A program made the translations under genes and the position numbers. From NCBI RefSeq assembly GCF_000271665.2, contig NZ_CP010978.1:1954501-2018500 (forward strand): 64,000 nucleotides of DNA. The letters are read 5' to 3'. Under the pieces are notes generated by a model. It worked only from the letters and a program-made list of their open reading frames with translations. It was not told where the DNA came from and ran no database searches. Below, piece by piece: positions 1 through 64,000 of this stretch (position 1 is its first letter; the number at the start of each line of letters is the position of its first letter). The stretch is from Pelosinus fermentans JBW45. GTDB lineage: Bacteria; Bacillota; Negativicutes; DSM-13327.

Positions 1-658
1 CGGCGGCCATGGCATTTTGCTCCTTTAAGGCGGCTGTAATTACGGACGGATCAAGACCTAAACGGGCCAGTTTGCTATTTTCGATTTCAATATAGATTTT
101 TTCGGTTTGCACCCCCAGGAGCTGGACTTTGCTTACGCTGGGAACGCTTAAGAGAACGCGGCGGATTTTTTCGGCTCTTTCCCGCATTTCCTCGTAGGTA
201 TACCCATCGCCGGTCAGCGTATAGATCACGCCATATACTTCATCGAACCGATCATTGAAGCTGGGTTGTGAAACGCCTTCCGGGAAGGTTCCTTTGATAT
301 CATTCACCATATTGCGGGCTTCCACCCATCTGGCCCGAAGCTCCTTGGCGGGCACCTGATCTTTGAGATTGACGTAGATCACCGTATATCCCGGTGTAGA
401 GTAACTTTTCAGATAGTCAAGCCCAGGAAGGTCCTGCAGTTTCTTTTCAATTTTATCCGTAACCTGCTCTTCCATCTGGCTGGCGGTGGCTCCTGACCAG
501 GCAACGCTGACAATCATTTGTTTAATGGCAAAATCCGGGTCTTCCATGCGTCCCACATTCTGATAGGAGAAGAGGCCGGCCACAAAAAAGAGGATGATAA
601 AGAAATAAATGAATTGTTTGTGGTTTAATGACCAGGCGGTAAGGTTAAAATGGCTCAT
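1..658 (-). CDS. RND-family efflux pump inner-membrane subunit (N-terminal part; runs off the window)
   Basis: About 219 N-terminal residues are visible. The protein begins MSHFNLTAWSLNHKQF, followed by a first membrane segment at about residues 17-32 (FIYFFIILFFVAGLF). The stretch GRMEDPDFAIKQM and the following porter-domain sequence are typical of AcrB/MexF-like RND proteins. The family pumps toxic compounds out of diderm cells by proton antiport, as a trimer with a membrane fusion protein and an outer-membrane channel. The start codon overlaps the stop of the upstream membrane-fusion gene by 4 nt (ATGA at 655-658), so the two are translationally coupled. The substrate cannot be told from sequence. 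The local base composition is visibly richer in GC than most of the window. Confidence 0.9.
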   Translation of the reverse strand, partial: MSHFNLTAWSLNHKQFIYFFIILFFVAGLFSYQNVGRMEDPDFAIKQMIVSVAWSGATASQMEEQVTDKIEKKLQDLPGLDYLKSYSTPGYTVIYVNLKDQVPAKELRARWVEARNMVNDIKGTFPEGVSQPSFNDRFDEVYGVIYTLTGDGYTYEEMRERAEKIRRVLLSVPSVSKVQLLGVQTEKIYIEIENSKLARLGLDPSVITAALKEQNAMAA

Positions 659-1773
659 AGGGCATCACCGGTTGTTTTTACCCTCTGTCCTTCTTTCAAT
701 TTATGAACGCCGGCGCTGACAATCAGGTCGCCTGGCTGCAGTCCAGCCAGTACCTGGATAGTGCCATTACCGAAGGGCCCGGTCTGGATGGAGCGCAGTG
801 TCAGAATATTGTCGTTCACAACCCAGACGGCGGGCGTATCGCCAGTCTGATAGAGTGCAGACAGTGGAATGGAAAATGCAGTATGGGCAGCGCCGCCGGC
901 TAAGGAAACGGTGGCCGTCATACCCAGTTTGACAGATGGCGGCGGATTGAGCAGGCTGACGCGCACTTTGAAGGTACGAGTCGTCGGATCTGCCATAGGG
1001 GCGATTTCCCGTACGGAGCCATTCAGTGTCACGTTAGGCAAGGCCCAGAAGGTAATGTGGAGCTGTTCGGCGGCTTTTAGTTCTTCCAGCCGGTTTTCAG
1101 GAACATAGATTTCGATTTCCTGCTCTCCGTCTTGGATAACAGTGACAACCGTCTGGCCGGCGCTGACAACCTGGCCGGCCTCGGCGGTGATTGTGGAGAC
1201 AACCCCTGCTTGATCGGCTTTCAATAAGGTGTAATCCAGCTGATTAGCGCCTTGCGTATACTGGGCCCCTGCCTGTTGCACAGCAGCCGCCGCTGCATCA
1301 TAGGCATTGACATACTGGTCATACTGAGCGCGGCTGATCGCGCCGCTATCCAGTAATTGCCGGTAGCGGTTCAAATTGCTTTCTGCCAGCCTAAGTTGTG
1401 ATTGGGCGGAATATACCTGAGCAGAATTACTGCTTACCGTCTGCTGAATGTCTTTAGCATCAATCTGCATCAGCACATCGCCGGCATTGACTACGCTGCC
1501 TAGCTGCACATTGCGTTTGATGATCTTACCGGTAACTTGGAAGGCCAGCTGGCTTTCCAAGCGGCCGCGTACTTCACCGGCATAGCTATAACCCTGCCCT
1601 GCAGTTACTGGCTGGACGACCTGGGTACGGACCACTGGAAGGCTTTCTGGTATACTGGTTGTTTTTGCAAAATGTGTTTTTGCCATGACTCCGGCCAGTA
1701 GGCATCCTACCACTAAGGCGGCCAGGGCATAATAACGTTTTTTTCGGCTGAGATTCAGTCGCATGTTGAACAT
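655..1773 (-). CDS. RND efflux periplasmic adaptor (HlyD/AcrA-type membrane fusion protein)
   Basis: The 372-residue protein has an N-terminal membrane anchor or signal segment at about residues 14-31. A lipoyl-like half-motif follows (GKIIKRNVQLGSVVNAGDVL, about 82-101), then a Gln/Ala-rich coiled-coil hairpin (about 105-175), the second lipoyl half (about 180-215) and beta-barrel and membrane-proximal domains to the end. This is the AcrA/MexE order. The adaptor links the RND pump to an outer-membrane channel. The ATG at 1773 has AAGGAGTG just upstream, and the gene overlaps the pump gene by 4 nt. No outer-membrane factor gene is visible in the window; it may lie beyond position 1. The remains of a TetR regulator lie directly upstream on the same strand. 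Confidence 0.92.
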   Translation of the reverse strand: MFNMRLNLSRKKRYYALAALVVGCLLAGVMAKTHFAKTTSIPESLPVVRTQVVQPVTAGQGYSYAGEVRGRLESQLAFQVTGKIIKRNVQLGSVVNAGDVLMQIDAKDIQQTVSSNSAQVYSAQSQLRLAESNLNRYRQLLDSGAISRAQYDQYVNAYDAAAAAVQQAGAQYTQGANQLDYTLLKADQAGVVSTITAEAGQVVSAGQTVVTVIQDGEQEIEIYVPENRLEELKAAEQLHITFWALPNVTLNGSVREIAPMADPTTRTFKVRVSLLNPPPSVKLGMTATVSLAGGAAHTAFSIPLSALYQTGDTPAVWVVNDNILTLRSIQTGPFGNGTIQVLAGLQPGDLIVSAGVHKLKEGQRVKTTGDAL

Positions 1774-1818
1774 CGAAACACTCCTTATCGTATATAATCT
1801 GTTTTTTCGGAAGAGAAT

Positions 1819-2050
1819 TTACGGTGCGCGCCGGGCGATGCCAAACAGCAGAATGTCCAATAACTCCGTCAGACATTATTTGCACTAGCCTGGTATCGAC
1901 AGGGCGCAGCTGACCGCTGGTGATGCCCGAATTAATGGCGGCAGCAATTCTCTGCCACTGGCTCTCGCGCAGCTCCATGATGCTGCCCCATTCTTCCGGG
2001 TAATGCCATTTTAAATCAAACAGAGCGTTCTGGCTGAAGCGGTGAATAAT
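1819..2050 (-). pseudogene. Decayed TetR-family regulator, C-terminal remnant with frameshift
   Basis: Reading the minus strand from 2050, the frame gives IIHRFSQNALFDLKWHYPEE and then MELRESQWQRIAAAI, which resembles the ligand-binding half of TetR regulators that control RND operons. An in-frame TAA at 2051-2053 closes it upstream, and no DNA-binding domain is found. Near 1865 the sense continues in another frame, which ends LLDILLFGIARRAP and TAA at 1819-1821; that is a typical TetR C-terminus. The gene therefore has both a frameshift or small deletion and a lost N-terminus. It sits immediately upstream of the efflux operon, where its local regulator would be. Loss of this repressor could leave the pump derepressed or under other control. 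Confidence 0.7.
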
Positions 2051-2136
2051 TTACGGTATGTAGCGAGAAACGAAATATAAAGACAAATCGTTGGCAGAGA
2101 AGCCTGGTTGAAGCAGCGGGCATTTATTTATAAAAA

Positions 2137-2151
2137 GTTCACCAGGTGAAC
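2137..2151. promoter_or_regulatory. Palindromic operator candidate, copy 1
   Basis: GTTCACCAGGTGAAC is a perfect 7-1-7 palindrome. It lies upstream of the TetR remnant and the efflux operon. Three further copies occur within 1.5 kb (2266, 2977 and 3624), all intergenic. It probably binds the MarR-family protein encoded at 3108-3566 or the lost TetR protein. Confidence 0.65.
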
Positions 2152-2265
2152 GATAACTTTAAAAGATAAGGATGTCGTTCGCATATTTTCGCAAAGGATA
2201 TTCTTGTTGCTAAAGCATTGTATTTTAGCTGTAACCAGATAAACTTAATTTGATTATATGGTGCT

Positions 2266-2280
2266 GCTCACCAGGTGAAT
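2266..2280. promoter_or_regulatory. Palindromic operator candidate, copy 2
   Basis: GCTCACCAGGTGAAT keeps the core TCACCAGGTGA of the copy at 2137, with outer mismatches. It lies between the 3' end of the Fur-family gene and the efflux operon, 115 bp upstream of copy 1 with respect to the operon. Confidence 0.55.
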
Positions 2281-2329
2281 GAGTAATTTTACTACAGGCA
2301 ATAAAATAAATGAATAGGCAAAGAGCCAA

Positions 2330-2812
2330 TCAGACCACATTGCTGCGTGACGTCGTATTCTGATCAGGGGAGCGGGGAAGACTTGAGTGATTTCGTTTGG
2401 ATTGACAATCCTTACAGTATCCATATATATACAGCCGAAAGTCTAGACTTGAAAAGTCCGTCATAGCATTCATAGCGGTATCCAATGTATCTGCCAGGCT
2501 TCCTTTTATTTCAATAACCTTGCCGCAGGCAGTGCAAATCAGGTGATGATGGTGGAGTGAGTACAGTACATAACGCTGGCATCCATCACCCATATTGAGC
2601 TTTTGCACAACAGCCAGGGTACTGAACAATTCCAAGGTTCGGTAGACAGTAGGCAGGCCGATTTCCGGATATTGCTCATGGACAATTTCATAGATATCTT
2701 TGGCACTAAGATGGTGGCTTGCGTAATTGTTGAGAATGTGAAAAATAAGCTCCCTCTGCCGGGTCAATTTATATCTACCATCGAGTTTTTCCCGTAATTC
2801 AGAAGTATTCAC
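2330..2812 (-). CDS. Fur-family metal-responsive transcriptional regulator
   Basis: The 160-residue protein carries the Fur fold: a winged helix at about residues 10-80 (LTRQRELIF, GLPTVYRTLELF) and the metal-binding and dimerisation domain after it. Candidate ligands are His87-His90 (HHHH), Cys93-x2-Cys96 and Cys133-x2-Cys136; the two CxxC pairs form the structural zinc site of the family. I read the start as GTG at 2812, with AGGAAG about 8 nt upstream. Fur proteins repress iron uptake and siderophore genes when loaded with Fe2+, so the Fur box at 6342-6364 is a likely target. The sequence alone does not separate Fur from PerR or Zur. A CACCAGGTG palindrome lies about 165 bp upstream, which suggests extra control. 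Confidence 0.88.
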   Translation of the reverse strand: MNTSELREKLDGRYKLTRQRELIFHILNNYASHHLSAKDIYEIVHEQYPEIGLPTVYRTLELFSTLAVVQKLNMGDGCQRYVLYSLHHHHLICTACGKVIEIKGSLADTLDTAMNAMTDFSSLDFRLYIYGYCKDCQSKRNHSSLPRSPDQNTTSRSNVV

Positions 2813-2976
2813 TAGTAAATCTTCCTTTCTCCAGATTGTTTTTTGCTAAAAGGGAAATAGATGTTGCAGTTCGGTATTAGAGAAATAGTGAGTGCATGAT
2901 TGGCTTCGATAATCATGCGTTGGGAAAGTTGGATAGGAAGGGCTTTAAATGCGAAATATTTTATTTCTCTAATAAA

Positions 2977-2991
2977 GTTAACCAGGTGAAC
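2977..2991. promoter_or_regulatory. Palindromic operator candidate, copy 3
   Basis: GTTAACCAGGTGAAC differs from copy 1 at one base. It lies between the MarR gene and the Fur-family gene, upstream of the latter. A weaker half-matching site, CTAACAGGTAAAC, follows at 3080-3092. Confidence 0.6.
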
Positions 2992-3107
2992 GATAAAAGA
3001 ATAATAAGAATGCCGGTGGAGAATGCTTATTTTGCCGGCATTTGTTGCGGAAGATCTCGTTATTTAAATTTCAATATGGCTAACAGGTAAACTATAAAGC
3101 GAATTTT

Positions 3108-3566
3108 TTATTCCTGCTGCTCCATGTGGTCAATATACTGCTCCAGCTCTTGCAAGATATCGCTGAGAAACAAATATTCTTCCGGCGTTAATGAATTAAT
3201 TTTTTTCATAATGCCGTTGTCAAAGGTTTCGTGAAATTCAAAGTGATGTTGAACGGCAATCCGGCCTTTGTCTGTCAACTCCAAAAGAATATTTTTTTTA
3301 TTGCCGGTTTCCTGATAACGGTAGACCAGATCTTTTTGGATGAGTTTATGGATGACCTTTGGCAGGGCGCTTTTGAAAATACCTTGTCGGTCTGCCAGTT
3401 CGGTCACGGTTATGCCTGGATGTTTGCCAATCATGTCGAGGGTATGAATTTCTGATGAGTATAAGAGCTTGTCTGTGCCGAATTTTTTTGGCTGTTTCAT
3501 TGCCTCAAACGATTTCCTTGACAATCTGAAAAAAGATTCCAGCATTTCTTTTCTTTGTTCCACCAT
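3108..3566 (-). CDS. MarR-family transcriptional regulator
   Basis: The 152-residue protein shows the MarR winged-helix pattern. A helical N-terminus is followed by a helix-turn-helix at about residues 50-78 (GITVTELADRQGIFKSALPK), a wing (YRYQETGNKKNILLELTDKG, about 82-101) and a C-terminal dimerisation helix. MarR proteins usually repress efflux or stress genes and their own gene, and release DNA on binding small phenolic or similar ligands. The ATG at 3566 has GAGGT 8 nt upstream. A CACCAGGTG palindrome at 3624-3638, about 60 bp before the start, fits autoregulation. Related palindromes upstream of fur and the RND operon suggest one small regulon. The inducer is unknown. Confidence 0.85.
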   Translation of the reverse strand: MVEQRKEMLESFFRLSRKSFEAMKQPKKFGTDKLLYSSEIHTLDMIGKHPGITVTELADRQGIFKSALPKVIHKLIQKDLVYRYQETGNKKNILLELTDKGRIAVQHHFEFHETFDNGIMKKINSLTPEEYLFLSDILQELEQYIDHMEQQE

Positions 3567-3623
3567 TGTTTTAACCTCATATCGTTAGTAATATGTCATG
3601 TTTTGATGTTCTATGATTATATT

Positions 3624-3638
3624 GTACACCAGGTGAAT
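3624..3638. promoter_or_regulatory. Palindromic operator candidate, copy 4 (MarR gene upstream region)
   Basis: GTACACCAGGTGAAT keeps the ACCAGGTGAA core. It lies 58-72 bp upstream of the MarR start codon, a position suited to autorepression. Confidence 0.6.
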
Positions 3639-3660
3639 TATTTGTCAAGCAAATTGCTAA

Positions 3661-3724
3661 ATATGCTCCTTCCTTGCAATAGACAGTTTTATTATTTCAA
3701 CTGTCTATTGCAAGGGGAGCATAT
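3661..3724. repeat. Long near-perfect hairpin, MITE- or IS-end-like
   Basis: The left arm at 3661-3686 and the right arm at 3701-3724 pair over 24 bp, with only a 2-nt bulge (TT at 3670-3671), around a 14-nt loop. The arms start with ATATGCTCC and end with CAATAGACAG. There is no T-run typical of a terminator. The arm length and inward-facing ends suggest a miniature element or the collapsed ends of an insertion sequence. It sits between the divergent upstream region of the MarR gene and the 3' end of a hypothetical gene. Confidence 0.6.
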
Positions 3725-3760
3725 CATAGTGACGGAAAGCAACGAGATTATGTATCTACT

Positions 3761-4054
3761 TTAAAGCTTTAAATATTTCCCCTCAGCCTCTTGTAAACAG
3801 TCTTTCAACATATCGAGAGAATCAATATTAGGAATTGTTTCTATTGTTTTTGATCCTTCAGTATTGCCCCAAACGTAGATAGTAGCATCAAATGATTTTT
3901 TTGCATTGTCTAGACCGCTTACTTCAAAAAAATAACCATTATCAAGCATAAGATAAATACAATTTTCAAAGTCAATTGTTTTAATAGTGTATCTATTGCC
4001 AAGTTTTCGTAAAACTTCTTTAATATTTTTCCCTGGGCTTTTAGTTTTAAGCAT
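3761..4054 (-). CDS. Hypothetical protein, 97 aa
   Basis: I do not recognise the family. The protein is soluble and mixed alpha/beta by eye, with a basic start (MLKTKSPGKNIKEVLRKLG) and an acidic, helical end. It has no signal peptide, membrane segment or obvious catalytic motif. The ATG at 4054 is preceded at 7 nt by AGAGGTG, so translation is well supported. It stands alone between the 3661 hairpin and a frameshifted ribbon-helix-helix gene, in a stretch of low coding density that looks like a site of past insertion. Confidence 0.6.
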   Translation of the reverse strand: MLKTKSPGKNIKEVLRKLGNRYTIKTIDFENCIYLMLDNGYFFEVSGLDNAKKSFDATIYVWGNTEGSKTIETIPNIDSLDMLKDCLQEAEGKYLKL

Positions 4055-4180
4055 ATTTTCACCTCTTTAAAGTAAGTATTCGACAAAAAGCAATGGGATT
4101 CCTATGTAGAGCAATTAGCTCAGAGATTTGCATCTGGAAGGAAGTGATTATTTTTTTACACGTCGACAGAAAGACGTACT

Positions 4181-4331
4181 ATGAAAAAACAAGATAAAGA
4201 AGTTAGAATAACGTTTCGCGTACCTACTGATATTTATGAAAAAATTGTTGAATCAGCACAAAAAAAATAGACGATCAGTTAATAATGAAATGGTTGTAGC
4301 ATTAGAACAATTCTTAGAAAAGAATAATTAA
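4181..4331 (+). pseudogene. Arc/MetJ-type ribbon-helix-helix protein, frameshifted at an A8 run
   Basis: Frame 1 gives MKKQDKEVRITFRVPTDIY, then EKIVESAQKK, and stops at TAG 4268-4270. The next frame continues RRSVNNEMVVALEQFLEKNN to TAA at 4329-4331. Joined, the product of about 49 residues has the Arc pattern: a beta strand (VRITFRVP), helix A, the turn (RRSVNNE) and helix B. The break falls at eight A residues (4260-4267), so a change of one base, a slippery programmed frameshift or a sequencing error are all possible. Such proteins are small DNA-binding repressors, often antitoxins or plasmid or phage regulators. No partner gene is evident and the ribosome site is weak. Confidence 0.6.
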
Positions 4332-4525
4332 TATGCATAAATTTAAGGAATGCAGATCTTATTAAGCTTTTACATTACTACTGATTATGGTATGAGCGTA
4401 TAGCAGATACGAAACAATACTGGTGACGGTATGACTAATGTTGACGTGAATAGTAAGAAATAGCCAATATTAATAGTATAAAAATCCTCCACATGGGAAT
4501 ATACTATTAAAGACATCTATTTCAA

Positions 4526-4554
4526 TTGACATATGCTTAATTATCAACTATATT
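4526..4554 (+). promoter_or_regulatory. Sigma-A-type promoter for the predicted antisense RNA
   Basis: TTGACA (4526-4531), a 17-nt spacer and TATATT (4549-4554) give a near-consensus promoter. Transcription should begin near 4561. No open reading frame with a ribosome site follows on this strand before the terminator at 4748-4777. Confidence 0.6.
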
Positions 4555-4584
4555 AATGGTAGAGCTAATTAAAAACGCCAAAAC

Positions 4585-4605
4585 GCCCCTGCTGGTAACA
4601 GGAGC
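4585..4605 (-). terminator. Intrinsic terminator of the 29-codon gene
   Basis: On the minus strand GCTCCTG and CAGGGGC pair over 7 bp (one G-U) around a 7-nt loop, followed by GTTTTGGCGTTTTT. It lies 27 nt past the stop codon at 4632. Confidence 0.5.
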
Positions 4606-4631
4606 ATTCTGGCACATAGGGATACTAGAGG

Positions 4632-4721
4632 CTAATTAAGAAGTGTATGTATGATCTTATAGATCACATATACAAATCCACCTGAAACTGTTATCTTGAA
4701 GGACTTAGTTTCAAAGTGCAT
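4632..4721 (-). CDS. Small peptide, 29 aa, candidate type I toxin or antisense-controlled peptide
   Basis: The ATG at 4719-4721 is preceded by AGGAGGTGA with a spacer of about 6 nt, one of the strongest ribosome sites in the window. The peptide reads MHFETKSFKIT and then VSGGFVYVIYKIIHTLLN. It is basic, with a hydrophobic or amphipathic second half that could enter or lie on the membrane. It has its own promoter (TATAAT at 4780-4785 and TTGAAT at 4802-4807, read on the minus strand), a stable 5' hairpin and a terminator at 4585-4605. The whole unit lies opposite a predicted antisense RNA. I do not recognise the peptide from a named toxin family, and toxicity is an inference from layout alone. 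Confidence 0.6.
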   Translation of the reverse strand: MHFETKSFKITVSGGFVYVIYKIIHTLLN

Positions 4722-4747
4722 AGTAAATCACCTCCTGTATTCAATTA

Positions 4748-4777
4748 GGGCAACCACTCACAATGGTTGTCCTTTTT
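4748..4777 (+). terminator. Intrinsic terminator of the antisense RNA; also 5' hairpin of the opposing mRNA
   Basis: GGGCAACCA and TGGTTGTCC pair over 9 bp (one G-U), followed by TTTTT at 4773-4777. On the minus strand the same palindrome falls at the very 5' end of the small-peptide transcript (start near 4773), where it could protect or structure the mRNA. Confidence 0.65.
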
Positions 4778-4779
4778 CT

Positions 4780-4807
4780 ATTATATAGGAAAATGTATAC
4801 TATTCAA
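4780..4807 (-). promoter_or_regulatory. Promoter of the 29-codon gene
   Basis: On the minus strand TTGAAT (4807-4802), a 16-nt spacer and TATAAT (4785-4780) form a good sigma-A promoter. It points at the small gene at 4632-4721, with a predicted start near 4773. Confidence 0.55.
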
Positions 4808-4953
4808 GAAAAAAGCCACCAGTTAGATTATAAATCTAATTGATTTTACATAGTTTCTATCCAATAAATCATTATTGCCAGCACAGAGGGGAACCAACCT
4901 ATATCTAACAATGATGATATAAAGACTGGATTAAATATCTTACTAAATAACAA

Positions 4954-5006
4954 TAGTGGGCAGCCAATACTGTAATCAACGTTACATATTGTCTGCTCAC
5001 TTTTTT
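4954..5006 (+). terminator. Intrinsic terminator with no obvious upstream gene
   Basis: Arms at 4954-4968 and 4987-5001 match at 13 of 15 positions and are followed by TTTTTT. No protein-coding frame with a ribosome site lies upstream on this strand back to 4777, so a small RNA or a decayed gene is the likely origin. Confidence 0.55.
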
Positions 5007-5079
5007 ATGTGGTTTACTGCTTAATTAGAATTACTTGTAAGAAAAGCACAATCATCAACTCAATGCGAAAATAGAAGTT

Positions 5080-5196
5080 ATGGCAAACGAATGGCAGATC
5101 ACGTCAGATGAAGCAGTTAGTTTGATAATAAAACTTAGCATTGGGCAAATAGTTGAAGATCGTGTAAGGAGTACAGCTATAATGGGTGCTAAATAA
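5080..5196 (+). CDS. Small hypothetical protein, 38 aa
   Basis: The frame ATG 5080 to TAA 5194-5196 encodes MANEWQITSDEAVSLIIKLS, then IGQIVEDRVRSTAIMGAK. It is soluble and helical by eye, and I do not recognise the family. The ribosome site is poor (AGAAG), which weakens the call. A strong intrinsic terminator starts 8 nt after the stop, which supports a transcribed unit ending here. It may be the tail of a larger, lost gene. Confidence 0.35.
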   Translation: MANEWQITSDEAVSLIIKLSIGQIVEDRVRSTAIMGAK

Positions 5197-5203
5197 GGTT
5201 TGT

Positions 5204-5232
5204 AAGGCAGGGGGAACTCCTGCCTTTTTTTA
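5204..5232 (+). terminator. Intrinsic terminator
   Basis: AAGGCAGG (5204-5211) and CCTGCCTT (5219-5226) pair perfectly over 8 bp, followed by a T-run to 5231. It closes the small frame at 5080-5196 and lies tail-to-tail with the CBO0543-like gene. Confidence 0.75.
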
Positions 5233-5258
5233 TTGCTCCAAAATCTTATTATAAAAAG

Positions 5259-5798
5259 TCACTCATTATCTATTTTATTTTCCTGGTCTTTTGGTAATAG
5301 TTTGGTTGCTGCCGGTTGTAAGTTAGTTGAAAAACTCCTTCTTTCAGAGCGGCTCCAAATACCCTCTTGCCATAGTTGAAAACCATATATTACAACACCA
5401 TGGAGACTAGCGAGTAAAACATTTTGTAAGGCAGTGATACCAACAGGCTGAAATATTCCCCTACCAACAAGGAAATAATCCAAAAACAAGTAAACAAATC
5501 CAAAATTCAATACTACATCCACTGCTAGATATAGCCCGAATCGTCCGTAAGTAGACCTTAGTAGCCACATAGTTGTTACAGGATTTAATCCAAAAAGATA
5601 CGAAACTGTTCGGAAAGGGTAAGCTGTTTCACTAATGATCCACCAATTGAACGTTTCACCTGCTTCAACCATTAATATGCTTGTAACTACACTGAATAAA
5701 GCGGTAGGCATAAATTGTTTTATGGTTTTCCTCTCCATAAAGAATAAAGTCAACCAAGGCACAATCAACATACTCCATAATATTACTTGATTACTCAT
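5259..5798 (-). CDS. CBO0543-like multi-pass membrane protein
   Basis: The 179-residue protein has about four or five hydrophobic segments (for example VILWSMLIVPWLTLFF near the start and LYLAVDVVLNFGFVYLFLDYF in the middle). It ends in a polar tail of about 35 residues. Its length, the WSMLIVPWLTLFFM start and the Tyr-Gly-Arg-Phe-Gly-Leu-Tyr region match the CBO0543 family of spore-forming Firmicutes, whose function is unknown. The ATG at 5798 has AGGAGG 8 nt upstream. It is monocistronic, pointing away from the siderophore operon. Confidence 0.75.
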   Translation of the reverse strand: MSNQVILWSMLIVPWLTLFFMERKTIKQFMPTALFSVVTSILMVEAGETFNWWIISETAYPFRTVSYLFGLNPVTTMWLLRSTYGRFGLYLAVDVVLNFGFVYLFLDYFLVGRGIFQPVGITALQNVLLASLHGVVIYGFQLWQEGIWSRSERRSFSTNLQPAATKLLPKDQENKIDNE

Positions 5799-5993
5799 AG
5801 TGAGTCCTCCTGTATGTTCGAATATAGGTAGTTTATCCAGTCGGTTGCAATCAATACATGGGGCATAAGAGGTTTTATTATATAGGCGTGATAGTATGTA
5901 TTAGTGGATTAAGTATTAAATGAATTTAGAAAATTAAATTAGAAGCTAAACAGGTTTTATTTGGATTCCCCGGTGTGTCACCAGTAATTTCGA

Positions 5994-6020
5994 GGGTTTG
6001 CAGAGATGCAAGTCCTTTTT
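5994..6020 (+). terminator. Hairpin with T-run, terminator-like
   Basis: GGGTTTGCA and TGCAAGTCC pair over 9 bp with two G-U pairs and a GAGA loop, followed by TTTTT. It lies in a gene-free stretch (5799-6197), so the transcript it ends is unknown and may be a small RNA or leader. Confidence 0.45.
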
Positions 6021-6078
6021 ATGTTAACTGAGTCTTTTTTAGCAAACACCAAATAACTTAATAATAGATAAAAAAATT

Positions 6079-6103
6079 AGCAGGCTATTTTGCCTGCTTT
6101 TTT
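6079..6103 (+). terminator. Intrinsic terminator
   Basis: AGCAGGC and GCCTGCT pair perfectly over 7 bp around a 6-nt loop and are followed by a long T-run. No gene lies directly upstream on the plus strand. Runs of A before the stem mean that it could also work on the minus strand, toward the CBO0543-like gene. Confidence 0.65.
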
Positions 6104-6197
6104 GTTTTTTCAATAGTTGACTGCATAATTTGACTAATTTATGCAGTCACTAGGGGAAATTTGCATGCCTAGTTCTTTGTAGTAGGGGGTGAATTAT

Positions 6198-6332
6198 ATG
6201 GTATATAATATAACGTTAAATTTCACACTCCATATTCGCCGCAGAATTCTACTTAGAGAATATTATCGAAAAAAATACATTGATATTTGGGGAAATATCC
6301 ATTTACTGGTATTTTCTAAATTGGTATTATAG
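6198..6332 (+). CDS. Possible small protein, 44 aa, upstream of the Fur box
   Basis: ATG 6198 follows AGGGGGTGA at a good distance. The frame runs to TAG at 6330-6332 and encodes a basic peptide beginning MVYNITLNFTLHIRRRILLR. I do not recognise it, and composition alone does not prove coding. It ends 10 bp before the Fur box, so it is not part of the Fur-controlled transcript if that box overlaps the dhb promoter. It may be a leader peptide or a chance frame. Confidence 0.3.
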   Translation: MVYNITLNFTLHIRRRILLREYYRKKYIDIWGNIHLLVFSKLVL

Positions 6333-6341
6333 TAAATAATG

Positions 6342-6364
6342 ATATTGATAATTATTATCAATAT
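6342..6364. promoter_or_regulatory. Fur box in front of the siderophore operon
   Basis: A perfect 23-bp dyad has the core TGATAATTATTATCA at 6346-6360, identical to the 7-1-7 Fur consensus TGATAATNATTATCA of Bacillus. It lies 193 bp upstream of the dhbA start, so the operon is very likely repressed by Fe2+-Fur. The Fur-family protein at 2330-2812 is the nearest candidate regulator. Confidence 0.9.
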
Positions 6365-6556
6365 GTTGTTTGAAAGAAGTATTCATAATAGAAGATGGGG
6401 GGACGATCACTGTAACTTTATTAGAGTTATATTAATTTCTGATATTAAATAATAATATGCAATAATATCATGAGTAACTCAAATTATGTTTTTATTCTTG
6501 AGGATAGCGTCATATTTTAGTTTATCGGTCAAAGTTGAAAAAAAGGAAATGGTAAG

Positions 6557-7342
6557 ATGAACTATTTAAAAATGAAAGGGAAGATTGCACTTGTTACAGG
6601 AGGTGCCCAAGGCATTGGAGAGTCTATCGTTCGGGCATTAACTGAAGCCGGTGCAGTTGTTGCTATGTTAGATCATAATGCAGCAAAACTTAATAGTCTT
6701 GTAAACGAATTGAAGTCACAAGGATGCAATGTAGAGGCTTTTCTTGTAGATGTCAGTGATAGTAAAGCTGTTAATACAGTTGTAGATTTAATTGAATGTA
6801 ATATTGGTCCTATTGATATTTTAATCAATGTCGCTGGTGTGTTACGTATGGGCTTAATTAGTTCACTTAGTGATCAGGATTGGGAGAAGACTTTTGCAGT
6901 TAACTCAAGAGGGGTTTTTAATGTATCTCGTTCTGTGAGTAAGTACATGATTCCTCGCCAAAAAGGATCAATTGTAGTTGTTGGGTCAAATGCCGCAAAA
7001 GTTCCTCGAATATCAATGGCGGCTTATGCAGCTTCCAAGGCTGCTGCCACCATGTTTACTAAATGTTTAGGCTTAGAGCTGGCTCAGTATAACATTCGTT
7101 GTAATATAGTTTCACCTGGGTCTACGGATACTGAAATGCAGTGGTCTCTGTGGAAAGATGAGAATGGAGCACGAGCTGTTATTGCAGGTACACCGGAAGC
7201 ATTTAAAATAGGAATTCCGTTAAAGAAAATAGCAGCACCTTCTGACATAGCAGATGCTGTTCTCTTTTTGGCTTCTGATCGAGCCAATCATATTACAATG
7301 CTTGACTTGTGTGTGGATGGTGGAGCTACTCTAGGAGTCTAA
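6557..7342 (+). CDS. dhbA: 2,3-dihydro-2,3-dihydroxybenzoate dehydrogenase
   Basis: The 261-residue protein is a short-chain dehydrogenase/reductase. It has the NAD-binding [10 protein letters not shown] motif at about residues 15-24 and the catalytic Ser (VVGSNAA, about 145) with YAASK at about 155-159 (Tyr and Lys). It oxidises 2,3-dihydro-2,3-dihydroxybenzoate to 2,3-dihydroxybenzoate (DHB) with NAD+, the last step of DHB synthesis. The start at 6557 has AAAGGA about 9 nt upstream. It is the first gene of the Fur-boxed operon and is followed by dhbC, dhbE, dhbB and dhbF in the order known from Bacillus. That context fixes the function within a broad family. Confidence 0.93.
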
Positions 7343-7407
7343 AAAGTACTTAACCATCTCTCGAAATGCAGGGCATTTATTTAATTAATAAGGGAGGTAA
7401 TAAAAAT

Positions 7408-8643
7408 ATGAAACATCAGAGTAATTCTGCAGTATTAGAAAAACAGCTTTTAAATGACTATCAAGTTGGTGATTTTTTCTTCACTTCACCAAAGAGAACG
7501 CTGTTGGGAAAAGGTTCTTTTGCTGTGGTCCCAAGTGACAAGGAAAAAGAGAACCAATTGGAATGCCTTGCTGAACGTGTTTTGGCTGCATTAGAAAATG
7601 CTAAAGAGCATGGCTATAGCAATCCAGTAGTAGTAGGAGCAGTGCCATTTGATTATAAAAAGAATGTTCAATTGATTGTACCTGAAACGATAAAGCTATC
7701 AACTCCATCACAATTCGATTCTATCAATCCATTAAAATCGTCGATGGCATCTACATATGAAATTAAATCTGTACCAGAACCTGCTCAATATAAAGAAGGG
7801 GTAGAAAAAGGAATTCATTATATAGAGACTGGTCATCTTAGTAAGATTGTTTTATCAAGATCGCTGCACCTTACTTCATCAACAACAGTAGATATCCATC
7901 AATTGCTTCATAATCTAGCGCAGCATAATACTCTTGGTTATACTTTCGCCGTTGATTTGCCTAAGAATATTTCAGATAAATCTGGCTTAAATGTTTCTTT
8001 CTCAACAGGGAGAACGTTAATTGGAGCCAGCCCTGAACTGCTTGTTACAAAAACAGGATTACATTTGATGGCTAATCCACTGGCAGGATCTAGACCTCGC
8101 AGTGAAGATCCTGGGGAAGATCAACGATTAGCTGCAGAGTTACTTTCATCTACTAAGGATTTACATGAACATAAGGTTGTTGTTAGTGCAGTTGCTGCTG
8201 CTCTTAGGCCTTATTGTCTTACATTGGACGTGCCGGAAGAGCCTTCATTAATGCATACAGAGACGATGTGGCATCTTTCAACAGTGATAAAAGGGGAGAT
8301 TAAACGTCCTTCAACTTCTTCTTTAGAGCTGGCAATTGCTCTTCATCCGACTCCTGCTGTTTGTGGGTCTCCTACGGAGCTAGCACGAGAGGCAATTGGA
8401 GAAATTGAACCATTTGACCGAGGATTTTTCGCCGGAATGGTTGGTTGGTGCGATGCAAATGGTGATGGTGAATGGGCAGTTACTATTCGCTGCGCAGAGG
8501 TAGAGGCACGTTCGCTTCGGTTGTTCGCAGGAGCTGGAGTGGTTGCTGAATCAACCCCAGAAGAAGAATTGACAGAAACGTCAGCAAAGTTTCGTACCAT
8601 GCTGTTTGCTATGGGACTGAGTAAGGATGTGGTATATAAATGA
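7408..8643 (+). CDS. dhbC: Isochorismate synthase
   Basis: The 411-residue protein belongs to the chorismate-binding family (MenF/EntC/DhbC). Conserved stretches include GASPELLVT, the NPLAGSRPR region, [10 protein letters not shown] and [11 protein letters not shown] followed by IRCAE, which hold the Mg2+ and chorismate ligands. It converts chorismate to isochorismate for DHB synthesis. I place the start at ATG 7408 behind AGGGAGGT; an upstream in-frame ATG at 7366 has no ribosome site. The stop overlaps the dhbE start by 4 nt (ATGA at 8640-8643), which indicates translational coupling. Order and neighbours favour DhbC over MenF. Confidence 0.93.
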
Positions 8644-10268
8644 TGCAAACTAAATACCCTTGTTGGCCTAAAGAGTTTGCTGATTTCTACAGGAAGGAGA
8701 ACTGCTGGCGCGGGGAAACATTTGGCACAATGCTGCGTGAACGTGCTAAGAGCCAAGGCGAGCGCATTGCCGTTACAAGTGGAGAAATAAGTCTCAGTTA
8801 CGCAGCATTAGACAATGAGGCTGACCGTTTAGCTGCTGGATTTCAGACACTAGGCATTAAGAAGGGGGATCGTGTGGTGATTCACCTTCCTAATGCAATT
8901 GAGTTCTTTGAAGTTATTTTTGCTTTATTCAGGTTAGGTGCATTGCCTGTCTTTGCTCTCCCTTCACACCGAAACAGTGAAATCAACTATTTTTGTGAGC
9001 TTACTGAAGCTGTTGCCTATGTTATCCCGGATACTTACGCTGAGTTTGACTATCGTACACTTGCCAGGGAGGTTAAAAATAAAGTTTCAACCTTACAGCA
9101 TGTAATTGTGACAGGTGATCCCGAGGAATTTATATCTTTGACAGATCTGTATGCAGATACTATTGCAGAGCAACCAGAAGTAAATCCTGGGGATGTTGCT
9201 TTTCTTCAATTGTCCGGTGGGAGTACTGGACTATCCAAGTTGATTCCCCGAACACATGATGACTATATATATAGCTTGAGAGTCAGCGATGAGATTTGTC
9301 AAATGGGTCAGGATAGTGTGTATCTTGCCGTCCTTCCCGTTGCTCATAACTATCCCCTTAGTTCACCTGGTGTACTTGGCACGTTGTATGCAGGCGGTAG
9401 AGTTGTTCTTGCAGCTGGGGCTAGTCCGGATGAAGCATTTCCGCTTATTGAGCGTGAAGGCGCTACGATTACGGCGCTTGTTCCACCTCTTGCTTTAATG
9501 TGGCTTGAAGCTGTATCCTCCCGCCATTATGACTTGTCTAGTCTTAAAGTGCTGCAAGTAGGTGGAGCTAAATTCAGTGAGGAAGCGGCGCGTCGAGTAA
9601 AACCTGCATTTGGTTGTACGCTGCAGCAAGTATTTGGCATGGCTGAAGGATTAGTTAATTATACAAGGTTAGATGATTCTGAAGAAACGATTGTGAGTAC
9701 GCAAGGGAGACCCATGTCACAGTATGATGAAATTCGGATAGTGGATGAAGACGATGTTGACGTGGAGCCAGGCAGCCTTGGACAATTATTAACAAGAGGA
9801 CCCTATACCATTCGCGGGTATTATAAAGCTGAAGAACATAATGCTAAGGCATTCACTCCCGATGGCTTTTATCGAACAGGTGATTTAGTAAGAGTGAATG
9901 AGTCTGGTTATATAGTCGTGGAAGGTCGTGATAAGGATCAAATCAATCGCGGTGGTGAAAAAGTTGCAGCGGAAGAGGTTGAGAATCATCTCCTTGCTCA
10001 TGATGCTGTACTTGATGTAGCAATTGTTTCAATGCCCGACAAATTTCTTGGGGAAAGGTCATGTGCTTTTGTGATACCCCGCCACCAAACTCCAACTGCG
10101 AGTGAGCTTAAAAGATTTTTAAGGGAACGTGGAATTGCTGCTTTTAAGATTCCTGACAGGATTGAATTTATCCATTCATTTCCTTATACTCCATTAGGAA
10201 AAGTAAGTAAGAAAAAATTGCGTCAGCTGATTGCTAAGAAACTTATAGTCCGTGCTGCTGCAAATTGA
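8640..10268 (+). CDS. dhbE: 2,3-dihydroxybenzoate-AMP ligase
   Basis: The 542-residue protein is a stand-alone aryl adenylation enzyme of the ANL superfamily. Visible cores are the P-loop-like [14 protein letters not shown] (about 192-205), VFGMAEG (A5), YRTGDLV (A7) and [14 protein letters not shown] (A8), with the catalytic Lys near [10 protein letters not shown] at the C-terminus. It activates DHB as the AMP ester and loads it onto the aryl carrier domain of DhbB. It overlaps dhbC by 4 nt. It lacks condensation or carrier domains, as expected for the DhbE/EntE family. Confidence 0.95.
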
Positions 10269-10298
10269 TAAGGTATATAAAAATAAAGGAGTGATTCG

Positions 10299-11201
10299 AT
10301 GGCTATTCCGGCTATCTCACCATATTCCATGCCTATGGCATCAGATTTTCCTCAAAATAAAGTATCGTGGAAAGCAAATCCAAAACGTTCGGTCCTTCTC
10401 ATTCATGATATGCAACAGTATTTTCTTAATGCTTATACCTTAGGAGAATCACCAATAATACAGCTTATTGAGAATATACAATTATTAAAAGCCCAATGTA
10501 CAGAACTTGGTATACCCGTTGTTTATACGGCGCAGCCGGGCGATCAGAGACCTGAAGATCGAGCACTCCTCCAAGATTTCTGGGGACCAGGACTTGCTGA
10601 TGATCCTTCTCAAACGAAAGTAATAGACGAGATTACACCCAACGCAAGCGACACTGTGCTTACAAAGTGGCGATACAGTGCATTCAAGAGAACCAAACTT
10701 ATGGAAATCATGCAAGAGCAAGGGCGTGATCAACTGATTATTTGTGGTGTTTATGCCCATATTGGTTGTCTTTTAACAGCATGTGATGCCTTCATGCAAG
10801 ATGTGGAAACCTTCTTTGTGTGCGATGCAGTGGCAGATTTTTCTGCAGACCATCATAAGATGGCGATGACATATGCGGCTGATCGTTGTGCAGTAACCAC
10901 TTCAACAACGCTGCTGCTTGATCAATTGAAAAGCATTCAACTATCACCTAACAAAGCAGTAACAAAAGCGAGCTTACACAGTCTGACGCAGCAGCTTGTG
11001 CGCCAGCAAGTTGCTGAACTTCTTGGCGAAACATCATCAGATATTGATGACAACGAGGACTTAATTGACAGGGGCTTAGATTCAATCAGAATTATGAGTC
11101 TTGTTGAGACATGGCGCAGTAAAGGGGCTGATGTTACTTTTGTGAAGCTTGCTGCAGGACCGACGATTTCTGCTTGGTGGAATCTATTATCTGCAAAATA
11201 A
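10299..11201 (+). CDS. dhbB: Isochorismatase with C-terminal aryl carrier domain
   Basis: The 300-residue bifunctional protein has two parts. Residues 1 to about 205 are an isochorismatase ([14 protein letters not shown] with the catalytic Asp; [26 protein letters not shown]). Residues of about 215-300 are an aryl carrier protein with the phosphopantetheine serine in [10 protein letters not shown]. The N-terminal part hydrolyses isochorismate to dihydro-DHB and pyruvate; the C-terminal part carries DHB for transfer to DhbF. The ATG at 10299 follows AAAGGAGTG. It lies between dhbE and dhbF in the conserved order. Confidence 0.95.
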
Positions 11202-11248
11202 GAAACGCTTTTCTCATAAATGCTAATTATGAAGGAGGTAATGAAAAA

Positions 11249-14200
11249 ATGCCAAATTGTCAAGAGGCTCGTTGGGGCTTGACCGGCGCGCAATCTGGTA
11301 TCTGGTTCGCTCAACAACTTGAGCCAGAAAATCCAATTTATAATGCTGGTGAATATATAGAAATTAATGGAAAGATCGATTTGGAGTGCTTTGAGCTAGC
11401 GCTGAGGCAGGCTGTAAAGGAAACAGAATCGTTACATGTTAAATTTAGTGTAAATGAACAGGGACCATGGCAAGTTATCCGTCCTTCTTCTGACTTTCCT
11501 TTACATTTTTTCGATGTCAGTACAGAGGAACACCCACAGCAATCAGCGCAAATGTGGATGAATGATGACCTTGCAAGGTCAATTGATCTCAGACTGGATC
11601 CTCTTTTCTGCCAAGCTTTATTTAAAGTTGCATCCAATCGATTTTTCTGGTATCAGCGTATTCATCACATTGTAATGGATGGATTTGGTTTTTCTCTTAT
11701 TTCGCAGCGTGTGGCTAGTCTTTACACTGCACTTATAAATAATCTTGCTCATGATGAAGGTGCTTTTGCTCCCTTACGTTTGGTTCTGGAAGAAGACTTA
11801 TCGTATCGTGCCTCAGAGAATTTTTTGCGAGATCGTCAGTTTTGGCTAGAACGTTTTGCAGATGGGCCGGAGGTTATTAGTCTAGCAAATCGAGCACCGA
11901 GGACTTCTAAGAGCGTCTTTCGCCAGACCGCGAACTTATCACCGTCTATCACACATTCCTTGCAGACTGCAGCGCACAAATTTAAAGGAAGCTGGCATGA
12001 AACGCTGATTGCAGCAACAGCTGTTTATGTACATCGTTTGACAGGGTCACAAGATGTAATTCTTAGTTTGCCAATGATGGGACGATTAGGATCCGCTTCA
12101 CTAAATACGCCTAGTATGGTAATGAATTTGCTGCCACTTCGTTTGTTAGTACGACCAGATATGGACTTTACTGAGCTGGTGAAACAAGTTTCAAAAGAAA
12201 TGCGCAGTGCGGGGAAACATCAAAAATATCGGCATGAGGAATTACGGCGTGATCTTAAGCTGCTTGGAGAGAATCAGAGATTATTCGGTCCGCAAATTAA
12301 TATAATGCCCTTTGAGTATGGGCTGGACTTTGCTGGAAATAAAGGGATCACACATAAGTTAGCAACAGGTCCTGTTGATGACTTGTCCATTAACGTTTAT
12401 GACAAGTCTGATGGAAATGGATTAAGATTTGACTTAGATGCTAACCCTGAAGTTTACAGCCCCAACGATTTAGCTATTCACCAGAAACGCTTTCTAGGCT
12501 TTCTTGAAAAAATTGCAACTGCGAAGCAGGATCAACCCATAGGAAAGATGGAACTTCTCTTGCCTGAAGAACGTGAACGGGTATTGGTTCATTGGAATCA
12601 AACGGCCCAAACATTACCGTCTGTTGACCTGCCAACATTGTTTGAGGGACAAGTTTCTGAAAATCCTGAGTTGACTGCCTTAGTATGTGGGGACACCGTT
12701 CTTAATTATAAGGAGTTAAATAAAAGGGTAAATCGTCTTGCTCATCTACTGATTGATCAAGGTCTGGGACCTGAGAAATTTGTAGCATTAGCAGTACCAC
12801 GTTCAGTAGATATGGTTATCGCCATGCTAGCTGTTCTTAAGACGGGAGCTGCGTATTTGCCCATAGATCCAAATTATCCAGCAGACCGGATTGAATTTAT
12901 GCTAAGTGATGCCCAGCCTGTTTGTATGATTACAAGTACAGCAGTTGCATCAAAAGTACCTGTAACTAGTGCACAATTCAGGATTGTAATTGATACAGTA
13001 GAGATTGCTAGGACGCTTGAAAATTATCCTGACGCTAACGTATCGAACTCGCAGCGTAAAGCGCTTATTTCACCTCTTAATCCAGCCTATATGATTTATA
13101 CGTCAGGCTCTACGGGCAAACCGAAAGGTGTTGTCATTCCATCGGAAAGTTTAATTAATTTTCTTCAATCAATGCAAAGCCAATTCTCACTAACTCAGCA
13201 AGATCGACTTCTTGCCGTAACTACTATCGCTTTTGATATTTCAGGTTTGGAGATATTCCTTCCTCTTATCACTGGAGCGAGTTGTATCATTGCTGAAAAG
13301 GAAACCGTTCAAGATCCTCTAGCCTTAACAAATATGCTTGAAAAAAATAATATTACGATTATGCAAGCTACGCCAACGCTTTGGCATGCCCTAGTGACAA
13401 CCTATTCAAATGCGTTACGTGGACTTAGAGTTCTGGTTGGAGGAGAAGCACTTCCAATCAGTCTTGCAGCTGCTTTGCATGGTTTAGGCTGCGAAGTTAC
13501 CAATCTATATGGACCAACTGAAACGACGATTTGGTCATCCGCAGTTACCCTTGATCCTGGGCAGACGGGGGTACCTTCTATCGGAAAGCCAATTTGGAAT
13601 ACTCAGATGTATGTGTTAGATTCTGGTTTACAGCCAGTTCCTGCAGGAGTTGCAGGAGATTTATATATTGCTGGAACTGGACTTGCTCGCGGCTATTTAG
13701 GTCGTCCAGCTTTGACGGCTGAACGCTTTGTGGCGAATCCCTATGGCCCCAAGGGAAGTCGGATGTATCGAACTGGCGACCTTGTTCGTTGGAGTCCTGA
13801 CGGTTCTTTGGATTACATTAGCCGCGCTGATCATCAAATTAAAATGCGTGGTTTTCGTATAGAGCTTGGAGAAATTGAGGCTGTACTTGCGAAGCATTCT
13901 GGCATTGACCAGGTTACGGTTATTGTTCGTGAAGATCAGCCAGGAGATAAACGCTTAGTAGCCTATATCGTTCCTGTTTTGGAAGATAGTCCAGATTCAG
14001 CCGAGCTTCGTCAGTATTTGGGGAGTCATCTGCCAGATTATATGGTACCTTCCGCATTTGTGCTAATGAGTGAGTTGCCGCTAACGCCAAATGGCAAGAT
14101 TAATCGTAAAGAGTTACCGGCACCCGATCTCTCTACAATAGTTACTGGCCGCGGGCCTAGGTCACCCCAAGAAGAAATTTTAAGCGATTTGTTTGCTGAG

Positions 14201-17200
14201 GTTCTTAGGCTTCCTCATATTGGGATTGATGATAGCTTTTTTGATTTAGGTGGTCATTCTCTTCTTGCATCGAGTCTGATGATTCGCATTCGTGACGCTT
14301 TTGGTGTCGAACTAGGCATTGGTAAAATTTTTGAATCGCCTACTGTTGCGGGTCTTGTAGAGCAGCTGAGTGGCGGCAAGAGTGCTCGATTACCTGTGCA
14401 CAAAGCTGCGAAACGGTCAAAGATTCCTCTTTCTTTCGCACAGCGCCGATTATGGTTCCTTTACCGCCTGGAAGGTCCTAGTCCAACCTATAATATTCCG
14501 ATGGTTGTACGTTTGTCTGGAAAACTAGATCGAAGTGCGTTGCAGGGAGCTCTAAATGATGTGGTTGAACGTCATGAAATCTTGCGCACCATCTTCCCAG
14601 AGACGATGGGGATCTCCCATCAATACGTTTTAGATGCTGCTGAGGCACAAGTAGAACTGCTTGTTTCTAATATCAGTAAGACCGAACTTCAGACTGAGCT
14701 TACTGATGCTGTGCGATATAGTTTTGATCTTGCAGTAGAACCAGCCATTCGCGCACAACTTTATATACTAGGACCAAATGAACATATTTTGCTGCTTTTA
14801 GTACATCATATTGTAGGAGATGGATGGTCGCTAACGCCACTTACACGTGATCTTAGTACAGCCTATAATGCACGTCGCGCTGGTGCAACTGCTAAGTGGT
14901 CGCCGTTACCGGTACAGTATGCTGATTACGCCCTTTGGCAGGAAGGTCTTTTGGGCAATGAAAATAATGAGGATAGTTTGGCTTACACACAACTTGAATT
15001 CTGGAAGGAGACACTCGCTAATCTGCCGGATCAGTTAGAATACCCTACAGATTACAAACGTCCAGAGGAGGCTAGTTATCGTGGTGAAACACTGGAGTTT
15101 CACATCAATCCAGAACTGCACCGTCGCTTACTTGCTCTTGCGAAGGGGAGTGGTACCAGCTTATTTATGGTATTGCAATCTGGACTTGCTGCATTGCTTA
15201 CCCGGCTTGGTGCAGGTAATGATATTCCTATTGGCAGTCCAATTGCCGGGCGCAGCGATGATGCTTTAGGTAATCTTGTAGGATTGTTCGTTAATACCTT
15301 AGTGCTGCGTACAGATACATCTGGTGATCCTAGCTTCCGTGAACTTTTAAATAGAGTCCGAAAGGTTAATCTAAATGCTTATGAACATCAAGACTTACCT
15401 TTTGAACGGCTTGTTGAGGCTCTTAACCCAGTTCGGTCAAGAGCACGACATCCTTTGTTTCAGATCATGTTGGCATTACAGAATACGCCTGATCCTAATC
15501 TGGAAATGTCTGATCTTCAAAGTGATTTTCATCTTCATAGTGTAGGTGCTGCAAAGTTTGATCTTACGATGGAACTTCGAGAGTTGCATACTAAAGAGGG
15601 GCATCCGGCTGGTCTGAATGGGTTTCTCGAATATAGTACAGATTTATTTAAACGTGACACGGTTAAGCTTCTTATCGACCGTATGCTGAGGTTATTGGAA
15701 GCTGCCTCTTCTGATCCAGACCAGCTGATTGGACGTTTAGAAATCCTTTCCTCAGAAGAGCGCCAAAAGATACTTATCGATTGGAATCAAACTTCAGAAG
15801 AAACACGATCAAATTGTTTAACGACATTGTTTGAGGAACAAGTTACCCGAAGCCCTAAAGAAATTGCGGTGGTATTTGAGGATGCAGCATTTACCTATGA
15901 AGAGCTAAACATGAGAGCAAATCAACTTGCCCATCTGCTGATTGCCAAGGGAGTAGGACCAGAACAATTTGTTGCGTTGGTCTTGCCTAGATCATTAGAA
16001 ATGATCGTGGGTCTGCTTGCTGTACTCAAGGCAGGTGCAGCATATCTTCCTATAGATCCAGAATATCCAAGTGATCGGATCGCGTTTATGCTTGGCGATG
16101 CGCTGCCTACGTGCATTTTTACAAATTCGAATGTAGAGTCAAAGCTGCCCATGATAAAGAATGGAATGCAAATTGTTCTTGATGAAGTTGGTACAATAGA
16201 GGGATTAAAACAGTATCCAGCTGCCAATCCAGTTGATGCTGACCGTGTTCAACCATTATCACCTTTTAATTCAGCGTATATTATTTATACTTCTGGTTCA
16301 ACGGGTGTGCCAAAAGGCGTAGTCATTCCCCATCAAAATGTCGTTAGACTTTTTGGTAGGACTGAACACTGGTTCCATTTTCATTCAGATGATGTGTGGA
16401 CAATGTTTCATTCTTATGCATTTGACTTCTCGGTGTGGGAGATTTGGGGGGCGCTGCTGCATGGAGGTCGCCTCGTTGTCGTACCTCTTTCCATCAGTCG
16501 ATCACCAGCAGAGTTTCTACAACTGCTTGTGAGTGAAAAGGTAACTGTTCTTAACCAGACCCCGTCAGCATTTTATCAATTAATGCAGGCCGATCGAGAA
16601 TATCCAGATCTTGGACAGGAGCTTTCCTTGCGCTTCGTGATTTTCGGTGGTGAAGCACTTGAGCTTAGTCGATTGGAAGATTGGTATCGCAGGCATCCAG
16701 AAAATGCTCCAACGCTTATCAACATGTATGGCATCACGGAAACGACTGTACATGTCAGCTACCTTGCGCTTAACAAGAGCATTGCTTATAGGAAAGGAAA
16801 CAGTCTTGTTGGTTGTGGTATAACAGATCTTGATGTGTACGTATTAGATGCTCACTTACAGCCAGTTCCGCCTGGAGTAGTGGGGGAACTATATGTTGCT
16901 GGAGCTGGACTCGCTCGTGGCTATTTAGGGCGCCCTGGTCTGACGGCTCAACGTTTTGTAGCGAATCCATTTAGTTCCTCAGGTACTCGGATGTATCGTA
17001 CCGGTGATTTAGCTCGCTTTCATGAAGATGGTTCCTTAGATTATATGGGGCGTGCTGATCATCAGATTAAGATTCGGGGCTTTCGTGTCGAACTGGGGGA
17101 AATTGAGGCTGTACTTGCAAAGCATTCTAATGTTGAACAAGTTGCGGTGATCGTTCGTGAAGACCAGCCAGGCGATAAGCGTCTAGTCGCTTATGTCGTA

Positions 17201-18430
17201 TCTGCCGCAAAAATTAGTTTTGATTCAGCTCGTTTGCGGCGACATGTTGCCGAGGTTCTTCCTGATTACATGATTCCATCTGCTTTTGTAGAAATTGCAG
17301 GTTTACCATTGACATCGAATGGAAAGCTTGATTGCAAAGCCTTACCAGAACCTGATTTTGGTGCAATAGTAATAGGGCGTGGACCTAGAACACCTCAAGA
17401 AGAGGTACTGCGTGATCTGTTTATGGAAGTTCTCGATTTGCCACGTGTAGGTATTGATGATGGTTTCTTTGACCTAGGAGGTCATTCTCTGCTTGCTGTG
17501 CATTTAATGAGTAAAATTCGTGACTCCCTAGGAGTTCAATTGAATATTGGTAATTTATTTGAGGCTCCTACGGTTGCAGGTCTTGCCGAACGACTTGAAA
17601 TGGGTACTAGCCAAAGTGCATTGGATGTTCTGTTGCCTCTTAGACCTAATGGAGAACAACCCCCACTCTTTTGTGTGCATCCAGCAGGAGGGCTTAGCTG
17701 GTGCTATGCAGGACTAATGACATCCTTAGGAACCGATTATCCAATCTATGGGTTACAAGCCCGGGGTATTTCTGAATTAGTAGAATTTCCCCAGACACTG
17801 GATGAAATGGCAGCTGATTATATCAAGCATATCCGTACCATTCAGCCAGTCGGTCCTTACCATCTACTCGGATGGTCTCTCGGAGGAAACATCATACAGG
17901 CAATGGCAACTCAGCTGCAAAATCAAGGGGAAACAATCAATCTTGTTGCCATGCTCGACGCTTATCCAAGTCACTTTTTGCCGATTAAAGATGCTCCTGA
18001 TGAGGAAGAATCACTTATTGCCCTGCTTGCTTTAGGTGGTTATGATCCCGAAGGTCTAGGAGACAAACCGTTAGATGTTGCTAGTACGATTGAAATACTT
18101 CGTCGAGATGGAAGCGCATTAGCGAGTTTAGAAGAGAGGACTATTTTGAACCTTAAAGAAACGTATGTAAATTCAGTTCGTATTTTGAGCCAATACCGAC
18201 CTAAACCATTTAATGGGGATATCTTGTTTTTTAGATCTACTATAATACCCGAGTGGTTTGATCCCATTTACCCAGAATCATGGAAGCCTTATATTGATGG
18301 ACAAATTGAGCAATATGATATTGAGTGTCGTCACAAGGATATGTGCCAGCCCGGGCCACTTGCTGCGATTGGGCAGATACTTGCAAGCAAACTGTGTGTA
18401 GCAGTAACTAATGAAGGAGGAGATAAATGA
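11249..18430 (+). CDS. dhbF: Dimodular non-ribosomal peptide synthetase, bacillibactin type (C-A-PCP-C-A-PCP-TE)
   Basis: I take ATG 11249 behind GAAGGAGGT, giving 2393 residues, close to Bacillus DhbF (about 2378). The order is condensation 1 (HHIVMDG, about 139), adenylation 1 ([11 protein letters not shown], about 616), carrier 1 (Ser about 1004 in GGHSL), condensation 2 (HHIVGDG, about 1185), adenylation 2 ([11 protein letters not shown], about 1680), carrier 2 (Ser about 2080) and thioesterase (GWSLGG, Ser about 2210). Aligned by eye to the GrsA pocket, adenylation 1 reads DILQLGLIWK, a Gly code, and adenylation 2 reads DFWNIGMVHK, a Thr code. Thus DHB-Gly-Thr units are built and the thioesterase trimerises and cyclises them. 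No epimerase domain is seen. The stop overlaps the MbtH gene. Confidence 0.95.
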
Positions 18431-18669
18431 TGATCAATCCTTTTGAGAACGAAAACGGTACCTACGTTGTATTGATGAATGAGGAAGGTCAGTATTCTCT
18501 CTGGTCTGCTTTTCTGGATGTACCTGCTGGATGGGCTGTTGTATATGGAGAAGAAAGTCGCCTGGTATGCCTAGACTACATCAACTCGCAATGGTGCGAT
18601 ATGCGCCCCAATAGTCTAAAGTCTGTCACAAGTCTTAGTAAGGAGAGTGACAATGAGGATACAGCTTAA
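18427..18669 (+). CDS. MbtH-like NRPS chaperone
   Basis: The 80-residue protein carries the family signature: [20 protein letters not shown], then [13 protein letters not shown] and [14 protein letters not shown], with the conserved tryptophans. MbtH-like proteins bind adenylation domains and are needed for their folding or activity, here presumably those of DhbF. AGGAGG lies 7 nt before ATG 18427; a second ATG follows directly at 18430. The start overlaps the dhbF stop by 4 nt, and the 3' end overlaps the MFS gene by 17 nt, so all three are translated together. Confidence 0.95.
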
Positions 18670-20107
18670 TCCTAAATTAGTGGTTAGTATTGTATATGTA
18701 ACAGCTATGTTTATGGCTGCAATGGACGGGACGATTGTAAATGTCGCCCTGCCTGCTATTAGTAATGAATTTCAAATTCCTCCAACGGCTACCAGTGGAA
18801 TTAATGTTGGATACTTAGTAAGTATCGCTGTGTTTCTTCCAATGGCAGGATGGCTTGGGGATCGATTTGGAACCAAGAGGATCTTTTTAATTGCACTAAG
18901 TCTATTTACATTTGCATCAGTCTTATGTGGATTTGCTGATAATCTTCAGACTTTGAATTTATTTCGCGTACTTCAGGGGGCTGGAGGAGGATTGCTTACT
19001 CCAGTGGGAATGGCAATGTTGTTTAGAATATTTTCTCCTGAAGAACGACCAAAAGTATCTCAATCTCTTGTTTTTCCCATTGCGATTGCACCTGCTCTTG
19101 GTCCAATCATTGGTGGAATATTTGTAGAACAGTTATCTTGGCGATGGGTGTTCTACATCAATCTTCCTTTGGGGATTGTAGCATTGCTGTTTGGTTTCCT
19201 GTTTCTTATTGAACACAAAGAGCCTGGGGCAGGTCGTCTAGACCTGCCGGGCTTCTTACTATCAGCTCCGGGTTTTTCTATGTTGATGTATGCACTTATT
19301 CAAGGTTCTTCTCAAGGATGGAGTTCTCTAGTTATCCTTGGCACAGGAATTTGTGGTCTCATTATGGTTTGCATTCTAGTTTTGGTCGAACTACGTGTGG
19401 AAAAACCGATGCTCGATTTACGTTTATTATCTGATCGATTGTTTCGCACGATGAGTATAATCTCACTATTTGCAGTTGCTGGTTTAGTAGGGATACTCTT
19501 TATTTTTCCCTTGATGTACCAAAATACAATAAATGCATCAGCGTTAGAAAGTGGGCTTATTATTTTTCCAGAAGCATTGGGGTTGATGCTTGCATCCCGA
19601 TTAATGCCTTGGTCATACAAAAAGTTAGGTGGGCGGCAAGTTATTTCCATTGGATTACTTTGCACGATAGTAGTGTTTGTGCTGTTAAGTATGGTTGGAC
19701 CAGAAACAAATTCATGGTTCCTTAGATTTTTATTTTTTGACATCGGATTTTTCTTAGGCCACGCTGTGGTTGCGGTACAATTCCTCACCTTCAATAATAT
19801 CACTCCTGCTTCAATGGGGAGGGCAACGACATTGTTCAACGTTCAAAATCGAATTGCTTCAGCCCTTGGTGTAGTATTGTTGGCCAGCCTTCTTGGAGCA
19901 TTTGGTACTGGCACTACTGGTGCAAATAGGATAGAACAGCCTCTTTTAGCAGCTTATCAGTTCACATTGCTTGGTTCTGCTGCTTTTCTATTGATGGGCC
20001 TATTTTTTGCCCTAGGAATTCGGAATGCAGATGTTGCAGCGGCAGTGCCAAAGCAATCTCCTGCTCAAACCTCTGATATGGGGTCAATCGTAAAAGCAAG
20101 CGAGTAA
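18653..20107 (+). CDS. MFS drug:H+ antiporter-2 (EmrB/QacA-type), likely siderophore exporter
   Basis: The protein of about 484 residues has some 14 hydrophobic segments. The DHA2 motifs are visible: [14 protein letters not shown] in helix 1 (motif D1), [14 protein letters not shown] (motif A) and [14 protein letters not shown] (motif C). ATG 18653 has AGGAG at a 7-nt spacing; the in-frame GTG at 18647 is too close to that site. As last gene of the Fur-controlled operon it most likely exports the finished catechol siderophore (the YmfE-like role in Bacillus), but that role is inferred from position. No ferric-siderophore uptake gene or trilactone esterase is present in the window. Confidence 0.88.
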
Positions 20108-20391
20108 TGTGCCATAAATAGTAACAATCTATTAATGTGAAAAAACATAGCCCCGATACTATAACATTGACTGACATGAACACAGGTAAAGCAATTACTG
20201 ATTTTACGTGTAAACAGTATAAGATTAATACTCAGTATAGGCTTTCAGTTTGTGCAAATCATGATAATATGAATCACTTTGCGAAATTACCTTTTCTAGT
20301 TTCTTTCAATAAGATATGTAATGATTTAAAGATTTCTTTGGCAGGATCAAGAACTATTAATTAAATCAAATGACGAAAGGGTGAAACAATA
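20108..20391 (+). other. Intergenic region between the siderophore exporter and aroA
   Basis: These 284 bp contain a 75-codon frame from a GTG at 20137 without a ribosome site, which I do not accept as a gene. I see no clear terminator or second Fur box, so read-through from the siderophore operon into the DAHP synthase gene is possible. Confidence 0.4.
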
Positions 20392-21468
20392 ATGAGTAGT
20401 AACGAATTACGTCAATTGCAAACAAGAGTCGACGATGTAAATTTAGAGCTGTTAAAGTTAATTAATGAAAGAGGTAAACTGATTCAAGATATAGATAAAG
20501 CCAAGGAAACCCAAGGAATTCACCGTTACGATCCGGCCAGGGATAGAAAAATGCTGGATAACATTCATGAACATAATAACGGTCCTTTCGAAAAATCTAC
20601 CATTGAGCATATTTTTAAGGAAATTTTTAAAGCTGGATTAGAACTTAATAAAGATGATCACCGCAAGGCGCTGCTCGTCTCACGTAAATACAAGCCAGAA
20701 AATACCATCATAAACCTTCGAGGCGAACAAATTGGTGATGGTAAGCAGCATTTCATATTTGGACCTTGTGCTGTAGAATCCTATGAACAAGTAGCTGCAG
20801 TGGCAAAAGCGATGAAGGAAAAGGGCTTAAGACTTCTAAGGGGGGGAGCTTATAAACCGCGAACCTCTCCATATGATTTCCAGGGGCTCGGGGCTAAAGG
20901 CTTAAAAATTTTAAAACGTGTTGCCGATGAATATGATATGGCAGTAATCAGTGAAATAGTCAATGCTGCTGACCTCAAAATGGCTGCGAACTACATTGAT
21001 GTCATTCAAATTGGATCTAGAAATATGCAAAACTTCGAGCTATTAAAGGCTGCCGGAGGGATAAACAAGCCTGTACTTCTAAAAAGAGGCTTAGCGGCTA
21101 CGATTGAAGAATTTATTAACGCGGCAGAGTATATAATGTCACAGGGAAATAACCAAATTATTCTTTGCGAACGAGGGATTAGGACCTACGAAACCGCAAC
21201 TAGAAATACGTTAGATATCTCGGCTGTTCCAATATTAAAACAAGAAACACACTTGCCGGTCTTTGTAGATGTAACTCATTCGACAGGGCGAAGGGATTTA
21301 TTATTGCCTGCCGCTAAAGCTGCAATGGCAATTGGAGCAGATGGAGTCATGGCAGAAGTTCATCCAGACCCTGCTGTAGCACTATCTGATTCTGCACAGC
21401 AAATGGATTTAAAACAGTTTGATCATTTCTTTAGCGAATTGCTATCTTCAAACTTCGTCAGCGTTTAA
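20392..21468 (+). CDS. aroA: Bifunctional chorismate mutase / 3-deoxy-7-phosphoheptulonate synthase
   Basis: The 358-residue protein joins an N-terminal AroQ-type chorismate mutase (about 1-85; [20 protein letters not shown] and the following ERGKL) to a type I-beta DAHP synthase (about 95-350; [48 protein letters not shown]). It condenses phosphoenolpyruvate and erythrose 4-phosphate, the first shikimate step; the mutase part often serves as the feedback sensor, as in Bacillus AroA. A GAAAGGGTG site precedes ATG 20392. Its place just after the DHB operon suggests that it boosts chorismate supply for the siderophore, although it may be the housekeeping enzyme. The symbol follows Bacillus usage. 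Confidence 0.93.
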
Positions 21469-21541
21469 TATTAGGAAAGCAACTTTTCTGCTTTCGCAGA
21501 ATTAGTTCTGGAGCTTTTCTATTAGCATAATCTATAAAAGA

Positions 21542-21594
21542 CTAAGAAGTCCGTGTAGATCGCCTCTTTAAAGGTGAATTCACGGACTTCTTAG
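21542..21594. terminator. Bidirectional terminator-type hairpin between aroA and the lipase gene
   Basis: CTAAGAAGTCCGTG (21542-21555) and its exact complement (21581-21594) form a 14-bp stem around a 25-nt loop that can pair further inside. GTTTTATT follows on the plus strand. It separates two convergent genes. Confidence 0.7.
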
Positions 21595-21604
21595 CGTTTT
21601 ATTG

Positions 21605-22978
21605 CTATAGCTGATTGGCGTATACTTGATTTTTTGAAGATTCATGTATGGTTGTATCACGCAGCCAAGTATGCTGAAGGGAATTCATTCCCTTGGAAGC
21701 ATGGATAAAAGCCTCTAGAGGAGTTAAGTTGTAAGTTCCTGTGGAAAAGATGGTAGTATCAGCGACAGAGCCGGTAGCGACATTATACACTGTCTGGCTT
21801 ATTGTTATGTAATAGGTGTTTCTTTCTTGCTTTACGCGCATGGCGTTTACTTCAGATAGTATCGCCCACTGGCAGCCGGAGGTAGTGGCTGCTTCTCGCC
21901 ATGGAGTAGATGTAGATTCTTTCGATAAAGTATAGTCTGGTATTGTCTGCCGATATTCATCATATAACGCTTCGTTCATATACCAGAAGTCTGCTGTCAA
22001 ACTTGCCGGTAGATTATTTTGGAGTGGGGCAATGTAGACGCGTCCGTGATTTGCTCGCTTGGCGACAGCAGTCGGAGCAGGCAGTTGGATTCCGGCCGCT
22101 ATAGCTTGCTGGCGTTTATCATAATAATTTTTTATTGCGGAGTCCAAGTAGCCGATCAATAGGTGAGGGTCATTAACAGTGGCAGGCGTGATCCATTTGA
22201 TTTCTTGGCCAAACTGTTTATAGCCGCCTACTAGAGTTTGCAAGATTCCGGTGACCGGATCGCCGGAATTGACTACCCGTGTCAGAGGAAGAAGGGGTTC
22301 GAATTTAGCAGCAAATGCAGCATTGCCCACGGCAGGAGCGCCAAAGGTGATGACTCTGATTTGCTCAGGGCGGATTCCCATACTGATCAGCCTTGCCCCA
22401 GTTAAGGTTGCGGCTGCGCCTCCCAAACTATGACCGGTAAGGTAAATCTTGCTTCTGCTGTCAGTCAGAAGTAAATCTGGTAGAGAAAATGGTGTCTGAT
22501 GGGCATTTCGTAAGGTTGCAGAGGGACCAGCTTGCACAAACTCGTAAAAACCTCTATGGACTTTTGGTTCACTATTAGGAACATTTTGTTTTGCGGCATT
22601 GGCTGAGAATTCTTCGTCACTACTACCTGCAAAATATACTTTATCAAACTTTAGGTTTGCCTTAATATCTCCATTGCTTTCTGTCCCAACAATTGCCAGA
22701 ACATACAACGGAACATTTGTTTCCAGATCTTTTTTTGCGACAAGAAAGCGGATACCAGTGTGACCTTGAGGTTGGACATAGTGATCAATTTGCCATCCGT
22801 CCTGTTCCAGATACTGGGTGGCTAATTTACCAACCCGACCGCTGTAAGCCGCTGTACTGGCCCCTGCTGCAATATATAATAAATAGGCTTCCTCATATTC
22901 TTCTTTTGGTCCGGCATAGGAAAGAACCGGATTCCACAATAGCATAAGGCTGAGTAGAAAAAGGAATATTTTTTTCAT
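21605..22978 (-). CDS. Secreted class 3 lipase-like protein
   Basis: The 457-residue protein starts MKKIFLFLLSLMLLWNPVLS, a clear signal peptide, so it acts outside the inner membrane. The alpha/beta-hydrolase nucleophile elbow is YLTGHSLGGAAATLTGARL at about residues 180-198, with Ser in GHSLG. Downstream VITFGAPAVGN and VVNSGDPVTG carry the class 3 lipase pattern, in which the Asp is the likely acid. The last third (about 310-457) has no domain I recognise. ATG 22978 has GGAGGT 6 nt upstream; a longer frame from 23002 has none. The substrate is likely a lipid or ester but is not shown. It is monocistronic. Confidence 0.85.
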   Translation of the reverse strand: MKKIFLFLLSLMLLWNPVLSYAGPKEEYEEAYLLYIAAGASTAAYSGRVGKLATQYLEQDGWQIDHYVQPQGHTGIRFLVAKKDLETNVPLYVLAIVGTESNGDIKANLKFDKVYFAGSSDEEFSANAAKQNVPNSEPKVHRGFYEFVQAGPSATLRNAHQTPFSLPDLLLTDSRSKIYLTGHSLGGAAATLTGARLISMGIRPEQIRVITFGAPAVGNAAFAAKFEPLLPLTRVVNSGDPVTGILQTLVGGYKQFGQEIKWITPATVNDPHLLIGYLDSAIKNYYDKRQQAIAAGIQLPAPTAVAKRANHGRVYIAPLQNNLPASLTADFWYMNEALYDEYRQTIPDYTLSKESTSTPWREAATTSGCQWAILSEVNAMRVKQERNTYYITISQTVYNVATGSVADTTIFSTGTYNLTPLEAFIHASKGMNSLQHTWLRDTTIHESSKNQVYANQL

Positions 22979-23098
22979 GCAGAAACCTCCATTAGTACAC
23001 AACTTTATTCAGTAGTGCTTCTATAAGAATAACACGTTTGGGACAGGTAATGTCTAAGATTTCGAATATCCAGACTTGAAATAACATACTAGAGAGAG

Positions 23099-24775
23099 TT
23101 AAAGTCTGCCAGACCGAATAATAGCATAAAGCAGCCAAATAAACATTACCATTGCAATTCCGAAGCCAATTTCAACAATGGGAATTTTCCATAACAAGGA
23201 AGATTGCCCCGCAATACTTAAGCTAACAATAATGCTTGCCATAATGATGCTAAATGCCAGTAAGATAATGCTAAAAGACAATCGATTGCTAATACGGTCT
23301 TGGGTTTTTAAGATAAGTTCGATTTCTGGAATTGCAACCTCTAAACATAGTCTTCCGCGTTTGACAACAGAACTTAGTTCTTTAAAGTGTTGAGGAAAAC
23401 GAAGGAAAAGCTCACTCAAGTCACTAAGACTTTGCCACAGGGTTTTCGTTAGATTCTTTGGATGCAGGCGTTCCATTAATAATTTTTGCCCGAATGGTTC
23501 GGCAACATCGAGAATGCTCAAGCGTGGATCTAGCCTTTCAACAATCCCTTCCATAGTAAGTAATGCCTTTCCAACTAATACCAGATCGGCAGGAATTTTA
23601 ATTTTGTGCTTTAAAGCGACTGCGAATATACTGCTCACGGCCTCTCCAAGACTTACTTTGCTTAGCGGAATTCCATAGTATTTTTCTTTCAAAACCTCGA
23701 TATCTTCTCTGAGTTGAATTCTGTTGACATGATCAGGTACAATTCCCATACGGAAAATCGCTTTCGTTAACTCATCTGAATCTTGACGCATTAAGCCAAT
23801 GACTAAGGAGGATAGATTATATTTCATTTCGGAGCTGAGACGGCCAACCATTCCAAAATCCAAGAAGACAATGATTTCTCCTGGCAATACTACCACATTC
23901 CCAGGATGGGGATCTCCATGAAAGAATCCCTCCATAAAAATTTGATGAAAGATTCCTTTGGCGAAGCGTTCCGCTAAAAGAGAAAGGTTATAGCCTTTCT
24001 CTTTTAAATCTTCTTTCTTACTTATTTTTATTCCTTCGATATATTCTGCTGTTAGTACCTTTTGGGTGGAGTAGTCCCAATAGATTTTGGGAACATAGAT
24101 CATAGGATTTTTTGTAAATTGTTTTGAAATTTTTTCTGCGTTGCGGGCTTCACTCGTGTAGTCAAGTTCACTGCGAAGAGATTTTGAGAATTCATCAATC
24201 ATATCCATGAGCTGATACGATTTTGCCCAGTGAAAACGTCGTTCTACCAAGTTAGACAGCTCATAAAGAATCTCCAAATCTGTTTGGATATCAATAGCGA
24301 TACTGGGACGCTGAATTTTTACGGCAACTGTCGTTCCTGTTTTCAAAACTGCTTGGTGGACTTGCCCGATGGAAGCTGCCGCTATCGGCTCTGGTTCAAA
24401 ATGCTGAAAAAAAATTTCCAGAGTTCCTCCTAGCTCTTCTTGAAGTACAGAACGTACTTCAGTGAAGGAAAAAGCAGGAACTGCATCCTGCAGTTTTTCC
24501 AATTCATCAATAATCTCCGGGGGAAGAAGGTCCGGTCGTGTACTGGCAATCTGGCCGAGTTTGACATAGGTTGGACCTAATTGCTCAAGAACCAGTCGAA
24601 TTCGTTCAGCTACGCCTCCAGTATTCTCCTTTGTAAATACTGGACGAACACGCTGGTAATAGGGGATCTTCTGCATTAAGCCTGTTTCTTCTACAATATA
24701 GTCGAACCCTTGGCTTAGCAGTGCAGTAGCAATTTCACGATACCGATTGATATGGCGTACTCTCTTTGCAAACAT
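23099..24775 (-). CDS. ABC1/AarF/UbiB-family atypical kinase
   Basis: The 558-residue protein shows the UbiB pattern: the KxGQ motif in YVKLGQIASTRPDLLP (about 85-100), an Ala-rich nucleotide loop (AAASIGQVHQA), VAVKIQRP with the ATP-binding Lys, HGDPHPGNVVVL (catalytic loop) and VFLDFGMVGRL. Two hydrophobic segments close the C-terminus, anchoring it to the membrane. Family members support ubiquinone or menaquinone and other isoprenoid-lipid metabolism as ATPases or kinases; the target here is unknown. The start at 24775 has AGGAGGT about 5 nt upstream. It stands alone between the lipase gene and a 1-kb gene-poor stretch. Confidence 0.88.
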   Translation of the reverse strand: MFAKRVRHINRYREIATALLSQGFDYIVEETGLMQKIPYYQRVRPVFTKENTGGVAERIRLVLEQLGPTYVKLGQIASTRPDLLPPEIIDELEKLQDAVPAFSFTEVRSVLQEELGGTLEIFFQHFEPEPIAAASIGQVHQAVLKTGTTVAVKIQRPSIAIDIQTDLEILYELSNLVERRFHWAKSYQLMDMIDEFSKSLRSELDYTSEARNAEKISKQFTKNPMIYVPKIYWDYSTQKVLTAEYIEGIKISKKEDLKEKGYNLSLLAERFAKGIFHQIFMEGFFHGDPHPGNVVVLPGEIIVFLDFGMVGRLSSEMKYNLSSLVIGLMRQDSDELTKAIFRMGIVPDHVNRIQLREDIEVLKEKYYGIPLSKVSLGEAVSSIFAVALKHKIKIPADLVLVGKALLTMEGIVERLDPRLSILDVAEPFGQKLLMERLHPKNLTKTLWQSLSDLSELFLRFPQHFKELSSVVKRGRLCLEVAIPEIELILKTQDRISNRLSFSIILLAFSIIMASIIVSLSIAGQSSLLWKIPIVEIGFGIAMVMFIWLLYAIIRSGRL

Positions 24776-24989
24776 GAATACCTCCTGAATCAAACACAAA
24801 ACCTTTTGTTTATGCAGCCCTACATTCGAATTCGTATTTTATAAATATCCCCTCTTATGACAGTGCATATACTTTTTCTCAGCAGGTTTATAATTATTTT
24901 AGTATAGAAATCTTCTGCAGCAGGTATAGTAAAGCTAAAAATATCATGAATCTGATTTTATAAACAACTGTTCCTTTCAGGTAAACCCG

Positions 24990-25067
24990 ATGGAGATTGC
25001 CAAACGTACTGCCCCAGGAATGTTGCTTGCTATTGTTGCCGTCCTGATTGTTTTCTCATTCAAATAA
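24990..25067 (+). pseudogene. Possible C-terminal remnant of a membrane transporter
   Basis: The open frame reads VNPMEIAKRTAPGMLLAIVA and then VLIVFSFK before TAA at 25065-25067, and continues upstream without a start or ribosome site to a TGA. One hydrophobic helix at the very C-terminus, preceded by a basic turn, looks like the last helix of a permease. A terminator follows at 25112. The parent gene is not recognisable. It may also be a chance frame. Confidence 0.3.
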
Positions 25068-25111
25068 TTGCTCTTTGAACCGATACGAAAAATTCATCAT
25101 AGTAGCATTTA

Positions 25112-25162
25112 AATCAGAACACCTTAGAATTAATCGCCTAAGGTGTTGCTGATTATTTTTAT
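25112..25162 (+). terminator. Intrinsic terminator
   Basis: Arms at 25112-25127 and 25138-25154 pair over 16 bp with one bulged base (AATCAG and ACACCTTAG on the left), followed by ATTATTTTTAT. It ends the remnant at 24990-25067. Confidence 0.65.
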
Positions 25163-25348
25163 GTATTCCCCCAAAAATGACTGACTAGTCATAAGTTTGT
25201 CATATTTATCATTTATAATGTAATAAAAGCAAATAGTCATGGGAATCTCAGTGTTATTTTATGGATGATTTCAAATTACATTGCAATAATTGTGACTTGA
25301 TATATGAGTGAACAATTAACTGCTTTTATTTATATAGGGGGTATACAA

Positions 25349-25435
25349 ATGCTGTTAGATATAGTATATGGGTCATTTTGTATCGGTGCTATCACGTTAG
25401 GTACTGTTTTTTGTATGTATTTTAAGCTGCCATAA
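25349..25435 (+). CDS. Small membrane protein, 28 aa
   Basis: ATG 25349 follows AGGGGGT at a 7-nt spacing. The frame ends at TAA 25433-25435 and encodes MLLDIVYGSFCIGAITLGTV, then FCMYFKLP, a single membrane helix with two Cys. I do not recognise the family. A second single-helix frame starts 46 bp downstream, so the two may work together as small subunits or regulators of a membrane complex. No large transporter gene lies next to them. Confidence 0.45.
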   Translation: MLLDIVYGSFCIGAITLGTVFCMYFKLP

Positions 25436-25480
25436 AAATGTCTATGGTAATGGTTTACATTAATGAGTGAGGTGAGTTTA

Positions 25481-25582
25481 TTGAATAACAGTGAATGGAA
25501 AGGTCATCCGATTGTACTCTTTACTGGAGTTTTAGTATTATATACGCTAGGCAATTCAATCCTTTCATTATTAAATTTTTAG
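25481..25582 (+). CDS. Small membrane protein, 33 aa (TTG start)
   Basis: GAGGTGA precedes TTG 25481. The in-frame ATG at 25463 lies before that site and would add six residues. The product reads MNNSEWKGHPIVLFTGVLVL and then YTLGNSILSLLNF, one membrane helix with a polar N-terminus. The family is not recognised. It follows the 28-residue membrane peptide at 25349-25435 and may be cotranscribed with it. Confidence 0.42.
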   Translation: MNNSEWKGHPIVLFTGVLVLYTLGNSILSLLNF

Positions 25583-25783
25583 TGCTCTTTTACCAAATTT
25601 CGTGACTTTGTTTAGTAGTTATTCGTGTAAGCTGAATATGAAATAATGTAGTTGCTCTTTGAGGAGCGATTTTTCTTTATTAGTGTATAATATTAATTTT
25701 GCAAAAAATAGCATCAGTTATTGTATATTTAAAAATGAAAAAGGATACAGTAGAAGTATCTTTAAAATAAGAAGGTGATAAAA

Positions 25784-26032
25784 ATGATATGGTTCTTAAT
25801 TGTCGGAATCGTCTCTGGATGGTTAGCTGGTGTGGTTTCTCGAGGAGGCGGATTTGGTTTGTGGGGAGATTTAATAACGGGTATTGTAGGTGCTTACGTC
25901 GGTGGGTTCTTATTTAACATGATGGGTATATCTGCATATGGAATGATCGGTTCTATTGTTGTAAGTACGATAGGAGCCGTTGTATTTCTATGGGTATTGC
26001 GGTTGTTTACTCGCAACAAAACAGCTGCGTAG
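25784..26032 (+). CDS. GlsB/YeaQ/YmgE-type small stress membrane protein
   Basis: The 82-residue protein has three hydrophobic segments rich in Gly. The pattern MIWFLIVGIVSGWLAGVVSR, then GGGFGLWGDLITGIVGAYVG, matches the transglycosylase-associated family (YeaQ/GlsB). These proteins are induced by general or envelope stress; their molecular role is not known. AAGGTGA lies 5 nt before ATG 25784; a GTG at 25775 is inside the ribosome site. A terminator follows at 26058. Confidence 0.85.
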   Translation: MIWFLIVGIVSGWLAGVVSRGGGFGLWGDLITGIVGAYVGGFLFNMMGISAYGMIGSIVVSTIGAVVFLWVLRLFTRNKTAA

Positions 26033-26057
26033 GCGATCTGTAGCAGCTGAGTCTTGT

Positions 26058-26096
26058 GCCGTCAACCACCTCTTTGAGGGGAAGGCGGCTTTTTTC
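26058..26096 (+). terminator. Intrinsic terminator after the GlsB-like gene
   Basis: GCCG and CGGC close an imperfect stem with an inner CCTC/GAGG pairing (26058-26089), followed by seven T residues. Confidence 0.7.
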
Positions 26097-26119
26097 ATTT
26101 TAAATACCATATGAAAAAT

Positions 26120-26140
26120 GCCCAAGCTTGTCGCTTGGGC
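26120..26140 (-). terminator. Intrinsic terminator of the 46-codon minus-strand gene
   Basis: GCCCAAGC and GCTTGGGC pair perfectly over 8 bp around a 5-nt loop. On the minus strand ATTTTTCAT follows. It lies 14 nt beyond the stop of the small gene at 26154-26294. Confidence 0.7.
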
Positions 26141-26153
26141 AAAGGGTTAGGTG

Positions 26154-26294
26154 TTAATGATATTTTAAACGCCGAATTAGTTTGGAACCTAGATATACAA
26201 GCGCGCCAGCAGTCAAAGCCATACCTAGTTTTGATCCCATCATATCTTCCATCATATGGGATTTCCTATTGTGATGCCAATGATGACGAAACAT
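26154..26294 (-). CDS. Small His/Met-rich membrane protein, 46 aa
   Basis: On the minus strand ATG 26294 is preceded by AAGGGGGTG with a 6-nt spacer, and the frame ends at TAA 26154-26156. The N-terminal half, MFRHHWHHNRKSHMMEDMMG, has five His and five Met. The second half (KLGMALTAGALVYLGSKLIRR) is one membrane helix with a basic end. The metal-ligand-rich head suggests binding of copper, nickel or a similar metal, but this is only inference. It has its own perfect terminator and faces the GlsB-like gene tail-to-tail. I do not know a named family. Confidence 0.6.
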   Translation of the reverse strand: MFRHHWHHNRKSHMMEDMMGSKLGMALTAGALVYLGSKLIRRLKYH

Positions 26295-26510
26295 AATAAC
26301 ACCCCCTTAAAATATAGTTTTTCCTTTATGTATATTGCAATGCTAAGTAATATATGGAATGTTTAATCATGGTTTTGGATAAATTATGAAAATGGGTTTT
26401 GATTCAAGGGGGCATTTCTTGACAAAATGAGAAGATGAGCTTATACTTTCTTCGTAAACAGGATCATTTTGTTACTTCATATAGTATGATCATTATAAAA
26501 GGAGATTATC

Positions 26511-26999
26511 ATGATGCACTGGAGGTCTTTTACAGCTGGAGCCATATTGGTACTTCTGCTTATGACAGGCAGCTATTTATTTTCTTTAGGTCCAAAAGAG
26601 ACTTCATCACACTCTGTCACTGAACAAGTAGAAGCCGCGATTCCTTTTGATGCAGTAACAATTACGCCCTTACGAGTGATTTATGGAAAGGAAGTACCTT
26701 TTGAAGGCAAAATAGAATTACGGCAAGCCTTAGCAGGAAAGTTTGCACAAAAAATAATTATTGTTAATTTTCAAGCATCAGGTGAGCATGCTGATAAATC
26801 AAAGATTAACATTGTATGGGAGAATGGTGAAGTTGAAACTGTTTATCCTGGAACAAAGGATCGAATTTTCCCGCCTGAAAAACGGGCAAAGCAAATCACT
26901 GTTGTAGGGTATAGTGTGCGTGAAAGGCGTATTTTCCAAGATTCAAATCGTAAAGGTAATTTGAGTTGGGAGATTCATTATGAACCAGTAGAAATGTGA
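26511..26999 (+). CDS. Hypothetical membrane-anchored extracytoplasmic protein, 162 aa
   Basis: The protein has an N-terminal hydrophobic segment (about residues 7-27, FTAGAILVLLLMTGSYLFSL) that acts as anchor or uncleaved signal, and a soluble domain of about 130 residues. That domain looks beta-rich (for example KIIIVNFQASGEH, NIVWENGEVETVYPG) and has no Cys. I do not recognise the family. AAAGGAGA precedes the tandem ATGs at 26511 and 26514. A terminator follows 34 nt after the stop, so it is probably monocistronic. Confidence 0.65.
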   Translation: MMHWRSFTAGAILVLLLMTGSYLFSLGPKETSSHSVTEQVEAAIPFDAVTITPLRVIYGKEVPFEGKIELRQALAGKFAQKIIIVNFQASGEHADKSKINIVWENGEVETVYPGTKDRIFPPEKRAKQITVVGYSVRERRIFQDSNRKGNLSWEIHYEPVEM

Positions 27000-27033
27000 T
27001 AGATAAACTGTTAAAGGGATAGGAGCACCTTTT

Positions 27034-27066
27034 AATCCTCTACTTAAATTGAGTAGAGGATTTTTT
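27034..27066 (+). terminator. Intrinsic terminator
   Basis: AATCCTCTACT (27034-27044) pairs perfectly over 11 bp with 27052-27062 around a 7-nt loop. A T-run to 27066 follows. Confidence 0.85.
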
Positions 27067-27165
27067 ATTTCATCAGCCTGATTAGAAGGAAAATTTAGGA
27101 TAATGGCGAAATGAGAAATATGCTTTGTTCTACAAAGCTCTATTTATAAGAGGAGGTAATATACT

Positions 27166-27399
27166 GTGAAAATTATAGGTATAACCAATGTAGACAAGTT
27201 TTTAGCAGTCCTTGATAAATGCCAGGGAAAGATTGAATTAGTAACATCTGAGGGAGATCGTTTAAACTTAAAGTCAAAATTGTGCCAGTATCTAGCATTA
27301 TCGAAAATCTTTAGTGAAGCAAAAATAGATGAAATTGAAATTATTGCGTCTGAGCCAGAGGATACGAAATTACTTTTAGAATATTTAATTCGAGGATGA
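27166..27399 (+). CDS. Hypothetical protein, 77 aa (GTG start)
   Basis: AGAGGAGGT precedes GTG 27166. The protein is small, soluble and alternates strand and helix (MKIIGITNVDKFLAVLDKCQ, EIEIIASEPEDTKLLLEYL). It resembles short Clostridia proteins often mis-named polyA polymerase in databases; this is from memory and not proven. There is no catalytic motif I can name. A weak terminator follows, then the ArsB/NhaD-type transporter on the same strand. Confidence 0.6.
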   Translation: MKIIGITNVDKFLAVLDKCQGKIELVTSEGDRLNLKSKLCQYLALSKIFSEAKIDEIEIIASEPEDTKLLLEYLIRG

Positions 27400-27407
27400 C
27401 CATTTAA

Positions 27408-27446
27408 GGCTAGAGGGAAGTTTTGCAACGAGCCTTTAGCCTTTTT
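27408..27446 (+). terminator. Weak terminator candidate
   Basis: GGCTA (27408-27412) and TAGCC (27437-27441) can pair around a long loop, and TTTTT follows. The stem is short, so read-through into the transporter gene is possible. Confidence 0.35.
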
Positions 27447-27544
27447 AGTGATTTTAAGGGATAAAGAACTCCAATGAGGTATATTTCTAATAAAGAGTGA
27501 GGCTATAAGACTGGAAGAATCCTTAGTTACAAGAGGAGGATACG

Positions 27545-28822
27545 ATGTTATCACAACATGCCTGGATTGCTTTAATTTTATTTCTTATTGCTTATGTAAT
27601 TATTATTTCAGAGAAAATTCATAGAACAAAAATTGCCCTTATGGGTGGGATACTCGTTCTATTCTTTAACATCATGTCTCAAGAAGAAGCGATTAAGAGT
27701 ATTGATTTTAATACAATAGGCCTTTTAGTTGGAATGATGATCATTGTTGCTATTACCAGCAAAACAGGTCTATTTCAATATATGGCTGTAAAGTCTGCCA
27801 AAATGGTGGGCGGTGATCCACTGAAGATTTTAGTAGTTTTCTTCGGTCTTACAGCAATTTGTTCTGCTCTTTTGGATAATGTAACAACCGTCTTGTTATT
27901 TACCAGTGTTACTTTTGCCATTAGTGATTTATTGCAAATCAATCCGATTCCCTATCTTATCACAGAAATAATAGCATCCAATATTGGCGGTACAGCGACG
28001 TTGATTGGTGATCCGCCCAATATCATGATCGGAAGTGCTACTGGTTTAGGCTTTAATGAATTTGCTGTAAACTTATTTGTACCGACATTCATTATTGGTA
28101 TTGTGACTTGCTTCATACTATTTTTGTTATATCGAAAGCAGATGAACATTTCTGTGCAGCAGAAACAACGTATCATGACTTTAGAGGAATCATCATTTCT
28201 AGTTGATATTCCCTTAATGAAAAAGTGTATTGCAATTATGTGCTTAACAATTATTGGATTTGTAGTACATCAAATACTTCATTTAAATTCAGCTACGATA
28301 GCAATGGCTGGCGCTGCTGTGTTATTAATCGTAGGAAGACTGGAGCCAGAAGAGGTTTTTAAAGAAATAGAATGGAATACAATTTTCTTCTTTATTGGCT
28401 TATTTATATTAGTAGGAGGACTTGAAGTTACAGGTATTATAAGTCTAGTAGCTCATTGGGCTATGAATGTGACTGAGGGAAATATCCTTTTAATGCACGT
28501 TCTTATTCTCTGGTTATCTGCCATAGGATCAGCATTTGTTGATAACATTCCTTTTGTGGCGACTATGATCCCCTTGATAAAATCCATGGGGGAAATCGGT
28601 AGTATAGATGTGACTTCCTTATGGTGGACCTTATCTTTGGGAGCCTGTCTTGGAGGGAACGGCACATTAATTGGTGCTTCCGCCAATGTGGTGGTATCCA
28701 GTTTAGCAGCAGCTCATGGGCGTCCTATATCTTTTATTGGTTATATGAAGGTTGCCTTTCCTCTCATGATTGTATCTATTTTAATTTCAAATATTTATAT
28801 TTATATAGCGTATTTACGCTAA
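27545..28822 (+). CDS. ArsB/NhaD-type ion transporter (paralogue 1)
   Basis: The 425-residue protein has about 11-12 membrane segments and belongs to the ion transporter superfamily that includes ArsB, NhaD and SLC13. Conserved stretches are LLDNVTTVLLF, ASNIGGTATLIGDPPNIMIG and its second-half repeat SAFVDNIPFVATMIP with GGNGTLIGASANVV, typical of the two hairpin regions. It could exchange H+ for Na+, arsenite or an organic anion; the ligand is not evident and no arsenic genes are nearby. GAGGAGGA precedes ATG 27545. A close paralogue lies at 47822-49108, and a CitA/DcuS-type two-component system follows downstream. Confidence 0.85.
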   Translation: MLSQHAWIALILFLIAYVIIISEKIHRTKIALMGGILVLFFNIMSQEEAIKSIDFNTIGLLVGMMIIVAITSKTGLFQYMAVKSAKMVGGDPLKILVVFFGLTAICSALLDNVTTVLLFTSVTFAISDLLQINPIPYLITEIIASNIGGTATLIGDPPNIMIGSATGLGFNEFAVNLFVPTFIIGIVTCFILFLLYRKQMNISVQQKQRIMTLEESSFLVDIPLMKKCIAIMCLTIIGFVVHQILHLNSATIAMAGAAVLLIVGRLEPEEVFKEIEWNTIFFFIGLFILVGGLEVTGIISLVAHWAMNVTEGNILLMHVLILWLSAIGSAFVDNIPFVATMIPLIKSMGEIGSIDVTSLWWTLSLGACLGGNGTLIGASANVVVSSLAAAHGRPISFIGYMKVAFPLMIVSILISNIYIYIAYLR

Positions 28823-28976
28823 TAAATCCTCTATGCTTTTCTGAAAATTATAAAAAATATTTTAAAAGCTATTATTAACTTTAAAATATTTGCAGGAATT
28901 TAATAATATGTAATAGAAGCATATAAGAAATCATAATTTAATTGTAAGGTAATAAAATGATTTGGATTATTAAAGG

Positions 28977-29004
28977 GTTAAATTCTACATCGTAAGAATT
29001 TAAC
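28977..29004. repeat. 10-bp inverted repeat in the leader of the two-component operon
   Basis: GTTAAATTCT (28977-28986) is repeated inverted at 28995-29004 with an 8-bp spacer. It lies in the 386-bp gap between the transporter and the kinase gene and may be an operator; it has no T-run. Confidence 0.45.
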
Positions 29005-29078
29005 TCTAGTTAATGGATTGGGGTTTATAATAGAATATAGTTCCGTCTATTTACTGATAAGAGGTAGAATAGATGTTT

Positions 29079-29119
29079 AAAGGTGGAGTCTGTCAAAACA
29101 GGCTTCACTTTATTTTTTT
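29079..29119 (+). terminator. Terminator-like leader hairpin (GGTGGAGTCTGTCA family, member a)
   Basis: Arms at 29079-29095 and 29098-29111 pair with a few G-U pairs and are followed by TATTTTTTT. The 5' arm contains GGTGGAGTCTGTCA, nearly the same string as in hairpins before 37149 and 47822. It lies about 90 nt upstream of the kinase start, a layout suited to attenuation. Confidence 0.55.
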
Positions 29120-29208
29120 GTCTTTTTACAAAAAATGGTTGTTAATCTAATAATAGTTACACCTTATGTTGATTAATTGTGAAAAGACAGTGGAAGGGTG
29201 AAGATACT

Positions 29209-30819
29209 ATGAGGACGAAAAAGTCTTTATTTAGTTTGCAAACCAAAATTGCAGTGCTTGCATGTATTGTGGTTGCTTTGGCTTTATTAGTAGCAGATGT
29301 TATTATTAATGCAAAAATTTCTGAGAATGCCCAAACTGAGGCATCGAATGAAGCAATTGAAATTGCTCGAATTGTTGCCAATTCTGCTGTTGTGATTGAG
29401 GGACTAAGCGGGAAGCGTGATGAAAAGCAGATCCAGGTGTTTACCGAAAAAACCCTTAGTATTAGTGATGTTCGATTTATTACTGTGATGGATATGAACA
29501 GGGTGAGAAAATCTCATCCAAATGCAAGTAAAATAGGAGAGTTTTATGAAGAAGATGATGCAGATCCTGTGTTTGAAGGGCAAGAAAACACTTCTATCAA
29601 TCAAGGATCATTAGGAACCTCTTTGCGTGCTTTATCTCCTGTATTTGATGAAGATGGCAGGCAGATAGGAGTGGTGCTTGTAGGCATTATGGTAGAAAGT
29701 GTGCAAGCTGCAATTGATGATAACCGGGCGGGTATCTATATTGGTGTTGGAGTTGGAATGTTAGTAGGAGTGCTGGGAGCATTACTATTGGCTAGAAATA
29801 TAAAGAAAATTTTATTTGGCTTGGAACCTTCTGCTATTGCAAAAATATTTGAAGAACGCAGTGCGATGCTGCAATCTGTGCGTGAAGGGATATTAGCTGT
29901 TGATCAAGAATCGCGCATGACCATTGCCAATGAGGAGGCCATCAGGCTTTTTCAGCAAGCAGGTATAAAGGGCGACCCCATCGGCAAAAAGGTGGATGAA
30001 TATGTTCCCAATACAAGATTGCAAAATATTTTAAAAACGGGAGAAGCAGAGTTAGATCAGGAGCAGGATCTAAATGGAACCATAATTTTGGCGAATCGTA
30101 TTCCCGTAATAGTAGACGGCGAGATCGTAGGAGCTATTGCCACCTTTCGTGATAAAACAGAAATTCGGCAGTTAGCAGAGAAACTTACAGGTGTTAGAAT
30201 CTATGCTGAAGCATTACGATCTCAGACTCATGAATTTATGAATAAATTGCATGTTATTCTCGGAATGATTCGTATGGGTTATTATGATCGATTGACCCAA
30301 TATGTAAGCGGGATTGCTCATCAGTATCAATTGGAAGTCGGATTTGTAGTTAAGAAGATTAAAGATCCTGTATTAGCAGGATTTTTATTAGGAAAGCTCA
30401 GTTTAGCCAGAGAAGCAGGTGTAGAAATGAAATTATCTGAAACTAGCTTTTTGCCTGAGCCGGATCAACCTGAAATCGTACATGAATTAATTACTATAAT
30501 CGGCAACCTAATCAATAATGCGTTAGATGCGGTAGAAAAATCAACAACAAAAGAGATTGGAATTGATTTTTCCCATGGGAACAATGTTTTGACGATTGAA
30601 GTAAGTGATACGGGGCTAGGAATGGATGAAGAAGTGAAACAAAATATCTTTATGAAAGGGTACTCTACTAAGGGAGAAGATAGAGGACTTGGTTTATACC
30701 TCATTCAACGGAGCTTAGAACGTTTAGGTGGGGAAATCAATGTAATTTCAAATATAAATAAGGGTACTTTGTTTAGAGTGACTGTACTTTACTGGGGTAA
30801 GGAGGGATACATTGATTAA
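29209..30819 (+). CDS. CitA/DcuS-type sensor histidine kinase
   Basis: The 536-residue protein has a first membrane helix at about 15-35, an extracytoplasmic Cache/PDC-like sensor domain (about 36-170) and a second helix (about 175-195). A cytoplasmic PAS domain (about 220-310), a SpoB-like dimerisation helix with His341 in QTHEFMNKLHVI and an ATPase domain (NLINNALDA, DTGLGMD, GLGLYLI) follow. This order is that of the CitA/DcuS/MalK group, which sense citrate, C4-dicarboxylates or malate. ATG 29209 follows GGAAGGGTGA; an in-frame GTG at 29179 lacks a ribosome site. It overlaps the response regulator gene by 8 nt. The succinate-pathway genes just downstream make a dicarboxylate a likely ligand. 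Confidence 0.9.
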   Translation: MRTKKSLFSLQTKIAVLACIVVALALLVADVIINAKISENAQTEASNEAIEIARIVANSAVVIEGLSGKRDEKQIQVFTEKTLSISDVRFITVMDMNRVRKSHPNASKIGEFYEEDDADPVFEGQENTSINQGSLGTSLRALSPVFDEDGRQIGVVLVGIMVESVQAAIDDNRAGIYIGVGVGMLVGVLGALLLARNIKKILFGLEPSAIAKIFEERSAMLQSVREGILAVDQESRMTIANEEAIRLFQQAGIKGDPIGKKVDEYVPNTRLQNILKTGEAELDQEQDLNGTIILANRIPVIVDGEIVGAIATFRDKTEIRQLAEKLTGVRIYAEALRSQTHEFMNKLHVILGMIRMGYYDRLTQYVSGIAHQYQLEVGFVVKKIKDPVLAGFLLGKLSLAREAGVEMKLSETSFLPEPDQPEIVHELITIIGNLINNALDAVEKSTTKEIGIDFSHGNNVLTIEVSDTGLGMDEEVKQNIFMKGYSTKGEDRGLGLYLIQRSLERLGGEINVISNINKGTLFRVTVLYWGKEGYID

Positions 30820-31513
30820 GGTAATGATTGTGGAAGATGATCCTATGGTGGCAGAATTTAATAAATGCTATTTAGAATTAGTAGAAGGATTTACTTTATG
30901 TGCGTTAGTTCATTCCGCAGATGAAGCATTTAGCGTATTGGACCAAACTGAGATTGACTTAATTATGTTAGATATCTTTATGCCGGGTATGAATGGCTTA
31001 GATTTCTTAATTAACCTTAGACAGCAGGGAAAAAGTGTTGATGTGATTGTTATCACAGCTGCTTGTGATAACAATCATATCAAAAAAGCATTGCAATTTG
31101 GAGCCGTTGATTATATAATCAAGCCTTTTCAGTTTGAGCGTTTAAATTCAGCATTATTGGGATATAAGGGGCTAGTGGGCTTAATGGAACAAGATGTACT
31201 CAATCAGGTGGAGCTGGATCAGTGTATATTATATAAGGAGCAGTCTGTTTCTGCAAAATTGCCCAAAGGCGTTGACAGAAACACGCTAAATGTTATATGG
31301 GAAAAAATACAAGAATTAGGCCAGAGTCCATTTTCAACAGAAGAAATAGCTAATCAAATCGGCGTTTCGCGAGTTTCAATGCGCAAATACTTAGAATTTT
31401 TAAAGCAAATTGGATCTTTAAAACTGGAGCTTATCTATGGAACAGTTGGGAGACCGATTTATAAATATAGATGTATTCATACGATGAATAATTTTATACA
31501 TCGCTATTTATAG
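30812..31513 (+). CDS. CitB/DcuR-type response regulator
   Basis: The 233-residue protein has a receiver domain (about 1-125; VEDDPMV, phosphoacceptor Asp54 in LIMLDIFMPG, conserved Lys in YIIKPF). A C-terminal helix-turn-helix (about 165-215; FSTEEIANQIGVSRVSMRKY) follows, as in the CitB/DcuR/DctR family. I read TTG 30812 as the start, behind AAGGAGGGA, overlapping the kinase gene by 8 nt. Phosphorylated by the kinase, it should switch on dicarboxylate transport and metabolism. The direct repeat at 31636-31666 before mmdA is a candidate binding site. Regulation of the propionate modules is inferred from adjacency. Confidence 0.9.
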   Translation: MIKVMIVEDDPMVAEFNKCYLELVEGFTLCALVHSADEAFSVLDQTEIDLIMLDIFMPGMNGLDFLINLRQQGKSVDVIVITAACDNNHIKKALQFGAVDYIIKPFQFERLNSALLGYKGLVGLMEQDVLNQVELDQCILYKEQSVSAKLPKGVDRNTLNVIWEKIQELGQSPFSTEEIANQIGVSRVSMRKYLEFLKQIGSLKLELIYGTVGRPIYKYRCIHTMNNFIHRYL

Positions 31514-31609
31514 TTCCATATTCTGGTATTATTTGTCTTATAATTATTAAATGATTAAATCAATACTCTAAATTTAGCAATGATAATTTGATTATTGCAT
31601 TCTTATGAC

Positions 31610-31633
31610 AACCGACCGAAGGGTCGGTTTTTT
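31610..31633 (+). terminator. Intrinsic terminator after the two-component system
   Basis: AACCGACC and GGTCGGTT pair perfectly over 8 bp around GAAG, followed by a T-run. The mmd operon thus needs its own promoter. Confidence 0.85.
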
Positions 31634-31635
31634 GG

Positions 31636-31666
31636 TTACTTTAATTACTAAAATTACTTTAATTAC
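31636..31666. promoter_or_regulatory. 13-bp direct repeat upstream of mmdA, candidate activator site
   Basis: TTACTTTAATTAC occurs at 31636-31648 and again at 31654-31666, an 18-bp period, about 150-180 bp before the mmdA start. It lies just after the terminator of the response-regulator gene. Spaced A/T-rich direct repeats are usual for CitB-type activators. Confidence 0.4.
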
Positions 31667-31817
31667 AAAGTCGTTTATAAAGTTTGATTATATATGAAAT
31701 TATCATTATATTTTGTATATTTAAATTGCTTCATTAATATAGCAATCATTGTAATGTAAAAATAAAGGAGGGTCGCTGTTTGTATTCAGAGGTAAAAAGA
31801 TATGTGGAGGTGTAACA

Positions 31818-33347
31818 TTGTCTACAACACTTGAGAAGCTCGATGATATGAATAAACGAACCCAGAAAGTTATGGCGGGCGGTGGTACGAAACGTATTGA
31901 TAAACAGCATGCTTTAGGAAAAATGACTGCTCGTGAGCGTATCGAAAAGTTACTTGATGTTAATTCCTTTATGGAACTTGATCGTTTTGTAACACATCGT
32001 TGTACCAATTTTGGCATGGAGAAAGAAGAAGCTCCAGGTGAAGGTGTTGTAACAGGCTATGGTACCATTGATGGCCGCTTAGTCTATGTATTTGCCCAAG
32101 ATTTTACCGTAGTTGGCGGATCTCTTGGTGAAATGCATGCAGCAAAAATTTGTAAAGTACAAGAGCTAGCTATGAAGATGGGAGTACCGATTATTGGTAT
32201 TAATGATTCAGGCGGTGCACGAATCCAAGAAGCTGTAGATGCATTATCGGGTTACGGTAAGATCTTCTATAAAAATACCTTGGCTTCTGGTGTTATTCCG
32301 CAAATTTCAGCGATTATGGGTCCTTGTGCTGGAGGTGCCGTATATTCTCCTGCTTTAACTGATTTTATTTATATGGTTAAAAACACGAGTCAAATGTTTA
32401 TTACAGGTCCTCAGGTGATCAAAACAGTAACCGGTGAAGAAGTAAGCGCAGAAGAGCTTGGCGGGGCTATGACACATAATGCTACATCGGGAGTAGCTCA
32501 TTTTCTTGCAGAAAATGATACGGATTGCTTAGAACAAATTCGAAGGCTTATCAGTTTTCTTCCCAGCAATAATTTAGATGGATCACCCATTGTAGATTCT
32601 AGTGACGATCCCTCTCGTACAGAAGATGAGCTAAATACACTTATTCCTGATAATTCCAATCAATCCTATGATATGAAAGAAATTATCACTAAAATTGTAG
32701 ATCATGGAGATTTTTATGAAGTGCAGCCTTACTATGCAGCCAATTTAATTACTGCCTTTGCACGGCTAGATGGGCAGACCATTGGTATTATTGCCAATCA
32801 GCCCAAAGTAATGGCAGGATGTCTGGATATTAACGCTTCTGATAAATCTTCCCGATTTATTCGCTTTTGTGATGCATTTAACATTCCCTTGCTAAATCTT
32901 GTGGATGTGCCAGGTTTTTTACCAGGTACGAATCAGGAATACGGTGGTATCATTCGTCATGGGGCAAAAATGCTGTATGCTTACTCCGAAGCGACCGTAC
33001 CCAAAGTAACACTTGTCGTCCGTAAAGCCTATGGTGGTTCCTATTTAGCTATGTGTTCTCGGGATCTAGGGGCGGATCAGGTCATTGCGTGGCCGACAGC
33101 GGAAATTGCTGTTATGGGACCTGCTGGCGCAGCCAATATTATATTTAAAAAAGATCCGGATATAAAAACGAAAACGGATGAGTACGTAAAGAATTTTGCC
33201 ACTCCTTATCAAGCTGCCAAACGTGGTTTTGTCGATATGGTGATTGAACCTCAAGAAACACGTCCAGTATTAATTAGTACTTTTAGTATGCTTGCTTCTA
33301 AGCGTGAAGGGCGTCCTGCCAAGCGTCATGGTAACTTTCCTGTATAA
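31818..33347 (+). CDS. mmdA: Methylmalonyl-CoA decarboxylase alpha subunit (carboxyltransferase), copy 1
   Basis: The 509-residue protein is a biotin-dependent acyl-CoA carboxyltransferase. It has the two crotonase-like halves with oxyanion-hole motifs [17 protein letters not shown] (about 155-171) and [17 protein letters not shown] (about 397-413). The substrate-region string [20 protein letters not shown] is intact. In the Na+-pumping complex it moves the carboxyl group of (S)-methylmalonyl-CoA to biotin on MmdC, giving propionyl-CoA. The start is TTG 31818 behind GGAGGTG. It heads the mmdA-mmdD-mmdC-mmdB-SLC13 module. The protein is nearly the same as copy 2 at 41228, while copy 3 at 61173 is more distant. 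Confidence 0.93.
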   Translation: MSTTLEKLDDMNKRTQKVMAGGGTKRIDKQHALGKMTARERIEKLLDVNSFMELDRFVTHRCTNFGMEKEEAPGEGVVTGYGTIDGRLVYVFAQDFTVVGGSLGEMHAAKICKVQELAMKMGVPIIGINDSGGARIQEAVDALSGYGKIFYKNTLASGVIPQISAIMGPCAGGAVYSPALTDFIYMVKNTSQMFITGPQVIKTVTGEEVSAEELGGAMTHNATSGVAHFLAENDTDCLEQIRRLISFLPSNNLDGSPIVDSSDDPSRTEDELNTLIPDNSNQSYDMKEIITKIVDHGDFYEVQPYYAANLITAFARLDGQTIGIIANQPKVMAGCLDINASDKSSRFIRFCDAFNIPLLNLVDVPGFLPGTNQEYGGIIRHGAKMLYAYSEATVPKVTLVVRKAYGGSYLAMCSRDLGADQVIAWPTAEIAVMGPAGAANIIFKKDPDIKTKTDEYVKNFATPYQAAKRGFVDMVIEPQETRPVLISTFSMLASKREGRPAKRHGNFPV

Positions 33348-33390
33348 AATTGACGCTGCTTTAAAAATGAACTAAATGGAGGTGACATCA

Positions 33391-33747
33391 GTGGGCCAGC
33401 CAATTACGACAAATCCCATATTGATTGCTTTAATTAATATGACAGTGGTTTTTGCTGTTTTGTATGGACTCAGTTTGGTAGTTAGGTTAATTCAAGTCAT
33501 TGATCCTACGCAAAAAAAAAAGAGGGAAGAAACAGAGCCTAACTCCTTAGTTAAAACGGCAGCGACAGTTATCGCAACAAATGTGTTGCAAGAAGATTAT
33601 GATGAAATGATTATATTATTTACCGCAGCGATTGCAGCCTATGGCTATAATAATATGCGCGTTGTTTCAATTCGAACGGCTAATGGCAGTACTTGGTCGC
33701 AAGCTGCTCGTATGGAAATGGTAAATACACGAAATCAGATGAGCTAA
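33391..33747 (+). CDS. mmdD: Methylmalonyl-CoA decarboxylase delta subunit (OadG type), copy 1
   Basis: The protein of about 118 residues has one N-terminal membrane helix (LIALINMTVVFAVLYGLSLV), a charged linker and a soluble C-terminal domain (EDYDEMIILFTAAIAAYGY, then WSQAARME). This is the OadG/MmdD layout. The delta subunit holds the soluble alpha subunit on the membrane beta subunit. I prefer GTG 33391 over ATG 33376, because GGAGGTGA overlaps the earlier start and is well spaced for the GTG. The C-terminal domain is the part that exists alone as MmdE at 62721. Confidence 0.88.
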   Translation: MGQPITTNPILIALINMTVVFAVLYGLSLVVRLIQVIDPTQKKKREETEPNSLVKTAATVIATNVLQEDYDEMIILFTAAIAAYGYNNMRVVSIRTANGSTWSQAARMEMVNTRNQMS

Positions 33748-33774
33748 TACATTGAAGATGAAGGAGGAAAATAG

Positions 33775-34155
33775 ATGAAAAGGTTTCAGATAACATTTAA
33801 AGGGCAAGTTTATGAATTGGATGTTGAAGAAATTAGCAGCTCAACTCCGACCATAAAAAAATCTGCTCCAGCCCCTGTACCAAATGTTGCTCCAGTAACG
33901 GTTCCAACACCAAAAGCTGCGCAGCCTACTGCTCAAGCGGGTGGCCAAACTGTGCTTGCACCTATGCCGGGGAAAATTTTGGCTGTGAATATTAAGGCTG
34001 GTGATGCTGTAAAACGAGGGGATGTAATTTTTATTCTAGAAGCTATGAAAATGCAGAATGAAATTATGGCCAATCAAGATGGTCAAATATCTAGTGTGAG
34101 TGTAACCGTGGGGCAAACTGTGTCAACTGGCGATGTGTTAGCTATTATTGGCTAG
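33775..34155 (+). CDS. mmdC: Methylmalonyl-CoA decarboxylase gamma subunit (biotin carrier), copy 1
   Basis: The 126-residue protein starts with a short beta segment (MKRFQITFKGQVYELDVEEI). A flexible Pro/Ala-rich linker (about 28-60) and the biotinyl domain follow, with the modified Lys in EAMKMQNE (about 95-102). Biotin swings between the carboxyltransferase MmdA and the decarboxylase and pump MmdB. The ribosome site is AAGGAGG. The gene lies 27 nt after mmdD and 39 nt before mmdB. Confidence 0.93.
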   Translation: MKRFQITFKGQVYELDVEEISSSTPTIKKSAPAPVPNVAPVTVPTPKAAQPTAQAGGQTVLAPMPGKILAVNIKAGDAVKRGDVIFILEAMKMQNEIMANQDGQISSVSVTVGQTVSTGDVLAIIG

Positions 34156-34194
34156 TAAAATTACATAATAAGAAGAAACATAGGAGGAAAAAGA

Positions 34195-35316
34195 ATGGAC
34201 GCATTCATTGTCTCTTTGCAGGCAGTATGGTCTGACAGCGGTTTTACCGCTTTTACCTCTGGCAATGCAATTATGATTGCTGTAGGAATCATTTTGCTAT
34301 ATTTAGCCTTTGCAAAAGGGTTTGAGCCCTTGCTCTTGTCTCCCATTGCTTTTGGATGTATTTTGGCTAATTTTCCCAAGACAGGTTTTGAAACAGATCC
34401 AGGATTAATGCAATTGATTAGCTTTGGTATTTCCCATGAAGTATTTCCACCACTGATTTTCTTAGGAGTCGGTGCAATGACTGATTTCGGTCCTTTGATT
34501 GCACGTCCTTCCACTTTATTATTAGGTGCTGCTGCACAAGTAGGGGTATTTGTTGCCTTAATGGGGGCTATGGCTCTAGGTTTTAATGTGCAGGAAGCTG
34601 CTTCAATTGGTATTATTGGCGGTGCAGACGGTCCAACGGCTATTTACTTAACTATGAAATTAGCACCGCATCTTTTAGGGGCTATTGCAGTTGCCGCTTA
34701 TTCTTATATGTCCTTAGTACCATTGATTCAGCCGCCAATTATGAAATTGTTGACCACACAAAAAGAGCGGGAGATTGTAATGGATCAATTGCGTCCCGTA
34801 TCCAAGTTTGAAAAACTTGCTTTTCCCGTAGTTACTACTATTATTATCAGTTTATTATTACCTCCAATTGCATCCCTTATGGGAATGCTGATGTTAGGAA
34901 ATTTATTTCGTGAATCTGGAGTCACAGCCCGTCTTGCAGAAACATCTGAGAATGCTCTTATTAATATTGTCACCATTTTCTTGGCAACAGGCACTGGTCT
35001 TACGATGAAGGCTGAAAACTTCTTAAACATACAGACCATATTGATCATTGGTCTTGGTTTGGTAGCATTTGCTTTTGGTACGGCTGGTGGTGTGCTCTTT
35101 GGAAAAATCATGAATTACTTCAGCGGCGGCAAGATTAATCCTTTGATTGGTTCTGCTGGTGTTTCGGCGGTACCTATGGCTGCCCGTGTCAGTCAGGTCG
35201 TGGGTCAGCAAGCAAACCCTGGAAACTATCTATTAATGCATGCTATGGGACCAAACGTAGCTGGCGTTATTGGTACTGCTGTTGCAGCAGGTACCATGCT
35301 GGCAATGCTCAAGTAG
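34195..35316 (+). CDS. mmdB: Na+-translocating decarboxylase beta subunit, copy 1
   Basis: The 373-residue membrane protein has about nine to eleven hydrophobic segments. It carries the conserved signatures of OadB/MmdB/Gcd[29 protein letters not shown] (with the essential Asp) and [18 protein letters not shown]. It decarboxylates carboxybiotin on MmdC and uses the free energy to export Na+. GGAGGAAAAAG precedes ATG 34195. It is nearly the same protein as copy 2 at 43626. Confidence 0.95.
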
Positions 35317-35372
35317 TGATACAAATATAACTTTCTTCTAGAATTTATAAGTAAAAAATGGAGGGAAACTAT

Positions 35373-36656
35373 ATGTCACCTGCTGTAGTAACACTCATTG
35401 TGTTGGCTTTCGTTGCCTTGTTGTTTGTGACGGAAGTAATTCCTTTGGCCATTACGGCTATTGGAGGGGCAATTGTTCTCGGTATTATTGGAATCATTCC
35501 AATGAAAATGGTTTTTTCAGGGTTATCCAATTCTACAGTAGTTTTATTTGCAGGTATGTTCGTCATTGGTGCATCTATGTTTCACACTGGTTTAGCTCAA
35601 AAACTTGGAGAATCCGTGGTGCGTGTTGCGGGAAAAAGTGAGAATGGCTTAATGCTCGGTACCATGGTCATTGCGGCGGCGATTTCCTCTGTGTCTTCTA
35701 ATACAGGTACTACAGCTGCTTTAATGCCTGTTATTGTTGGTATTTGTAAAGTGGCAGAAATTCCTGCCTCCCGTCAACTGATGCCATTAGCCTTTGGCGC
35801 AGGTTTAGGCGGAATTATCACCCTTGTTGGTACACCTCCTAATATTATTGCTGCAGGAGCGTTGAAGGCAGCTGGTCTTGAACCTTTTGGCTTTTTTGAA
35901 TTCGCCTGGATTGGCATTCCGCTGACGATTGCTGGTATTGCATACATGATGTTTCTCGGGAAGTATTTACTGCCTAAGGCTCATATTACAGGTGACTTAG
36001 AAATTGATGAAGAGGCGAAACAGGAGGCTACAGCCGGTTCTACTGATCCTAAGAAGATGTGGATTACCGCCCTTACTCTGTTAGCAGTTGTTATTGTAAT
36101 GGCTCTTGATTTAAAACAGCTGCCCCTTGAAATTGCAGCGGTTATTGGAGCTTTGGTTCTTGTTCTCACGAAATGCTTAACAGAAAAGCAAGCCTATACA
36201 GGAATTGACTGGGTGACCATCTTTCTGTTTGCTGGTATGATGCCCATTGCTACTGCTATGGAAACCAGTGGAGCAGGCAAACTGATCGCTGACCAAGTCG
36301 TGAGTATTCTTGGCGGTAATCCCAATCCATTGTTTGTAACAGCAATTTTGTTCTTACTTTCCGGTGGTTTAACCCAAATCATGTCTAATACTGCATGTAC
36401 GGCTTTGTTGGCACCTATCGGTATTTCCATTGCCAAAGGTCTAGGAGCAAGTCCTCACGCAGTCCTCATGGCGATAGCGGTAGCATCGTCTTGCGCATTT
36501 TCAACTCCAGTGGGTACGCCACCGAATACCTTGGTACTTGGACCTGGTGGTTATAAATTTATGGATTATGTGAAAGCTGGTACAGGTCTTGTCATTGTTT
36601 GCTTTATCGTATCCATTATTGTCATTCCAATGGTATGGCCATTTTTCCCTAAATAA
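35373..36656 (+). CDS. SLC13/DASS-family permease (likely dicarboxylate), copy 1
   Basis: The protein of about 427 residues has 11-12 hydrophobic segments. It has the paired SNT-type motifs of the divalent anion:Na+ symporter family (SSNTGTTAALMPVIVG near 115; MSNTACTALLAPIGIS near 335), plus TLVGTPPNIIAAGALKAAG and PVGTPPNTLVLGPGGYKF. Members import succinate, fumarate, malate or citrate with Na+. Linked to the decarboxylase genes, it probably brings in succinate, using the Na+ gradient that MmdB generates. I place the start at ATG 35373 behind GGAGGGAA. The copy at 44918 occupies the same place in the second module. Confidence 0.87.
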   Translation: MSPAVVTLIVLAFVALLFVTEVIPLAITAIGGAIVLGIIGIIPMKMVFSGLSNSTVVLFAGMFVIGASMFHTGLAQKLGESVVRVAGKSENGLMLGTMVIAAAISSVSSNTGTTAALMPVIVGICKVAEIPASRQLMPLAFGAGLGGIITLVGTPPNIIAAGALKAAGLEPFGFFEFAWIGIPLTIAGIAYMMFLGKYLLPKAHITGDLEIDEEAKQEATAGSTDPKKMWITALTLLAVVIVMALDLKQLPLEIAAVIGALVLVLTKCLTEKQAYTGIDWVTIFLFAGMMPIATAMETSGAGKLIADQVVSILGGNPNPLFVTAILFLLSGGLTQIMSNTACTALLAPIGISIAKGLGASPHAVLMAIAVASSCAFSTPVGTPPNTLVLGPGGYKFMDYVKAGTGLVIVCFIVSIIVIPMVWPFFPK

Positions 36657-36685
36657 GTTAAGGGCATAGAAAGGTGGTTAGCAAG

Positions 36686-36952
36686 GTGACAGAATTAGAT
36701 CAAGTAGTACGAATTTTATCTGCTTTCTTTACTGCCTTAGTTATTATTTACATTATAGCCAAGATGGTTGGTGAAAGAAGAAAGGCCATATGGTTTAAAA
36801 AGCGAACGAAGTCTACCATCTTTACACGTAGAGGAGTTTTAGGTGAAACATGGCATTTTGGTGTTCCATGTAAGTGGCAAGGATTTGTTGTTAGTTTCTT
36901 GATGTTTAGCATTATTGGTGTTGTAAGCTATCTTATGATTTTTGCAGTATAA
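36686..36952 (+). CDS. Hypothetical small membrane protein, 88 aa
   Basis: Two hydrophobic segments (about residues 10-30 and 65-85) flank a basic loop (VGERRKAIWFKKRTKSTIF). GTG 36686 follows AAAGGTGGT at a workable distance; an earlier in-frame GTG at 36674 overlaps it. I do not recognise the family. It is present only after the first SLC13 gene, with a 29-nt gap, and is absent from the second module. It may be an accessory subunit or unrelated. Confidence 0.55.
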   Translation: MTELDQVVRILSAFFTALVIIYIIAKMVGERRKAIWFKKRTKSTIFTRRGVLGETWHFGVPCKWQGFVVSFLMFSIIGVVSYLMIFAV

Positions 36953-36973
36953 CCTTTAACAATTGAAAATGGC

Positions 36974-37059
36974 CTTTCCTATATAACGTAGGTGTATTAC
37001 ATGGTGGAGCCTGTCAACAAGGCACTACCATGTTTTTTTGCATGTTATATAGAGGAAAG
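36974..37059 (+). terminator. Nested inverted repeat with inner terminator (GGTGGAGCCTGTCA family, member b)
   Basis: The outer arms CTTTCCTATATAAC (36974-36987) and 37044-37059 pair over 14 bp with a 2-nt bulge. The inner arms ACATGGT (36999-37005) and ACCATGT (37027-37033) pair perfectly and are followed by TTTTTTT. The loop side contains GGTGGAGCCTGTCA. The outer pairing could compete with the inner terminator, so the leader, about 90 nt before the CoA transferase start, may act as an attenuator. Confidence 0.55.
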
Positions 37060-37148
37060 TAATATAAATCTGTGAGTGGAAGATGAAGTACGGGAGGTGA
37101 TAGCAACCTGTAATTATAAACGAAAATACGAAATAGGGGGGTAAATGT

Positions 37149-38654
37149 ATGGATATCAAAGATCGTGTGCGTAACAAAGCACTTCATGCCAAAATCGTGA
37201 GCGCGGAAGAAGCAGCGACAGTTATTAAGCCTGGAATGAATATCGGAACCAGTGGATTTACGCCATCTGGTTATCCAAAAGCCGTACCGTTGGCATTAGC
37301 TGAACGAATCAAAAAAGAACATTTCCAAATTAACCTTTGGACTGGTGCATCCGTAGGAAAAGAATTAGATGGTGCGTTAGCCGCCGTAAATGGGATTAAT
37401 AAACGATTACCCTATCAGACCAATAATGAGATTCGCAAATCCTTAAATTCAGGTGGCGTAAAATACTGCGATTTACATTTGAGTCACACAGCTCAAATGT
37501 CTCGATATGGATTTTTAGGTGGTAAGGTGGATGTAGCGATTGTTGAAGCATGTGCCATTACCGAAGAAGGACATATTATACCGACCACATCCATGGGCAA
37601 CTCTGCCTCCTTTGTGCAAAGTGCCGACATTGTGATCGTGGAAGTCAATACAAGCCAGCCCTTAGCCTTAGAAGGAATGCATGATGTATATATTCCGCTG
37701 GATCCTCCTCATCGTCTGCCAATTCCGATTGTAAAAGCCGATGATCGTATTGGAACCAATTATATTCCATGCGGTCTTGATAAAATAACCTACATCGTTC
37801 CATGTGATATTCGGGATGATGTTCGTGATTTAGCAGCCATTGATGATGATGCAAGAGCTATGAGCGCACTTTTTATTGACTTTTTGAAAAAAGACATAAA
37901 AGCCGGCCGTATGCCAAAAGGACTCTTACCGCTGCAATCGGGTGTAGGTTCCGTTGCCAATGCAGTAGTAAGCGGCTTTGCTGAATCTGATTTTACAGAT
38001 TTAGAAGTGTACACTGAAGTTATTCAAGATGGAATGTTGGATTTAGCGGATGCTGGTAAGTTAAAATCTGCTTCTGGTACTTCGTTCTCCCCATCTCCTG
38101 CAGGACTAGAACGATTCTACAAAAATATTGATACCTATCGTAAAATCATGATGCTGCGTCCTCAGGAAATAGCAAATAGTCCTGAAATTGCCAGAAGAAT
38201 TGGTGTTATTGCCATGAATACAGCCATTGAGCTTGATATTTATGGAAATGTAAATTCGACCCATATCATGGGTACAAAAATGATGAATGGTATAGGCGGT
38301 TCAGGAGATTTTGCTCGTAATGCGTATCTAACCTGCTTCTTTAGTACCTCCACTGCCAAAAATGGAGCCATTTCATCCATTGTTCCCATGGTTTCTCATG
38401 TGGATCATACAGAACATGATGTTGATATATTTGTAACTGAATTGGGTGTGGCCGACGTCCGTGGACTTAGTCCCAAAGAACGGGCGCGGGTAATTATAGA
38501 AAATTGTGCTCATCCGGACTATAAGCCTATGCTGATGGATTATCTGGAAAGAGCCGAAAAAGCGACCAAATACGCACAAACACCACATATTTTAACAGAA
38601 GCACTTTCATGGCATACCCGGTTTATAGAGACCGGCACCATGAAGAAGCAGTAA
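37149..38654 (+). CDS. Succinyl-CoA:propionate-type CoA transferase (acetyl-CoA hydrolase/transferase family), copy 1
   Basis: The 501-residue protein belongs to the Cat1/ScpC/YgfH family. Motifs include MNIGTSGFTPSGYPKAVPLA near the N-terminus, the LQSGVGSVANAV stretch, and MNTAIELDIYGNVNSTHIMG, where the Glu that forms the CoA thioester is located in this family (the E of AIELDIYG). It transfers CoA from propionyl-CoA to succinate, releasing propionate and regenerating succinyl-CoA for the mutase. The start follows AGGGGGG. It begins the module CoA transferase-mutase-epimerase. From its second codon on, the DNA is almost identical to 56084-57586. Confidence 0.9.
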   Translation: MDIKDRVRNKALHAKIVSAEEAATVIKPGMNIGTSGFTPSGYPKAVPLALAERIKKEHFQINLWTGASVGKELDGALAAVNGINKRLPYQTNNEIRKSLNSGGVKYCDLHLSHTAQMSRYGFLGGKVDVAIVEACAITEEGHIIPTTSMGNSASFVQSADIVIVEVNTSQPLALEGMHDVYIPLDPPHRLPIPIVKADDRIGTNYIPCGLDKITYIVPCDIRDDVRDLAAIDDDARAMSALFIDFLKKDIKAGRMPKGLLPLQSGVGSVANAVVSGFAESDFTDLEVYTEVIQDGMLDLADAGKLKSASGTSFSPSPAGLERFYKNIDTYRKIMMLRPQEIANSPEIARRIGVIAMNTAIELDIYGNVNSTHIMGTKMMNGIGGSGDFARNAYLTCFFSTSTAKNGAISSIVPMVSHVDHTEHDVDIFVTELGVADVRGLSPKERARVIIENCAHPDYKPMLMDYLERAEKATKYAQTPHILTEALSWHTRFIETGTMKKQ

Positions 38655-40727
38655 AGGAGGATTATTAGTATGGATAATGAAAGCTTAAAATTAAAAGTGG
38701 CAGAGTATACTGCCAAAGTAGAAAAAGCAAGTGCCAAATTCCCAGAACGTAAGAACCTGGAGTATAACCGATTGTATACTCCACTAGACCTTGAGGGTCA
38801 AGACTATGAAAAAGATTTAGGATTACCAGGATCCTATCCATTTACCCGTGGTGTGCAGCCGACTATGTATCGCGGTCGTTTCTGGACAATGCGTATGTAT
38901 GCTGGCTTCTCAACAGCTGAAGAATCTAACAAACGGTATCGTTACCTCTTAGAATCTGGTGGTACAGGTCTATCTTGCGCCTTTGACTTACCTACTCAAA
39001 TCGGCTATGACTCTGATGATATCATTTCCGAAGGTGAAGTCGGTAAAGTAGGGGTAGCCATTGACTCTTTGGCAGATATGGAAATTTTGTTTGACCAAAT
39101 CGATTTGGCCAAAGTATCCACTTCGATGACCATTAATGCACCCGCATCTGTACTTCTTGCGATGTATATTGCAGTAGCTGAGAAAAATGGCATTGGACCA
39201 GAAAAATTAAATGGTACCATTCAAAATGATATTTTGAAAGAGTATGCAGCTCGCGGTACTTACATTTTCCCTCCCAAGCCTTCCATGCGTTTGATTACCA
39301 ATATCTTTGAATATTGTTCAAAGAATGTACCGAACTGGAATACCATTTCCATCTCTGGTTATCACATTCGTGAAGCTGGTTCAACTGCAGCGCAAGAAAT
39401 TGCTTTCACCATTGCAGATGGTATTGCGTACTGCGAAGCCGCAATTAAAGCTGGACTTGATGTAGATGCCTTTGCTGGTCGTTTATCCTTCTTCTGGAAT
39501 GCTCACAATAATGTATTAGAAGAAGTAGCAAAATTCCGTGCTTCTCGTCGTGTATGGGCCAAAATCATGAAAGAACGCTTTGGTGCTAAAAACCCTAAAT
39601 CCTGGATGCTTCGTGTACATACACAAACAGCAGGATCCATGCTAACTGCGCAACAGCCTGATAACAATGTAGTACGTGTTGCCTTGCAGACCGCAGCAGC
39701 CGTTATGGGTGGTACTCAGTCCTTACACACAAACTCTAAAGATGAAGCATTGGCATTGCCAACGGAAGCTTCCGTACGTGTTGCTCTTCGTACCCAGCAG
39801 ATTGTAGCCTATGAAAGTGGTTTAGCAGATGTAGTAGATCCTTTAGCTGGTTCTTACTATGTAGAAGCAATAACGAACCAAATCGAAGCAGAAGCATTGA
39901 AATACATTCAGAAAATTGATGACATCGGCGGTGCTGTTGTTGCGATTGAAGAAGGTTATATCCAACGAGAAATTCAAGACAGTGCTTATAAATGGCAAAA
40001 AGAAGTAGAAAACAACGATCGAGTGATTGTTGGTGTGAACAAATTCCAAATTGAAGAAAAACCAGTAGAAGGCCTCTTGCGTGTAGATGCTTCTGTAGGT
40101 GAATTGCAGAAGAAAAAGCTTGCTGATCTAAGAGCAAAACGAGATAATGCTGCTGTAACTGCGGCTTTAGCAAAACTAGAAGCAGCTTGCGGTGATGACA
40201 GCGTTAATTTGATGCCAATCATCTTGGAAGCAGTAAAAACCTATGCAACACTTGGTGAAATTTGTGGCGTAATGCGTAAAGTTTTTGGTGAATACCAAGC
40301 GCATGCAACACTGTAAGAGGATAGGAGGAATAACGATGGAAAAACGTGTTAGAGTATTAGTTGCAAAACCTGGTTTAGATGGACATGATCGGGGAGCGAA
40401 AGTAGTAGCTCGCGCTTTGCGTGATGCTGGCTTTGAGGTTATTTATACGGGCTTGCGTCAAACTCCCGAGCAAATAGCAGAAGCTGCGTTGCAAGAAGAC
40501 GTAAATGTAATTGCCTTAAGTTTATTATCTGGTGCTCACAATCACTTGTTCCCACGTATTGTTGAGTTAATCCGTGAAAAAGGTATGACGGATGTATTAA
40601 TAATTGGTGGCGGAGTTATACCTGATGCTGATATACCTGTTCTTAAAGCAGCTGGTATATCCGAAGTGTTTACGCCAGGTACATCAACAACTACTATCAT
40701 TGACTACATCAAGGAAAATGTGAAATA
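37152..40727 (+). repeat. 3.58-kb near-identical direct repeat, copy 1
   Basis: The interval matches 56084-59659 without any insertion or deletion at a constant offset of 18,932 bp. I counted about 14 base differences by eye (about 99.6% identity), almost all synonymous. It spans the CoA transferase and both mutase subunit genes. Identity begins at the first or second codon and stops at the last base pair of the final stop codon. Confidence 0.9.
38670..40316 (+). CDS. Methylmalonyl-CoA mutase large (catalytic) subunit, copy 1
   Basis: The 548-residue protein is the TIM-barrel substrate-binding half of the mutase. It contains [40 protein letters not shown] and [12 protein letters not shown] (about 60-115), and later RIHTQ-like [20 protein letters not shown]. 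It lacks a B12-binding domain; that is encoded separately by the next gene, as in heteromeric mutases. It interconverts succinyl-CoA and (R)-methylmalonyl-CoA by radical rearrangement with adenosylcobalamin. AAAGGAGG precedes ATG 38670, 15 nt after the transferase gene. The only amino-acid difference I see from copy 2 is Ile/Met near residue 401. Confidence 0.93.
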
Positions 40728-40728
40728 G
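40336..40728 (+). CDS. Methylmalonyl-CoA mutase small (cobalamin-binding) subunit, copy 1
   Basis: The 130-residue protein is a stand-alone B12-binding domain. It has the DxHxxG motif (LDGHDRG, about residues 14-20), whose His ligates cobalt, then [12 protein letters not shown] and GGGVIPDAD, which hold the nucleotide tail. It pairs with the large subunit encoded just upstream. ATG 40336 follows TAGGAGGAA; an in-frame upstream ATG at 40285 lies inside the preceding gene and is not the start. Confidence 0.93.
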
Positions 40729-40786
40729 AGAAAAGTGCTCTATCGAAAGAGGATTGAAGAATAATTGGATATTGGAGGATGTATAG

Positions 40787-41194
40787 ATGTTTAAAACATT
40801 GAAGGTTGATCATATTGGCATTGCCGTAAAAGATTTAGAACAGGCTAAAAAGTTTTATAGCGAAGTCCTTGGAATGGAAGCGTTAGGGGAAGAGACCGTA
40901 GAACAACAAAAGGTAAAAGTTTGCTTTTATCCTTGCGGTGACAGCGAAATTGAACTTTTGGAATCGACTTCACCTGATGGTCCTATTGCTAAATATATTG
41001 ATAAGAATGGTGAGGGGATACAGCATCTTGCGTTGCGTGTGGATGATATCGAAGCTGCGATTGCTGATTTGAAAGCAAAAGGCGTACGTATGATTGATGA
41101 AGTACCTCGTTACGGTGCAGGCGGGGCCTCAATTGCTTTTGTTCATCCGAAAGCAACCGGCGGGATTTTGCTTGAGCTATCAGAACGGAAATAA
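40787..41194 (+). CDS. mce: Methylmalonyl-CoA epimerase, copy 1
   Basis: The 135-residue protein has the vicinal-oxygen-chelate fold with two beta-alpha-beta repeats: VDHIGIAVKDLEQAKKFYSE (about 7-26) and GIQHLALRVDDIEAAIADL (about 78-96). Metal ligands are likely His9, His81 or nearby, and Glu near GGILLELSE. It racemises the (R) and (S) forms of methylmalonyl-CoA between the mutase and the decarboxylase. TTGGAGGATG precedes the start. It lies just outside the near-identical repeat; its DNA has many silent differences from copy 2 at 60669. Confidence 0.92.
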   Translation: MFKTLKVDHIGIAVKDLEQAKKFYSEVLGMEALGEETVEQQKVKVCFYPCGDSEIELLESTSPDGPIAKYIDKNGEGIQHLALRVDDIEAAIADLKAKGVRMIDEVPRYGAGGASIAFVHPKATGGILLELSERK

Positions 41195-41227
41195 TCTTTT
41201 AAAAGCAGTAATTTATGGAGGTGCAAT

Positions 41228-42757
41228 ATGACAACAGTTAAGGAAAAAATACAAGAGTTAAAACAACGTCAGAAAAAGATCAAAATGGGTGGCGGCCAAA
41301 AACGGATTGATAGTCAGCATGCAAAGGGCAAATTGACCGCCCGTGAGCGTATTGCTATTCTGCTTGATGAAGGCTCTTTTATAGAGTTAGATCAGTTTGT
41401 AGAACATCGCTGCACTAACTTTGGCATGGAGAAAGAAGAAGCTCCAGGTGAAGGTGTTGTAACAGGTTATGGTACCATCGATAATCGCCTAATCTATGTA
41501 TTCGCTCAGGATTTCACAGTAATTGGCGGTTCACTAGGTGAGATGCACGCAGCGAAAATTTGTAAAGTACAAGAGCTGGCGATGAAGATGGGGGTTCCAA
41601 TCATTGGGATTAATGATTCGGGCGGTGCTCGGATTCAGGAAGCGGTAGATGCATTATCAGGTTACGGTAAAATCTTCTATCAAAATACCTTGGCTTCTGG
41701 CGTCATTCCTCAAATCTCAGTGATTATGGGACCTTGCGCAGGCGGCGCTGTGTATTCTCCAGCTTTAACTGACTTTATCTATATGGTGAGAAATACCAGT
41801 CAGATGTTTATTACCGGGCCACAGGTTATAAAAACCGTAACTGGTGAGGAAGTAACAGCAGAAGAACTTGGTGGAGCCATGACTCATAATGCTACGTCGG
41901 GAGTCGCTCATTTCATTGCGGAAAATGACACCGATTGCTTAGAGCAAATCCGTAGGCTTATCAGTTTTCTTCCTAGCAATAATTTAGATGGATCACCGAT
42001 TGTAGAGTGTAGTGACGATCCTTCTCGCACAGAAGAAGAGCTAAATACAATCATTCCAGATCATTCCAATCAATCCTATGATATGAAAGAAATCATTACT
42101 AAAATTGTAGATAATGGGGATTTTTACGAAGTGCAGCCTTACTATGCAGCCAATCTGATTACGGCTTTTGCTCGTTTGGATGGTCAAACCATTGGTATTA
42201 TTGCAAATCAGCCAAAGGTAATGGCAGGGTGCCTGGATATTAATGCTTCCGATAAATCCTCACGATTCATTCGCTTTTGCGATGCGTTCAATATTCCTTT
42301 ACTCAATCTTGTTGATGTTCCTGGCTTTTTGCCTGGGACGAATCAGGAATATGGCGGTATTATTCGTCATGGTGCTAAGATGCTGTATGCTTACTCCGAA
42401 GCTACCGTACCGAAAGTAACCCTTGTTGTTCGCAAAGCTTACGGCGGTTCCTATCTGGCTATGTGTTCCCGGGATCTGGGGGCAGATCAGGTCATTGCAT
42501 GGCCAACTGCTGAAATTGCTGTTATGGGACCTGCAGGTGCAGCCAATATTATTTTTAAGAAAGATCCAGATATTAAGACGAAAACCGATGAGTATGTAAA
42601 GAACTTTGCTACTCCTTATCAGGCTGCCAAACGTGGATTTGTTGACATGGTGATTGAGCCTCAAGAAACACGTCCCATACTAATCAGCGCATTTAGTATG
42701 TTGGCTTCTAAACGTGAAGGCCGTCCTGCTAAGCGTCATGGTAATTTCCCTGTATGA
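41228..42757 (+). CDS. mmdA: Methylmalonyl-CoA decarboxylase alpha subunit (carboxyltransferase), copy 2
   Basis: The 509-residue carboxyltransferase aligns with copy 1 end to end without gaps. Most of the differences lie in the first 60 residues; both oxyanion-hole motifs ([17 protein letters not shown] and [17 protein letters not shown]) are intact. Silent differences from copy 1 are frequent, so this duplication is older than that of the CoA transferase block. TGGAGGTG precedes ATG 41228. It follows mce by 33 nt and begins the second mmdA-mmdD-mmdC-mmdB-SLC13 module. Confidence 0.93.
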   Translation: MTTVKEKIQELKQRQKKIKMGGGQKRIDSQHAKGKLTARERIAILLDEGSFIELDQFVEHRCTNFGMEKEEAPGEGVVTGYGTIDNRLIYVFAQDFTVIGGSLGEMHAAKICKVQELAMKMGVPIIGINDSGGARIQEAVDALSGYGKIFYQNTLASGVIPQISVIMGPCAGGAVYSPALTDFIYMVRNTSQMFITGPQVIKTVTGEEVTAEELGGAMTHNATSGVAHFIAENDTDCLEQIRRLISFLPSNNLDGSPIVECSDDPSRTEEELNTIIPDHSNQSYDMKEIITKIVDNGDFYEVQPYYAANLITAFARLDGQTIGIIANQPKVMAGCLDINASDKSSRFIRFCDAFNIPLLNLVDVPGFLPGTNQEYGGIIRHGAKMLYAYSEATVPKVTLVVRKAYGGSYLAMCSRDLGADQVIAWPTAEIAVMGPAGAANIIFKKDPDIKTKTDEYVKNFATPYQAAKRGFVDMVIEPQETRPILISAFSMLASKREGRPAKRHGNFPV

Positions 42758-42809
42758 TCTCAAAGAGGTAAAGACAGAGGAAGCGATATTAGAATAAGAG
42801 GTGAAATCA

Positions 42810-43166
42810 ATGAGTCAACCAATTACAACTAACCCCGTCTTAATTGCTCTAATCAATATGACTGTAGTATTTTGCGTTTTGTATGGATTAAGCTTAGTTG
42901 TCAGATTAATAAAAGTAATTGATCCTACGCAAAAAAAAAAGGTAGCGCAAGAGGAAGCTAATGTTACAGAAAAAGCGGAATCAGCAGTCGCTCCTGTAAG
43001 TCTGCCGCAAGAAGATTATGATGAAATGATAATTTTATTTACGGCAGCCATCGCAGCCTATGGATATAAAAATGCAAAAGTTGTTGCTATCAGACCAGTC
43101 AGTAGCAATACTTGGTCCCAAGCTGCCCGTATGGAAACGGTAAATTCTCGTAATCAAATGTTTTAA
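42810..43166 (+). CDS. mmdD: Methylmalonyl-CoA decarboxylase delta subunit (OadG type), copy 2
   Basis: The 118-residue protein matches copy 1 in layout: an N-terminal membrane helix (LIALINMTVVFCVLYGLSLV), a charged linker that differs most between the copies, and the C-terminal domain QEDYDEMIILFTAAIAAYGY. ATG 42810 follows AGAGGTGA; a GTG at 42801 overlaps that site. It anchors the alpha subunit to the beta subunit. Confidence 0.88.
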   Translation: MSQPITTNPVLIALINMTVVFCVLYGLSLVVRLIKVIDPTQKKKVAQEEANVTEKAESAVAPVSLPQEDYDEMIILFTAAIAAYGYKNAKVVAIRPVSSNTWSQAARMETVNSRNQMF

Positions 43167-43209
43167 TTGTAGCAAATAAAATATATCGAATTTTAAGGGG
43201 GATTAAGAA

Positions 43210-43590
43210 ATGAAAAAGTTTCAAATTACATTTAAAGGACAAGTATATGAGTTAGACGTAGAAGAAATCAGCGGTGTAGCTTCTACTGGAAAGAAGGCTG
43301 CATCCGCACCCGTTCCTGCGCCAGTGGCAGCCCAAGCTCCAGCACCGAAGGCTGCTCCCGCTGCAGTTCCTGCTGGTGCGCAAACCGTAATTGCGCCAAT
43401 GCCAGGTAAGATTTTGGCTGTAAATATAAAACCAGGGGATTCTGTGAAACGTGGTCAAGTCATTTTTATTCTGGAAGCCATGAAAATGCAGAATGAAATT
43501 ATGGCAAATCAGGATGGAAAAATTTCTAAAGTTAACGCAGTAGTTGGGCAAACGGTGTCCACTGGAGATGTTTTGGCTGTTCTTGGCTAG
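43210..43590 (+). CDS. mmdC: Methylmalonyl-CoA decarboxylase gamma subunit (biotin carrier), copy 2
   Basis: The 126-residue protein has the same build as copy 1: an N-terminal segment MKKFQITFKGQVYELDVEEI, an Ala/Pro linker of about 35 residues and the biotinyl domain with Lys in EAMKMQNE near residue 98. The linker is richer in Ala than in copy 1. AAGGGGGAT precedes ATG 43210. It sits between mmdD and mmdB. Confidence 0.93.
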   Translation: MKKFQITFKGQVYELDVEEISGVASTGKKAASAPVPAPVAAQAPAPKAAPAAVPAGAQTVIAPMPGKILAVNIKPGDSVKRGQVIFILEAMKMQNEIMANQDGKISKVNAVVGQTVSTGDVLAVLG

Positions 43591-43625
43591 TTCGATAAAC
43601 AATTAGGAAGATTGGAGGAAAAATA

Positions 43626-44747
43626 ATGGATGCATTTATTGTCTCTCTGCAGGCAGTATGGTCTGATAGTGGGTTTACTGCTTTTACAACGGGCAATGCG
43701 ATTATGATTGCTGTTGGTGTGATTTTACTATATTTAGCTTTTGCGAAAGGGTTCGAGCCCCTGCTCTTATCTCCTATTGCTTTTGGTTGTATTTTGGCTA
43801 ACTTTCCGAAAACCGGTTTTGAAACAGATCCTGGTTTAATGCAATTGATTAGTTTTGGTATCTCTCATGAAGTCTTTCCACCTCTAATTTTCCTAGGGGT
43901 AGGTGCGATGACTGACTTTGGTCCTCTCATTGCTCGGCCTTCTGTACTTTTACTAGGCGCTGCAGCGCAAGTAGGTGTTTTTGTTGCATTAATGGGTGCA
44001 ATGGCTCTTGGTTTTAATGTGCAAGAAGCAGCTGCTATTGGCATTATTGGTGGTGCAGATGGCCCTACTGCTATATACCTGGCTATTAAGTTAGCGCCTC
44101 ATCTGCTTGGTGCAATAGCAGTTGCAGCTTATTCGTATATGTCGTTGGTTCCTTTGATTCAACCACCGATTATGAAATTGCTGACTACTAAAAAAGAACG
44201 GGAAATTGTCATGGATCAATTACGTCCTGTTTCCAAGTTTGAGAAACTAGCCTTTCCGGTAGTCACGACGATCATTATCAGCTTATTACTGCCTCCGATT
44301 GCATCTCTTATGGGAATGCTGATGCTAGGAAATCTATTTCGTGAGTCTGGTGTTACGGATCGACTTTCCGATACGTCCCAAAATGCGTTGATCAACATTG
44401 TTACTATTTTCTTGGCAACGGGCACTGGTCTAACAATGAAGGCTGAGAATTTCTTAAATTATCAGACACTGATGATCATTGCTCTGGGATTAGTTGCCTT
44501 TGCCGCTGGAACTGCTGGCGGTGTGCTCTTTGGGAAAGTCATGAACTTTTTCAGCGGTGGTAAGGTTAACCCGCTTATCGGATCTGCGGGTGTATCCGCA
44601 GTGCCAATGGCTGCCCGTGTTAGTCAGGTGGTTGGTCAGCAATCCAATCCAGGCAACTATCTACTGATGCATGCCATGGGACCCAACGTAGCTGGTGTAA
44701 TTGGTACTGCTGTTGCAGCTGGTACCATGCTGGCTATGCTCAAATAA
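43626..44747 (+). CDS. mmdB: Na+-translocating decarboxylase beta subunit, copy 2
   Basis: The 373-residue membrane protein is the same length as copy 1 and nearly identical in sequence, with [28 protein letters not shown] and the C-terminal [17 protein letters not shown] intact. It couples carboxybiotin decarboxylation to Na+ export. TTGGAGGAA precedes ATG 43626. A strong hairpin follows at 44757, before the second SLC13 gene, whereas in module 1 the permease follows after 56 nt without a hairpin. Confidence 0.95.
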
Positions 44748-44756
44748 TATAAAATG

Positions 44757-44788
44757 GATTCGGATGAAGTCTTTACTTCATCTGAATC
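44757..44788 (+). terminator. Strong hairpin between mmdB copy 2 and the second SLC13 gene
   Basis: GATTCGGATGAAGT (44757-44770) pairs with 44775-44788 over 14 bp (one G-U) around a 4-nt loop. The T-run is poor (ATAGTTC), so it may be a processing or partial termination site that lowers downstream expression or protects the 3' end. Confidence 0.55.
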
Positions 44789-44917
44789 ATAGTTCAAACC
44801 ATTCGTTAGAGCTAATCCGTGAATAAAGCCGTATTTATGAAGAGTGATGTACTATAGAATCTAGATATCAAATATAAAAGTTTAATGAGAGTTTGTTGTA
44901 AATAGGAGGAGAATTAT

Positions 44918-46189
44918 ATGTCGCCAGCGATCATAACACTTATTGTGTTGGGAATTGTAGCTTTATTATTTGTTACAGAGGCGATACCTTTGGCTATTGC
45001 AGCTATGGGTGGAGCCATTGCCTTAGGTATTCTGGGGGTCATTCCTATAACTCAAGTATTCTCGGGGCTTTCTAACTCCACAGTTATTCTATTTGCAGGT
45101 ATGTTTGTGATTGGCGGTTCTATGTTTCATACGGGCCTTGCTCAAAAAATGGGGGAAACCGTCGTGAAATATGCTGGTAAGAGCGAAAATGGTTTGATGT
45201 TTGCTGTGATGCTTATTACTGCAGTTTTATCAGCCGTTAGCTCCAATACTGGTACAACAGCAGCGCTTATGCCCGTAATTATCGGCATTTGCGCCGTGGC
45301 TAAGATTTCAGCTTCTCGTCAGCTTATGCCTTTGGCATTTGCTGCTGGCTTAGGAGGGATTATAACCCTTGTTGGTACGCCTCCTAATATTATTGCGGCT
45401 GGTGCGTTAAAAGCTGCTGGTTTTGAGCCCTTTGGTTTTTTCGAATTTGCTTGGATCGGTATTCCCCTTACGATTGCTGGCATGTTATACATGATGTTTA
45501 TTGGGAAACATTTGTTGCCTAAAATGGAAATTTCAACAGAGCAAGAAATTGAACAAGAGATTGAAGTGAGTGTGAATGATCCCAAGAAAATGTGGATTTC
45601 GGGTATTATCCTGCTTGCTGTAGTTATTGTTATGGGACTTGATCTTAAAGCAATACCTCTTGAGATTGCTGCTATTATTGGAGCGATTCTTGCTGTACTT
45701 ACGGGCTGCTTAAAGGAAAAACAAGCCTATCATAGTATTGATTGGGTAACTATTTTTCTCTTTGCAGGTATGATGCCGATTGCTGCTGCTATGGAAAAGA
45801 GCGGGGCAGGCAAGATGATAGCCGATATTGTTGTAAATGCAATGGGAGGAAGTCCATCACCGATGGTAGTGACTGCAAGTCTCTTTATTCTTTCTTGCGG
45901 CTTGACACAGTTTATGTCTAATACTGCTTCAACTGCTTTGTTAGCACCGATTGGCATTTCCATTGCCAAAGGAATTGGGGCCAGTCCCCATGCTGTATTG
46001 ATGGCGATTGCTGTTGCTGCATCCTGCGCTTTTGCCACTCCTGTTGGAACTCCGCCGAATACGCTGGTGCTTGGTCCTGGTGGATATAAATTTATGGACT
46101 ATGTGAAAGCTGGGAGCGGTCTTGTTCTTGTCTGCTTTATCGTTTCCATTATTATTATTCCGATGGTGTGGCCATTTTTTCCGAAATAA
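44918..46189 (+). CDS. SLC13/DASS-family permease (likely dicarboxylate), copy 2
   Basis: The 423-residue protein parallels copy 1 along its length, with SSNTGTTAALMPVIIG, TLVGTPPNIIAAGALKAAG, MSNTASTALLAPIGIS and PVGTPPNTLVLGPGGYKF. The main difference is in the charged cytoplasmic loop near residue 200. A dicarboxylate such as succinate is the likely substrate, with Na+. AGGAGGAGA precedes ATG 44918. The 170-bp gap from mmdB is longer than in module 1 and holds a hairpin, so this copy may have its own promoter. Confidence 0.87.
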   Translation: MSPAIITLIVLGIVALLFVTEAIPLAIAAMGGAIALGILGVIPITQVFSGLSNSTVILFAGMFVIGGSMFHTGLAQKMGETVVKYAGKSENGLMFAVMLITAVLSAVSSNTGTTAALMPVIIGICAVAKISASRQLMPLAFAAGLGGIITLVGTPPNIIAAGALKAAGFEPFGFFEFAWIGIPLTIAGMLYMMFIGKHLLPKMEISTEQEIEQEIEVSVNDPKKMWISGIILLAVVIVMGLDLKAIPLEIAAIIGAILAVLTGCLKEKQAYHSIDWVTIFLFAGMMPIAAAMEKSGAGKMIADIVVNAMGGSPSPMVVTASLFILSCGLTQFMSNTASTALLAPIGISIAKGIGASPHAVLMAIAVAASCAFATPVGTPPNTLVLGPGGYKFMDYVKAGSGLVLVCFIVSIIIIPMVWPFFPK

Positions 46190-46314
46190 GATAATCCTTT
46201 GTCGAGGGGGCAAGAAGATGCTTGCTCCCTTGATTGTATTTACGATATGATAATAATAAGAGTTTTCTTGAAAAAGGGTCTTGCATTCTAAAAGACTGGA
46301 ACACAGGAGGTATT

Positions 46315-46821
46315 ATGGTAAAATATCAAGAAACGTCACAATTTTGCAAAGAAAAACTTTTCTGGATGGGTCTATCTGTCATTGCACTTATTATATGGAT
46401 GGGAATTGAGATTCAATCTTATACTGCGGGGAAACCCAGTTTCCTTGGCATAGCCTATATTGGTTTGTTTTGTGGATTATTACTGTGGCGTTATGCTGTA
46501 CGCTATACCTATGTGCTAACCAATCAAGAGCTAATCATTACAAGTCAATTCCTCTATGCTTCTCGTACATTTACAGTCAGTTTAGACTCTCTGGAGAGCT
46601 ATTGTAATCAATATAAAGGAAATATCTTTAAGCGTAAGGGCGTAAGCCGCCTTGTTCATCGATATTCGGCTGCTGATGGCAGAGTTACTCGAATGCTAAC
46701 ATTTACTGAAAAAGAAAAAAGCTGTGGTTTACTCCTTAAAATCAGCGATACATTTATGAATAAGCTGAAGACCTTGCGACCGAAGATATATGAAATCATG
46801 TATGACAATCGAAATCATTAA
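46315..46821 (+). CDS. Hypothetical membrane protein with two N-terminal helices, 168 aa
   Basis: ATG 46315 follows AGGAGG at a 4-nt spacing. Two hydrophobic segments (about 17-34 and 43-60) precede a soluble domain of about 100 residues (YVLTNQELIITSQFLYASRT, SLDSLESY) that resembles bacterial PH-like membrane domains. I cannot name the family with confidence. It follows the second SLC13 gene by 125 nt and may be transcribed separately. Confidence 0.6.
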   Translation: MVKYQETSQFCKEKLFWMGLSVIALIIWMGIEIQSYTAGKPSFLGIAYIGLFCGLLLWRYAVRYTYVLTNQELIITSQFLYASRTFTVSLDSLESYCNQYKGNIFKRKGVSRLVHRYSAADGRVTRMLTFTEKEKSCGLLLKISDTFMNKLKTLRPKIYEIMYDNRNH

Positions 46822-46999
46822 GAAATGGGTGTAAGAATATCTTGCAAAAGTTGAGGTATTCCTACATCTATTTTTTGATGCGCAGAAGAATTTAGACTGT
46901 GAACTTTACGGAGATAATGATATACTACAAAGTATAATTATTTTTAGTAGCTATATTTTATTATAGAGAGGAGCAGCGCGCACCTAGCGCCAAAGGATA

Positions 47000-47554
47000 A
47001 TGGATTTTGTTGCAATTGATTTTGAAACGGCCAATGCCAGCCGATCGAGTGTATGTAGTATGGCGGCTGTAACAGTAGAAAATGGACAGATTGTGCGCTC
47101 GGCTTATTCGTTAATTCGACCACCTGTGCTAAAGTTTGATTTTCGTAATATACAAGTTCACGGCATACATCCAGAACAGGTATTGAATAAACCAACCTTT
47201 GATCAACTGTGGGAAAGAATCCGGCCGCATCTTGAAAATAAGATCGTGATCGCTCACAATGCGACCTTTGATATTAGTGTATTACGAAGTATCTTACGAG
47301 AATATTCTTTACCTGTTCCTGCGTTTAAGCATGCTTGTACGGTTCAAATTGCCAAAAAAGCATGGCCAGGTGGAGAAAACTATAAGTTAAATACCCTGGC
47401 CCAGCGTTTTCGGATCGATTTTGATCATCATAATGCTTTGCATGATGCTCGAACTTGTGCTCAAATCGCTCTGCTTGCCGGGCAGGAATTAAAAGCGAAT
47501 AATTTTTTGCAGATGATGCATTTGCTAAAGCTTTCGGTAAAAAATTTTATGTGA
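47000..47554 (+). CDS. DnaQ-like 3'-5' exonuclease (DEDDh)
   Basis: The 184-residue protein has the three exonuclease motifs: VAIDFETAN (Exo I, Asp6 and Glu8), VIAHNATFDISVL (Exo II) and HDARTCAQIALL (Exo III, with His and Asp). It lacks any polymerase or other domain, so it is a stand-alone exonuclease of the PolC-exonuclease or RNase T type that trims DNA or RNA 3' ends. AAAGGAT precedes ATG 47000. It has no functional link to the neighbouring fermentation genes that I can see. Confidence 0.87.
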   Translation: MDFVAIDFETANASRSSVCSMAAVTVENGQIVRSAYSLIRPPVLKFDFRNIQVHGIHPEQVLNKPTFDQLWERIRPHLENKIVIAHNATFDISVLRSILREYSLPVPAFKHACTVQIAKKAWPGGENYKLNTLAQRFRIDFDHHNALHDARTCAQIALLAGQELKANNFLQMMHLLKLSVKNFM

Positions 47555-47671
47555 GTGTAATGGACATGAAAAGTAATCTTGTGGTAAAATGTTTTTAGTT
47601 TACGTAACCTGATATTGTTATTTATATGGTGTGAGTATATACCTAGAACAAGTACATATGGGAACGTTTAT

Positions 47672-47703
47672 GGAGGAGTCTGTCACCCGACAGGCTTCTT
47701 TTT
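47672..47703 (+). terminator. Terminator-like leader hairpin (GGAGGAGTCTGTCA, member c)
   Basis: GGAGTCTGTC and GACAGGCTTC pair around ACC, and TTTTTGCATTTTT follows. The 5' arm carries the same string, with one change, as the hairpins at 29082 and 37003. It lies about 120 nt upstream of the ArsB/NhaD-type gene. Confidence 0.6.
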
Positions 47704-47821
47704 GCATTTTTGGGGAAGACTAAGGGAGAAAAGGGGTTGAAATAATGATTAGGAACAAAATTGCAATGAATAAGCTTTATAAGATTTTTATCAAATACTA
47801 GGAGATAAGAGGAGACGTTAT

Positions 47822-49108
47822 ATGGAAAAATCACTCATTGCGGTCATTGTTTTTTTAGTGGCATATGCCCTAATTATTTCAGAAAAGATCCATCGTACAG
47901 TTACTGCTTTAGGAGGGGCTGTTTTATTAATTTTGTTTCAGGTAATTAGCCAAGAAACCGCGTTTCATCATATTGATTTCAATACGATTGGTCTTTTAAT
48001 CGGGATGATGATTATGGTTTCGATTGTTAGTCAAACAGGCTTATTTAATTATTTAGCAATATGGGCAGCTAAAAAAGTGAATGCTGATCCTGTGAAACTC
48101 TTAGTTTCACTTGCTATTTTAACTGCTGTAAGTTCGGCACTTTTAGACAACGTAACAACGGTGCTTTTAATGACTCCTGTTATTTTTAGCATAACAGCTC
48201 AGCTGAAAGTTACGCCGATACCGTATTTAATCACAGAAATCATAGCGTCAAATATTGGCGGTACGGCAACCCTGATTGGTGATCCTCCGAATATTATGAT
48301 TGGCAGTGCCGTGAAAGAGTTAACATTTGCAGCATTTGTTAATAATTTAGCATTGATTTCATGTTTCATTCTGATTATTACCTTAGGGATATTGGTGCTT
48401 ATTTATCGCAATCGTTTGAAGACTACGGAAGAACTTAAAGCGAAAGTAATGGAACTGGATGAGAAAAAGCAACTTCAAGATATTCCTCTGCTTAAAAAAT
48501 CGTTGTTTGTACTTTCAATTACTATCGGTGCTTTCTGCTTCCATCAGGTTCTTCATTTAGAGTCGGCTACGGTTGCCCTTTCCGGAGCAGTACTATTATT
48601 AGTAATGACTTATGCCCAATCGGAACATGAACTGGAAAGAATTTTTCACAAAATCGAATGGTTAACGATTTTCTTCTTCGTTGGCTTGTTTATCCTGGTC
48701 TCTGGGTTAGTCGAGACGGGTATTATTTCCGTATTAGCCCAAGATCTAATGAAATTAACGGCAGGTAATTCCGTGGCTACTGCAATGGTGATCTTGTGGC
48801 TGAGTGCTATTGCTTCGGCTTTTGTTGATAATATTCCCTTTGTGGCTACGATGATTCCCCTTATCAAAGAAATGGGAACCATGGGCGTTGCTAATCTTGA
48901 ACCTCTCTGGTGGAGCTTAGCTCTGGGGGCTTGTTTAGGAGGGAATGGAACGTTAATTGGAGCTAGCGCTAATGTGATAGTTGTGGGGCTAGCCGCACAA
49001 AATGGTCATAGCATTTCTTTCATGAAATACTTTAAAGTGGCATTTCCTTTAATGATACTATCAATTGTGATTTCTAGTATCTATATTTATTTAAGGTATC
49101 TTGGATAA
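47822..49108 (+). CDS. ArsB/NhaD-type ion transporter (paralogue 2)
   Basis: The 428-residue protein aligns along its full length with the transporter at 27545-28822: LLDNVTTVLLMTPVIFS, ASNIGGTATLIGDPPNIMIG, SAFVDNIPFVATMIP and GGNGTLIGASANVIVVG are shared. About 11-12 membrane helices are visible. The transported ion is not evident; an H+ or Na+ coupled anion or Na+/H+ exchange are both possible, and the latter would fit a cell that runs a Na+ cycle. AGAGGAGAC precedes ATG 47822. Confidence 0.85.
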   Translation: MEKSLIAVIVFLVAYALIISEKIHRTVTALGGAVLLILFQVISQETAFHHIDFNTIGLLIGMMIMVSIVSQTGLFNYLAIWAAKKVNADPVKLLVSLAILTAVSSALLDNVTTVLLMTPVIFSITAQLKVTPIPYLITEIIASNIGGTATLIGDPPNIMIGSAVKELTFAAFVNNLALISCFILIITLGILVLIYRNRLKTTEELKAKVMELDEKKQLQDIPLLKKSLFVLSITIGAFCFHQVLHLESATVALSGAVLLLVMTYAQSEHELERIFHKIEWLTIFFFVGLFILVSGLVETGIISVLAQDLMKLTAGNSVATAMVILWLSAIASAFVDNIPFVATMIPLIKEMGTMGVANLEPLWWSLALGACLGGNGTLIGASANVIVVGLAAQNGHSISFMKYFKVAFPLMILSIVISSIYIYLRYLG

Positions 49109-49179
49109 CTATAGGCATGAGATAAGCTGCTAATTGACTAGATATTTATTTTCTAGAGTATAGAATCTTGTATGTATTC

Positions 49180-49216
49180 TTGACAAATACTATATACTAT
49201 GGGTATAGTATATAGT
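49180..49216 (+). promoter_or_regulatory. valS promoter overlapped by a 12-bp dyad
   Basis: TTGACA (49180-49185), an 18-nt spacer and TATAGT (49204-49209) form a promoter for the T-box leader. ACTATATACTAT (49189-49200) is repeated inverted at 49205-49216 with a 4-bp gap and covers the spacer and -10 box. The dyad may be an operator or only A/T-rich promoter sequence. Confidence 0.6.
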
Positions 49217-49476
49217 ATATATTTTTAGAGGCTATGATAGGAAGGAGTACGTTATTACCGCCGTATAGAGAGGAGATCCGTGGCTGAAAGATCTCTCGGA
49301 AGTGGGATAGCGGAAGGTAGTCCTGGAGCTATTGCATTGAACTGATAGTAGGTGCAGTCGGTATGCCCCGTTATGGCATTAGAGTTCGAATGACTGCTAG
49401 AAGTAGTTATCTCGAAGAAGCAAGGTGGTACCACGAAAGCATGCTCTTTCGTCCTTTTAGGATGAAAGAGCTTTTT
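49217..49476 (+). ncRNA. T-box leader (valine tRNA-responsive) upstream of valS
   Basis: The leader has the canonical T-box string AGGTGGTACCACG at 49423-49435. An intrinsic terminator follows (arms 49443-49455 and 49459-49471, then T-run). The stem I region contains AGAGAGGAGATCCG and GAAGTGGGATAGCGG. The specifier area reads GGTAGTCCTGGAG, in which GTA (49317-49319) and GTC (49320-49322) are both valine codons. Uncharged tRNA-Val should stabilise the antiterminator and switch on valS. Exact specifier assignment needs a structural model. Confidence 0.88.
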
Positions 49477-49484
49477 ATTATTTT

Positions 49485-49511
49485 CTCTGCGTTCTCTGTA
49501 CCTCTGCGGTT
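49485..49511. repeat. REP-like element upstream of valS
   Basis: This 27-bp pyrimidine-rich string begins CTCTGCGTTCTCTGTACC. It matches 52349-52375 at 20 of 27 positions, and all seven differences are C/T transitions. The two copies flank the valS gene in the same orientation. Confidence 0.5.
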
Positions 49512-49565
49512 AAAAGAACGTCTAAATATTTTCTAATATGATTAAAATAGTAGGAGGATCTCTAG

Positions 49566-52244
49566 ATGGAAAAGAATATTCCAACTGTGTATGACCCACA
49601 GGCAGTGGAAGAAAAGTGGTATAAATATTGGGAAGATAATGGTTTCTTTCATGAGGACGTAAATAAGGACAAAAAACCTTTTAGCATTGTGATTCCCCCG
49701 CCTAATGTAACTGGGCAGTTACATATGGGCCATGCTTTAGACAATGCCTTGCAGGACATTCTAATTCGTTTTCGCCGTATGCAAGGCTACAATACCTTGT
49801 GGATGCCAGGAACCGACCATGCTGGTATTGCTACGCAAATAAAAGTAGAAGAAATGTTGGTTAAAGAAGGCAGCTCTCGCCACGATCTGGGGCGTGAGAA
49901 GTTTATCGAAAAAGTTTGGGAATGGAAAGAGCAGTATGGGGATCGGATTATTAAACAATTAAAAAGTTTAGGTGCTTCTTGTGATTGGCAAAGAGAGCGC
50001 TTTACCATGGATGAAGGCTGTTCTGAAGCAGTGCGTGAGGTTTTTGTCTCATTATACGAGAAGGGACTTATTTATCAGGGCAACCGCATTACCAATTGGT
50101 GTCCTCGTTGTAATACTGCACTTAGCGATATTGAAGTAGAACATGAAGAAAAACCAGGGAATTTATATCATGTTCGTTATCTGGTAAAGGGAAGCCAAGG
50201 GGAATATGTGACGGTGGCTACGACTCGGCCAGAAACCATGCTGGGTGATACAGCAGTAGCTGTGAATCCAGAAGATGCTCGTTATCGTGATTTAATTGGG
50301 AAACAATTAGTATTGCCTTTAGTAGGACGACTGATTCCAGTTATTGCAGATGAATATGTAGATCCTGCTTTTGGTACAGGTGCTGTTAAGATTACGCCTG
50401 CTCATGATCCGAATGATTTTGAAATGGGGTTGCGTCATAATTTACCCCAAATCGTTGTAATTGCTAACGATGGTACAATGGCAGCGGATACTGGTAAATA
50501 TACAGGGCTGGATCGTTATGAGTGTCGTAAAATATTGGTTGCTGACTTAGAAGAATTAGGCTCTTTGGTAAAAGTGGATGACCATATGCATGCTGTAGGG
50601 CATTGTCAGCGTTGTTCTACTGTTGTGGAACCATTAGTATCTAAGCAGTGGTTTGTTAAAATTCAGTCATTAGCAGAACCGGCGATTGAGGCTGTGACAA
50701 CAAGTGCCATTCAGTTTGTGCCTGAACGATTTACTAAAACTTATATTAATTGGATGGAGAATATTCGAGATTGGTGTATTTCTCGCCAGCTTTGGTGGGG
50801 ACATCGTATTCCAGCTTGGTATTGTGAATGTGGAGAAACCATTGTAGCCCGTGAAGCAGTTACTGCATGCCCTAAATGTGGTAGTCATAACATAGAACAA
50901 GATGAGGATGTATTAGATACTTGGTTTAGCTCCGGCTTATGGCCTTTTTCTACCATGGGATGGCCAGAAGATACAGAAGAATTAGAGCAGTTTTACCCTA
51001 CAAGTGTACTGGTAACTGGTTATGATATTATTTTCTTCTGGGTAGCCAGAATGATTATGATGGGTTTAGAATTTAAGAAGGAAATTCCTTTTAAACATGT
51101 ATTTATTCATGGCTTGGTGCGTGACTCACAGGGACGTAAAATGAGTAAATCCTTAGGAAATGGGATTGATCCACTAGAGGTTATTGACAAAAATGGTGCA
51201 GATACTCTACGTTTTACATTAGTGACTGGTAATACGCCGGGAAATGATATGCGTTTTTATTGGGAGCGGGTAGAGTCTAGCCGTAATTTTGCCAATAAGC
51301 TTTGGAATGCATCTCGTTTTGTATTGATGAATTTAGAAGACGTAACCACTGTGGAACAATTAGCAAGTTATGGTGCTACAGCCAAGGAGATGGATTATTT
51401 TACATTAGCAGATAAATGGATCTTAAGTCGTTACGCTAAGACGGTGAGTGAGGTAACTCGTAATTTAGAACGCTTTGAATTAGGAGAAGCAGCTCGTCTG
51501 TTATATGAATTTATTTGGAATGAATATTGCGACTGGTACATTGAAATGGCAAAAGCCAGATTGTACAACAAGGAAGCAGTCGAGGCTCGGAATACTGCTC
51601 AGTATGTCTTATGGTATGTATTAGAAAATACGTTAAAACTATTGCATCCATTTATGCCATTTATTACAGAAAGTATTTGGCAGCATTTGCCTCATGATGG
51701 ACAGAGCATCATGGTAGCTGATTGGCCTGCTGACAGTTCAGCAACACTCATTAATGAAGATACGGAACAACAGATGGTTACAATGATGGAAACCATTAAG
51801 TCAATTCGTAATATGAGAGCGGAAGTGAACGTGCCACCAGGGAAAAAGAGTGAAGTTATTTTGCAAATTACAGCTAGTGAATTTCAGCAGGTGTTTGCAA
51901 GTAATTTACAGTATATAAAAACTCTGGCTTCAGCAGAGTCGGTCCAATTATTAGGAGCCGATGACGCCAAACCAGATAATGCGATGACTGCAGTAGTGAG
52001 TGGTGTGGAAATTTACCTGCCATTAAAAGGTTTAATTGATATAGAAAAAGAATCTCTTCGATTAAATAAAGAATTAACAATATTAGGGAAAGAAATTGCT
52101 CGTATTGAAGGAAAGCTTTCCAATGAAGGTTTTGTAGCGAAGGCTCCAGCAGAAGTGATTGCAAAAGAAAAAGCAAAAGCAGAAGAGTATCAAGAAAAGC
52201 AAACAGCAATTCGGGAACGCTTGGCTTATTTGGCTACGCTGTAG
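49566..52244 (+). CDS. valS: Valyl-tRNA synthetase
   Basis: The 892-residue protein is a class Ia synthetase with HIGH in [18 protein letters not shown] (about 40-57) and KMSKS in [16 protein letters not shown] (about 520-535). An editing domain lies between them ([17 protein letters not shown]). Cys pairs CPRC and CPKC suggest zinc knuckles. The anticodon-binding domain and the C-terminal coiled-coil arm ([20 protein letters not shown]) characteristic of ValRS follow. It charges tRNA-Val and edits Thr. It is controlled by the T-box leader just upstream; TAGGAGGATC precedes ATG 49566. Confidence 0.97.
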
Positions 52245-52280
52245 AGAGTATAAGGTAATAAATATAGTGGTATGATTTGT

Positions 52281-52376
52281 GAACCACAAAGGTACAGTGT
52301 CGATATAAGGCATATAAAGTAGGTATGTAGGAAGTTGATTATAGTTTCCTTTGTGTCCTTTGTACTTTTGTGGTTC
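52281..52376. repeat. Inverted repeat containing a second REP-like element
   Basis: GAACCACAAAGGTACA (52281-52296) is repeated inverted at 52361-52376 with one mismatch and 64 bp between. The right arm is part of the 27-bp string 52349-52375, which is related to 49485-49511. The unit lies between valS and folC and may form an RNA hairpin; it has no T-run. Confidence 0.5.
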
Positions 52377-52424
52377 CATTATTTTACTCTACTTTGTCAG
52401 TTTATTTTGGAAGGTGTGAAAACA

Positions 52425-53708
52425 ATGACATATGAAGAATCCCTAACCTATTTAGCTAATCTAACTAAGTTTGGAATTAATTTAGGTTTAGCTAGAATTG
52501 AAAAACTATTAGAATTAATGGACCATCCAGAAAGAAAATTTAAAACCATTCATATAGCAGGTACTAATGGCAAAGGATCAACGACAGCAATGTTAGCATC
52601 CATTCTAAGGGCTTCAGGAATAAACACAGGTATGTATACATCGCCGCATTTATCTGCGTATACAGAACGTATGATTGTGAATGGAAAAGAAATTACTCCT
52701 GATCAATTTGGAGAGGCTATTGCGTATACAAGTAGATTTATGGATAAAATAGTAGCACAAGGATTAGGTCATCCAACTGAATTTGAAGTGCTAACGGCAG
52801 CTGCGTTTTATTATTTTGCAGCCTGTGGCGTGGAGTATGCTGTCATTGAAGTTGGTTTGGGCGGGCTTTTAGATTCAACGAATGTGATTATGCCTGAAAT
52901 ATCAGTGATTACTAACGTTACTTTGGACCATACAGATAAATGTGGCAACACCGTAAGGGAAATTGCCCATCATAAATCAGGAATTATTAAAAAAAATGTC
53001 CCGGTGATTACAGGTGCCCAAGGAGAAGCTTTAGATGTTATAAAAAATATCTCACAAAAAAGCGCAGCGATTTGTTACGTATACAGAGAAGATTTTTCAG
53101 CAACATTTCTTGAAATGGAAGGGGAATGTCAAAGAATAATGGTAGCGGTTGGAACCGAAAGAAAAGCAGTTCCTTTTCTTGTTAATCTTCTGGGTGGACA
53201 TCAAGTCGATAATTGTGCAGTAGCAGTTATGACTGCAATGGTTCTGGGGAAAAATGAAAAACGTATTGATCTATCTGCAATCGAAAAGGGACTACTAACA
53301 GTACGATGGCCTGGACGGTTTGAGGTAATGCCTGGAAGACCTACTGTGATTATTGATGGTGCACATAATCCTGATGGGATGAGAGCACTGCGGGAAAATT
53401 TAGATCGATTTTGTAAAGGGAAAAATATAGTTTTCTTGTTAGGAATTTTACAAGATAAAGATGTGAAGACTATGGTTATGACATTAATACGATCGCAAGA
53501 TAAAGTAGTTGTTGTGGCCCCTATGTCTGAAAGAGCAGGAAAACCAGAAATAGTTGCCCGGGAAATAAAGGCTGAACATGTAGAAGTCGCTTCTTCCATT
53601 GAGGAGGGGGTAAAACGTGCCAAATTATTAGCCGGTGAAGACGATATTCTCTGTGTTGCGGGTTCCTTATATCTAATTGGTGCTGTCCGAAAAATAATAT
53701 GTAGCTAG
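52425..53708 (+). CDS. folC: Folylpolyglutamate synthase / dihydrofolate synthase
   Basis: The protein of about 427 residues is a Mur-ligase-type enzyme. It has the P-loop HIAGTNGKGSTTAML (about 44-58), the Mg/ATP site VTLDHTDKCGNTVREIAHHK (about 165-184) and the C-terminal domain motif IIDGAHNPDGM. It adds glutamate to dihydropteroate and folates. ATG 52425 follows GGAAGGTGTGA; a longer frame from 52335 lacks a ribosome site and has a hydrophobic extension unlikely in a cytosolic enzyme. The valS-folC order is common in Firmicutes. Confidence 0.93.
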   Translation: MTYEESLTYLANLTKFGINLGLARIEKLLELMDHPERKFKTIHIAGTNGKGSTTAMLASILRASGINTGMYTSPHLSAYTERMIVNGKEITPDQFGEAIAYTSRFMDKIVAQGLGHPTEFEVLTAAAFYYFAACGVEYAVIEVGLGGLLDSTNVIMPEISVITNVTLDHTDKCGNTVREIAHHKSGIIKKNVPVITGAQGEALDVIKNISQKSAAICYVYREDFSATFLEMEGECQRIMVAVGTERKAVPFLVNLLGGHQVDNCAVAVMTAMVLGKNEKRIDLSAIEKGLLTVRWPGRFEVMPGRPTVIIDGAHNPDGMRALRENLDRFCKGKNIVFLLGILQDKDVKTMVMTLIRSQDKVVVVAPMSERAGKPEIVAREIKAEHVEVASSIEEGVKRAKLLAGEDDILCVAGSLYLIGAVRKIICS

Positions 53709-53821
53709 ACAAATGACTCTTTCTTAGCTATAATTAAAAATGGTATTGAATTTGGCAATTACTAAATAGTATGAGTACGTAGAAAATACTAAATGGTAAG
53801 TGCTATTAGACGGGTGAATTT

Positions 53822-55084
53822 ATGTATATAACATATAGAACTACCCATACTCAGTATTTTTTAGAATATTTGATTGAGCACTGCATACTGGCGGTGACCT
53901 TTTTTTTGCCATTGTCTCTTAAATGGAGCAGTGTCTTTCTAGGTCTAGGTGCTTTGTTATGGCTGGGAAAGATCATAGTTCTACAAAAACTGGATTTTAA
54001 GGCGACCCCTTTCGATGCTGGTATAGCCTTATTGGTTCTATTATCTGCAGCTTCTATTTTGGCATCCCCTGATAGAGACTTTAGTTTTTATAACTATTAC
54101 AACTTAATGGGACGATACATATTACTTTACTATTTGGTTGTCAATAATATGCGTTCTAGCAGTCAAGTAAAGCGGCTTATATGGAGTATGTTAGCATCAG
54201 CGGTAGTGGTTGCTATGTATGGCTTTTATCAATATTTTTTTGGGGCTACCCTCTCAGCTCTTGAGTGGGTAGATGGAGAGCAGTTTCCAGATCTAAAGAT
54301 GCGAGTTTTTTCTACTCTGGAAAATCCTAATTTGTTGGCTGGGTTTTTAGTTACCATGATGGCGATTGCTTCAGGTATGGGATATAAAGCGCAGGAGAAT
54401 AAGTATAAAATAGTATATTCTGTGTTAGTAATCTTGTTTGGGGGATGTTTACTTCTTACCTATTCGCGAGGTGCCTGGCTTAGTGTATTAGCCATTGTGG
54501 CTATGTATGGTATGTTGTGCAATCGTAAAGTATTTTGGCTGCTGTTGTTATTGCCTGTTATTGCATTTTTTGCTCATGATGCATTACTAGAGCGGCTTAT
54601 GTCAATTATGAATCCTACCGATACTTCATCAACGCTGCGGTTGGCTCTATGGGAGAGCACAATCGCTATGATTGTGAATAAGCCATTTCTAGGCATTGGT
54701 TGGGGAGCCTATTGGATGGTATATCCCGACTATGATTTTTTCATAAATAATCCGAATACTAAGATTTTTCATGCTCATAATATGTATTTAAATATTGCTG
54801 CTGAAATTGGTATTCCAGGTTTGATTACTTTCTTAACGATCATGTGTGGACACTTGCGTTTAGCCTTATCTTCAGTAAGAGAGTCTATTCGATGGTCATC
54901 CGGAATTATGTTAGGAATTGTGGGAGCGATATTTGGTCTGATTGTAAATGGATTTACGGATTATGTAATGTTTAATATACAGCTATCCATGTTGTTTTGG
55001 TTGCTGAATGCACTCATTGTAGTAGTGTGGCAGCAAAATTCTCAGCGGCAAGATCAGAATTATCGATTGAAAAAAGTAATATAG
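53822..55084 (+). CDS. O-antigen ligase / Wzy-like membrane protein
   Basis: The 420-residue protein has about 10-12 hydrophobic segments and the periplasmic loop of the WaaL/Wzy family. That loop includes LLTYSRGAWLSV (Ser-Arg-Gly motif), LRLALWESTIAMI, GIGWGAYW and HAHNMYLNIAAEIG with the conserved His and Asn. Such enzymes join or polymerise lipid-linked glycans at the membrane. It supports a diderm cell wall but could also act on other surface polysaccharides. It is monocistronic, ended by the terminator at 55097. Confidence 0.85.
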   Translation: MYITYRTTHTQYFLEYLIEHCILAVTFFLPLSLKWSSVFLGLGALLWLGKIIVLQKLDFKATPFDAGIALLVLLSAASILASPDRDFSFYNYYNLMGRYILLYYLVVNNMRSSSQVKRLIWSMLASAVVVAMYGFYQYFFGATLSALEWVDGEQFPDLKMRVFSTLENPNLLAGFLVTMMAIASGMGYKAQENKYKIVYSVLVILFGGCLLLTYSRGAWLSVLAIVAMYGMLCNRKVFWLLLLLPVIAFFAHDALLERLMSIMNPTDTSSTLRLALWESTIAMIVNKPFLGIGWGAYWMVYPDYDFFINNPNTKIFHAHNMYLNIAAEIGIPGLITFLTIMCGHLRLALSSVRESIRWSSGIMLGIVGAIFGLIVNGFTDYVMFNIQLSMLFWLLNALIVVVWQQNSQRQDQNYRLKKVI

Positions 55085-55096
55085 AGTATTGTTACA

Positions 55097-55124
55097 AAAA
55101 ATAGAGCCATTGTGCTCTATTTTT
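55097..55124 (+). terminator. Intrinsic terminator after the O-antigen-ligase-like gene
   Basis: AAAAATAGAGC (55097-55107) pairs perfectly over 11 bp with GCTCTATTTTT (55114-55124), with the T-run inside the arm. The A/T-rich symmetry permits use on both strands. Confidence 0.85.
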
Positions 55125-55396
55125 GCTATCAAGGAAAACAAAGCCTTTAAGAATGCGGTTTATGCGTTAATTGCATATTACATAGAATAGAAGGAATTAA
55201 AATGTATTTTTGGCATAAAAAGTAAGAATGAGTTGAAAATAATTAAAAAATTTAAATAAAAATAAAATAATATCTTAATAAGAGGCAGGATTTTTTAGTT
55301 TATGTGAGAAATTGTACATACTAGAGAAATGAGAGAAAATAGAGAAAAGAATGTTAACTGCTCATTCGCCACTTACATTCGAGGGAGGATTCTGGC
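55125..55396 (+). other. A/T-rich region upstream of rex
   Basis: No gene is seen in these 272 bp. The sequence is very A/T-rich from 55190 to 55290. A weak dyad TATGTGAGAAATTGTACATA at 55301-55320 could be a degenerate Rex site, but I do not rely on it. Confidence 0.4.
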
Positions 55397-56047
55397 TTGA
55401 AAGACAGTAAAGACAAAATTTCCATTTCCAAGGCCACGATAGATCGTTTACCATTGTATTTTCGGACCTTGAGGCTAAGTCAGGAAGAAGGTATGGAGAT
55501 TATTTCTTCTGAAGAACTGGGGCAACGTCTAGGAGTGACTCCGGAACAAATTCGTAAAGATTTAGCTTCTTTTGGTCAATTTGGTAAAAAGGGTGTTGGC
55601 TATTATGTGAGTGAACTCATTCGCAATATAGGAGAAATCTTAGGACTTGATTACAATTGGCACATTGCTGTGGTGGGTGTAGGACACTTAGGCTGGGCAT
55701 TGGCTAATTACCGTAATTTTGATTCCCTAGGTTTCAATTTAGTAGCTATGTTTGATGTTGATCCCAATAAAATTGGGCAATGTATAAAAGGTACAGAGGT
55801 CTTTCATTTAGACCGCTTAAAAGAGGTGATGGAGGAAAGGACAATTCATATTGGCATTATTGCCGTGCCCGAAATGTATGCTCAGGAAGTAGCTGATCAA
55901 TTAGTTGCTGCTGGAGTACGGGGCATATGGAATTTTGCCCCGAGAAAAATTAAGGTGCCTGAAGCTGTTCGAGTTATCAATGAAGACTTGTCAGTAGGAT
56001 TAAGTAGCTTATCCTTCTACTTAGCCCGGCAGACACCAACAAATTAA
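55397..56047 (+). CDS. rex: Redox-sensing transcriptional repressor Rex
   Basis: The 216-residue protein has an N-terminal winged helix (ISKATIDRLPLYFRTLRLSQ; LGQRLGVTPEQIRKDLASFG) and a Rossmann NAD(H)-binding domain (VVGVGHLGWALANY at about 88-101). A C-terminal swapped helix ends in LSVGLSSLSFYLARQ. Rex represses fermentation and respiration genes when NADH is low and leaves DNA when NADH rises. The start is TTG 55397 behind GGGAGGATT. It lies 30 nt upstream of the second CoA transferase gene, so the propionate module may be cotranscribed with its redox regulator. Confidence 0.95.
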   Translation: MKDSKDKISISKATIDRLPLYFRTLRLSQEEGMEIISSEELGQRLGVTPEQIRKDLASFGQFGKKGVGYYVSELIRNIGEILGLDYNWHIAVVGVGHLGWALANYRNFDSLGFNLVAMFDVDPNKIGQCIKGTEVFHLDRLKEVMEERTIHIGIIAVPEMYAQEVADQLVAAGVRGIWNFAPRKIKVPEAVRVINEDLSVGLSSLSFYLARQTPTN

Positions 56048-56077
56048 TCACTCAAATGTATGGAGGAAAGTGTTAAA

Positions 56078-57586
56078 ATGATTGATATCAAAGATCGTGT
56101 GCGTAACAAAGCGCTTCATGCCAAAATCGTGAGCGCGGAAGAAGCAGCGACAGTTATTAAGCCTGGAATGAATATCGGAACCAGTGGATTTACGCCATCT
56201 GGTTATCCAAAAGCCGTACCGTTGGCATTAGCTGAACGAATCAAAAAAGAACATTTCCAAATTAACCTTTGGACTGGTGCATCCGTAGGAAAAGAATTAG
56301 ATGGTGCGTTAGCCGCCGTAAATGGGATTAATAAACGATTACCCTATCAGACCAATAATGAGATTCGCAAATCCTTAAATTCAGGTGGCGTAAAATACTG
56401 CGATTTACATTTGAGTCACACAGCTCAAATGTCTCGATATGGATTTTTAGGTGGTAAGGTGGATGTAGCGATTGTTGAAGCATGTGCCATTACCGAAGAA
56501 GGACATATTATACCGACCACATCCATGGGCAACTCTGCCTCCTTTGTGCAAAGTGCCGACATTGTGATCGTGGAAGTCAATACAAGCCAGCCCTTAGCCT
56601 TAGAAGGAATGCATGATGTATATATTCCGCTGGATCCTCCTCATCGTCTGCCAATTCCGATTGTAAAAGCCGATGATCGTATTGGAACCAATTATATTCC
56701 ATGCGGTCTTGATAAAATAACCTACATCGTTCCATGTGATATTCGGGATGATGTTCGTGATTTAGCAGCCATTGATGATGATGCTAGAGCTATGAGCGCA
56801 CTTTTTATTGACTTTTTGAAAAAAGACATAAAAGCCGGCCGTATGCCAAAAGGACTCTTACCGTTGCAATCGGGTGTAGGTTCCGTTGCCAATGCAGTAG
56901 TAAGCGGCTTTGCTGAATCTGATTTTACAGATTTAGAAGTTTACACTGAAGTTATTCAAGATGGAATGTTGGATTTAGCGGATGCTGGTAAGTTAAAATC
57001 TGCTTCTGGTACTTCGTTCTCCCCATCTCCTGCAGGACTAGAACGATTCTACAAAAATATTGATACCTATCGTAAAATCATGATGCTGCGTCCTCAGGAA
57101 ATAGCAAATAGTCCTGAAATTGCCAGAAGAATTGGTGTTATTGCCATGAATACAGCCATTGAGCTTGATATTTATGGAAATGTAAATTCGACCCATATCA
57201 TGGGTACAAAAATGATGAATGGTATAGGTGGTTCAGGAGATTTTGCTCGTAATGCGTATCTAACCTGCTTCTTTAGTACCTCCACTGCCAAAAATGGAGC
57301 CATTTCATCCATTGTTCCCATGGTTTCTCATGTGGATCATACAGAACATGATGTTGATATATTTGTAACTGAATTGGGTGTGGCCGACGTCCGTGGACTT
57401 AGTCCCAAAGAACGGGCGCGGGTAATTATAGAAAATTGTGCTCATCCGGACTATAAGCCTATGCTGATGGATTATCTGGAAAGAGCCGAAAAAGCGACCA
57501 AATACGCACAAACACCACATATTTTAACAGAAGCACTTTCATGGCATACCCGGTTTATAGAGACCGGCACCATGAAGAAGCAGTAA
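56078..57586 (+). CDS. Succinyl-CoA:propionate-type CoA transferase, copy 2
   Basis: The 502-residue protein is identical to copy 1 except at the N-terminus (MIDIKD here, MDIKD there). The DNA of the two genes differs at about five silent positions. The catalytic-Glu stretch MNTAIELDIYGNV is intact. I place the start at ATG 56078, behind GGAGGAAAG; an in-frame ATG at 56060 overlaps that ribosome site. It follows rex closely, while copy 1 has a long leader with a nested hairpin, so the same enzyme is under two different controls. Confidence 0.9.
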   Translation: MIDIKDRVRNKALHAKIVSAEEAATVIKPGMNIGTSGFTPSGYPKAVPLALAERIKKEHFQINLWTGASVGKELDGALAAVNGINKRLPYQTNNEIRKSLNSGGVKYCDLHLSHTAQMSRYGFLGGKVDVAIVEACAITEEGHIIPTTSMGNSASFVQSADIVIVEVNTSQPLALEGMHDVYIPLDPPHRLPIPIVKADDRIGTNYIPCGLDKITYIVPCDIRDDVRDLAAIDDDARAMSALFIDFLKKDIKAGRMPKGLLPLQSGVGSVANAVVSGFAESDFTDLEVYTEVIQDGMLDLADAGKLKSASGTSFSPSPAGLERFYKNIDTYRKIMMLRPQEIANSPEIARRIGVIAMNTAIELDIYGNVNSTHIMGTKMMNGIGGSGDFARNAYLTCFFSTSTAKNGAISSIVPMVSHVDHTEHDVDIFVTELGVADVRGLSPKERARVIIENCAHPDYKPMLMDYLERAEKATKYAQTPHILTEALSWHTRFIETGTMKKQ

Positions 57587-59659
57587 AGGAGGATTATTAG
57601 TATGGATAATGAAAGCTTAAAATTAAAAGTGGCAGAGTATACTGCCAAAGTAGAAAAAGCAAGTGCCAAATTCCCAGAACGTAAAAACCTGGAGTATAAC
57701 CGATTGTATACTCCACTAGACCTTGAGGGTCAAGACTATGAAAAAGATTTAGGATTACCAGGATCCTATCCATTTACCCGTGGTGTGCAGCCGACTATGT
57801 ATCGCGGTCGTTTCTGGACAATGCGTATGTATGCTGGCTTCTCAACAGCTGAAGAATCTAACAAACGGTATCGTTACCTCTTAGAATCTGGTGGTACAGG
57901 TCTATCTTGCGCCTTTGACTTACCTACTCAAATCGGCTATGACTCTGATGATATCATTTCCGAAGGTGAAGTCGGTAAAGTAGGGGTAGCCATTGACTCT
58001 TTGGCAGATATGGAAATTTTGTTTGACCAAATCGATTTGGCCAAAGTATCCACTTCGATGACCATTAATGCACCCGCATCTGTACTTCTTGCGATGTATA
58101 TTGCAGTAGCTGAGAAAAATGGCATTGGACCAGAAAAATTAAATGGTACCATTCAAAATGATATTTTGAAAGAGTATGCAGCTCGCGGTACTTACATTTT
58201 CCCTCCCAAGCCTTCCATGCGTTTGATTACCAATATCTTTGAATATTGTTCAAAGAATGTACCGAACTGGAATACCATTTCCATCTCTGGTTATCACATT
58301 CGTGAAGCTGGTTCAACTGCAGCGCAAGAAATTGCTTTCACCATTGCAGATGGTATTGCGTACTGCGAAGCCGCAATTAAAGCTGGACTTGATGTAGATG
58401 CCTTTGCTGGTCGTTTATCCTTCTTCTGGAATGCTCACAATAATGTATTAGAAGAAGTAGCAAAATTCCGTGCTTCTCGTCGTGTATGGGCCAAAATCAT
58501 GAAAGAACGCTTTGGTGCTAAAAACCCTAAATCCTGGATGCTTCGTGTACATACACAAACAGCAGGATCCATGCTAACTGCGCAACAGCCTGATAACAAT
58601 GTAGTACGTGTTGCCTTACAGACCGCAGCAGCCGTTATGGGTGGTACTCAGTCCTTACACACAAACTCTAAAGATGAAGCATTGGCATTGCCAACGGAAG
58701 CTTCCGTACGTGTTGCTCTTCGTACCCAGCAGATTGTAGCCTATGAAAGTGGTTTAGCAGATGTAGTAGATCCTTTAGCTGGTTCTTACTATGTAGAAGC
58801 AATGACGAACCAAATCGAAGCAGAAGCATTGAAATACATTCAGAAAATTGATGACATCGGCGGTGCTGTTGTTGCGATTGAAGAAGGTTATATCCAACGA
58901 GAAATTCAAGACAGTGCTTATAAATGGCAAAAAGAAGTAGAAAACAACGATCGAGTGATTGTTGGTGTGAACAAATTCCAAATTGAAGAAAAACCAGTAG
59001 AAGGCCTCTTGCGTGTAGATGCTTCTGTAGGTGAATTGCAAAAGAAAAAGCTTGCTGATCTAAGAGCAAAACGAGATAATGCTGCTGTAACTGCGGCTTT
59101 AGCAAAACTAGAAGCAGCTTGCGGTGATGACAGCGTTAATTTGATGCCAATCATCTTGGAAGCAGTAAAAACCTATGCAACACTTGGTGAAATTTGTGGC
59201 GTAATGCGTAAAGTTTTTGGTGAATACCAAGCGCATGCAACACTGTAAGAGGATAGGAGGAATAACGATGGAAAAACGTGTTAGAGTATTAGTTGCAAAA
59301 CCAGGTTTGGATGGACATGATCGGGGAGCGAAAGTAGTAGCTCGCGCTTTGCGTGATGCTGGCTTTGAGGTTATTTATACGGGTCTGCGCCAAACTCCCG
59401 AGCAAATAGCAGAAGCTGCGTTGCAAGAAGACGTAAATGTAATTGCCTTAAGTTTATTATCTGGTGCTCACAATCACTTGTTCCCACGTATTGTTGAGTT
59501 AATCCGTGAAAAAGGTATGACGGATGTATTAATAATTGGTGGCGGAGTTATACCTGATGCTGATATACCTGTTCTTAAAGCAGCTGGTATATCCGAAGTG
59601 TTTACGCCAGGTACATCAACAACTACTATCATTGACTACATCAAGGAAAATGTGAAATA
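56084..59659 (+). repeat. 3.58-kb near-identical direct repeat, copy 2
   Basis: This is the partner of 37152-40727 (offset 18,932 bp, no indels, about 14 differences by eye). Flanks on both sides are unrelated apart from the ribosome-site region, so the block borders coincide with gene borders. Confidence 0.9.
57602..59248 (+). CDS. Methylmalonyl-CoA mutase large (catalytic) subunit, copy 2
   Basis: The 548-residue protein matches copy 1 at every residue I compared except near 401 (AMTNQIE here, AITNQIE there). It is the catalytic barrel without a B12 domain, so it needs the small subunit encoded next. Four silent or near-silent base changes separate the genes. The spacing to the transferase gene (15 nt) and the ribosome site are also the same as in copy 1. 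Confidence 0.93.
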
Positions 59660-59660
59660 A
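59268..59660 (+). CDS. Methylmalonyl-CoA mutase small (cobalamin-binding) subunit, copy 2
   Basis: The 130-residue B12-binding protein is identical in sequence to copy 1, with the LDGHDRG cobalt-ligand motif. The genes differ at five silent positions clustered in the first third, and in the stop codon (TAA here, TAG in copy 1), where the near-identity ends. In this copy meaB follows, rather than mce directly. Confidence 0.93.
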
Positions 59661-59709
59661 AAATAATATAGCCCAGGCTGTGTTACAGTAGCATAAGGTG
59701 GTGTAACCA

Positions 59710-60648
59710 ATGAATATTGCAGATGAATTATTAAAAGGTTCTCGATTAGCCCTGTCCAGGGCTATCACGGCTGTGGAGAATGAATATGATGATGCAGTAT
59801 CGATTATGCAAACATTATATTCTCATACTGGTAATGCTCATATTATTGGTATTACTGGACCACCAGGCGCAGGCAAGAGTACATTAACGGATAAACTAGC
59901 TAAAGAATATCGCCGTCAAGGGAAAACCGTAGGTATTATTGCAATTGATCCTACAAGCCCCTTTTCAGGTGGAGCTATCTTAGGTGACCGTATTCGCATG
60001 AATGAACTAACCTTGGATCAAGGTGTTTTCATTCGCAGTATGGGTACTAGAGGCAGTTTGGGTGGTTTATCCCGTAAGACATCGGAAGCGATTAAGATTT
60101 TAGATGCTTTTGGTTTTGATGTGGTTCTTGTTGAAACCGTTGGTGTAGGGCAGTCAGAAGTCGATATTGTCAAAACCGCTGATACTACTTTAGTAGTATT
60201 AGTACCTGGTTTAGGTGATGATATTCAGGCAATTAAAGCCGGTATATTAGAAATTGGTGATGTTTTTGCCATTAATAAGGCAGATCATGAAGGGGTTGAC
60301 CGCCTTCACACCGAGCTAGAAATGATGCTAGACTTAAATCAGGATAAAATAGAGTGGCGTCCACCGATTCAACGTGTTATAGCAAATCGTGGTGAAGGTA
60401 TAAACGAGTTAGCTGAAGCGATTGAAAAGCAGATTGTTCACTCAAAAGAATCGGGTCAATTTGTCAACCGTCGCACCAATCGTACCAAAAGTGAATTGTT
60501 AGCGATGCTTGATGAACAGGTTGGAAGATATGTGCGAAAACAGCTTTCGGATTATGGAAAATTCGATGAGTTGGTAATCAGTGTAGAAAAACGCGAAAAA
60601 AATCCGTATGCTGTTGTTGGCGACATAATGACAACTATTTTACGATAA
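59710..60648 (+). CDS. meaB: Methylmalonyl-CoA mutase-associated GTPase MeaB
   Basis: The 312-residue protein is a G3E-family P-loop GTPase. The Walker A motif is ITGPPGAGKSTLTDKLA (about 49-65), then IDPTSPFSGGAILGDRIRM, the switch region VETVGVGQSEVD, and NKADHEG for guanine recognition. A C-terminal helix serves for dimerisation. MeaB loads adenosylcobalamin into the mutase and protects it from inactivation. Only this second module has it, so it must serve both mutase copies. AAGGTGGTG precedes ATG 59710. Confidence 0.95.
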   Translation: MNIADELLKGSRLALSRAITAVENEYDDAVSIMQTLYSHTGNAHIIGITGPPGAGKSTLTDKLAKEYRRQGKTVGIIAIDPTSPFSGGAILGDRIRMNELTLDQGVFIRSMGTRGSLGGLSRKTSEAIKILDAFGFDVVLVETVGVGQSEVDIVKTADTTLVVLVPGLGDDIQAIKAGILEIGDVFAINKADHEGVDRLHTELEMMLDLNQDKIEWRPPIQRVIANRGEGINELAEAIEKQIVHSKESGQFVNRRTNRTKSELLAMLDEQVGRYVRKQLSDYGKFDELVISVEKREKNPYAVVGDIMTTILR

Positions 60649-60668
60649 TTGAAAAAGGAGGATTTACT

Positions 60669-61076
60669 ATGTTTAAAACATTAAAGGTAGACCATATTGG
60701 TATTGCCGTAAAAGATCTAGAACAGGCTAAGAAGTTTTATAGCGAAGTACTTGGTATGGAAGCAGCAGGCGAGGAAACTGTAGAACAACAGAAAGTGAAA
60801 GTTTGTTTCTATCCTTGTGGAGATAGTGAGATTGAGCTTTTAGAATCCACTTCACCAGATGGTCCTATTGCTAAATATATTGACAAGAATGGTGAAGGTA
60901 TACAGCATCTTGCTTTGCGTGTGGATAATATCGAAGCTGCGATTGCTGATTTGAAAGCAAAAGGTGTACGTATGATTGATGAAGTACCTCGTTACGGTGC
61001 AGGCGGGGCCTCAATTGCTTTTGTTCATCCTAAAGCGACTGGCGGCATTTTACTTGAGTTATCAGAACGTAAATAA
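60669..61076 (+). CDS. mce: Methylmalonyl-CoA epimerase, copy 2
   Basis: The 135-residue protein differs from copy 1 at only about two residues (for example MEAAGEE for MEALGEE, VDNIEA for VDDIEA). The genes nevertheless carry many silent changes, unlike the mutase genes. The VOC repeats VDHIGIAVKDLEQAKKFYSE and GIQHLALRVDNIEAAIADL are intact. AAAAAGGAGGAT precedes the start at 60669. It lies 20 nt after meaB and before the third mmdA. Confidence 0.92.
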   Translation: MFKTLKVDHIGIAVKDLEQAKKFYSEVLGMEAAGEETVEQQKVKVCFYPCGDSEIELLESTSPDGPIAKYIDKNGEGIQHLALRVDNIEAAIADLKAKGVRMIDEVPRYGAGGASIAFVHPKATGGILLELSERK

Positions 61077-61172
61077 GAGTTGATAGAGTTATATAATGTA
61101 TACAATTAGAAAATATTGCGAATTATATAGTCTTACTATATAGTGATATTTGAATGTTGTTGGAGGTGTAAA

Positions 61173-62702
61173 ATGGCTACAGTCCAAGAGAAGATTGAAG
61201 ATTTAAAAGCAAGGCAGGAAAAAATCAAATTAGGCGGCGGTCAAAAGCGGATCGATAAGCAACATGCTACTGGCAAGTTAACTGCTCGTGAGCGTGTAGA
61301 AAAACTATTAGATCCTAATACGTTTGTTGAATTGGATCAGTTTGTTACTCATCGCTGTGTAAATTTTGATATGGCTTCCGTAAATGCTCCTGCTGAAGGC
61401 GTTATTACTGGCTATGGAACAATTGAAGGACGTTTAGTGTATGTATTTGCTCAAGATTTTACTGTAGTAGGTGGATCGTTAGGTGAAATGCATGCTGCTA
61501 AAATTGTTAAAGTACAACAGTTAGCCTTGAAAATGGGGGCTCCTATCATTGGTATTAATGATTCAGGCGGCGCACGTATCCAAGAAGCAGTAGATGCACT
61601 CGCCGGCTATGGTAAAATATTCTATAATAATACACTGGCTTCAGGGGTAATTCCTCAGATTTCAGTTATTATGGGACCGTGCGCTGGTGGTGCAGTGTAT
61701 TCTCCAGCTCTGACTGATTTCATTTATATGGTTAAGAACACCAGTCAAATGTTTATTACTGGTCCGCAAGTAATTAAGTCTGTTACGGCGGAAGAAGTTA
61801 CAGCTGAAGCGTTGGGTGGGGCTATGACTCACAATACAACCTCCGGGGTAGCTCATTTTGTTGCGGAAAATGATGAGGATTGCTTAGAGCAAATCCGTTG
61901 TTTGATGAGCTTCTTGCCTGGTAATAACCTAGAAGGATCTCCAGTCGTCTTAAATACAGATGATGTAAATCGTATGGAAGAGTCTTTAAATACGCTGTTA
62001 CCTGATAATCCAAATCAACCTTATAACATGAAAGATATTATTTCTGCCATTGTTGATAATGGTGATTTCTATGAAGTACAGCCGTATTTTGCAAGAAATA
62101 TTCTTACTTGCTTTGCTCGTTTCGATGGTCAAACAGTAGGCATTATTGCTAACCAGCCGTCAGTAATGGCAGGTTGCTTAGATGTGGATGCATCTGATAA
62201 GTCTGCTCGCTTTATTCGTTTTTGTGACGCCTTTAATATTCCTTTGGTCAACTTAGTTGACGTTCCAGGATTCTTACCAGGTGTTAGTCAAGAATATGGT
62301 GGAATTATTCGTCATGGTGCCAAAATGCTGTATGCTTATTCAGAAGCAACAGTGCCAAAAGTGACAGTAATTACTCGTAAAGCTTATGGTGGTTCTTACT
62401 TAGCAATGTGTTCACAAGATTTGGGTGCGGATCAGGTCATGGCTTGGCCAACATCTGAGATTGCTGTTATGGGACCTGCCGGTGCAGCAAACATAATATT
62501 CCGTGGCGATCCAGACGTTAAAGCCAAGACTGAACAATATATAGCAGAATTTGCCACTCCATATAAAGCGGCAGAACGTGGTTTCGTTGATCAGGTTATT
62601 GAACCAAAAGAAACTAGGCCTCGTATCATCACTGCTTTAAGTATGCTGGCTAGCAAGCGCGAACAACGGCCACAAAAGAAACATGGCAACATTCCTCTAT
62701 AA
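61173..62702 (+). CDS. mmdA: Methylmalonyl-CoA decarboxylase alpha subunit / carboxyltransferase, copy 3
   Basis: The 509-residue protein has the same length and motifs ([34 protein letters not shown]) as copies 1 and 2 but is clearly more diverged. ATG 61173 follows GGAGGTG; the longer frame from 61143 overlaps it. It is followed by a delta-like soluble fragment and a biotin carrier but not by a beta subunit. It may therefore share MmdB from another module, or act as the 12S-like part of a transcarboxylase that passes the carboxyl group on without Na+ export. The first reading is simpler. Confidence 0.92.
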
Positions 62703-62720
62703 AGGAAGGTGTGGAATAGT

Positions 62721-62867
62721 ATGAAGATAGATGCAAAAGGTGTTTCCCCAGAAGTAGTAGCAGTTATTACTGCGGCTATTTATGAAATGTTGGGCACAGG
62801 TTTTCAGGCTGTAAAAATTATACGTAATAGCAATGAATGGTCTATTGCTGGTCGCAAAAACGCATAA
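62721..62867 (+). CDS. mmdE: Methylmalonyl-CoA decarboxylase epsilon subunit-like protein, 48 aa
   Basis: The frame ATG 62721 to TAA 62865-62867 follows AAGGAAGGTGTGG. Its sequence (SPEVVAVITAAIYEMLG, then KIIRNSNEWSIAGRKNA) lines up with the C-terminal domain of MmdD (MIILFTAAIAAYGY, then WSQAARME) and lacks the membrane helix. In Veillonella the small MmdE subunit is known to resemble the C-terminus of MmdD and to stabilise the complex. The gene sits between mmdA copy 3 and its biotin carrier gene, where mmdD is found in modules 1 and 2. Confidence 0.8.
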   Translation: MKIDAKGVSPEVVAVITAAIYEMLGTGFQAVKIIRNSNEWSIAGRKNA

Positions 62868-62902
62868 AATAAGCATATTATAAATATTTGGAGGTTAGTA
62901 AA

Positions 62903-63292
62903 ATGAAGAAATTTAATATTACTGTGAATGGTACTGCATATCAGGTTGAAGTAGAAGAAGTAAAAGAAGCAAAAGCAGTGGCTGCTCCTGCAGCAAAACC
63001 TGCTGCTGCTCCGGCTGCTCCTAAAGCAGCAGCTCCAGTTGCCGCTGCTGCACCTGCTGCTGCTGAAGTTGGCGCTGGTGAAACTGGTGTTCCTTCTCCA
63101 ATGCCTGGCAAAATTGTAAAAGTACTTGCTAAAGCAGGACAAGCAGTGAAAAAAGGCGATGTTTTGTTGATTCTTGAAGCAATGAAAATGCAAAATGAGA
63201 TTACTGCTCCTGTTGATGGCACTGTAAAATCCATTAATGTAGCAGCTGATCAAAGTGTAAAACCTAACGAAGTTTTGGCTGTTATTAAGTAA
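62903..63292 (+). CDS. mmdC: Methylmalonyl-CoA decarboxylase biotin carrier subunit, copy 3
   Basis: The 129-residue protein has an N-terminal segment MKKFNITVNGTAYQVEVEEV, an Ala/Pro-rich linker of about 35 residues and the biotinyl domain with Lys in EAMKMQNE near residue 101. ATG 62903 follows TTGGAGGTT. It resembles the Propionigenium/Veillonella type more than the other two copies do in the linker. A strong terminator follows at 63325, so this third set ends without mmdB. Confidence 0.93.
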   Translation: MKKFNITVNGTAYQVEVEEVKEAKAVAAPAAKPAAAPAAPKAAAPVAAAAPAAAEVGAGETGVPSPMPGKIVKVLAKAGQAVKKGDVLLILEAMKMQNEITAPVDGTVKSINVAADQSVKPNEVLAVIK

Positions 63293-63324
63293 ATAAAAAT
63301 TATTTAATATAAATTAATAATTTT

Positions 63325-63376
63325 AAGGGCTGTCTCAAGGGATTTTTATAATCCTTGAGCCAGCCCTTTATTTTCA
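63325..63376 (+). terminator. Intrinsic terminator of the third mmd set
   Basis: AAGGGCTGTCTCAAGG (63325-63340) pairs with 63353-63368, one mismatch, around a short loop, and TTATTTTC follows. It closes the operon that may begin at rex. Confidence 0.85.
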
Positions 63377-63649
63377 ATATAAAACATAAAGTGATTTAGG
63401 TAGTTGATCTCATCAAAGATGTGTATTAGTTTATTGTACGAATTTACAAAATAAAACCAAATTATTAGAATTATCAAACAATAACTATAATATTAGAATA
63501 ACAAATAGCGGCAAATAACGTGAAAAAAGTAACTGCTGTAGGATATAGAATATTGTTTCTGAATGATTGACAGAGGCTAATTAATTGGTGTAGAGTAAAC
63601 TTATGTGATTTATATTCCAACAGGCAGAAATGTAGAAAGGAGCTCTTTT
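63377..63649 (+). other. Gene-free A/T-rich region
   Basis: No coding frame or clear structure is seen in these 273 bp. The stretch presumably holds the promoter of the RseC-like gene. Confidence 0.4.
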
Positions 63650-64000
63650 ATGGATAAGCAGCAAGAAGGAATTGTTCTTGAAGTGGTTGGCAATCATTTG
63701 GCAAAAGTAAAGACAAGTCGCCATAATGACTGTGAAAACTGTGGAGCTTGTCCCGGAAATTCGGCATTGGTACTTGAGGCGAGAAATGATATAGGAGCCA
63801 AGATTGGTCAGCGTGTAGCTATCGAAGTCAGAGAAGTGAATATGTTAAAAGCTGCTTTTATTGTGTATATTTTACCACTAATCTTAGTCTTTATTGGTGC
63901 GGTTATAGGTGGAATCTTTGCCGAGCATTTAAGCTATCGGCCATTATGGTTTCAGATTATTGGTGGTATGTTTGCTTTCATTTTATCAGTCGTGTATATT
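63650..64000 (+). CDS. RseC/MucC-like membrane protein (N-terminal part; runs off the window)
   Basis: The visible 117 residues show MDKQQEGIVLEVVGNHLAKV, a Cys cluster CENCGACPG (about 27-35) and two membrane helices (about 70-90 and 100-117). This is the layout of the SoxR-reducing-system protein RseC/MucC family, often next to Rnf electron-transport genes. Such proteins take part in electron transfer or in keeping iron-sulfur regulators reduced. AAAGGAGC precedes ATG 63650. Confidence 0.88.
   Translation, partial: MDKQQEGIVLEVVGNHLAKVKTSRHNDCENCGACPGNSALVLEARNDIGAKIGQRVAIEVREVNMLKAAFIVYILPLILVFIGAVIGGIFAEHLSYRPLWFQIIGGMFAFILSVVYI

Follow-up and report, generated by a model that had tools for sequence, protein, structure and literature searches.

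A candidate type I toxin-antitoxin family of the Negativicutes, with unrelated hydrophobic peptides in what appears to be one RNA frame

We describe a small locus of Pelosinus fermentans JBW45 that we read, with a probability of roughly 80%, as a type I toxin-antitoxin locus belonging to a family of the Negativicutes. It lies in the window, by which we mean the whole 64,000-nucleotide stretch of DNA that was analysed. The type I reading had been put forward in an initial annotation, and comparison with relatives supports it: the peptide, its Shine-Dalgarno sequence (SD), the antisense promoter, the 5′ hairpin and the terminator all appear as conserved parts of the putative system. Judged from sequence, two or more hydrophobic peptides with no relation to each other are framed by the same leader, tail and antisense promoter. 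This reuse of the frame goes beyond the initial annotation, as do the number of copies in this genome, the predicted pairing of the SD with post-stop sequence and the link to prophages.

The features of the window locus are collected in Table 1. Direct reading and the list of open reading frames (ORFs) bear out the 29-codon minus-strand gene and its ribosome site; the encoded peptide is MHFETKSFKITVSGGFVYVIYKIIHTLLN (minus-strand ORF 4721-4632). The two promoters that had been proposed, one on the minus strand for the mRNA and one on the plus strand for the antisense RNA, are both present, and the placement of the latter recurs in other copies. The 5′ hairpin, which together with a T run forms the plus-strand terminator, was likewise found, and it is conserved in the copies. 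As for the mRNA terminator, one does stand at the 4605-4585 originally claimed, but its stem is longer (4615-4575). The predicted mRNA is about 204 nt long (4773 to 4570, minus strand), its ends being inferred solely from promoter and terminator positions, and the antisense RNA of about 217 nt that had been proposed to cover it completely would do so if it runs from promoter to terminator as predicted.

Table 1. Features of the candidate locus and of its neighbours, in window coordinates
Feature	Position	Strand	Basis or remark
Arc-like phage repressor remnant, in two frames	4181-4331	plus	Pfam Arc, E 1.3e-06, frames joined
Predicted antisense promoter TTGACA-17-TATATT	4526-4554	plus	11/12 consensus letters; placement shared with other copies
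Predicted antisense (antitoxin) RNA, about 217 nt	4561-4777	plus	Promoter and terminator positions; would span the entire predicted mRNA
mRNA terminator hairpin, then T run	4575-4615	minus	100% of cells paired in 14-copy alignment
Anti-SD, 3′ arm of the long-distance helix, GCCUCU + GUAU	4622-4632	minus	Window minimum free energy (MFE) and centroid folds; 14-copy RNAalifold; arm starts at the last base of the stop codon (4632)
29-codon ORF (class 1A peptide), ATG to TAG included	4632-4721	minus	Sequence reading and ORF list
ORF hairpin 2	4640-4678	minus	Covaries in 14 copies
ORF hairpin 1, codons 2-5 with codons 11-15	4679-4718	minus	Covaries in 14 copies
SD AGGAGGTGA, 6 nt ahead of ATG	4728-4736	minus	GGAGG hardly varies over 35 aligned copies
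5′ arm of the long-distance helix, AUAC + GGAGGU, SD within	4730-4740	minus	Predicted folds
Leader motif AATTGAATAC (consensus AAACTGAATAC), after the 5′ hairpin and ahead of the SD	4737-4746	minus	35-copy alignment
Hairpin at predicted mRNA 5′ end	4747-4773	minus	Plus-strand reading is the antisense terminator stem
Antisense terminator-like hairpin	4747-4773 + T run	plus	
mRNA promoter TTGAAT-16-TATAAT	4780-4807	minus	10/12 consensus letters
Small conserved gene, truncated 3′ part	4863-4970	plus	Relatives read ...SSSGKSIIIASTEGNQSIPSNDDIKIGLNIYTK, at several places in the genus

Promoter-like matches in this AT-rich stretch are no commoner than in shuffled sequence (7 found, 7.0 expected), so that a single locus can hardly prove itself, while its relatives can. 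Terminator-like hairpins numbered 3 against 0.4 expected, and the antisense promoter was the sole one better than all 200 shuffles of its stretch. What lifts the window locus above chance is its conservation, since further copies exist, the antisense promoter recurs in them, and the predicted fold of the mRNA (-72.3 kcal/mol) reaches a z-score of -5.64 against shuffles. For the antisense RNA the fold has a z-score of -3.64, with 1 of 200 shuffles as good.

By DNA search the window genome proved to have a further copy of the locus, with 78% identity over 219 bp, and another genome of the same genus (G002) holds a copy with the same 29-codon ORF, whose peptide is 62% identical to that of the window. 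Two other DNA matches in the genus (L006, L007) were rejected, being matches of 20-21 letters in what looked by eye like a gene for an Fe-S reductase, and a tblastn search of phage and plasmid records with the G002 peptide gave no match. A first-round profile of two rows (E<=0.05) matched 26 of 380 genomes of the class, chance matches included; the class profile of 25 rows, most of them matches from that round, gave 40 matches in 24 of 380 Negativicutes genomes at E<=0.01. By the initial annotation the reading would fall if related genomes did not conserve the peptide or its ribosome site, the only such point open to computation, and both are conserved, the peptide in these 24 genomes and the SD almost without variation over 35 aligned copies. 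A sample of 398 genomes of the phylum returned two matches, the window's own genome and a weak one without start or SD. Of the six matches of a collection-wide pattern scan, those in Sporomusa ovata (L040) and Pelosinus (L041) were real, three were chance matches (L038, L039, L043) and one (L042) was without a candidate. Both genera that could be named from the matches, Pelosinus and Sporomusa, belong to the Negativicutes, and as far as seen the peptide family appears to be restricted to this class. Chance matches (L012(+), L038, L039, L043) were removed before copies were extracted, and four cut or degenerate copies (L017, L028, L035, L045) and one at a contig end (L019) were kept out of the 35-copy alignment.

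The class 1 peptides form three subfamilies: A unites the window with Sporomusa and others; B, whose peptides mostly show a VSDW motif, covers the window's genus and its neighbours; and C, with peptides of 28-33 aa, includes genomes of family f20. Length is 29 aa in 24 of 25 aligned full-length peptides and 28 aa in the other. Four copies occur in the window genome; in one of these (L002, the paralog at G000:2480378) a TGA interrupts the ORF, and this copy was left out of the pN/pS pairs. Pooled pN/pS was 0.41 for A (78 pairs, 13 copies), 0.35 for B (78 pairs) and 0.42 for C (9 pairs), which indicates that selection acts on the peptide, the ratios being descriptive because the copies are related and RNA structure also constrains silent sites. 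The conserved peptide is cationic and hydrophobic, with a net charge of +2 and a hydrophobic stretch from about residue 10 in the window copy; hydrophobicity in class 1 is moderate (GRAVY 0.56 for the window). A small hydrophobic peptide under protein-level selection, such as a type I system calls for, was thus found.

When the leader alone was searched for (AACTGAATA, 0-4 nt, GGAGGTG), 42 matches were obtained in 21 of the 380 class genomes, the window's own variant not being among them; the reversed leader pattern, as a control, gave 0 matches in the same 380 genomes. At 17 of the 40 leader places listed, the peptide that follows has no relation to class 1; ten of these peptides belong to class 2 and seven to class 3. 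Class 2 (consensus MWISPRVIVWLIIALTIILLKPxxITIWLR) gave 15 matches in 12 of 380 genomes, and class 3, exemplified by LKFRFFLELDGTVLVKVVALIAFTLKVLFT, has a TTG start in 5 of 7 cases. One genome (G080) has an expanded set of 12 leader matches; of the loci read there, six encode class 3 peptides, four with a TTG start. Both classes share the 5′ hairpin, the terminator and the antisense promoter with class 1; class 2 also has the post-stop pairing, which is weaker in class 3. The ORFs in the slot differ but are always hydrophobic, with 28-33 aa.

The best of 815 cross-class pairs joins a class 1 locus (L016) and a class 2 locus (L154) of the same genome (G303). Their identity is 90% across 60 nt upstream and 89% across 80 nt downstream, whereas their ORFs are 53% alike, the same as the codon-shuffled null (53%), and their peptides align no better than shuffles (p 0.20). 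The next 13 cross-class pairs listed resemble this one. Over the 815 pairs the median identity was 0.65 upstream, 0.51 in the ORF and 0.62 downstream, against an upstream null of about 0.49. By this sequence comparison the shared frame is general, and it is strongest between classes 1A and 2.

From 5′ to 3′ the copies share a -10, a hairpin about 7 nt on, AAACTGAATA(C), the SD and the ORF; the stop codon is followed by sequence of the CCTCC-GTATT type (clearest in subfamily A), the terminator and then the antisense promoter. The hairpin region was poorly aligned in the leader-only alignment. In the window mRNA a long-distance helix is predicted by both the MFE and the centroid fold, and RNAalifold on 14 class A copies returned, unprompted, a 5′ stem, a helix between the SD and the post-stop sequence, two hairpins in the ORF and the terminator. 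In these copies paired cells make up 94.2% of the structure as a whole, the covariation score is 0.263 against 0.163 in shuffles (0 of 500 as high) and 0.07-0.12 with partners slid, and both-sided changes occur in 44 cells against 15.7 in shuffles. Much of the covariation signal comes from the ORF hairpins, which alone score 0.322 against 0.178, with 26 both-sided cells against 9.6 (0 of 500 shuffles in each case). Pairs with a both-sided change in these hairpins (6 against 4.3; 74 of 500 shuffles) were not above shuffles, nor were further pair types in the hairpins or the whole structure.

The helix between SD and post-stop sequence is by itself 93.4% paired in subfamily A and shows no both-sided (compensatory) change there, so that its conservation could partly follow from that of the SD. 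A per-copy RNAduplex test of the long-distance helix reached p<=0.05 in only 4 of 34 copies. When pairing was computed by partition function for 59 distinct copies, the mean was 0.58, and shuffling of the 22-nt tail lowered it to 0.34 (Wilcoxon p 4.5e-9, on copies that are related). By class, the values with real and shuffled tails were 0.69 and 0.34 (1A), 0.57 and 0.41 (1B), 0.75 and 0.37 (2) and 0.47 and 0.16 (3), and subfamily 1C showed no excess (0.35 and 0.33); pairing above 0.5 was seen in 13 of 16 class 1A copies and in all 11 of class 2. With the tail cut off, the predicted unpaired fraction of the SD rises from a mean of 0.17 to 0.38 in class 1A and from 0.19 to 0.26 in the window copy, where the SD stays mostly paired even without its tail, so that simple release by trimming is not predicted for this copy. 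Taken over the family, these models make occlusion of the SD in the full-length mRNA likely. A near-twin (L071, of L070) was left out of the duplex, promoter, pN/pS, pairing and antisense -10 tests; L147, L135, L130, L085 and rows identical to another were left out of the pairing and antisense -10 counts.

On the antisense strand, TATAAT at stop+45..110 was found in 13 of 16 copies of class 1A (3.2 expected), 8 of 12 of 1C (1.6), 10 of 10 of class 2 (2.5) and 7 of 7 of class 3 (2.5), against 0 in all four classes for the mRNA strand of the same stretch. In class 1B the counts were 2 of 13 (1.2 expected) on the antisense strand and 1 of 13 on the mRNA strand. In the window copy and in its paralog L002 the hexamer reads TATATT instead of TATAAT and is accompanied by a perfect TTGACA. 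Against shuffles, the best antisense promoter reached p<=0.05 in 11 of 14 copies of class A, and in class 1B the scores showed no clear gain (lowest p 0.05). For classes 1A, 1C, 2 and 3 the promoter placement thus points to a gene for an antisense RNA complementary to the peptide mRNA, as a type I system requires. The best 1B site (in L029, L052 and L053, for example) is TTCTAA 16-18 nt before an AT-rich -10; of the 13 copies, 9 have it on the antisense strand and 7 on the mRNA strand, and its presence in both opposed promoters suggests a common non-standard sigma factor or regulator.

The promoter of the mRNA shows a -10-like hexamer within ATG-75..-45 in 15 of 16 class 1A copies, and the -35 ahead of its TATAAT has at most 3 of 6 letters in 10 of 13 class A copies other than the window's. 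The antisense promoters of class A look stronger than those of the mRNA, which is the asymmetry expected if an antitoxin must exceed its toxin. A further hairpin upstream of the mRNA promoter, mostly with flanking A and T runs, was seen in 6 of 14 class A copies and may be the antisense terminator there. A protein coded on the antisense strand was rejected for class 1A, where the longest ATG ORFs have 0-25 aa; antisense ATG frames are kept in classes 1B (29-39 aa) and 1C (16-53 aa), and we take these as by-products of relatedness.

The locus had been described as lying in a low-density region with decayed genes, and its surroundings agree with this: the window copy stands between the out-of-frame remnant of an Arc-like repressor and a truncated small gene (Table 1). 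The latter, at 4863-4970, was also considered as an RNA element and rejected, being the remnant of a small protein gene, one relative of which gave no Pfam match. Conservation of the MarR side (3000-3650) extends to four other genomes within the genus; the stretch 3660-6500 is found in one piece in none of these four, and parts of it (about 3758-4179, 4863-4969 and 5961-6500) recur elsewhere. A near-perfect palindromic hairpin of about 65-70 bp at 3659-3728 recurs in the window genome and in relatives, with several examples in G003, many of them near contig ends, and is probably a small dispersed repeat. The gene-poor, decayed neighbourhood might suggest that in the window such a system survives only as a dead copy, as might the internal TGA of the paralog at G000:2480378 and the window's own long-distance pairing, which is no stronger than with shuffled tails (0.79 against 0.67, 8 of 30 shuffles as high). 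We consider this unlikely, given that ORF and SD are intact, that two near-consensus promoters and the terminators are in place, and that the mRNA combines its low z-score with all of the conserved helices.

Copies are carried by prophages as well as by chromosomal loci. Eight viral contigs have members (L113, L125, L132, L140, L142, L144, L162 and L163). The viral leader scan, with 36 loci, comprised the first six of these, one possible member and 29 unrelated loci; two further viral pattern scans yielded three real loci out of four (L161 being a chance match inside a phage gene) and four out of four. L132 and L142 directly adjoin an integrase (phrog_95), L140 adjoins a phage structural gene and L125 lies about 4 kb from a baseplate gene. 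The possible member, L130 (IMGVR_UViG_3300048928_000238, 2278-2400), perhaps a distant one, combines the leader motif and a long 5′ hairpin with a peptide of 31 aa, MLYIKTSNFEALVSSRFIIMLAIMIYYMHIT. A phage-type gene (phrog_1558) is found close to the second copy in the window genome, as is a Cro/C1-type repressor, and a Sporomusa ovata copy (L017/L040) runs into an IS110-type transposase region. A decayed copy (L045, G091:C27) lies just before what appear by eye to be CRISPR repeats; several C. difficile type I pairs are associated with CRISPR arrays, according to PMC6563280.

In several species of the genus, some 29-aa class 1B copies have the same chromosomal flanks, as would be expected of a housekeeping gene, and this, with the only moderate hydrophobicity of the peptide, could fit an antisense-regulated small membrane protein that is no toxin and modulates a membrane complex or the envelope, the antisense RNA setting its dose. 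Such a role seems to us slightly less probable even than a dead window copy: presence is patchy (24 of 380 genomes), paralogs are multiple, prophages carry the locus and some copies are decayed, and unrelated peptides in the same RNA frame are hard to square with one housekeeping function. That the conserved object is a structured RNA pair (a regulatory RNA or part of an element) with an incidental ORF, as the strong conserved RNA structure, the antisense promoter and the conservation of leader and tail without the ORF might suggest, is highly improbable in view of the pN/pS of 0.35-0.42, the near-constant 29 codons, the consensus SD and start, and the different yet always hydrophobic 28-33-aa ORFs in the slot.

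With the type I reading preferred, the following model can be proposed. The full-length mRNA would be translationally silent at birth, its SD held by the post-stop sequence and by the ORF hairpins, and the fully complementary antisense RNA, made from the stronger-looking promoter, would bind it and lead to its degradation. Should the antisense supply stop, through loss of the element or stress, 3′-trimmed mRNA lacking the post-stop arm would be translated, and the peptide would insert into the (inner) membrane of its own cell and stop growth. Trimming, membrane insertion and toxicity we infer by analogy with other systems. The peptide ORF would, moreover, be exchanged within a constant RNA frame. 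With more doubt than confidence, we suggest that the RNA part is a constant, exchangeable platform, made up of leader hairpin, SD leader, post-stop anti-SD, terminator and antisense promoter, in which unrelated killer peptides are swapped between the start and the stop codon, and that the antisense RNA acts in trans across loci; the antisense RNA of one locus could do so because leader and tail are up to about 90% alike within a genome. Resident copies might then protect the host against incoming prophage copies with another peptide, an immunity at the RNA level that is independent of toxin sequence. Cross-protection by the antisense RNAs of paralogous loci thereby becomes directly testable.

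The claim that the peptide represents a new family holds against Pfam, NCBIfam, PHROGs, PADLOC and Rfam. Searches of Pfam and NCBIfam with 2 + 9 member peptides returned 0 families at E<=10, in a setting where HMMER filters can drop such short weak matches. Pfam holds models of TxpA/BsrG, Fst/Ldr, Ibs, TisB and Hok, none of which matched the member peptides in this search. PHROGs and PADLOC gave no match to the family peptides. Rfam had no match at the locus, with six below-gathering matches elsewhere (the palindrome at about 3660-3725; 4942-5013), and gave only an unrelated tRNA for 19 member loci. A literature search, in which subscription journals were scarcely covered, found nothing on type I systems in the Negativicutes or its genera. 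The present family adds peptide families that are modelled in none of the databases used, and the peptide swap in one RNA frame offers a way of finding further toxins by their RNA frame rather than by peptide similarity, which is useful because such similarity is weak for proteins this short.

Among known systems, hok/sok has a full-length mRNA that is silent by SD/anti-SD pairing and is activated by 3′ trimming, with a toxin of about 50 aa that is plasmid-borne. The family described here would resemble it in its silent full-length mRNA, held by SD/anti-SD pairing, and by analogy in trimming; it differs in peptide length and setting, and in having no Pfam match. TxpA/BsrG and the C. difficile CD/RCd pairs are closer in phylum, being systems of Bacillota in which a small hydrophobic peptide stands against a cis antisense RNA in a prophage setting. 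Antitoxins of the BsrG type overlap the 3′ end of their mRNA. In contrast to the peptides described here, which match no Pfam family, the toxins of B. subtilis (28-60 aa) and C. difficile (34-59 aa) have charged C-termini, and their loci are mostly in prophages or prophage-like regions (PMC6563280).

AapA/IsoA is similar in several respects: a cationic peptide of about 30 aa with one membrane helix, a cis antisense RNA and several paralogs per genome, the likeness of the peptides being judged by description and the member peptides having no Pfam or NCBIfam family match. PMC6733600 describes a full-length AapA3 mRNA that is inert through end-to-end SD/anti-SD pairing and activated by 3′ trimming, the antisense IsoA3 catching it first, and mentions hok mRNA folding alongside; AapA1 sits in the inner membrane (PMC8309996). 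An SD held by an anti-SD at the 3′ end, as a long-distance interaction, is what our models predict too. AapA/IsoA is known from Epsilonproteobacteria (PMC6733600), another phylum, whereas our relatives were found in the window's class, with profile searches that covered this class and the phylum sample. The present family differs further in its carriage by prophages, in the unrelated peptides within one RNA frame and in a predicted antisense RNA that covers the whole mRNA. We file it as a candidate type I family of its own, and as a member of neither AapA/IsoA nor TxpA/BsrG. According to PMC12390103 (2025), type I systems were known only from Proteobacteria, Firmicutes and Tenericutes, and the Negativicutes are Bacillota with an outer membrane (PMC5007114). 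Since they fall within Firmicutes sensu lato, the phylum is not new for such systems, and it is the class, the peptides and the shared frame that appear to be new.
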